A DNA stretch of 30,949 nucleotides from a virus: the IMG/VR virus record IMGVR_UViG_3300035670_000919, positions 1 through 30,949 of that record, one strand, 5' to 3'. Positions within the stretch are counted from its first letter, which is position 1; the number at the start of each line of letters is the position of its first letter. A model generated the notes under the pieces. The model searched no databases. It worked only from the letters and a program-made list of their open reading frames with translations, and was not told the DNA's origin. A program made the position numbers and the translations under genes. Positions 1-30,949 of the stretch are shown here, in pieces.

Positions 1-120
1 GTCACTACAACAAAGATTGCTGACGGCACAGTTACGTATGCCAAATTGGATTCGGTAACTGTTCTTCCTGCGTTGGCAGAGAATGACCAGATTGTGTTGT
101 CAGGACAAGTATTCGGATGA
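1..120 (+). CDS. C-terminal end of a structural (tail/appendage) protein, partial
   Basis: An open frame enters from the left edge and stops at 118-120, giving the last 39 residues. It contains TKIADGTVTYAKLDS, a short repeat style common in phage tail-fibre and appendage proteins, and ends in NDQIVLSGQVFG. A very similar tail (NDQFVLSAAIF) ends the small appendage-like protein at 26171-26476, so the two may share a C-terminal assembly or attachment motif. The next gene begins inside this stop codon. Function is inferred from repeat style and from the virion genes that follow. Confidence 0.6.
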   Translation, partial: VTTTKIADGTVTYAKLDSVTVLPALAENDQIVLSGQVFG

Positions 121-296
121 TGAATTCTATTTCTATTCCAGCAATCAACACGTTGACTTCTGCGGATGCGACAGCAATCCGTGAAATCACCATGACCTTG
201 GTTGCTGAAATAGATAGGTTAAATAAAAAAATCTCAGATATCGAAGAGGCACGTAAGAGGGCTTACGAGTCTAGTCAGAGAAGGAAAAATCAATAA
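117..296 (+). CDS. Small hypothetical protein with helical C-terminus
   Basis: A 59-residue protein starting MMNSISIPAIN; the tandem ATGs at 117 and 120 are in the same frame, so the exact start is uncertain. The start overlaps the preceding stop and the stop TAA overlaps the next ATG (TAATG), the pattern of translationally coupled phage genes. The first third is Ser/Thr/Ala rich. The rest (ITMTLVAEIDRLNKKISDIE, then a Lys/Arg-rich end) is an amphipathic helix likely to form a short coiled coil. I do not recognise a family. Its place just ahead of virion genes suggests a small structural or assembly protein. Confidence 0.6.
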   Translation: MMNSISIPAINTLTSADATAIREITMTLVAEIDRLNKKISDIEEARKRAYESSQRRKNQ

Positions 297-727
297 TGGC
301 ATTTGACCCAAGCATCTATGAAGCACGTAGGCGTGCTTTAGAACAGCAGTATGCTCCACAGGCTGCTCAGGCAAGGTATTCACGCCAAGGTGTTATTCAA
401 GACACCAATAGAAGCCTGCGTGACCTAGCACAGTCGTATGACAGGCAGTTGCAACCATATCAGGCGACATTTGGTAAAAGGAATATGTATGGACCAAATG
501 TTCGTTCTGGTGCATATCGAAAAGGATTGATGGAGTTTGCAAAACAGAGAATGCAATCAGAATCAGATTTGCAGCAGTCAATGTTGCGACAGTTGGGTCA
601 ATATGACTTGCAGGAAAAGCAGGCACTTGATGCAATTAGGGGTGGGAATATGGATTTGGAAGCAGAGAAACTACGACAGATTGCAGAAGATGCGCAAATA
701 GTTATGGCTAGAAGGGCGGGATTCTAA
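296..727 (+). CDS. Hypothetical virion-associated protein, Gln/Arg-rich helical
   Basis: 143 residues, preceded by an AGAAGG ribosome-binding site and overlapping the preceding stop by one base. The sequence is almost entirely helical and rich in Gln, Arg and Ala, with many QQ and RQ pairs and no membrane segment or signal peptide. No catalytic motif is visible. It is the first of four genes of increasing size that lead into the giant protein at 3032. This resembles the arrangement of internal core (ejection) proteins in podoviruses, but that is inference from order and composition only. It ends at 727, where the next ATG begins. Confidence 0.6.
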   Translation: MAFDPSIYEARRRALEQQYAPQAAQARYSRQGVIQDTNRSLRDLAQSYDRQLQPYQATFGKRNMYGPNVRSGAYRKGLMEFAKQRMQSESDLQQSMLRQLGQYDLQEKQALDAIRGGNMDLEAEKLRQIAEDAQIVMARRAGF

Positions 728-1719
728 TGAGTGTATTTGGACCCAAGGGACCGATGAATAGACCAAAAGACATTAGTGAAATGACACCTGAGCAATTTCA
801 AAATGCTATTCAAGGAATTGAATTTAATGTTGATAACCCAATGTCAAATATTGCCGGTGTAACTGGTTCTGGTTCTGGAACCAAGGCTTCAGATATTCTA
901 AATAGGCTTAAGTTTCAGTATCAAGTTAGAAAAGATACCGCAGCATCAAATAAGGCTGCGGAAAATCTTGCTGCACAAAATGCAGCATTGACAAGTTTAT
1001 ACACATCTGGTCAGTATGGTGATTCTGCAAGAAATTACATTTCTGCTCTTGACACCATGCGTGGAACATCTGAGCAGGGAATCAATGACCAACTTGCACG
1101 AAGCCTTGCTTCGTTGAATGAGGGCTACGCTCAGGCTCAGGGTTTGACCGATACCGGATATCAGAACCTAGTTAAAGCATTGTCGGGTTATCAGAACCCT
1201 TACGCTGGTATGCAGGCACCTCAGCCTGTGCCAGTCAGAAATGCTCTTGAAGGTTTGCTGACTGCAAACAATGCAGATATCAGCGATTTCCAAAACATGT
1301 TAAATACCGAACTTCAGGCTGGTCAATCCAACCAGCAAGACTTATTGTCTGCCCTAGCACAGATTGCGTCAAGTGGTCAGCAGTCACGTTCTGCTGAGGC
1401 AGAACTTGCCAATCAGTTTGCTCAGGCAAATCTTGGTGCAAATCGTGCTAACTATCAGGGTCAGTTGCAGACTAGCGCTAATCAGGCTCTTGTTGACTTG
1501 GCTAACCAGATTGCTCAGAAGAAGGCTGAGGCTGAGGCTCAGGCTGAACAGCAGAAGTTTGCCCTTGCACAACTTCTTGCACAGGCTGGTATTGATGTTA
1601 CAAAATTGAATCCCCCACCACCAGCAGAGGATTTCTCTAATCTTCCACTTGACTTGAGCCAAATTGACTTTTCGGGTTTGAACAACATGTTTGGACCGGG
1701 TTTTGGTTCTGGTAGGTAA
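727..1719 (+). CDS. Ala/Gln-rich virion protein, possible internal/ejection protein
   Basis: 330 residues, coupled to the preceding gene by a one-base overlap and preceded by GGCGGG. After a short N-terminal region (MSVFGPKGPMNRPKD) come long Ala/Gln/Asn/Leu-rich helical stretches, including a charged run at about residues 258-280 (AQKKAEAEAQAEQQKFALAQ). The tail is Pro/Gly/Phe-rich (PPPPAEDF, then FGPGFGSGR). Composition and length resemble the small internal core proteins of podoviruses, though no family can be named from sequence alone. There is no signal peptide or enzymatic motif. Confidence 0.6.
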   Translation: MSVFGPKGPMNRPKDISEMTPEQFQNAIQGIEFNVDNPMSNIAGVTGSGSGTKASDILNRLKFQYQVRKDTAASNKAAENLAAQNAALTSLYTSGQYGDSARNYISALDTMRGTSEQGINDQLARSLASLNEGYAQAQGLTDTGYQNLVKALSGYQNPYAGMQAPQPVPVRNALEGLLTANNADISDFQNMLNTELQAGQSNQQDLLSALAQIASSGQQSRSAEAELANQFAQANLGANRANYQGQLQTSANQALVDLANQIAQKKAEAEAQAEQQKFALAQLLAQAGIDVTKLNPPPPAEDFSNLPLDLSQIDFSGLNNMFGPGFGSGR

Positions 1720-1736
1720 CAAAGTCCGCATACAGT

Positions 1737-3032
1737 ATGGCTGGAGAAGTAGACCCTAATCAGGACAACAACCAACTCCTAGCGCTGATTAAGCGCTTGC
1801 GTGCTGGTGGTATGTCCCAAGACGAGGTGATGAAGTTATTTGGCCCACAACTTGGCATAAACAACCAGCCAGACCAAGCAGCCTTGTTCCAGCAATACCG
1901 ACCTACTTGGTTGCAGGTTGAGGGTATTCCAGACCCAATGGACATTAGAAAGTCCATTGCAAAGATGGTTGAAGATGGCACTCCAGAGTGGCAAATTAAA
2001 CAGGACATTATTAACTCAATTGAGAGTGGCAATGCTCCAGCAAACATAACTTCAAAAGATTTGTTTGATTTGACCAGCACATTGATGAGTGAAAAGCAGT
2101 CGCATACGACAGCGTTGTCGCAACCATCGAATCAACCGTATTGGCAACAGATTGGTCTTCGTGACCCAAATGCTCGTTTCACTCCACAGGATGTGTTTCC
2201 GTTCATTGGTGAGATGGGTGGCGCTATTGAACAGGCTAGACCTTCATATAAAACTGGTGCTGTTGGTAGCGGAGCAAAACTTCCATACGATTCTGCATAC
2301 GACCAATCAATGGATGCTCTTGGTCGTATGGGTGCACGTGGTGTTTCGCAAGAAGCGGTATCTGGAAAGCCGGCAGGATTTGCTGATGCACAGAGCAATA
2401 TGACTATTGCTCAACGTAACTACAACACAGCAAAGCAAATGTTGACTACTGCTACACCTGAGAATCGTGATTCAGCAAAGCAGGCTTTGAAGGATGCTGA
2501 AAAGAATTTGAATGCAATGAAGAGTATTTTTGACAAACTGAATAACCAGTTCAAGTCTTCTCAGAAGGAAAAGAGTCAGCAACGCTCAAGTGAAATGCGT
2601 GGTGCTTCAAATATTCTTAAAAGTGCTGCTGGTCCAAAAGTTGGTCTTGATAGAAGAAAAGAAACACTTGATGCAGCGAAAGCAGCATACGAAAAAGACC
2701 CCGGAAATGATTTTAAGTACAATCAATACTTGAGTGCTCAAACGAACTACACAAACTTTCTGGAAAAGAATCAATCAAAGATTCAAGAGGCACAAAGAAT
2801 TGCAGCACAGGGTGAGGACTACAAGACTGTTCCCGATATTGCTAAACAAAAGTATATTGGTCCTGCTGGTGGTGAATCAACAATGGCTCGTACATACGAC
2901 CCATTTGCAATGCTCGCAAGAAAAGCACTTGAAACAAAAGGTCAAAAAGCAATAGAGAAGGCTGGTTACACACCGTTTATGGTTGATTTAGCAAACTACC
3001 TGCAAGGTCTGAACGTAACGAAGGGTAAGTAA
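1737..3032 (+). CDS. Hypothetical virion protein, charged helical
   Basis: 431 residues starting MAGEVDPNQDNNQ; the ribosome-binding site is weak, a distant AGGT before ATG 1737. The N-terminal 120 residues look globular and include a repeated short helix pattern (GMSQDEVMKLFG, then DGTPEWQIKQDI). The middle (about 215-370) is a Lys/Gln/Ala-rich coiled coil. The C-terminus (EKAGYTPFMVDLANYLQGL) looks like a short docking helix. No known enzyme motif was seen. It sits directly before the giant protein, sharing one base (TAATG), so it is probably made with it and packaged in the same particle; that last step is inference. Confidence 0.6.
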   Translation: MAGEVDPNQDNNQLLALIKRLRAGGMSQDEVMKLFGPQLGINNQPDQAALFQQYRPTWLQVEGIPDPMDIRKSIAKMVEDGTPEWQIKQDIINSIESGNAPANITSKDLFDLTSTLMSEKQSHTTALSQPSNQPYWQQIGLRDPNARFTPQDVFPFIGEMGGAIEQARPSYKTGAVGSGAKLPYDSAYDQSMDALGRMGARGVSQEAVSGKPAGFADAQSNMTIAQRNYNTAKQMLTTATPENRDSAKQALKDAEKNLNAMKSIFDKLNNQFKSSQKEKSQQRSSEMRGASNILKSAAGPKVGLDRRKETLDAAKAAYEKDPGNDFKYNQYLSAQTNYTNFLEKNQSKIQEAQRIAAQGEDYKTVPDIAKQKYIGPAGGESTMARTYDPFAMLARKALETKGQKAIEKAGYTPFMVDLANYLQGLNVTKGK

Positions 3033-6000
3033 TGGCTGTTGACCCAAATCAACAATTCCTTGACCAATTGAAGAGTATTGCTGCGGCAAAACCTTTGCCG
3101 ACAGCACCAATGGCTACAACGGCTAGCACAACGTTGTCAAAGGCTCAGTTGGGTTTTAATGACTACCGTCTTAACTCCATTGCCAGTGCACCCAACCTTA
3201 GGAACAGAATCCAAGAAATTGCTGCTGGTGAGCCGCAGTTAAATACTGTTCAAAAGATTTTTAGCAATCCAATTGTTGGAAATGCGTTAAAGCCCTTAAT
3301 TGCCCTTGACACTGGTCGTCGTGCAACCATTTCCGCTGTGCGAGAAATTGCTGATGCAATGGATAGCAATCCAGAAACTCGTGCAAGGTTTGGTGACTTT
3401 ATTCAGCAGGCTAAAGACCCTGCATATGGCTTTGGTACAGCGTTTCCAATTAGTGGTTGGAAGGGAAGAATCATTGGTCTTGTTGGAGACATTGCATTAG
3501 ACCCAATTACATATTTGTCTCTTGGTACAAATGTTCCGGGTAAACTTGCAATTGAAGGAGCAGAACAACTAACCAAACAGGCTACTCGTCAGTTGGTTTC
3601 TGGTGGTGCTTCACGTATCGCTGGTCGTTCTTCACGAGAGGCTCTTGCAAGATTCGTTGAGAAACGAATGCTTGCATCAAACCTCGTTGAAGGTTCAGTC
3701 AAGTACAGCGACCAAGAAATTGCTCGCACACTTGGGGATGTTGCGGCAAGAGGTGTTCGTGCTGTTCCACAGCAGATTGCAATGGAGACTGGTCTTCGTT
3801 CAGCAAAGCCTGCTTTCTATTTGTTTGGTGGTCAGGTAAAGATTGCTGGCTCTGGTCCTATTGCTGACCTTATTGAGCGTGGCATTATCAAATCTCGAAT
3901 GGGATTTGTTAATACCCGTATTGGTGGCAAGATTCAGGAAGCGTTTACTCCAATGGGTATTGATGCCGTTGGACAGATTGACCCAAAGATTATTAGGCAG
4001 TCACGTATTGATTTGGCACGTGGTAAAGCAGTTGACTCACGTCGTTCGTTGCAACTGCTTGCTGGTGAAGAAGAGCGTCGTATTGGTTTTAACGTAGCAC
4101 TTGATATTGCTAACAGAAAACTAGACCCATTGTTTAAAAATTCTGAAATGGAAAACTTTGGCAAGACTGTCCACGAGTTGTTGGAAAATCCAAGTCCTGA
4201 CCGTTTGAACGGTGCACCTGCTGGGGAGAGAAAACTTGCTGCAAGCATTAGAGAAACGCTTTCTCAGATGCACGATGAAATTGATAGAACCATGAAGGCT
4301 ATTGACCCTAACTATAAGTTGGGTAAAATCGAAGAGTACTTCCCACACATGCTTAGTGACCAAGGCATTAAGCACATTCGAGATACTTCAAATCCATGGG
4401 TTGCAGACATTTTGAAGTTTATGTCTATTGACATTACAAACCCTGCAAGTTCATTTAGGTCACGAAACATTCGTGCTGGAATGGAGTTCTTCGGGGTAAC
4501 TCTTGTTAAAGAAGATTTGACGGTTGCAAAACTTAATGCAATTGCTAAAAAGAAATTAGGCTTTGACCTGTTTGAAACAGATGCAAAGAGAGTTCTTGCA
4601 AAGTATGGAACTCACTATTCAGAACAAATGGGTTCTGCTGCATTTATGCAAAGTCTTTTGCGTAATCCAGAATTGATGGATTACATCAAGACTGAAATTT
4701 CTTATGACCCAGATGTTATGGCAAAGTTTGCATCAACGGTCTCTGAACGTCTTAATGCTGTGCAAGCCTCAGATGCAGAAATTAGTGAACTTCTTGATAC
4801 AACACTTGAAAGCATTGATTCGATACTGGCACAAGCCACAGAGGCTGGTGTAAAAGAATTGGATGCTGTTTCAAGGAATCTTGTAACAGACGATATTCTT
4901 GCAGCCAACGAACAAAAGATTATGCAGGCACATGGTCAACTTGTTGCAGCACTTGGCAAGGCTTACGAGTCACGTTATTTGGCTTATGGTGAACTTGGTA
5001 TGGCTCAAGATGTGGTTGCACAGATTGAAGCAAAGTTTCAGGCAATTAGTGAACGATTGAATGCTCTTCCGGGCGACTTGTTGGAATCATTCAATAGCGG
5101 AAAAGTAAATGAGATTTCACGACCTTATGTTGAGGGTTTGACAACGGGAATGAATCCTGTTGACAGACTCAATGCAATGACGGGTATTGACAGAATTCAA
5201 AGAATTGAACAAGTTAAAAAAGAAGTTGAGTTCCTAAAAAGGGAACTTAGAACTATTGCTGAGTCGTACAGCGTTGCTAAAGCATTTGGCAACGACATTG
5301 GAGACTTCTACAATGCGTTAGATGATGCAATTACTGGTCAAGCAGGTGTTGACTTCCCTGAACGAGTTCTTGATTCATTTGACATTTCAGAAGGTTTGCG
5401 TCGTTCTATCAAAGAGAAGATGGAAGCACTCCCAATGTCAAAGAGCAGGAAAGGTGGACAACCAAGTTTCTATCTCGGCAAGACGGTTGGTGAGTGGTGG
5501 GGTACTAAGGTTGCTGCACTAAACCCAGAGGCTCAAGCGTTGCAACAACTTCTTGACCCAAACAAGGTAATCAAGAAGAGCGCACTTGAGAAACTTACTC
5601 TTGAAGAGGTTAGAAATCGTCTAATTCGTTCAACCACAACTGGCGACAATCTTCTTGATATGCAGGAAGCAGTAACTTGGTTGATATTACGTGACTTAAG
5701 GGCTAACCCAGAACTTGCTAAAGATTTGATTGCTGGCAATGTGGACAATGCAATAGTGCGACGACTTGCTGGACTTCGTTCTCTGAACGAAGAGGTTGGT
5801 CGAATGAATGATGTGTTGCAGAGAATTGCTGTTGGTTTGTCTGATGACGACATTGTTGTCGTTGATGACCTTGTTACTGAATTAAGTGAAGTAAGAGCAA
5901 AACTTAACGAGAACATAATTGAACGTGCAAACATGGCTGGTGCTGATGTTATGTCAACACTTCAATTGGAAATGGTTCAATCAAACTTTGAACTTGCATG

Positions 6001-9000
6001 GCTTGGTAAAACTGGACAAATGTCTCAACGAGATATTGACGAGTTTGTTTTAGAATTAACCGCTGCTGGTGAAGTGGATATTGCAAACCTGTTGGATGAA
6101 CAGTATTCAACTGGTGCGACATATGAACAGTTCCAAGAAGCAATCAATCAACTCACACAATGGAGACAGAATAATGCACGTGGATTGGGTTCTGTTGAAC
6201 GTGCATACGATGTTCAGAAGTATGACAGTTTGGGTAAAGAAATTCTTGATTTAGAAGCACAACAAAAAGAACTTCAAGACAAGATAAAGACTGCTGGTAT
6301 GAGGCTTTCTGGTAATGAAAGAACTGCATACAACAAATTGCAAAGGTATGGAAGTTACCAAGAACTGACACGTGACTACTCAGACCGTGCATTGTCTTAC
6401 TACCTCATATCAGAAACAAACATGCACTTTAAGAGGCTTGCATCTGCGATGGCGCCTCTTGGAACAATTGTTGATGCTGGTGTTTGGCAACGTGTGTTCC
6501 ATGAGGTTGCTCGCCAACAGGTTGCTGGAGCAAAGCAGTTCTCTCGTGAGTTTGGTGGAGTGGTAGAACTTCTTCGTGAAGTTCAAACCGTTGTGCAAGC
6601 AGGAACTGCTGGAGAACAATGGGCAATACTTCGTGAGCAAATGGTTAAGTTGCTCAACTCTGAAAATGGAGATTCAGTACGCAAGTTCTTCCCAGACTTT
6701 GATTTGATTCTCAACCGCAGTGGTATGAAGGAAATTTCACGACTGCATGCCCAAAACCCACGAAGCCAAGAGATTGTTAGTCGCATGCAAGAGATGCTTG
6801 GCATCATTGATACGGCAGAACAGACTGGTGCACGTAGTGGTCGTGCTGCCATGGAGACTGGCAGAACTGCTGGACCAAGGGCTAGCACAAGTGCAGTTGT
6901 TGAGACAATTGATGCAACGAGGGATGCGATGGGTGCCATGCGTGTTCAACGTGTTGCCTCAAGGGAAGAGCAGTTGGCAAAGATTGCTTCTAGGTCACAA
7001 AACCTTTCTGCTGAAAAACTTTACAACCAAATAAGAAAAATTCTTGACGATGAAGCATCACCAGTTGCTGATGCTCTTGCAAGAACGGAGCAGGGCGAGG
7101 TGATTGGAAGAATTACCAACAGGTTTGAAAACGAATTGCCATACTCGGTTGAAGGTAGAGAAATTCAAATGGTTCGCCCTGAGGTGACTGGAAACTTTGT
7201 TCAGACGCTTACTCCAGCAGAAAAGTTTGGTAGAGAACTTGAGATGTTGAAGAAAGAATGGGATGAGATTACCGACCGACTCAAGAAAGAACGTGCCGCT
7301 TCAAAGGAAGCAGCACAAAAGGCTGGTATTGAATTTGGTGTAAAGACCGCATCACGAACCGTCAGAGGTCGTGTTGGTGGTGGACTGTCGTATGGTTTTG
7401 CTGGATTGTTTTCTGATGCAATCAAAGCATCTTCGTCTCGCACAAAGGTTCGAATCTTCTTTGGTGAGTTGCTTGGTGGTACGTTTGAGTACAACGCCGT
7501 TGCAGACCCAATGAAGTTTGACATTGCAACTATTGGTCGTGAAATCCGACAGGCTGCAAGAATTAAGGAAGTTCCATTTGAGGGTTCTTATGCTGGTAAG
7601 ACTCTTGCTGCAAGCCAAGAGAGAATTAGCACTCTTCTGAACTTGATTGACCCAGAGATTGATACAGCAAAAATTGTTGGTGCAGAGATTGTTCCGGGTC
7701 TTGACCGTTCAGCAGGTAAGGGTGGAGCGGGTGTGTGGGGTCCACTTGCTTATGCAGACCAAGCAGAACAACTTGCCAAGGAGTTGCGTGCGTCAATAGC
7801 ACAGGATGCTGAGTTGTTGCAGGCAGCAAACCTTGCTGGTGTAAATGCTCAGGCTGTGCGAGACGGAACGATGACCCTAGAGCAGATGCAGGCTGTTGCA
7901 GAGAACTTGCGAACAATGTATGAGTTGGAGCCAACTGTAACCACGTGGCAGAACGCTGGTAAGCGTGGTATTGCTTTGATGTATGCAGATGCCGACCCAT
8001 CAATCTGGGCTAAGTTCCCAGAAGATGTAAGGCAGATGATTCGTGACTACAGAAACCTGAAGGCCAATGTTGCACGTTTGGAAGCAAATCCTTTGCTTCC
8101 AGTTGCCCAGAAGCGTCAACAGTTTTTTAAGATTGCTCAGAAACTTTCTGGTAGCGACTTGCACATGTTGCAGAATCAGGCTGGTGAGTTTGTAATAGAC
8201 CCATTCTCTCGTCCTAAGGATTTCATTTGGAACGAAGCACGACCGGGTGCTGTTGATGTTGCTGGTAATCCAATCACATCAAACATTGATACAAACTTGC
8301 TTGACAGACACTTCCAGAGCATGGGTAACTCAACTGTCACGTTGTCGCCAACTGGTGAAGCAATTATTTCTCAGGGTGGTGTTTCACGTGCGCCAAGAGG
8401 ATTACAGCATGAAGTTTACCAATTAGATGTTGTTAACTTCAAAGAAGCATTAGACGCATATAACCGTGGTACTGGTTCATTCATCTTTATAGATGAAAGT
8501 GGAAATACAATTCAACTTCAGGATGCAATTGAGAAGTACTCAACAGGTGAAGCGTTTACCACGCTAAAGCCAATTCAAAGTGGAAACATTATTTCAGAAG
8601 GAATTGGTTCCAAAGATTCAATTGGGTTGCAGAATGCACTTGTTCGTTCTGGCAGCACATATGACCCCGGCAAGACTTGGGTTAGAGTTCCAGATGAAAA
8701 GCCAGTAGCAGAAGCAGCGTCGTATGCAACTGGTGCGATAGTTCAACCGGGCAAACCAGAAATGTTTATCAGGTTGCCTTGGGGCAACAACATTCCGGGT
8801 TATGGGCCTAGTCAGTTTGCGTTCACGCACAAAGGCAAACCATTGTCTTTCACGGAACAGGAATGGCATTCCTTGTTCCTGCCACCACAGGTAGCGGAAG
8901 AACAAACTATTCGTCAACTTGAAGACCAGATTGCAAAACTTGAAAAGTTGAAGCCTGTTGTTCCTCAAGGTAAGGCTCTTGTTAGAAAAGTTGATAAGGA

Positions 9001-12000
9001 TAAAGTTGCTAAAATTGATGCACAGATTGAGGCAATCAATAAAAAAATTTCTGAGATATTTGAACGACCTGTTGATGTAAAGACGGTTCCTCAACTTCGA
9101 GCAGAAATAAAGAAACTTGAATTGAGGCTGCCTACAACTGCACGCAATTTGACCAAAGCACAAAAAGAGGCAGGGATACAGGTTGAAGCACAGATTGCTT
9201 CAAGACAGCGACAGATTGCAGTTATTTCTGCACGTGCTAATGCTGAGTCAAAGTTCAATTCACTCATTGAACAGTTGACACCAGAACTTGGTAAGGCTCT
9301 TGGTTTGTCCGATAGCGCATCACAGAACAAATCAAAGATTGCTGACGCTTTGGTTGAGCGCTGGCAGATTGTTAATCGTGGTAAAGATGTTGCTGAAGCA
9401 CGTTCAAAGGTTGTGCGAGCACGCTTTAATGCAAGCGAAGATGGGAAAATTGTCAGCGAATTAACCAAGGCTAAGAATGAAGTTTCCACTGCACAGTTTA
9501 CTGAGTACTTTAAAAATAGCAGGATGAAACTTGAGCAGGCTATCCAGTATCAGCAGGCTGCTGATGATGCACGTCTTACTTACGATATTAACAATAGAAC
9601 CAAAGACACGATTCGCCGTGTTGAAGATTTGCTTGGTGAGATACGACCACTTGTTGGTGACAATGTTCCAAGGATTCCGTATGAGACTGCTACTGCTGAA
9701 CAGCGACTAGCACAAGCCCAGTCAACTGTTGAGCGTAATGCTCAGCGTCAGGTTCTCAAAGACCAAATCAATCCTTTGATTGAAACCAAGCGTGGTCTTG
9801 AGGAACAACTTCAGACTGCCACGGTTGCTCAGTACTTACGTGATGAAACTGGTCGTGTTATGTACACGCCAGATGGACAGCCAAGATTCAAGAAGATGAG
9901 CCAGCAGGATGCTGAGAACATTATCTCATTGCAGAACGACTTGGCTGCTGTTGATGAGAAGATTGCAGCGACAACTGCTGACTTGGAGAAGTTGAATGCA
10001 TCTGCATCGGCACGTCAGTCAACTGAAGTTGCAGAAACAACTGTTGCCGATTTGCCGACTCAACTTGATGACCTTTCGTTTAATCTTCGACATGCGAAGT
10101 TGCAACCAGTCATTCAATCTAACCCTGCACTCAAGGAAGCACTCGGTGCTATAAGAAAAGAGTTTGGTGAGAAGTCACCACGTTACAGACAGTTTGAAGA
10201 GATGCTTTCTGTTCTTATGTTTGAAAGTGAACAGTTTGATGCACTTCAACTTGCTCAAAAGAAACTTGCTGACCTTGACGCTAAAGTAACAAAGAGTGTT
10301 CAGACCGCAGATGACGTTGTTGCCAGAAAGGCTGAAGCATGGAACAAGGCTCAGATTCTTTATGATGAAAATGCTGCACAAAGGTACTGGACTTTGCAGT
10401 ACGTTGATGCAGCACAGCAACGACTGGATAAGTTGAATGCCATTTCTACACGTGTTCGTGAGACATTGATTAAGAAGAAAGTAAATCCAAAGGATATGAC
10501 TTGGGTCAATGAAGTTGACATGATTACTGCTGAACTTTCACCAGTACTTGCCGGCATGAAGAACATGAAGATGGAAAAAAATATGCAGGTCATCATGACC
10601 CAGCGTGCAGAACAGTTGATTGAACATCAGACATTGCTTGCTGGTCTTTCCGATGCACAGAGAGACTTGGCTTATGCCCGTGGTCTTCAGCAGATGATTG
10701 GTCGTGGTGCTGGCAAAGAGGAACTTGTGCTAGCCGCACGTAGAGGAAACGTACCAGCAGAAGTTTTGAACGGTGTGAGAATTGATGAGATTCTCAAAGA
10801 GGGTTGGGTGCGCCTTGGTGGACCATATCAGAATCTTCAGGTTACACCTGAGATTGCAGAGATATTCCAGAACGCACACAGACTGATTGAACCAGACTCC
10901 GTTCGTGCGTTGTCCAACTTCCTTGGTTCATACACCAAGTTCTTCAAGGCTTATGCAACTGCTACACCCGGATTCCATGTTCGCAACGCAATATCAAACG
11001 GAATGATGTTGTTCTTTGGTGGTGGTCGTGGTGAGTTCTTGAAGGAAGGTCTTATCGTCTCACGCAAATGGACAGAGGCTCAGGGTGCTAATAAGACTTG
11101 GGAACAGTTCTTGCAGGAACTTCCAGAGGCACAGCGTGTCCACGCAAACGTGGCACGCATGTCAACAGCAGCATCTGGTGGTGGTGTGTACTCGGATGTG
11201 CTCAATGACATCCGCAACGGAGACCAATGGTGGAACATGAAGATACTTAAAGCGAGTCAGAAGTTTGGTCAGTTCGCAGACGACCACGCACGATTCATCT
11301 TTGGATACGACGCAAGTATGCAAGGATTTGATGTTGGCATGGCTGCGGCTCGCACAAAGAGATTCTTTGTTGACTACCAAGATGTGTCAACTGTTGACAA
11401 GGCTTTGCGTCAGGTCATTCCGTTCTGGATGTGGACTTCACGTAACTTGCCATTGCACATACAGAACATGTGGATGAACCCTAAGCCTTACGCAATCTAC
11501 AACTCGATTGTCCGCAACTTGCGTGATGACAAAGAGGGCGATGTTGTGCCTAACTACTTCAAGGAACTTGGTGCATTCAAGTTGCCATTTGGTAAGGACT
11601 TGTATGCGAACCCAGACCTTGGGTTCAACAGAATCGGACAAACTCTAAACGAGTTTTCCGACCCAGCACGACTCATGTCAAACGTGAACCCAGCGATACG
11701 AGTTCCAATTGAGTTGATGGGCAACAGGCAGTTGTATTCAAACAGACCATTCTCGTCAACACCTGTGCAAGTAGAGGGACCACTTGGTTCGGCATTACAG
11801 CCACTGGCACAAATGCTGGGCATGGGAACAACAAATGCTAAGGGTGAGAAATTTATCAACGATAAATTCTTCTACGGAGTTAGAAGCATAGCGCCAACTC
11901 TTGGAACGCTTGAGCGACTTGTTCCTTCAACAGAAACATATCAACAGAGAGGAACTGGTAATCAATGGCTTGGATTCGTTGGTGCTCCAGTGAAGCAAGT

Positions 12001-12094
12001 AACAGAACAGATGAAAGCATCAGAACTTACACGCCTCAAGAAATCTCTTGAAGCATTCATGAACGAACAGAAAGCGATTGGGAACATTGAATGA
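3032..12094 (+). CDS. Giant phage virion protein (3,020 aa), LPD38-like C-terminal region
   Basis: A single unbroken frame of 3,020 residues with ribosome-binding site AAGGG. Early on there is a hydrophobic patch near residues 145-165 (GDIALDPITYLSLG) and a YFPHMLSD motif near 430. Most of the middle is long charged helices and coiled coils, for example QLEDQIAKLEKLK and AQIEAINKKISEIF near 1960-2010. Around residue 2648 the motif TPGFHVRNAISNGMM, followed near 2800 by PFWMWTSRNLP, resembles the large polyvalent-protein-associated domain (LPD38 type) found near the C-terminus of giant phage proteins. No transglycosylase or polymerase motif was identified. Position between Ala/Gln-rich virion genes and the endolysin suggests an ejected internal protein or a tail-tube/core component. 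The family match is by motif memory, not search. Confidence 0.75.
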   Translation: MAVDPNQQFLDQLKSIAAAKPLPTAPMATTASTTLSKAQLGFNDYRLNSIASAPNLRNRIQEIAAGEPQLNTVQKIFSNPIVGNALKPLIALDTGRRATISAVREIADAMDSNPETRARFGDFIQQAKDPAYGFGTAFPISGWKGRIIGLVGDIALDPITYLSLGTNVPGKLAIEGAEQLTKQATRQLVSGGASRIAGRSSREALARFVEKRMLASNLVEGSVKYSDQEIARTLGDVAARGVRAVPQQIAMETGLRSAKPAFYLFGGQVKIAGSGPIADLIERGIIKSRMGFVNTRIGGKIQEAFTPMGIDAVGQIDPKIIRQSRIDLARGKAVDSRRSLQLLAGEEERRIGFNVALDIANRKLDPLFKNSEMENFGKTVHELLENPSPDRLNGAPAGERKLAASIRETLSQMHDEIDRTMKAIDPNYKLGKIEEYFPHMLSDQGIKHIRDTSNPWVADILKFMSIDITNPASSFRSRNIRAGMEFFGVTLVKEDLTVAKLNAIAKKKLGFDLFETDAKRVLAKYGTHYSEQMGSAAFMQSLLRNPELMDYIKTEISYDPDVMAKFASTVSERLNAVQASDAEISELLDTTLESIDSILAQATEAGVKELDAVSRNLVTDDILAANEQKIMQAHGQLVAALGKAYESRYLAYGELGMAQDVVAQIEAKFQAISERLNALPGDLLESFNSGKVNEISRPYVEGLTTGMNPVDRLNAMTGIDRIQRIEQVKKEVEFLKRELRTIAESYSVAKAFGNDIGDFYNALDDAITGQAGVDFPERVLDSFDISEGLRRSIKEKMEALPMSKSRKGGQPSFYLGKTVGEWWGTKVAALNPEAQALQQLLDPNKVIKKSALEKLTLEEVRNRLIRSTTTGDNLLDMQEAVTWLILRDLRANPELAKDLIAGNVDNAIVRRLAGLRSLNEEVGRMNDVLQRIAVGLSDDDIVVVDDLVTELSEVRAKLNENIIERANMAGADVMSTLQLEMVQSNFELAWLGKTGQMSQRDIDEFVLELTAAGEVDIANLLDEQYSTGATYEQFQEAINQLTQWRQNNARGLGSVERAYDVQKYDSLGKEILDLEAQQKELQDKIKTAGMRLSGNERTAYNKLQRYGSYQELTRDYSDRALSYYLISETNMHFKRLASAMAPLGTIVDAGVWQRVFHEVARQQVAGAKQFSREFGGVVELLREVQTVVQAGTAGEQWAILREQMVKLLNSENGDSVRKFFPDFDLILNRSGMKEISRLHAQNPRSQEIVSRMQEMLGIIDTAEQTGARSGRAAMETGRTAGPRASTSAVVETIDATRDAMGAMRVQRVASREEQLAKIASRSQNLSAEKLYNQIRKILDDEASPVADALARTEQGEVIGRITNRFENELPYSVEGREIQMVRPEVTGNFVQTLTPAEKFGRELEMLKKEWDEITDRLKKERAASKEAAQKAGIEFGVKTASRTVRGRVGGGLSYGFAGLFSDAIKASSSRTKVRIFFGELLGGTFEYNAVADPMKFDIATIGREIRQAARIKEVPFEGSYAGKTLAASQERISTLLNLIDPEIDTAKIVGAEIVPGLDRSAGKGGAGVWGPLAYADQAEQLAKELRASIAQDAELLQAANLAGVNAQAVRDGTMTLEQMQAVAENLRTMYELEPTVTTWQNAGKRGIALMYADADPSIWAKFPEDVRQMIRDYRNLKANVARLEANPLLPVAQKRQQFFKIAQKLSGSDLHMLQNQAGEFVIDPFSRPKDFIWNEARPGAVDVAGNPITSNIDTNLLDRHFQSMGNSTVTLSPTGEAIISQGGVSRAPRGLQHEVYQLDVVNFKEALDAYNRGTGSFIFIDESGNTIQLQDAIEKYSTGEAFTTLKPIQSGNIISEGIGSKDSIGLQNALVRSGSTYDPGKTWVRVPDEKPVAEAASYATGAIVQPGKPEMFIRLPWGNNIPGYGPSQFAFTHKGKPLSFTEQEWHSLFLPPQVAEEQTIRQLEDQIAKLEKLKPVVPQGKALVRKVDKDKVAKIDAQIEAINKKISEIFERPVDVKTVPQLRAEIKKLELRLPTTARNLTKAQKEAGIQVEAQIASRQRQIAVISARANAESKFNSLIEQLTPELGKALGLSDSASQNKSKIADALVERWQIVNRGKDVAEARSKVVRARFNASEDGKIVSELTKAKNEVSTAQFTEYFKNSRMKLEQAIQYQQAADDARLTYDINNRTKDTIRRVEDLLGEIRPLVGDNVPRIPYETATAEQRLAQAQSTVERNAQRQVLKDQINPLIETKRGLEEQLQTATVAQYLRDETGRVMYTPDGQPRFKKMSQQDAENIISLQNDLAAVDEKIAATTADLEKLNASASARQSTEVAETTVADLPTQLDDLSFNLRHAKLQPVIQSNPALKEALGAIRKEFGEKSPRYRQFEEMLSVLMFESEQFDALQLAQKKLADLDAKVTKSVQTADDVVARKAEAWNKAQILYDENAAQRYWTLQYVDAAQQRLDKLNAISTRVRETLIKKKVNPKDMTWVNEVDMITAELSPVLAGMKNMKMEKNMQVIMTQRAEQLIEHQTLLAGLSDAQRDLAYARGLQQMIGRGAGKEELVLAARRGNVPAEVLNGVRIDEILKEGWVRLGGPYQNLQVTPEIAEIFQNAHRLIEPDSVRALSNFLGSYTKFFKAYATATPGFHVRNAISNGMMLFFGGGRGEFLKEGLIVSRKWTEAQGANKTWEQFLQELPEAQRVHANVARMSTAASGGGVYSDVLNDIRNGDQWWNMKILKASQKFGQFADDHARFIFGYDASMQGFDVGMAAARTKRFFVDYQDVSTVDKALRQVIPFWMWTSRNLPLHIQNMWMNPKPYAIYNSIVRNLRDDKEGDVVPNYFKELGAFKLPFGKDLYANPDLGFNRIGQTLNEFSDPARLMSNVNPAIRVPIELMGNRQLYSNRPFSSTPVQVEGPLGSALQPLAQMLGMGTTNAKGEKFINDKFFYGVRSIAPTLGTLERLVPSTETYQQRGTGNQWLGFVGAPVKQVTEQMKASELTRLKKSLEAFMNEQKAIGNIE

Positions 12095-12606
12095 AAAAGG
12101 GTAGACCGTACACGGGAAACAAAGATGGTGCAGCAAAGAAACTTCGTCCGGGCATGAAAGTATTCATTGACGAAGTAATCAAGTTGAGCAATGGTGCGCT
12201 CTGGAACAATGGTGACTGGGGTGTCCGCCCAATGAGGGGCAAGGAGTCGCTCAGCGTCCACGCAACGGGGCGAGCAGTTGACTTGTCGTACCGTCATATG
12301 CCACCAAAGAAGGGCATCAAGAACGGTCGTATGGAAGCACTACGTGTGTTGAAGATTATTGTCGCCAACGCTGATGCGTTAGGCGTTGAAGCAATTTTTG
12401 ATTACATCGTCAAGCCACATGGTCGTGCTTGGATGTGTGACCGCAATGCTTGGTTGAACTACAAGAAGAAAACTATTCATGGGGGCGGTTCAGGAGACTG
12501 GCTCCACTTTGAGATTTCTCCAGAAATGGCGGATAGCCCTGAGAAGGTGAAACAGGCTTTTGCGAACTTGGTGATTCCTGAGGAGACTCCGACGAATCAG
12601 GAATAG
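12091..12606 (+). CDS. Endolysin, peptidase M15-like (VanY/D-Ala-D-Ala carboxypeptidase fold)
   Basis: 171 residues overlapping the giant gene by four bases (ATGA). The motif SVHATGRAVDL (His57, Asp64) and a later GDWLHFEI (Asp136, His139) match the zinc ligands and catalytic acid of M15 peptidases, which cleave cross-linking or stem peptides of peptidoglycan. No signal peptide is present, so release would need a holin or accumulation until lysis, or the protein may be virion-borne. It is the last rightward gene of this block; its final 134 bases are shared with the opposite-strand gene ending at 12473. The length is usual for a single-domain M15 endolysin; no separate cell-wall-binding domain is visible. 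Confidence 0.85.
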   Translation: MKKGRPYTGNKDGAAKKLRPGMKVFIDEVIKLSNGALWNNGDWGVRPMRGKESLSVHATGRAVDLSYRHMPPKKGIKNGRMEALRVLKIIVANADALGVEAIFDYIVKPHGRAWMCDRNAWLNYKKKTIHGGGSGDWLHFEISPEMADSPEKVKQAFANLVIPEETPTNQE

Positions 12607-12889
12607 AAACAGTTGGCTGATGTATCGTGACTGTTTTGATAACCATTCCTATCGGAATGTGAATTGGCATACCAACTGTTTTGGGGTCTTCAACTTCATC
12701 AGGGAAGTATGAGTTCACTACAGTTACGTAGTTAGCAAGCATGTCTGGCACAAGCCAGCCAACAGTAACAACTGTTGTGTCTTCTGGTGTGTACTTGTCT
12801 AAGTCTGTCCAACCGTTTTCGCCATCAAAAGCATCACGCCAATGGATAACGACTAGCGCCCATTCTGATTTAACGTCTTTAGTTTTCAT
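12473..12889 (-). CDS. Hypothetical phage protein with Pro/Ser-rich tail overlapping the endolysin gene
   Basis: 138 residues from ATG 12889 (AGAGGG upstream), overlapping the preceding leftward gene by 11 bases. The first 95 residues look like a compact beta-rich domain: EWALVVIHWRDAF, then GWTDLDKYTPEDTTVVTVGWL and HIPIGMVIKTVTIHQP. This arrangement is familiar from small phage proteins of unknown role. The last 40 residues (SESPQESPSSQKPVSPSQG) are low complexity and are encoded antisense to the endolysin C-terminus, suggesting that the tail arose by read-through into the neighbour. It is the final leftward gene. Confidence 0.6.
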   Translation of the reverse strand: MKTKDVKSEWALVVIHWRDAFDGENGWTDLDKYTPEDTTVVTVGWLVPDMLANYVTVVNSYFPDEVEDPKTVGMPIHIPIGMVIKTVTIHQPTVSIPDSSESPQESPSSQKPVSPSQGYPPFLEKSQSGASLLNRPHE

Positions 12890-13157
12890 ATGGATTGATT
12901 CCCTCTTCTGATAGATGTACTTCAAGTGTTTCAATTATTCCAGCCATGAAAGATGATATACGCAACCAACTCATTGCATCACCCTGTAAAGCATTCCTCC
13001 AGTAGTTGCATAACTCGATTGCTGATTCATTGTCGGAAGAAAGAACAAGTGTGACTCCACCTTCCATGTTCTTTTCAATTTTTTTGGCGTTTGTGTTCAT
13101 GGATTCAACTTGTGCTCTTGGCACAATGTCGTAAATCCAATCTTCTTGTTCAGCCAT
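12879..13157 (-). CDS. Hypothetical small acidic protein
   Basis: 92 residues starting MAEQEDWIYDIVPRAQ at ATG 13157. Upstream in-frame alternatives read through the 13150-13326 gene and are unlikely. An A-rich GGAAG stretch precedes the start. The sequence has a mixed first half (MEGGVTLVLSSDNESAIELC) and an amphipathic helical second half (WRNALQGDAMSWLRISSFMAGIIETLEVHLSEEG). No motif is recognised. It overlaps genes on both sides by 8 and 11 bases, so it belongs to the same coupled leftward transcript as the replication genes. Confidence 0.55.
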   Translation of the reverse strand: MAEQEDWIYDIVPRAQVESMNTNAKKIEKNMEGGVTLVLSSDNESAIELCNYWRNALQGDAMSWLRISSFMAGIIETLEVHLSEEGINPYEN

Positions 13158-13326
13158 TTTTTTTCTTCCTTTTCTTATTAGCAACATATATACTCCCGAA
13201 GGGCAAACCATTCTTTGGTATTCCCTCACCCACAACCACGTTGCCATACACCTGTGCAAGTACGATAGCAATCTCTTGCGGATTGACCTCAACATCAAAA
13301 CCCACCGTTATCTGTCGTGTCTTCAA
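13150..13326 (-). CDS. Small hypothetical protein with TTG start
   Basis: A 58-residue frame lies between the sigma-like gene and the 12879-13157 gene. The best start is TTG 13326, seven bases after AGAAAGG; GTG 13305 is an alternative. The protein reads KTRQITVGFDVEVNPQEIAI, then a beta-rich middle (VYGNVVVGEGIP) and a strongly basic end (KKRKKKNG). It overlaps the upstream gene by 32 bases and the downstream gene by 8. The basic tail suggests nucleic-acid contact, which is inference. No family is recognised. Without this gene there would be a 137-base hole in an otherwise gapless operon. Confidence 0.6.
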   Translation of the reverse strand: MKTRQITVGFDVEVNPQEIAIVLAQVYGNVVVGEGIPKNGLPFGSIYVANKKRKKKNG

Positions 13327-13657
13327 GTCCGAGCCTTTCTCTAATAATCTGATTCTCTAAGAGATGCAATCGTAACCGCTCGTAAGCGGCATTGCGTAAC
13401 CTCCAAGCATGTGGCTTTGACACGCCAAGCCGACCACCAAGTTCTTCCAGCGACACCATTTCAGAATTGATTGCATCAATAATGAAACGGTCTTGGTCGC
13501 TGAGTTTCTCAATACATTCCGCAATTGCTTCACGTAAAGGTTGAAGTTCAACAACTGATTCAACTGCGTTCTCACCAGAAGCAGCCATCATCAACGCCTC
13601 TATCGGCGTTTCAGGTCTCCTATTACCACGAAGGTTTGCTTCGTGGTAAGGAGTCAT
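13295..13657 (-). CDS. Sigma-70 region-4-like helix-turn-helix protein
   Basis: 120 residues from ATG 13657; a TTG at 13678 is the alternative and would overlap the preceding gene. Residues 51-96 read KLSDQDRFIIDAINSEMVSL followed by EELGGRLGVSKPHAWRLRNA, which has the layout of sigma factor region 4 and related HTH proteins: an LSDxDRxII lead helix and then a recognition helix. There is no region 2, so it cannot be a complete sigma factor. It may be a promoter-targeting accessory or a phage transcription regulator. Codons 4-12 contain an 11-bp perfect hairpin, listed separately. The gene sits ten bases after the stop of the PD-(D/E)XK candidate. Confidence 0.65.
   Translation of the reverse strand: MTPYHEANLRGNRRPETPIEALMMAASGENAVESVVELQPLREAIAECIEKLSDQDRFIIDAINSEMVSLEELGGRLGVSKPHAWRLRNAAYERLRLHLLENQIIRERLGLEDTTDNGGF
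13623..13649 (-). promoter_or_regulatory. 11-bp perfect hairpin at the start of the sigma-like gene
   Basis: The arms 13623-13633 and 13639-13649 pair perfectly around a five-base loop (13634-13638). The outer ten bases are TTACCACGAA/TTCGTGGTAA. The hairpin lies 8-34 bases inside the coding region beginning at ATG 13657, where it could slow initiation or protect or process the message. It could instead be a DNA operator. It is not followed by a T tract, so it is not a classical terminator. Confidence 0.5.
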
Positions 13658-13667
13658 GGCGACTTCT

Positions 13668-14093
13668 CTATTCTTCAAGACTTACAATCTCTGTGTTCTC
13701 AATTGGTATCTCAAAGAATGATTCACCATCTGTGTAGATGGTGTTCTTGGTAACTATCTTGTTGAACTCTTTGGCATCAACAATGAGTATGTGTGTTCGT
13801 TCGTGATTGAACATCACAAACTTCACATGTTGATTACCTTCAAGGAACTTATATTTGCGTGAAGCAAAGTGAACACTGTCAAATGGGAAGTTTGCACCAC
13901 GCCAGTTGTGTTTGATTTCTATCTCAACCCCAGTGTCCTCACCAAACCAGTTTGACAGAATATCAATCCCATATTTATCCGGATTGACTTCTGCTTCATA
14001 TCCTTTGGAATGAAGCCAGTCTAAGAATATTTCTTTTACTGAGTCATCTGCGTTATACAGATTCCTGTCAAATGGTTTGGATATTGGTTTCAT
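13668..14093 (-). CDS. Candidate PD-(D/E)XK nuclease
   Basis: 141 residues from ATG 14093, which overlaps the stop of the tiny gene upstream (ATGA). An N-terminal helix (DDSVKEIFLDWLHSKGYE) is followed by KYGIDILSNWFGEDTGVEIE and IKHNW. This gives Asp44, then Glu59-x-Lys61 on adjacent strands, the order of active-site residues in PD-(D/E)XK nucleases. Further strands follow (HVKFVMFNHERTHILIVD). The protein is small, like a resolvase or single-domain restriction-type nuclease. It lies directly after RusA, so DNA processing in recombination or host DNA attack is plausible. The assignment rests on motif order and predicted strands only. Confidence 0.55.
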   Translation of the reverse strand: MKPISKPFDRNLYNADDSVKEIFLDWLHSKGYEAEVNPDKYGIDILSNWFGEDTGVEIEIKHNWRGANFPFDSVHFASRKYKFLEGNQHVKFVMFNHERTHILIVDAKEFNKIVTKNTIYTDGESFFEIPIENTEIVSLEE

Positions 14094-14152
14094 GAAAAGA
14101 ATATGACTGCTAGCACAGCCACTCCGATTGCAAACATGCCGTAGGTAATCAT
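14090..14152 (-). CDS. Tiny 20-residue membrane peptide
   Basis: The frame MITYGMFAIGVAVLAVIFFS starts at ATG 14152 with GGAGAAAGC just upstream. It is coupled on both sides: its ATG shares ATGA with the RusA stop, and its TGA shares ATGA with the next start at 14093. About 17 consecutive residues are hydrophobic, enough for one membrane span. The double ATGA junction and good ribosome-binding site argue that it is translated. Function unknown; membrane-active or holin-like peptides of this size exist in phages, but nothing specific can be claimed. Confidence 0.55.
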   Translation of the reverse strand: MITYGMFAIGVAVLAVIFFS

Positions 14153-14511
14153 GCTTTCTCCAAGTACAGACAAACAATCTGTTTGTCGTCGGTGTATGCC
14201 ACACCGTTGAGTGCATCTAATATTGACTTGGCATAGTTGTCAATATCTCCAGTTAGTTTTCCCTTTGGTAGAGGAAAGTCTGGGTCTGGTTCAACTCGTT
14301 CAATCATCATCTCTGTGCCTTCAACAGTAAAGCGAAGTTTCATTGAGAGCATGCCCTCTTCAAAGAGTGGCCCCTTGTATGCTTCCGCAATTTTTTTCTC
14401 ATACTCAACCGTGTCTTTTGGCGTGAACGCATGACCTGTTTTTGTAACACGTGGTCTTCCTTTTGATTTTGGTCTAGTAGAAAAAATTTGATGGTATTGA
14501 AGTTTTTTCAT
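14149..14511 (-). CDS. rusA: RusA-like Holliday junction resolvase
   Basis: 120 residues, the usual RusA length. The N-terminus has PKSKGRPRVTKTGHAFTP, and the C-terminal half has GDIDNYAKSILDALNGVAYT followed by DDKQI. These supply Asp89, Asp91, Lys95 and Asp99, matching the metal-binding acidic cluster and the lysine of RusA. RusA dimers cut four-way DNA junctions symmetrically, which in phages resolves recombination or replication branches before packaging. The start overlaps the primase stop by four bases (ATGA), and its stop overlaps the 20-residue membrane peptide, so it is part of the replication operon. Confidence 0.92.
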   Translation of the reverse strand: MKKLQYHQIFSTRPKSKGRPRVTKTGHAFTPKDTVEYEKKIAEAYKGPLFEEGMLSMKLRFTVEGTEMMIERVEPDPDFPLPKGKLTGDIDNYAKSILDALNGVAYTDDKQIVCLYLEKA

Positions 14512-15407
14512 GGTCTAAAACCTTCCTGATTGTCCGAGCCGTACGCTCCTTCAATAATCTTAACCAACTCCTCAACACCATTAGTGCGTAGGTGAAACTT
14601 GCCCCAACGTTTGTCCGCATCAACAAGAATCATGTATGCCTTGCCGATTGGCATCCCACACTCATGAGCCTTATGTGCAAGGCGAACAAGCGTATTAGAA
14701 CGGTCGTGCTTCTCATCTGGACCATGTTTCCAAATCCAGTACACCAGACCATCTGCATGGTCTAGTGCTTCACGAACAGAAATGGATGTTGGCATTTCTA
14801 GCACAGCCCTTTGTCTTGGGCGGTGACGCTCAGCCAACGGCTGAAGCAGGTTGATGCTTACACGATTAGAAATCGCTTCATCAATGAACTGCCTTAATGT
14901 CATTGGGGAGTCTTCACGCTCAAACATTACATACCTATTCTCTGGCATCTCGTTGTATCCGTTAGGATACGGAAGCCTGACATAGTTCCCTAGTCCGGTA
15001 CATTCTTCTTGCTTAGGGTTGACTTCCTTTGGTGGCAAACCAATGACTTCATGTGCCACAAGAAAAGCCCTACGCATAATTGGCGCAGGAATCCAATCGT
15101 TGGCAAAGACCCACACGTGATAACCCTTGCGTGTCTTTTCTACGAATGAAGGTATTGACTTTATCTTGAGTGCTGTTTGCAAGTTTCGTGCAGAGTCAAT
15201 GTCATCAACATCAATGTCTGAACAACCCCAACGAACGGTGCTTCCATCGGTCAGAGGGTAGATACCGATGAGTTCTTCACCGTATAAATGTCGTGCGAAT
15301 GTTGAGTAGGTGACTTCCTTTTTTACGGAACTCCCTTCCCAACTTCCGTACGCATCTGTACGACCACCGAACAACCTCATGAAGTTTTCTACTGCATCAA
15401 TCTGCAT
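14508..15407 (-). CDS. Archaeo-eukaryotic-type (AEP/prim-pol) primase
   Basis: 299 residues from ATG 15407; an upstream in-frame start would run deep into the helicase gene. Motif I is CSDIDVDD (Asp64, Asp66). A central RKGYHVWVFAND (His97) fits the AEP histidine motif. NPKQEECTGLGNYVRLPYPN around 130-149 matches the conserved segment of TOTE/prim-pol-type primases. The C-terminal 100 residues are helical (ALDHADGLVYWIWKHGPDEK). AEPs make primers and some also extend DNA. It overlaps the DnaB-like helicase by 11 bases, making a primase-helicase pair. No DnaG zinc finger or TOPRIM motif is seen. Confidence 0.82.
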   Translation of the reverse strand: MQIDAVENFMRLFGGRTDAYGSWEGSSVKKEVTYSTFARHLYGEELIGIYPLTDGSTVRWGCSDIDVDDIDSARNLQTALKIKSIPSFVEKTRKGYHVWVFANDWIPAPIMRRAFLVAHEVIGLPPKEVNPKQEECTGLGNYVRLPYPNGYNEMPENRYVMFEREDSPMTLRQFIDEAISNRVSINLLQPLAERHRPRQRAVLEMPTSISVREALDHADGLVYWIWKHGPDEKHDRSNTLVRLAHKAHECGMPIGKAYMILVDADKRWGKFHLRTNGVEELVKIIEGAYGSDNQEGFRP

Positions 15408-16431
15408 AAGGGAGCCCCATCTGTCTGTACTGGTCAGGCAACTCACCGTTGTCCAAGTCACGAAGTCTTCCCGTGTTCTGGTCTAACTCAAAGTCAATGT
15501 CATCAACCAACTGTCCTGCTGGTCGCTTGTTCTTCAAAAGCGAAACAGTAACGGTGTGTTCGTGAATCCTTTGCTCAAGTCGCAGGTAATCGAGTCTGTC
15601 TTGTGCACGTTCGCTGTGCGAGCGGTCAAGTTTCTCAATCAGTTCGTTTATCTCCGCAGCAATTTGATACTTCTTGCGACGGACACCAATGATTGATGTT
15701 GCTTGTTGCTCACCACCGTACGAGCCAGACGACATGGTTAGTTTTGCACCATCAGCACCTGCGGTGCGTGATGTTTGGTGCAACACCAACATTGGAATGT
15801 CGTGACGACGACCGAACCCTTTGAGGAAGGTCGCTTTGTCTGGCACAGTTTCTCCTGCTTCTACCAAATCTAGATAGTCAACGACCACTAGTTCAGGTGC
15901 TTGCCCCCACACGTCGCAAACCTCTCCATAGGCTCGCTCCATGTCAGAGGAAGTAAGTGGCTGGTCAAACACAGCAAGGTTTGGAAAGTGTTCCTCTGCT
16001 GTACTGCGTAGCAGGTTGATGGCTTCTTGGTCATCTTGTGCTACTCGTCGTTCCAGTTCTCGTGCATCAATGTTGTGATGAATACAGGTGAGTTTGGTCA
16101 ATACGAGTTGGCGAGGCTCGTCAGGTATGAACATTGCAATGTGTTTGTCACGGTTGTTTCGGAGTGCGTGAAGTAGTAAGAGCGTCTTACCACCATGCGC
16201 AAACCCAAGCATCATGCAAACTTCGCCCGGTGCAATGCCTCGTAGTTCTTGGTCTATGCGGGGAATACCAAGATGTACACGCTCTTGGGGAGACTGTGCC
16301 CATCTGACGAAAGAGTCAGCGGCTTCAGCAAGAGGCGTGTACATCCTGTATTCGGAATGTGGGGAGACCATCGGATTTGGTCTCCCCACTGATTCCCAAC
16401 CCGCAGATATTTCTTCTGCGGAAAGTCTCAT
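15397..16431 (-). CDS. DnaB-like replicative helicase (RecA-fold ATPase)
   Basis: 344 residues starting at ATG 16431, five bases after GAGGT; a GTG at 16434 is the other option. Walker A is GFAHGGKT (76-83) and Walker B is LVVVDYLDLV (181-190). Between them is FIPDEPRQLVLTKLTC, as in DnaB-family proteins. LVLHQTSR (216-222) fits the sensor motif of this family, and an Arg-rich segment follows. The N-terminal DnaG-binding domain of cellular DnaB is reduced to about 50 residues, common in phage forms. It presumably unwinds phage DNA ahead of synthesis, working with the adjacent primase. Confidence 0.88.
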   Translation of the reverse strand: MRLSAEEISAGWESVGRPNPMVSPHSEYRMYTPLAEAADSFVRWAQSPQERVHLGIPRIDQELRGIAPGEVCMMLGFAHGGKTLLLLHALRNNRDKHIAMFIPDEPRQLVLTKLTCIHHNIDARELERRVAQDDQEAINLLRSTAEEHFPNLAVFDQPLTSSDMERAYGEVCDVWGQAPELVVVDYLDLVEAGETVPDKATFLKGFGRRHDIPMLVLHQTSRTAGADGAKLTMSSGSYGGEQQATSIIGVRRKKYQIAAEINELIEKLDRSHSERAQDRLDYLRLEQRIHEHTVTVSLLKNKRPAGQLVDDIDFELDQNTGRLRDLDNGELPDQYRQMGLPYAD

Positions 16432-16862
16432 CACTTACCTCGTGGCGGCCAGTAAGCCTTTTCCTTGTCGTCAACTGCTTTGAACCAAGGACGCTTTGGA
16501 TTCTGCGCCAGTCCATCACGGTTGTCATACACCTTGGTTACACCATCACGCTTGCACGCTTTGATGAGCCAGTCTGGAATCTCGCCATGTTGCTGACCAG
16601 CAATCTGTACACCACCTGTGCTCGTACCAGTTGGCTTAGTTACTTCTTCAGCGTTGAATGTGTCTTTAACCATTGAAACGATTCGAGCATTGCTTTCCTG
16701 AATTGTGTTCTGTCCGTAAATCTGTTCCATCAACATGTCGTTGATGTTTGAGAACAGAGTTGCGAACTCGCCAATGCGCTCGTCTACTCCGATGGTCTTG
16801 TCTGTGAGGTCTGCTGCAATCTTTGCAGAGACTTGTGTGATGATTGCTCTATCTTTATCCAT
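16431..16862 (-). CDS. Hypothetical protein in the replication block
   Basis: 143 residues from ATG 16862, preceded by GAGGAGG and overlapping the nuclease stop by one base (TAATG). The first 75 residues are helical (DKDRAIITQVSAKIAADLTD), a Thr/Gly linker follows, and the C-terminus is a compact aromatic and basic module: EIPDWLIKACKRDGVTKVYD followed by NRDGLAQNPKRPWFKAVDDK and WPPRGK. The C-terminal part resembles a small nucleic-acid-binding domain, and the protein may be an ssDNA-binding or helicase-loading factor because it lies between nuclease and helicase. That role is inference; no family is named. Confidence 0.6.
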   Translation of the reverse strand: MDKDRAIITQVSAKIAADLTDKTIGVDERIGEFATLFSNINDMLMEQIYGQNTIQESNARIVSMVKDTFNAEEVTKPTGTSTGGVQIAGQQHGEIPDWLIKACKRDGVTKVYDNRDGLAQNPKRPWFKAVDDKEKAYWPPRGK

Positions 16863-17731
16863 TATTGTGCCTCCTCGGCGTTGTTGTTGTCGCTCGGTAT
16901 GTACGAGCCTTTGCAATACTCCCAAACTGGACACCATCTCTGCGAACAGAGAAAGTGCTGGTCGTTTACAAGCCATCGTGTTGATGGCATGTGTAGTTTA
17001 ACAGTAAGTAGATTGTTTACCAGAGCAATGGTTTGTTCTGTAATCCACTCACCGTGTTTTGCTGTTCTTACGACTGGCACAATTTGACCAGTACTTGATG
17101 CATTGCGAATCATGACACCGAAATTAAATTCAACGTCATAATCAATCAACCCCAGTCGGGTTGCTGCTTCTGCATAAACAGCAGACTGTATGTTTTGTGT
17201 TTGTTTTTCTGCTTGATAATACTTACGAGCCGCAGTTTTCCAGTCCCAAATACCTTGGGGATGGAAGTAATCCATCGTGCCTTCAAACCACAGTTCGTAC
17301 TCAAACACTTCGTTTTCTACGTGTGCAATCTTGGATTCAAACTTCCATTCACAGTCACCGCCTTCTGGCACATGAGGCATAATGTCTCGTGCCCACGCAT
17401 CTGCCATTGAGGCAATGTGCTTATCCCAGTTCTTGGGGTCTGTGTTTGTGATGTTGATTGACTTACCTTCCGACTGCAACTCTTTCTGCCTTGTTCGGAA
17501 AGCGTTTACCGAATGGTCTGCAATGTCGGCTGGCACAATCTCGCCACGAAGCACCGCTTCAATACCAGCGTGAACTGCCGTGCCCATCATTGCTGAGTCA
17601 TTCTCTTTGCGTGTCTCAGGGTGTAGGGCAATAAGCCTCGCACGCTCTGGGCACATCAACGCATCACCAAGCCAAGACTGTCTTACGTAAATCTTGGTAA
17701 CGTCGTATCCATTGTTGTTTTCTATTCTCAC
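16862..17731 (-). CDS. Cas4/RecB-like PD-(D/E)XK exonuclease with Fe-S cysteines
   Basis: 289 residues starting at GTG 17731, six bases after GGGAG. The order of motifs is that of Cas4/AddB-type nucleases: Cys27 (LMCPERARL), GTAVHAGIEA (His54), FEGTMDY (Asp154), WDWKTA (Asp163, Lys165), QNIQSAVYAEAA (motif QxxxY) and a C-terminal trio Cys262, Cys267, Cys273. Four cysteines in this arrangement hold a 4Fe-4S cluster in the family. Such phage enzymes act in DNA-end processing and recombination. No cas genes or repeats are nearby, so this is a replication/recombination nuclease. It begins the replication block after a 118-base gap containing the hairpin/G-tract module. Confidence 0.88.
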   Translation of the reverse strand: MRIENNNGYDVTKIYVRQSWLGDALMCPERARLIALHPETRKENDSAMMGTAVHAGIEAVLRGEIVPADIADHSVNAFRTRQKELQSEGKSINITNTDPKNWDKHIASMADAWARDIMPHVPEGGDCEWKFESKIAHVENEVFEYELWFEGTMDYFHPQGIWDWKTAARKYYQAEKQTQNIQSAVYAEAATRLGLIDYDVEFNFGVMIRNASSTGQIVPVVRTAKHGEWITEQTIALVNNLLTVKLHMPSTRWLVNDQHFLCSQRWCPVWEYCKGSYIPSDNNNAEEAQ

Positions 17732-17742
17732 TGCTTCTCCCT

Positions 17743-17817
17743 TGTGCTAGTGATTGCTTAGCGCCGAACCGAAAGGTTCGGTCGCACGGGTTAGTGCCCC
17801 CCCCCCTTTCCCCCCCC
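17743..17817 (-). promoter_or_regulatory. G-tract / hairpin / CTAGCACA module ahead of the nuclease gene
   Basis: Read leftward, the gap holds G8-AAA-G10 (17797-17817), a seven-base-pair hairpin CCGAACC/GGTTCGG with a four-base loop (17764-17781), and CTAGCACAAG (octamer at 17743-17750), ending 11 bases before the GTG start. The same order recurs at 25170-25252. No good -35/-10 pair was seen. A regulatory leader is likely; the mechanism is unknown. Confidence 0.5.
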
Positions 17818-17849
17818 ATTGTACACGAGGGGGAACGGGGTCAAGGGTA

Positions 17850-18269
17850 CTACATTCTCCAAGGAGCGAACCCGTTGTCGTTCCTGTCCTCTGAGTAGTT
17901 GTAAATGGCTAGCGCCGCCCTGAGGTTGCGAGATGGGTCGAATAACCCCGCAGAACGCTTTACAATGCCTCTGTTAGCCAACCACGGCGTCCAGAACCCA
18001 TTGATTTGCGCCAAGCCCCTAGAACCACCCATTGGGTCGTATGTGTTGTGCTGGGCAGGGTCACACCTGCTTTCACGCCACATTAGATAATCCAATTTGG
18101 GCAACAGGGACTGTCGCCACCCAACATCAACGGCGGTTTGCCACCATTGAGGGCAACGTGCTGATGCTGGAATCTTGACCGGCTCAGGTAAGTCGTGTTT
18201 GGTTACGGAAGTGGGGGGCACTACGCCCCCCACAGCCAATGAAAGTGAAAGTATTGCTTTTGCTATCAA
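17850..18269 (-). CDS. Secreted lysozyme-like (SLT-type) muralytic protein
   Basis: 139 residues from TTG 18269, six bases after AGGAGA; no ATG fits this frame. Residues 1-18 (MIAKAILSLSLAVGGVVP) look like a signal peptide or anchor. The body has the lysozyme-like layout: YLMWRESRCDP with catalytic-type Glu66, then GGSRGLAQINGFW (the GLAQI motif) and LRAALAIYNYSED. Cys39 and Cys69 could form a disulphide outside the cell. It probably cleaves peptidoglycan glycan strands, in lysis or as a secreted cell-wall enzyme. It is coupled to the preceding small gene (TTGA overlap) and carries a strong hairpin in codons 13-20. The protein ends soon after the Tyr motif, which is short for the family. Confidence 0.75.
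   Translation of the reverse strand: MIAKAILSLSLAVGGVVPPTSVTKHDLPEPVKIPASARCPQWWQTAVDVGWRQSLLPKLDYLMWRESRCDPAQHNTYDPMGGSRGLAQINGFWTPWLANRGIVKRSAGLFDPSRNLRAALAIYNYSEDRNDNGFAPWRM
18211..18233 (-). promoter_or_regulatory. GC-rich 9-bp hairpin early in the lysozyme-like gene
   Basis: Arms GTGGGGGGC (18211-18219) and GCCCCCCAC (18225-18233) pair perfectly around a five-base loop. The hairpin begins 36 bases after the TTG start, inside the signal-peptide codons. It resembles the GC hairpin at 20790-20809. A stem this strong close to a weak TTG start could limit translation, but overlap with coding Gly/Val/Pro codons may also explain it. Confidence 0.45.
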
Positions 18270-18490
18270 GAATCATCTCCTTGTAATGCTAGGGATAGGA
18301 CTGTTTCCATTTCCTGCTTTGCAGAAAGCAGTTCAACGAACTCTGTGTGAGTTGAATCTGCTCGCTTACCATCGCCAAGTCGCTGTATCTTCTTTGCTAA
18401 TTGGTCTACACCAATGCTCAAAGACTTTACGACCGCCCGCAATTCGGACAGGGTTAGTGTTACCTCCAATGTTGGTTCTTGTTTCCTCAC
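18266..18490 (-). CDS. Small helical hypothetical protein
   Basis: 74 residues from GTG 18490, sharing GTGA with the stop of the gene upstream and preceded by AGAAAGG. The sequence is a helical hairpin: LTLSELRAVVKSLSIGVDQL then STHTEFVELLSAKQEMETVL, with a charged loop between. It could be a coiled-coil dimer or an accessory subunit. No DNA-binding or catalytic motif is visible. Its TGA overlaps the TTG of the secreted lysozyme-like protein, so the two are translated together. Confidence 0.6.
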   Translation of the reverse strand: MRKQEPTLEVTLTLSELRAVVKSLSIGVDQLAKKIQRLGDGKRADSTHTEFVELLSAKQEMETVLSLALQGDDS

Positions 18491-19002
18491 GGCATTTGCC
18501 TTTCTGTTTCTGTTGTAGATGAGAATTTCAGCGCACGAACAATATCGTACATATCTCGCATGGCACTTGCTAATGAGCCTCTTGCGTTACCTTGGTCGTA
18601 TGTAACGTCTTTCTCACCCTGAAATCGGATGGAAGAACCCATTGTGCCACGATGGCACATTGTCATAAGACGAACACGCTTACGCTCGGGATGTTGTGAT
18701 GGTGCAATCTCTTCATCTTTTTCACTCTTGATTGGAGAAGCCCAACCAACAGTACTGATTGCAAATCCACTGTAACCAGTTTCATACAACATAACTGCGT
18801 TGAATGTGTCGTCAAGCATTTCGTAAACATCTGTATCTTCTGCGATTTGCTTGATGATTGGAACTTCACCACGAACATAGTCAACAGCAAATAATAATGC
18901 TGGTGATTGCTCGAATGACTCTCCTAATTTTTCTGCTATCGCTTGGTCAATCTCTCGTAGAGTCTGCTCAAATTTTTCTGTGTAGTTTATTGGTGTATTC
19001 AT
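18487..19002 (-). CDS. Hypothetical protein, 171 aa
   Basis: Starts at ATG 19002 behind AAGGAGAAAG and overlaps the WhiB stop by four bases (ATGA). The N-terminal half is acidic and helical (EKFEQTLREIDQAIAEKLGE). A mixed middle follows (YETGYSGFAISTVGWASPIK) and then a basic segment (PERKRVRLMTMCHRGTMGSS). The C-terminus is a helix (SLASAMRDMYDIVRALKFSS). I do not recognise a family. Direct coupling to a WhiB regulator and to a small helical protein suggests a regulatory or early-phase role, which is weak inference. Confidence 0.6.
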   Translation of the reverse strand: MNTPINYTEKFEQTLREIDQAIAEKLGESFEQSPALLFAVDYVRGEVPIIKQIAEDTDVYEMLDDTFNAVMLYETGYSGFAISTVGWASPIKSEKDEEIAPSQHPERKRVRLMTMCHRGTMGSSIRFQGEKDVTYDQGNARGSLASAMRDMYDIVRALKFSSTTETERQMP

Positions 19003-19250
19003 TTGTGATTCTTTCTCCTTGGGTCTAGTTTTCCGTTTGTTAGTGTGATGCCACCCCAAATGCCCCACGAGTTGGTTGCTTTGCCGTAGGCAAGGCACTC
19101 ATCTTTTATGGAACATTCAGAGCAGATTGCTTTTGCTTTCTTCCATTCTCTTACTTTTTGTTTAGTTGGCGGCCATTCTGGAAACCACCAAATGGTTGGT
19201 TGGTCTTTGCAGTTTGCTTTAGCAAAGTCTATTGTTATCGGCTCAAACAT
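18999..19250 (-). CDS. WhiB-family iron-sulphur transcription regulator
   Basis: 83 residues with the WhiB cysteine pattern: Cys14, then Cys43-x2-Cys46-x5-Cys52, followed by GIWGG (63-67) and a basic tail (KLDPRRKNHK). The four cysteines hold a 4Fe-4S cluster in the family, and the GIWGG turn contacts the primary sigma factor of the host RNA polymerase. WhiB proteins are essentially confined to actinobacteria and their phages, so this gene is the best host marker in the window. It overlaps genes on both sides. It probably redirects host or phage transcription or blocks a host WhiB; target genes cannot be read from the sequence. Confidence 0.93.
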   Translation of the reverse strand: MFEPITIDFAKANCKDQPTIWWFPEWPPTKQKVREWKKAKAICSECSIKDECLAYGKATNSWGIWGGITLTNGKLDPRRKNHK

Positions 19251-19767
19251 CGGTGCTGAGTCGCAGTCTGGTAATCAATGTTTCAAGTACTCTTTCTGCC
19301 ATTGTGTTAGCCATATTGATTGATAGTTCCTCAATCCTGTTATTGATTATCTCGTGTATGTTCATTGAGTCTAAAGACGCATTGACCTGAGTTGTAATCA
19401 TTGAACGGAAACGTGAGTTGTTGATTATTGCACGTTGTAAACTTTCACTCACATTGTCTTCGTTGACTATTGAATCAGCAATCTCTGAATAGTCCATGTC
19501 ATCAAGAACATTACGCTTGATGTCATAGTAGTCAATTGACTCCATTACCCAGTCACGAATCTTGCGACTGAAGTCTCTGTCGTCGGTTACTTGGTCCGTA
19601 ACTTGACTAACAACATCTGCAACTGTTGGTATGCGACCATTTACCTGACGCTCCACCTGCTCAATGATTGTTGTTTCTAGTGATTGATTGAATAGTGATG
19701 GCATTGATGCGCTGTCAAGCGATACATCAAATTCCATTGCTTGTGGGATAAGTTTGATTGTTGTCAT
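19243..19767 (-). CDS. Hypothetical acidic helical protein, 174 aa
   Basis: Starts MTTIKLIPQAMEFDV at ATG 19767 behind a strong AGGAG and overlaps WhiB by eight bases. The sequence is acidic, rich in Asp, Ile, Asn and Ser, with repeated short helices (RKIRDWVMESIDYYDIKRNV, then DDMDYSEIADSIVNEDNVSE) and a C-terminal helix that includes RIEELSINMANTMAERVLET. There are no cysteines, signal peptide or known motif. It is the first gene of the WhiB subcluster and lies 27 bases after the amidotransferase stop. Confidence 0.6.
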   Translation of the reverse strand: MTTIKLIPQAMEFDVSLDSASMPSLFNQSLETTIIEQVERQVNGRIPTVADVVSQVTDQVTDDRDFSRKIRDWVMESIDYYDIKRNVLDDMDYSEIADSIVNEDNVSESLQRAIINNSRFRSMITTQVNASLDSMNIHEIINNRIEELSINMANTMAERVLETLITRLRLSTDV

Positions 19768-19794
19768 TTTGTTTCTCCTGTTTCTGTGTGTGTA

Positions 19795-20775
19795 TTAGTA
19801 ATAACTTGGGTGTGTGTTTGTGCCAGACGGAATCTCGAATCCGTAGTTGGTGGTTGGCATTTCAGGTTCTTCCCACAATGCGTCCCAACAATTGCAAGTG
19901 TCGTACTGGCAGAACAAGCACGCACTGCAAATACCACAGTGTGTGCGAATCTCGTCAGCCGGCACTATCTCTTGTGACTCGCACAGATAGCACGTCACTT
20001 TGTTGTGTGTTGCGCTAACTGGGTCGCTGTACAACTCTGCAATCTCAAGGCACTCGTTGAATGTTGGTGACTGACTGACTAGTGAAGCCTCGTCATCGTA
20101 ATCAAACTTTGGATTAGAGCCAGTCCAACTAGATGTGTACTTGGTTGACTCGTAGCCATAGTCCCAACTGCTCCAACCAGAACCGTACATGCCTGAATAA
20201 CTGGCATAACGAATTGGTGCTTGTTTGTACGATGAGTTTGACCACCAGATATCTGAATCCCAGTGACCGTCTTTCTCGTTGACGATATACCAGTCATACT
20301 TTGCATCGTCATTGACAGTTAGGAATGCGAGTTTAGAACCCTTAGCCCAAGCAGCCATCTGCTGAAAGTATTCGTTGTCATCAAGAGAACTGATGCCACC
20401 GATAGCAGGCATAATGTCTTCTGCAAAGACTCTGGTATCTGAACGCAACTCGTTCTTCTCCATCTTGACTGGCAGTATGCCGTTGTGACCCATAACAGTT
20501 TGGCTGTCTTGACCTAACAAGAATGGGTGACAGTTATCAACGGTGTTAGTGCCGTGAGTTGTCCAACGGAAGTGAAAGATTGCAGGGCCTTGCATTGTCT
20601 TGCGTGCATCAACAAACTTGTTAGCAACTTCCTCAAAGTTCATACTGCGAACGATGTGAAGTTTCTTGCCTGTTGATATTGCGAAACCAAAGCCATCAGG
20701 ATTTGATTGAGCAGCAATCTTGAACCTGTCCATGTCTGGTGAGACATAATCAGGAATGAGTGTAAGTAGACACAT
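19795..20775 (-). CDS. Class II glutamine amidotransferase-like enzyme with Cys-rich C-terminal module
   Basis: 326 residues; the start MCLL is fixed because Cys2 is the N-terminal nucleophile of this Ntn-hydrolase family. Matching motifs are DGFGFAI (27-33), FHFRWTTHG (67-75), NCHPFLLG (81-88) and GHNGIL (96-101). Class II enzymes release ammonia from glutamine or cleave related amides. Beyond the catalytic domain is an aromatic insert (about 190-217) and a Cys-rich module with Cys262, 265, 280, 283, 286, 289, 294 and 296, probably binding two zinc ions. The amidoligase lies directly upstream, a pairing known from phage amidoligase neighbourhoods. A ribosome-binding site (AAAGGA) and a GC hairpin precede the start. 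Confidence 0.88.
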   Translation of the reverse strand: MCLLTLIPDYVSPDMDRFKIAAQSNPDGFGFAISTGKKLHIVRSMNFEEVANKFVDARKTMQGPAIFHFRWTTHGTNTVDNCHPFLLGQDSQTVMGHNGILPVKMEKNELRSDTRVFAEDIMPAIGGISSLDDNEYFQQMAAWAKGSKLAFLTVNDDAKYDWYIVNEKDGHWDSDIWWSNSSYKQAPIRYASYSGMYGSGWSSWDYGYESTKYTSSWTGSNPKFDYDDEASLVSQSPTFNECLEIAELYSDPVSATHNKVTCYLCESQEIVPADEIRTHCGICSACLFCQYDTCNCWDALWEEPEMPTTNYGFEIPSGTNTHPSYY

Positions 20776-20789
20776 GTGGTGTCCTTTCT

Positions 20790-20809
20790 GTGGGGGCTTG
20801 CGCCCCCAC
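20790..20809 (-). promoter_or_regulatory. GC hairpin with GCAA loop in the amidotransferase leader
   Basis: On the transcribed strand GTGGGGGC and GCCCCCAC pair around GCAA, a GNRA-type loop, ending a few bases before the AAAGGA ribosome-binding site and 15 bases from the start codon. No T tract follows. It could protect the 5' end, terminate weakly or control initiation. Confidence 0.5.
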
Positions 20810-20831
20810 GATTGTGTTTATGTTTGTGTGT

Positions 20832-20848
20832 AGTAAGACGGTCTTACT
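20832..20848 (-). repeat. 17-bp dyad repeat, copy A
   Basis: AGTAAGACGGTCTTACT; with flanking T and A the arms extend to nine bases. It overlaps the stop codon of the amidoligase and lies in the gap before the amidotransferase. One of six copies confined to 20832-24333. Confidence 0.75.
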
Positions 20849-21869
20849 AGATTACTTTTTCTGCAATGCGATGACGAAGAATCTCAAAGCGTGGTGAGTT
20901 GATTGCAGTCAACCATGAACTGAATGCAGGGAACAACAAGCCACCTTGCACAGCCTGTCGTGTCTCAACATCTTTGGTGTACTCAAACGATGCTTGAGCA
21001 AACTGCATAGCAGCCTGAACAGTCACAGGGTTGAGTGATGGGCGGAAGAAACGCAACTCGATAGTCGCTGAGTTCTGCAAATTGACAGCAAGGTAACGGC
21101 GATTGTTATGCACGTAACCTTTAGCCATTTGCAGAAGCGTCGTGCCCTTGACCATATCAGGACTATCCCAATCGCTGTAACTATTGAGAAACTGATTTAT
21201 GTCAAATGCAGCGAACTGGTGAGACTCACGACCAGCGAACTTGACAAGTGGTTCACGATTCTTGAAGATGAAGTAAATGAACTTCATCAAGTGCGCTTCG
21301 TTGACGAATGAATTGCGTGACAGGTGCAAGTGCAAGCCACAAGAGTGAGCCTTCCAAGAATGGAAACCCATTGTCTTGAGACCAGAGATTGCTTCCCAAT
21401 TGAAGTCATTCATGAAGAAGTCAAGTGTGCCGGGCTGAGTGACAATCTCGAATCCGTAATTCAATGAAGCGTCTGTCTTGAGATGCACAGTATCTACATC
21501 ACCAATGCGAGAAGCGTTGAGTACGTGACGAGCACCAGCGTTCAAATCGCCATTGACACACTCGGTCTCAATCTCTGCGCCAATGTACAACTCTGGTGTC
21601 AGAGTATTGGTCTTAGATGTTGAGTATGTGTCAACAAGACGATATGCACTACCGAACTCATTACCCCTGTGCATGAACACAAGACGGAATCGTTCGGAGT
21701 AACCGTGAATCAGTCTGCCCTCTGCTGGCTCGTAATCATCGAGACACGAGTTGGAACAAAAGCGATAACCATCATCACTTTCGTATGCATCACTTTCGTG
21801 AACCCCGTCTTCACAGACTAAACAACTGTAGTATCCGTCTTCGTCTGGTTCTTGTATTTGTCTTGGCAT
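20847..21869 (-). CDS. Amidoligase (glutamine synthetase-like fold) with N-terminal zinc finger
   Basis: 340 residues from ATG 21869 behind AGAGGT. Residues 16-42 form a zinc finger (Cys16-x2-Cys19, Cys38-x3-Cys42). The body shows the Amidoligase_2 pattern: IGAEIETEC (96-104) with metal-binding acids, TDASLNYGFEIVTQPG (132-147), HSCGLHLHLS (175-184) with the paired histidines, and NRRYLAVNLQ plus IELRFFRPSLN (256-280) supplying the conserved Arg and Glu. Members are predicted to join an amine to a carboxylate using ATP, making peptide tags, modified peptidoglycan or small metabolites. The downstream amidotransferase is the likely partner. The substrate is unknown. The zinc finger may recruit a protein or nucleic-acid target. 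Confidence 0.85.
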   Translation of the reverse strand: MPRQIQEPDEDGYYSCLVCEDGVHESDAYESDDGYRFCSNSCLDDYEPAEGRLIHGYSERFRLVFMHRGNEFGSAYRLVDTYSTSKTNTLTPELYIGAEIETECVNGDLNAGARHVLNASRIGDVDTVHLKTDASLNYGFEIVTQPGTLDFFMNDFNWEAISGLKTMGFHSWKAHSCGLHLHLSRNSFVNEAHLMKFIYFIFKNREPLVKFAGRESHQFAAFDINQFLNSYSDWDSPDMVKGTTLLQMAKGYVHNNRRYLAVNLQNSATIELRFFRPSLNPVTVQAAMQFAQASFEYTKDVETRQAVQGGLLFPAFSSWLTAINSPRFEILRHRIAEKVI

Positions 21870-21934
21870 AACTACCTCTATCTTTCTTTGTATGTGTACC
21901 AACACGATTGTGCTAGTTCTGTTCATTGCCGATG

Positions 21935-21964
21935 AACATAGTTGATGACACTTACCAAAGTCAA
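21935..21964 (-). promoter_or_regulatory. Promoter candidate for the amidoligase gene
   Basis: On the leftward strand TTGACT (21959-21964) and TATGTT (21935-21940) are separated by 18 bases, close to a sigma-70 consensus. The start of transcription would fall near 21928, about 60 bases before the amidoligase ATG. Repeat copy B lies just upstream of the -35, and the octamer CTAGCACA (21909-21916) just downstream. Confidence 0.5.
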
Positions 21965-21992
21965 ATTGATAAGTGCCATCTCAACGCTCACC

Positions 21993-22009
21993 AGTAAGAT
22001 GGTCTTACT
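21993..22009 (-). repeat. 17-bp dyad repeat, copy B
   Basis: AGTAAGATGGTCTTACT in the gap between the coiled-coil gene at 22037 and the amidoligase, 27 bases after that stop. On the transcribed strand the loop is CCA, and the stem is eight pairs including the flanking C-G. Confidence 0.75.
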
Positions 22010-22036
22010 GTCAAATACCCAATATCTATTGGGGAT

Positions 22037-22201
22037 TTACGCTGTTTGCTCTGCGTGGATATCGCCAGACTTCTTCAACATAAATTGAAGCATCTCTGTC
22101 AGTCTGTCATTCTCTTCACGCAACAATTCAATTTCAATCTTGGCGTTCTTGAGTGTCGCCTCAATAATCTTGAATTGTTTGTTGATGTATGGGTCAGTCA
22201 T
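22037..22201 (-). CDS. Small coiled-coil protein, 54 aa
   Basis: ATG 22201 to TAA 22037, overlapping the stop of the gene upstream by four bases (ATGA). The sequence FKIIEATLKNAKIEIELLRE followed by ENDRLTEMLQFMLKK has leucine/isoleucine heptads typical of a parallel two-stranded coiled coil. It has no membrane segment and no cysteines. It is the last gene of the 22037-23388 subcluster. The heptads and the coupling support a real gene; its partner is unknown. Confidence 0.65.
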   Translation of the reverse strand: MTDPYINKQFKIIEATLKNAKIEIELLREENDRLTEMLQFMLKKSGDIHAEQTA

Positions 22202-22488
22202 TGCTGTTCTCCTATCAGTTGGTTCATTTCTGCAACATACTTATTTAGACGCTTATGAAATTTCTTCATATGCTTCTCGTACTCTTGCCACGGTTTCTCT
22301 GGTGCATTGAGTAGTTCGTGACAAGCCTTGTACATTTTGTGCACATTCTCCAAATCGTCTACCCACAATTCCTGCGGATAAACGGCAGTGAATATCGTGT
22401 CAAGCAATTCCATTGACCGATACCTTGATACTTTCGTTTTCTCTGTTGATGCTTTTGGTATCTTTGGTCTGAATTCATATTTATTCAT
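22198..22488 (-). CDS. Hypothetical basic helical protein, 96 aa
   Basis: Starts MNKYEFRPKIPKAS at ATG 22488 behind GGTGGG. Upstream in-frame codons would run far into the neighbouring gene and are unlikely. A basic N-terminal segment is followed by helices with many Trp, His and Lys residues (YPQELWVDDLENVHKMYKAC, then EKPWQEYEKHMKKFHKRLNK). It overlaps the preceding gene by eight bases. No family recognised. Confidence 0.6.
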   Translation of the reverse strand: MNKYEFRPKIPKASTEKTKVSRYRSMELLDTIFTAVYPQELWVDDLENVHKMYKACHELLNAPEKPWQEYEKHMKKFHKRLNKYVAEMNQLIGEQQ

Positions 22489-22849
22489 TGCTGTCCCACC
22501 TTGTTGCATAGGCGTAATCGGCAAATGCATTTTGATAAGCAGCGAATAGGTCGTACTTCTTGTGGTGACGAACAGCGTCATTCCATTCGTTGTGCTTTGC
22601 ATAAACTGCTTCACATCTGAAATTCCAAAGCACTTCTCTAAAACCCCAGTCATCAAACTCTGGAACATAGATTGAGTTACCACTTCTCTTATCGGTAATT
22701 GAAATATCTGTGAAAGCCGAATCAACTTCACTCATCACATCTTGGACTCGCTGAGTGGGAACTAAATGTATGTATCCACTGACTGACCAATGAGTATTCT
22801 CCATCTCAAAGAATTGTTTCTCATCCATTACTTCTTGCACTGATTTCAT
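22481..22849 (-). CDS. Hypothetical protein, 122 aa
   Basis: Starts at ATG 22849 behind GAGGAGAAG, one of the better ribosome-binding sites here. The sequence mixes strands and helices and is rich in aromatic residues (HWSVSGYIHLVP, DDWGFREVLWNFRCEAVYAK, then YDLFAAYQNAFADYAYATRW). No motif is recognised and there is no signal peptide. It overlaps the genes on both sides by four and eight bases. Confidence 0.6.
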   Translation of the reverse strand: MKSVQEVMDEKQFFEMENTHWSVSGYIHLVPTQRVQDVMSEVDSAFTDISITDKRSGNSIYVPEFDDWGFREVLWNFRCEAVYAKHNEWNDAVRHHKKYDLFAAYQNAFADYAYATRWDSNE

Positions 22850-23007
22850 TTCTTCTCCTCTGTTTTTTTGTTGAGTTTCACAATTATTTCTTCAGCATAA
22901 ATGCGCTGTCTCTGTGATTCGTTGTACGCATTGACCATCTTCCAAGCGAACTCAACGAGTTCGTCTTTCCTCATTGCATACAACGATGACTTCGTACTGC
23001 TATTCAT
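22846..23007 (-). CDS. Small charged helical protein, 53 aa
   Basis: Starts MNSSTKSSLYAMRKDELVEF at ATG 23007, with MGIGM four codons upstream (ATG 23019) as the alternative. It overlaps the small membrane protein upstream by eight bases. A single long helix ends in a run of Lys and Glu (KLNKKTEEKK). Function unknown. Confidence 0.55.
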   Translation of the reverse strand: MNSSTKSSLYAMRKDELVEFAWKMVNAYNESQRQRIYAEEIIVKLNKKTEEKK

Positions 23008-23158
23008 TCCAATCCCCATTCGTTGGGTGATTACGCATAACCCACTGTCGTGACATATGCAAATCTTTCTCTGCTTGCTCGTAACCCCACTCGTATGCGA
23101 AACCCCACACAAGTAGAACAATAATCAACGCCATCGTGAACAATCCAAACCAGTTCAT
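23000..23158 (-). CDS. Small single-span membrane protein, 52 aa
   Basis: ATG 23158 shares ATGA with the stop of the gene at 23155. Residues 4-20 (FGLFTMALIIVLLVWGF) form one membrane span, followed by an aqueous tail rich in Trp, Glu and His (YEWGYEQAEKDLHMSRQW). The short N-terminus and charged tail suggest an inner-membrane protein with its tail in the cytoplasm. Without it there would be a 147-base hole in the operon. No family recognised. Confidence 0.65.
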   Translation of the reverse strand: MNWFGLFTMALIIVLLVWGFAYEWGYEQAEKDLHMSRQWVMRNHPTNGDWNE

Positions 23159-23388
23159 ACGGCCACCATTTCTGAAATCAAATCTTCTCCAATGATTGTG
23201 ATTTGGTTGTCATCTTCCACGTCACGACCAATCAAATAACCGATAGTCCTATCAACATCGGCAAGAAGTAAATCCAACTGACTGCGCTCATCATCAGTCA
23301 TTGCATTCCATTCCGCTTCAGTCTCAATCGTGTCAAGAAGAATAAGTTCTACCCAACACGACTTCCACTCAACTAATTTCATTGTCAT
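23155..23388 (-). CDS. Small acidic hypothetical protein, 77 aa
   Basis: Starts MTMKLVEWKSCWVELILLD at ATG 23388, with an in-frame ATG at 23382 as alternative; AGAGAGA lies upstream. The protein is strongly acidic in its second half (DDERSQLDLLLADVDRTIGY, then GRDVEDDNQITIIGEDLISE). Small acidic proteins are common phage inhibitors and DNA mimics, but nothing here proves that. It is the first gene after repeat copy C. Confidence 0.6.
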   Translation of the reverse strand: MTMKLVEWKSCWVELILLDTIETEAEWNAMTDDERSQLDLLLADVDRTIGYLIGRDVEDDNQITIIGEDLISEMVAV

Positions 23389-23408
23389 TGTCTCTCTATT
23401 CTGTGTCT

Positions 23409-23425
23409 CGTAGTTCCGAACTACG
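23409..23425 (-). repeat. Second dyad next to repeat copy C
   Basis: CGTAGTTCCGAACTACG has perfect eight-base arms around one central base. It is the same overall size as the neighbouring repeat but a different sequence, and it sits in the leader of the 23155-23388 gene. No T tract follows on the leftward strand. Confidence 0.5.
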
Positions 23426-23432
23426 GAATTGA

Positions 23433-23463
23433 GTCCACCAGTAAGATGGTCTTACTGATGAAC
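23433..23463 (-). repeat. 17-bp dyad repeat, copy C, within a 14-bp hairpin
   Basis: The core AGTAAGATGGTCTTACT is at 23440-23456. On the transcribed strand the full arms are GTTCATCAGTAAGA and TCTTACTGGTGGAC around loop CCA: 14 pairs including two G-U wobbles. The wobbles would be A-C mismatches in the other strand, favouring function as leftward RNA. Confidence 0.75.
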
Positions 23464-23485
23464 TCTCACCGCATTTCAGTTCTGA

Positions 23486-29393: not shown

Positions 29394-29561
29394 GTGAAGA
29401 AACTCTTATCCGAAATCCATGCTTTGACTTGGACACTTGCAGGTACCGGTATGGTGCTTATCACGTTGTCTGGTCAGACCAAGGTTTTGGGTTGGGGAAT
29501 CACCGTAATAGCCGTAGTAATACATTTACTCGGCGTAATGTTCAAGGAGAACAATGAATAA
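29394..29561 (+). CDS. Small membrane protein, holin-like
   Basis: 55 residues from GTG 29394, ending at TAA 29561 and overlapping the next ATG by eight bases. Two membrane segments are visible: LTWTLAGTGMVLITLSG and VLGWGITVIAVVIHLLGVMF, with a short charged start and end (KENNE). Size, topology and position beside another small membrane protein fit a holin or antiholin. Its leader resembles that of terS. Confidence 0.65.
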   Translation: MKKLLSEIHALTWTLAGTGMVLITLSGQTKVLGWGITVIAVVIHLLGVMFKENNE

Positions 29562-29823
29562 GGCAAAAGATATTGCAGGCAGAATTGTTGCACTTTTCCT
29601 CACCAACGCCCTCGGCGTGGTGACTGGTGCTGCGGTAATCGCTCCTGACTTGGAAGTATGGAAGTCGGCTTTGATTGCTGGCGCAGTTTCCATCTTCAAG
29701 GTTGCAGAGGGTCTTGCCAAAGCAAGCATCGATGGTGTTCTCACCAAAGATGAAATTGATGCAGCATTTGGTGCAAGTCCTAAAAAGATTGCAGCCAAGA
29801 AAGTAGCCGCTAAGAAGGCATAA
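29554..29823 (+). CDS. Holin-like membrane protein with basic tail
   Basis: 89 residues from ATG 29554 behind AAGGAG. Two hydrophobic segments (RIVALFLTNALGVVTGAAVI and ALIAGAVSIFKVAEGLA) are followed by a polar part (SIDGVLTKDEIDAAFG) and a basic end (KKIAAKKVAAKKA), the arrangement of many actinophage holins. It probably makes the hole that releases the endolysin. It is coupled to the terminase large-subunit gene (TAATG), far from the endolysin at 12091. Confidence 0.72.
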   Translation: MNKAKDIAGRIVALFLTNALGVVTGAAVIAPDLEVWKSALIAGAVSIFKVAEGLAKASIDGVLTKDEIDAAFGASPKKIAAKKVAAKKA

Positions 29824-30949
29824 TGGAACTCACCGACCTTCTCAATGAGAAGGAGTGGAGGAAATGCAAAGGTAGTGAAGGTGCAACCACCGAGGAATTG
29901 GTGGCTGCATTTTCACACTTTTGTTCTACCCATTGGATGATTCGACACCCTGAGCGGGGTCGTATCAAGTTTGTGTTGCGTGAAGCGCAAGAAGAAACTG
30001 TAAGAGTCTGGATTGACTCTCGCTACAGCATTGTTCTAAAGGCACGACAGATTGGGTTCTCTACTCTGGCTGCTGCATTTACATTCTGGGAAACATTCTT
30101 TTGGCCTGACCGTTTTACGGTCATGCTTTCACGTACTGAGCGTGAAGCATCCAAGTTGTTGCAAAAGACCAAGTATGGATACAAGATGCTTCCTGCATGG
30201 ATGCGTACCCGTGGACCAGACCTGCTTTCAGACAACCAGTTAAAGATGGTTTTTGCTAATGACTCGGCTATTGAGTCCTTGCCATCTGGCAATGACCCTG
30301 CCCGTGGTGAATCTGTGTATAGGGTAATCATTGACGAAATGGCGTTCTTGCCCAACGCTGAAGAAGCGTGGGCGTCCATTGAGCCAATTGCTGACGTTGG
30401 TGGTCGTGTTATCTGCCTAAGCACAGCCAACGGTGAAGGCAATATCTTTCACCAACTATGGGTTGGTTCACAGACTGGCAACAACCGATTTACTGGAGTG
30501 TTCTTCCCATGGTCTGCTGGAGACCGTGATGAGGATTGGTACGAGGCTAAGAAACGTGACTTGCCTGACTGGCAGTTGGCACAAGAGTACCCAGATAATC
30601 CGGATGAAGCATTTATTCGTTCTGGTCGCCCTGTATTTGATATTGAGGCTTTACGCAATATTGAACCAATTGAACCAAGGCGTGGTTATCTTAAAAATGA
30701 AATTGGTAGAAACCATTATACGTTTATTGAAGATGGTGGCGAACTCTCAATCTGGGAGTTGCCAGATAGTCAAGAAATTTATGTAATTGGTGCTGACGTT
30801 GCTGAAGGTCTGGGGCATGGTGACTTTAGTTCTGCCCACATCATTTCAGCCAATACGGGACTATTAGTTGCTCAATGGCATGGTCACGTTGACCCAGACG
30901 TTTTTGGTGAGGTAATCCTTAGGGCTTTGGGTTATTACTATAACCACGC
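29823..30949 (+). CDS. Terminase large subunit, partial (runs off window end)
   Basis: ATG 29823 begins a frame still open at the window end: 375 residues present. The ATPase has a Walker A-type loop KARQIGFST (73-81), Walker B YRVIIDEMAFL (166-176) and a coupling motif STANGEG (200-206). Near residue 330 the nuclease domain begins with IGADVAEG, whose Asp is the first metal ligand. The enzyme pumps DNA into the prohead and cuts it. The C-terminal nuclease part is missing only because the window ends. Confidence 0.92.
   Translation, partial: MELTDLLNEKEWRKCKGSEGATTEELVAAFSHFCSTHWMIRHPERGRIKFVLREAQEETVRVWIDSRYSIVLKARQIGFSTLAAAFTFWETFFWPDRFTVMLSRTEREASKLLQKTKYGYKMLPAWMRTRGPDLLSDNQLKMVFANDSAIESLPSGNDPARGESVYRVIIDEMAFLPNAEEAWASIEPIADVGGRVICLSTANGEGNIFHQLWVGSQTGNNRFTGVFFPWSAGDRDEDWYEAKKRDLPDWQLAQEYPDNPDEAFIRSGRPVFDIEALRNIEPIEPRRGYLKNEIGRNHYTFIEDGGELSIWELPDSQEIYVIGADVAEGLGHGDFSSAHIISANTGLLVAQWHGHVDPDVFGEVILRALGYYYNH

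Follow-up and report, generated by a model that had tools for sequence, protein, structure and literature searches.

Two adjacent genes in a leftward operon of the window (i.e., the whole stretch of viral DNA analysed here, the 30,949 nucleotides of IMG/VR record IMGVR_UViG_3300035670_000919, from a freshwater virus of bacteria) encode an amidoligase and a class II glutamine amidotransferase (GATase), both with intact active sites, and could constitute a single, two-part, glutamine-fed amidating enzyme, a reading to which we assign a probability somewhat short of even. According to this proposal, the GATase would hydrolyse glutamine by means of its N-terminal Cys2 and pass the ammonia to the amidoligase; the latter, endowed with the fold of glutamine synthetase (GS), would activate a carboxylate with ATP and convert it to an amide, and the Cys4 finger of the ligase and the eight-cysteine (Cys8) module of the GATase would serve as docking parts, selecting the target or holding the complex together. 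The target would likely be a carboxylate of host peptidoglycan precursors, or of a protein. The elements of the pair, all on the minus strand, are:

20847..21869, minus strand: coding sequence of the Amidoligase_2 enzyme, 340 aa (profile matches, AlphaFold2 model)
21744..21824, minus strand: zinc-finger-like Cys4 module of the ligase, C16, C19, C38 and C42 (conservation)
20850..21602, minus strand: catalytic domain of the ligase, residues 90-340 (invariant residues and GS-type alignment)
20776..20846, minus strand: intergenic gap of 71 bases inside the leftward operon (read from the sequence)
19795..20775, minus strand: coding sequence of the class II GATase, 326 aa (profile matches, AlphaFold2 model)
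20215..20775, minus strand: Ntn glutaminase domain, residues 1-187, with the Cys2 nucleophile (fold match, conservation)
20077..20214, minus strand: Tyr/Gly/Ser-rich linker, residues 188-233 (low pLDDT)
19888..19992, minus strand: eight-cysteine C-terminal module of the GATase (conservation)
19798..19815, minus strand: C-terminal tail THPSYY of the GATase (same or nearly the same in close relatives)

Both open reading frames are intact, the ligase being transcribed first and the GATase second, and each start, as read from the sequence, is preceded by a Shine-Dalgarno-like element (GAGGT ahead of ATG-CCA for the ligase, AAAGGA ahead of ATG-TGT for the GATase); the 359-aa ligase of the ORF list is an in-frame upstream extension, the relatives agreeing on the start at MP. 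The reading frames and the gap confirm the arrangement described in the first-pass annotation, namely an amidoligase and a class II GATase 71 bases apart in one leftward transcript, and the motifs reported there are all present (GAEIETE, HLHL and ELRFFR in the ligase, Cys2 and GHNG in the GATase). Purifying selection acts on both genes, dN/dS against close relatives being about 0.23 for the GATase and about 0.15 for the ligase; their conservation goes far beyond chance and, together with the structural models and these ratios, rules out that they are chance or decayed genes.

The neighbours of the pair in the operon are genes for WhiB, an SLT-type lysozyme domain, an exonuclease, the DnaB helicase, a primase and RusA. 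The presence of the WhiB-like regulator (window 18999-19250, minus strand; PHROG 472, E 6e-13) suggests that the host is probably an actinobacterium, and the association with replication genes suggests that the pair is probably made early in infection. Immediately downstream, the GATase is followed by a gene for a 174-aa protein of no known family (window 19243-19767, minus strand), which recurs in 78 of 180 GATase loci. Elsewhere, a single ORF of 3020 aa (window 3032-12094, plus strand) spans nearly one-third of the window and may encode a structural protein, perhaps one internal to the virion, and a predicted 446-aa protein (window 28036-29376, plus strand) has long Thr/Ser-rich repeats and no Pfam match. 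Neither member of the pair matched any PADLOC defence model, and the idea of an anti-phage defence system was dropped.

For both proteins the Pfam matches are modest and the PHROG matches strong. The ligase exceeds the cut-off of Pfam Amidoligase_2 (PF12224) by a narrow margin (23.1 bits against 22, E 8e-5), its membership being backed by the match to PHROG 2443, “amidoligase enzyme” (E 9.7e-6); it also matches PHROG 16683 (E 4.5e-26). Its AlphaFold2 model (mean pLDDT 88.5, pTM 0.86) has the fold shared by GS and glutamate-cysteine ligase (GCS), and over residues 90-340 the best structural match is YbdK (Z 12.2, 216 residues, rmsd 3.6), the glutamine synthetases scoring about 12, plant glutamate-cysteine ligase (GCL) 11.3 and GmaS 11.1, Z values that are above the background quoted by the tool for unrelated proteins, yet not high. 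Thirteen residues (G97, E99, E101, E141, G178, H180, H182, R214, R258, N263, T269, E271 and R273) are identical in 51/51 non-redundant relatives, among them those of the catalytic motifs GxExE, HxH and ExR of Amidoligase_2; in an alignment with glutamine synthetase, itself weak (E 0.82), GxHxHxS, R..VN and IExR line up. Family and intact active site of the ligase are thereby upheld. In some relatives a second, shorter amidoligase lacking the zinc finger is encoded upstream, some 300-450 bases from the main pair (L011:3145-3957, L035:3134-3940, L036:3632-4447, L046:3617-4423, L051:3742-4392 and L084:3993-4610), keeping the motifs GxEx(E/F), GFE, HIH/HVH and VExR; the window yielded no such second copy.

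The GATase scores 19.9 bits (E 3.7e-4) with Pfam GATase_4 (PF13230), under the cut-off of 23, and is on this account classified as a class II GATase rather than as a member of GATase_4; it matches PHROG 25883 with an E of 5e-42. Its AlphaFold2 model is confident at residues 1-187, and residues 2-187 match the glutaminase domain of GlmS with Z 14.2-14.3 (1xff: 171 residues, rmsd 3.7) and EgtC with Z 14.0. The residues C2, R70, T73, H97, N98 and G99 are kept in 46/46 non-redundant GATases and D113 in 45/46, so that, though the Pfam score stays below the cut-off, the Ntn fold and the universal Cys2 sustain the assignment and the integrity of the active site; indeed, structure prediction of each protein alone yielded the expected fold with no broken active site. 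By alignment, R70, T73, H74, N98, G99 and D113 correspond to residues of GlmS whose roles in glutamine binding are established, which counts in favor of the two-part enzyme. On the other side of the ledger stands W71, the counterpart of the channel-gating Trp of GlmS: of 46 relatives, 20 have Trp and 21 have Ile at this position; to our knowledge, this Trp is absent also from PurF and AsnB.

These structural matches also bear on a different scheme, in which the ligase would write a mark and the GATase-fold enzyme would erase it: the former would couple a γ-glutamyl or comparable group to an amine through ATP chemistry of its own and the latter would hydrolyse it off, a host step intervening between the two. 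EgtA/EgtC and PuuA/PuuD act in this manner at two ends of one pathway. The structural kin of the ligase are in fact γ-glutamyl ligases (YbdK, GCL, GmaS and GS), and that YbdK, plant GCL and GmaS take amines other than ammonia counts against the amidating enzyme; EgtC, a γ-glutamyl hydrolase, shares with GlmS the rank of best match to the GATase (Z 14.0 vs 14.3), and the GATase of a related cassette was taken as degradative in a paper on a Pseudoalteromonas phage (PMC5498523). However, two enzymes that on their own make and break the same bond would run a futile cycle, a search around the pair revealed no additional conserved enzyme of a pathway, and by sequence profiles the GATase is nearest to GlmS/PurF.

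What other enzymes might the pair require? Neither γ-glutamyl cyclotransferase (PF06094) nor the second ligase COOH-NH2_lig (PF14395) was found in any of 44 records (the window and 43 relatives, many of them fragments), the tf and phiEco32 controls being positive for both, and the possibility that the window carries the full five-gene cassette of those phages was discarded on this account; no ATP-grasp ligase was found among the window proteins scanned, a subset of its ORFs. Since cyclotransferase and second ligase family are missing from these 44 records, two enzymes seem to suffice, and a synthase thus suits the pair better than a multi-step pathway. The amide is the chemical currency that both enzymes share. 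A glutamine-fed ligase needs just two enzymes, and the writing and erasing of a γ-glutamyl group an extra step; we favor the former and consider the latter unlikely.

The pairing of the two genes was surveyed from either side. The GATase seed matched 305 relatives, of which 80 were kept, and the ligase seed 436, of which 80 were kept, yielding 57 distinct, newly fetched loci; the two sets represent the closest relatives and overlap each other. The ligase adjoins the GATase in 80 of 82 distinct GATase loci, a count that includes one contig (L071) holding only the end of the ligase, the two unpaired loci being a fragment of 7.9 kb and the locus of a Bifidobacterium phage whose GATase has 166 residues; reciprocally, the GATase adjoins the ligase in 56/56 distinct ligase-seeded loci having room for it, the 57th ending at the contig edge. 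In 96 of 97 pairs the ligase lies upstream of the GATase; the two genes share a strand in 97/97, and the median gap is 11 bases. The pairing is therefore close to obligate, and the joint occurrence anticipated in the first-pass annotation is borne out, these loci containing no group of relatives in which the two genes are never together. Two phages count against the two-part enzyme. In Clostridioides difficile phage AR1086-1, the true counter-example, the ligase stands alone, the 130 kb of sequence containing no relative of the GATase; in Bifidobacterium phage BP742P1, a short GATase is encoded and the partial record of 32 kb lacks a ligase.

Much of this sample is a single lineage, because the DnaB gene of the window recurs in 100 of 180 GATase loci. 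Could the two then be separate helper genes of nitrogen metabolism, lying side by side merely through joint inheritance? Most of the fetched loci do form one syntenic freshwater lineage, and some authors call these genes auxiliary metabolic genes (PMC10580990, PMC10945688), but this explanation, which we regard as quite improbable, is at odds with the occurrence of the adjacent pair in seven or more genome contexts unrelated to one another, including Marvin mycobacteriophages, the OM43 podoviruses MEP401/MEP402, a spring podovirus, two human-gut phages and a Paludibacteraceae (Bacteroidales) prophage. Furthermore, the protein distances of GATase and ligase are correlated (r = 0.94), and the partial correlation remains 0.79 given the DnaB gene, i.e., after allowing for the shared genome. 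Contexts, correlation and pairing counts all speak for the two-part enzyme. A scan of genomes with close GATases returned a single pair and a single outgroup: the pair, on a Paludibacteraceae MAG contig (L104:5031-6543), has no cysteine modules and lies beside phage-like genes, probably in a prophage, and the outgroup, a chromosomal class II GATase locus (L105), has no amidoligase nearby.

The two cysteine modules, which the first-pass annotation had presented as unusual, are both real. That of the ligase has the spacing C16-x2-C19-x18-C38-x3-C42, the four positions being Cys in 50, 48, 49 and 47 of 51 non-redundant relatives, respectively; C42 is replaced by His in 3/51, which would be the exchange of ligand type expected of a metal ligand, and several relatives bear extra CxxC pairs in their ligases. 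Such a finger is common, rather than unusual, on phage amidoligases, and the combination of the pair with both modules is already present in the published Marvin phages, so that of the earlier claim the presence of the modules stands and the rarity of the finger does not.

The module of the GATase has the pattern C-x2-C-x14-C-x2-C-x2-C-x2-C-x4-C-x-C, found in 69 of 76 GATases, with all eight Cys kept in 39/39 non-redundant relatives having the module; it is absent from the OM43, spring and gut phages and from the short Bifidobacterium protein. A known family was sought for it in Pfam and dismissed, nothing scoring over the cut-off. Our guess from the cysteine pattern is that it holds two predicted Zn sites, an Fe-S cluster being a possible alternative. 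The linker that joins it to the enzyme (pLDDT < 50 at residues 189-233) is, judging from the model, probably flexible or disordered, and the module itself is followed by C-terminal tails that are specific to individual clades, e.g., THPSYY. The GATase of Pseudomonas phage tf (L183:10145-11740) ends in another Cys-rich stretch (GCAQC ... CCGEC), and this difference suggests that phage GATases may have gained C-terminal Cys modules more than once.

Metal-binding modules on both enzymes suggest recognition of a macromolecule and are, together with the conserved THPSYY tail, what would favor a pupylation-like tagging, in which the ligase would couple a peptide, or a single amino acid, to a protein of host or phage, the Zn modules would read the target and the GATase would edit or supply an amide end. 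Indeed, the Pup ligase PafA and the amidoligase share a broad GS-like class, and a distant tie is still compatible with the fact that PafA/Dop are not among the matches of the searches run. On the other hand, no small neighbour is conserved beside the pair beyond the window's own phage lineage, so that a shared tag peptide was rejected as a candidate, and tagging seems to us a quite improbable explanation. THPSYY was likewise rejected as a mark common to other phage proteins, no further ORF bearing it among the loci fetched for comparison.

Returning to the glutamine-fed enzyme, an extended form of it can be contemplated, albeit as a rather doubtful proposition: a widespread branch of freshwater actinophages would possess a minimal, self-contained, glutamine-dependent amidation machine, whose Cys4 and Cys8 adaptors, the latter an invariant and previously undescribed module on the amidotransferase, would jointly anchor it, early in infection, to a single specific macromolecule of the host. 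Cell-wall modification has long been proposed for phage amidoligase cassettes, and a limited literature search found no tested substrate. The window's branch is the simplest form seen, its members being marked by the invariant eight-cysteine module; since, in addition, the two genes are almost never apart, it offers a clean two-protein system for learning what such cassettes do, for which the Marvin phages of Mycobacterium smegmatis are a ready laboratory model.

Among known systems, EgtA/EgtC of ergothioneine synthesis resembles the pair in combining a GCS-fold ligase with a class II GATase-fold hydrolase, EgtC being among the best fold matches, and belongs to a chromosomal pathway with further enzymes. 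MurT-GatD and AsnB/LtsA, which amidate carboxylates of peptidoglycan precursors, are parallels only in their way of working, a ligase being fed by a glutamine amidotransferase; their families differ from those of the window pair: MurT belongs to the Mur ligases and GatD to the class I GATases. By analogy with the amidation of peptidoglycan glutamate by MurT-GatD (PMC3267633), and with the cell-wall modification proposed for a related phage cassette (PMC5498523), peptidoglycan is a likely target.

Amidoligase-GATase pairs in phages have already been published (PMC10580990, PMC3890496, PMC5498523). The cassette of phiEco32/LUZ24/tf, consisting of COOH-NH2 ligase, Amidoligase_2, GATase, ATP-grasp and γ-glutamyl cyclotransferase, likewise has Amidoligase_2 followed by a class II GATase beside replication genes, with a distant profile likeness to the window pair (hhalign probability 85% for the ligase and 57% for the GATase), but differs in having the cyclotransferase and second ligase; moreover, the tf ligase has no N-terminal Cys4 finger. 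The OM43 phages MEP401/MEP402 have an adjacent pair and a ligase with a Cys-rich stretch (PMC10580990), unlike the window in that the eight-cysteine module is missing from their GATase. The closest counterpart is Marvin gp105-gp106 (cluster S, Marvinvirus), annotated merely as glutamine amidotransferase domain proteins: amidoligase and class II GATase are adjacent and in the same order, the N-terminus of the ligase is Cys-rich and the GATase carries the same eight-cysteine tail, the identity with the window proteins being about 30% (ligase) and 36% (GATase); the Marvin ligase differs by its N-terminal Cys pattern and by an additional C-terminal region exceeding 100 residues. Given the published pairs and this shared build, including the eight-cysteine tail, the window pair belongs to a known kind, of which its branch, to judge from sequence comparison, appears to be a stripped-down, two-gene form with a double metal module, now more sharply defined.
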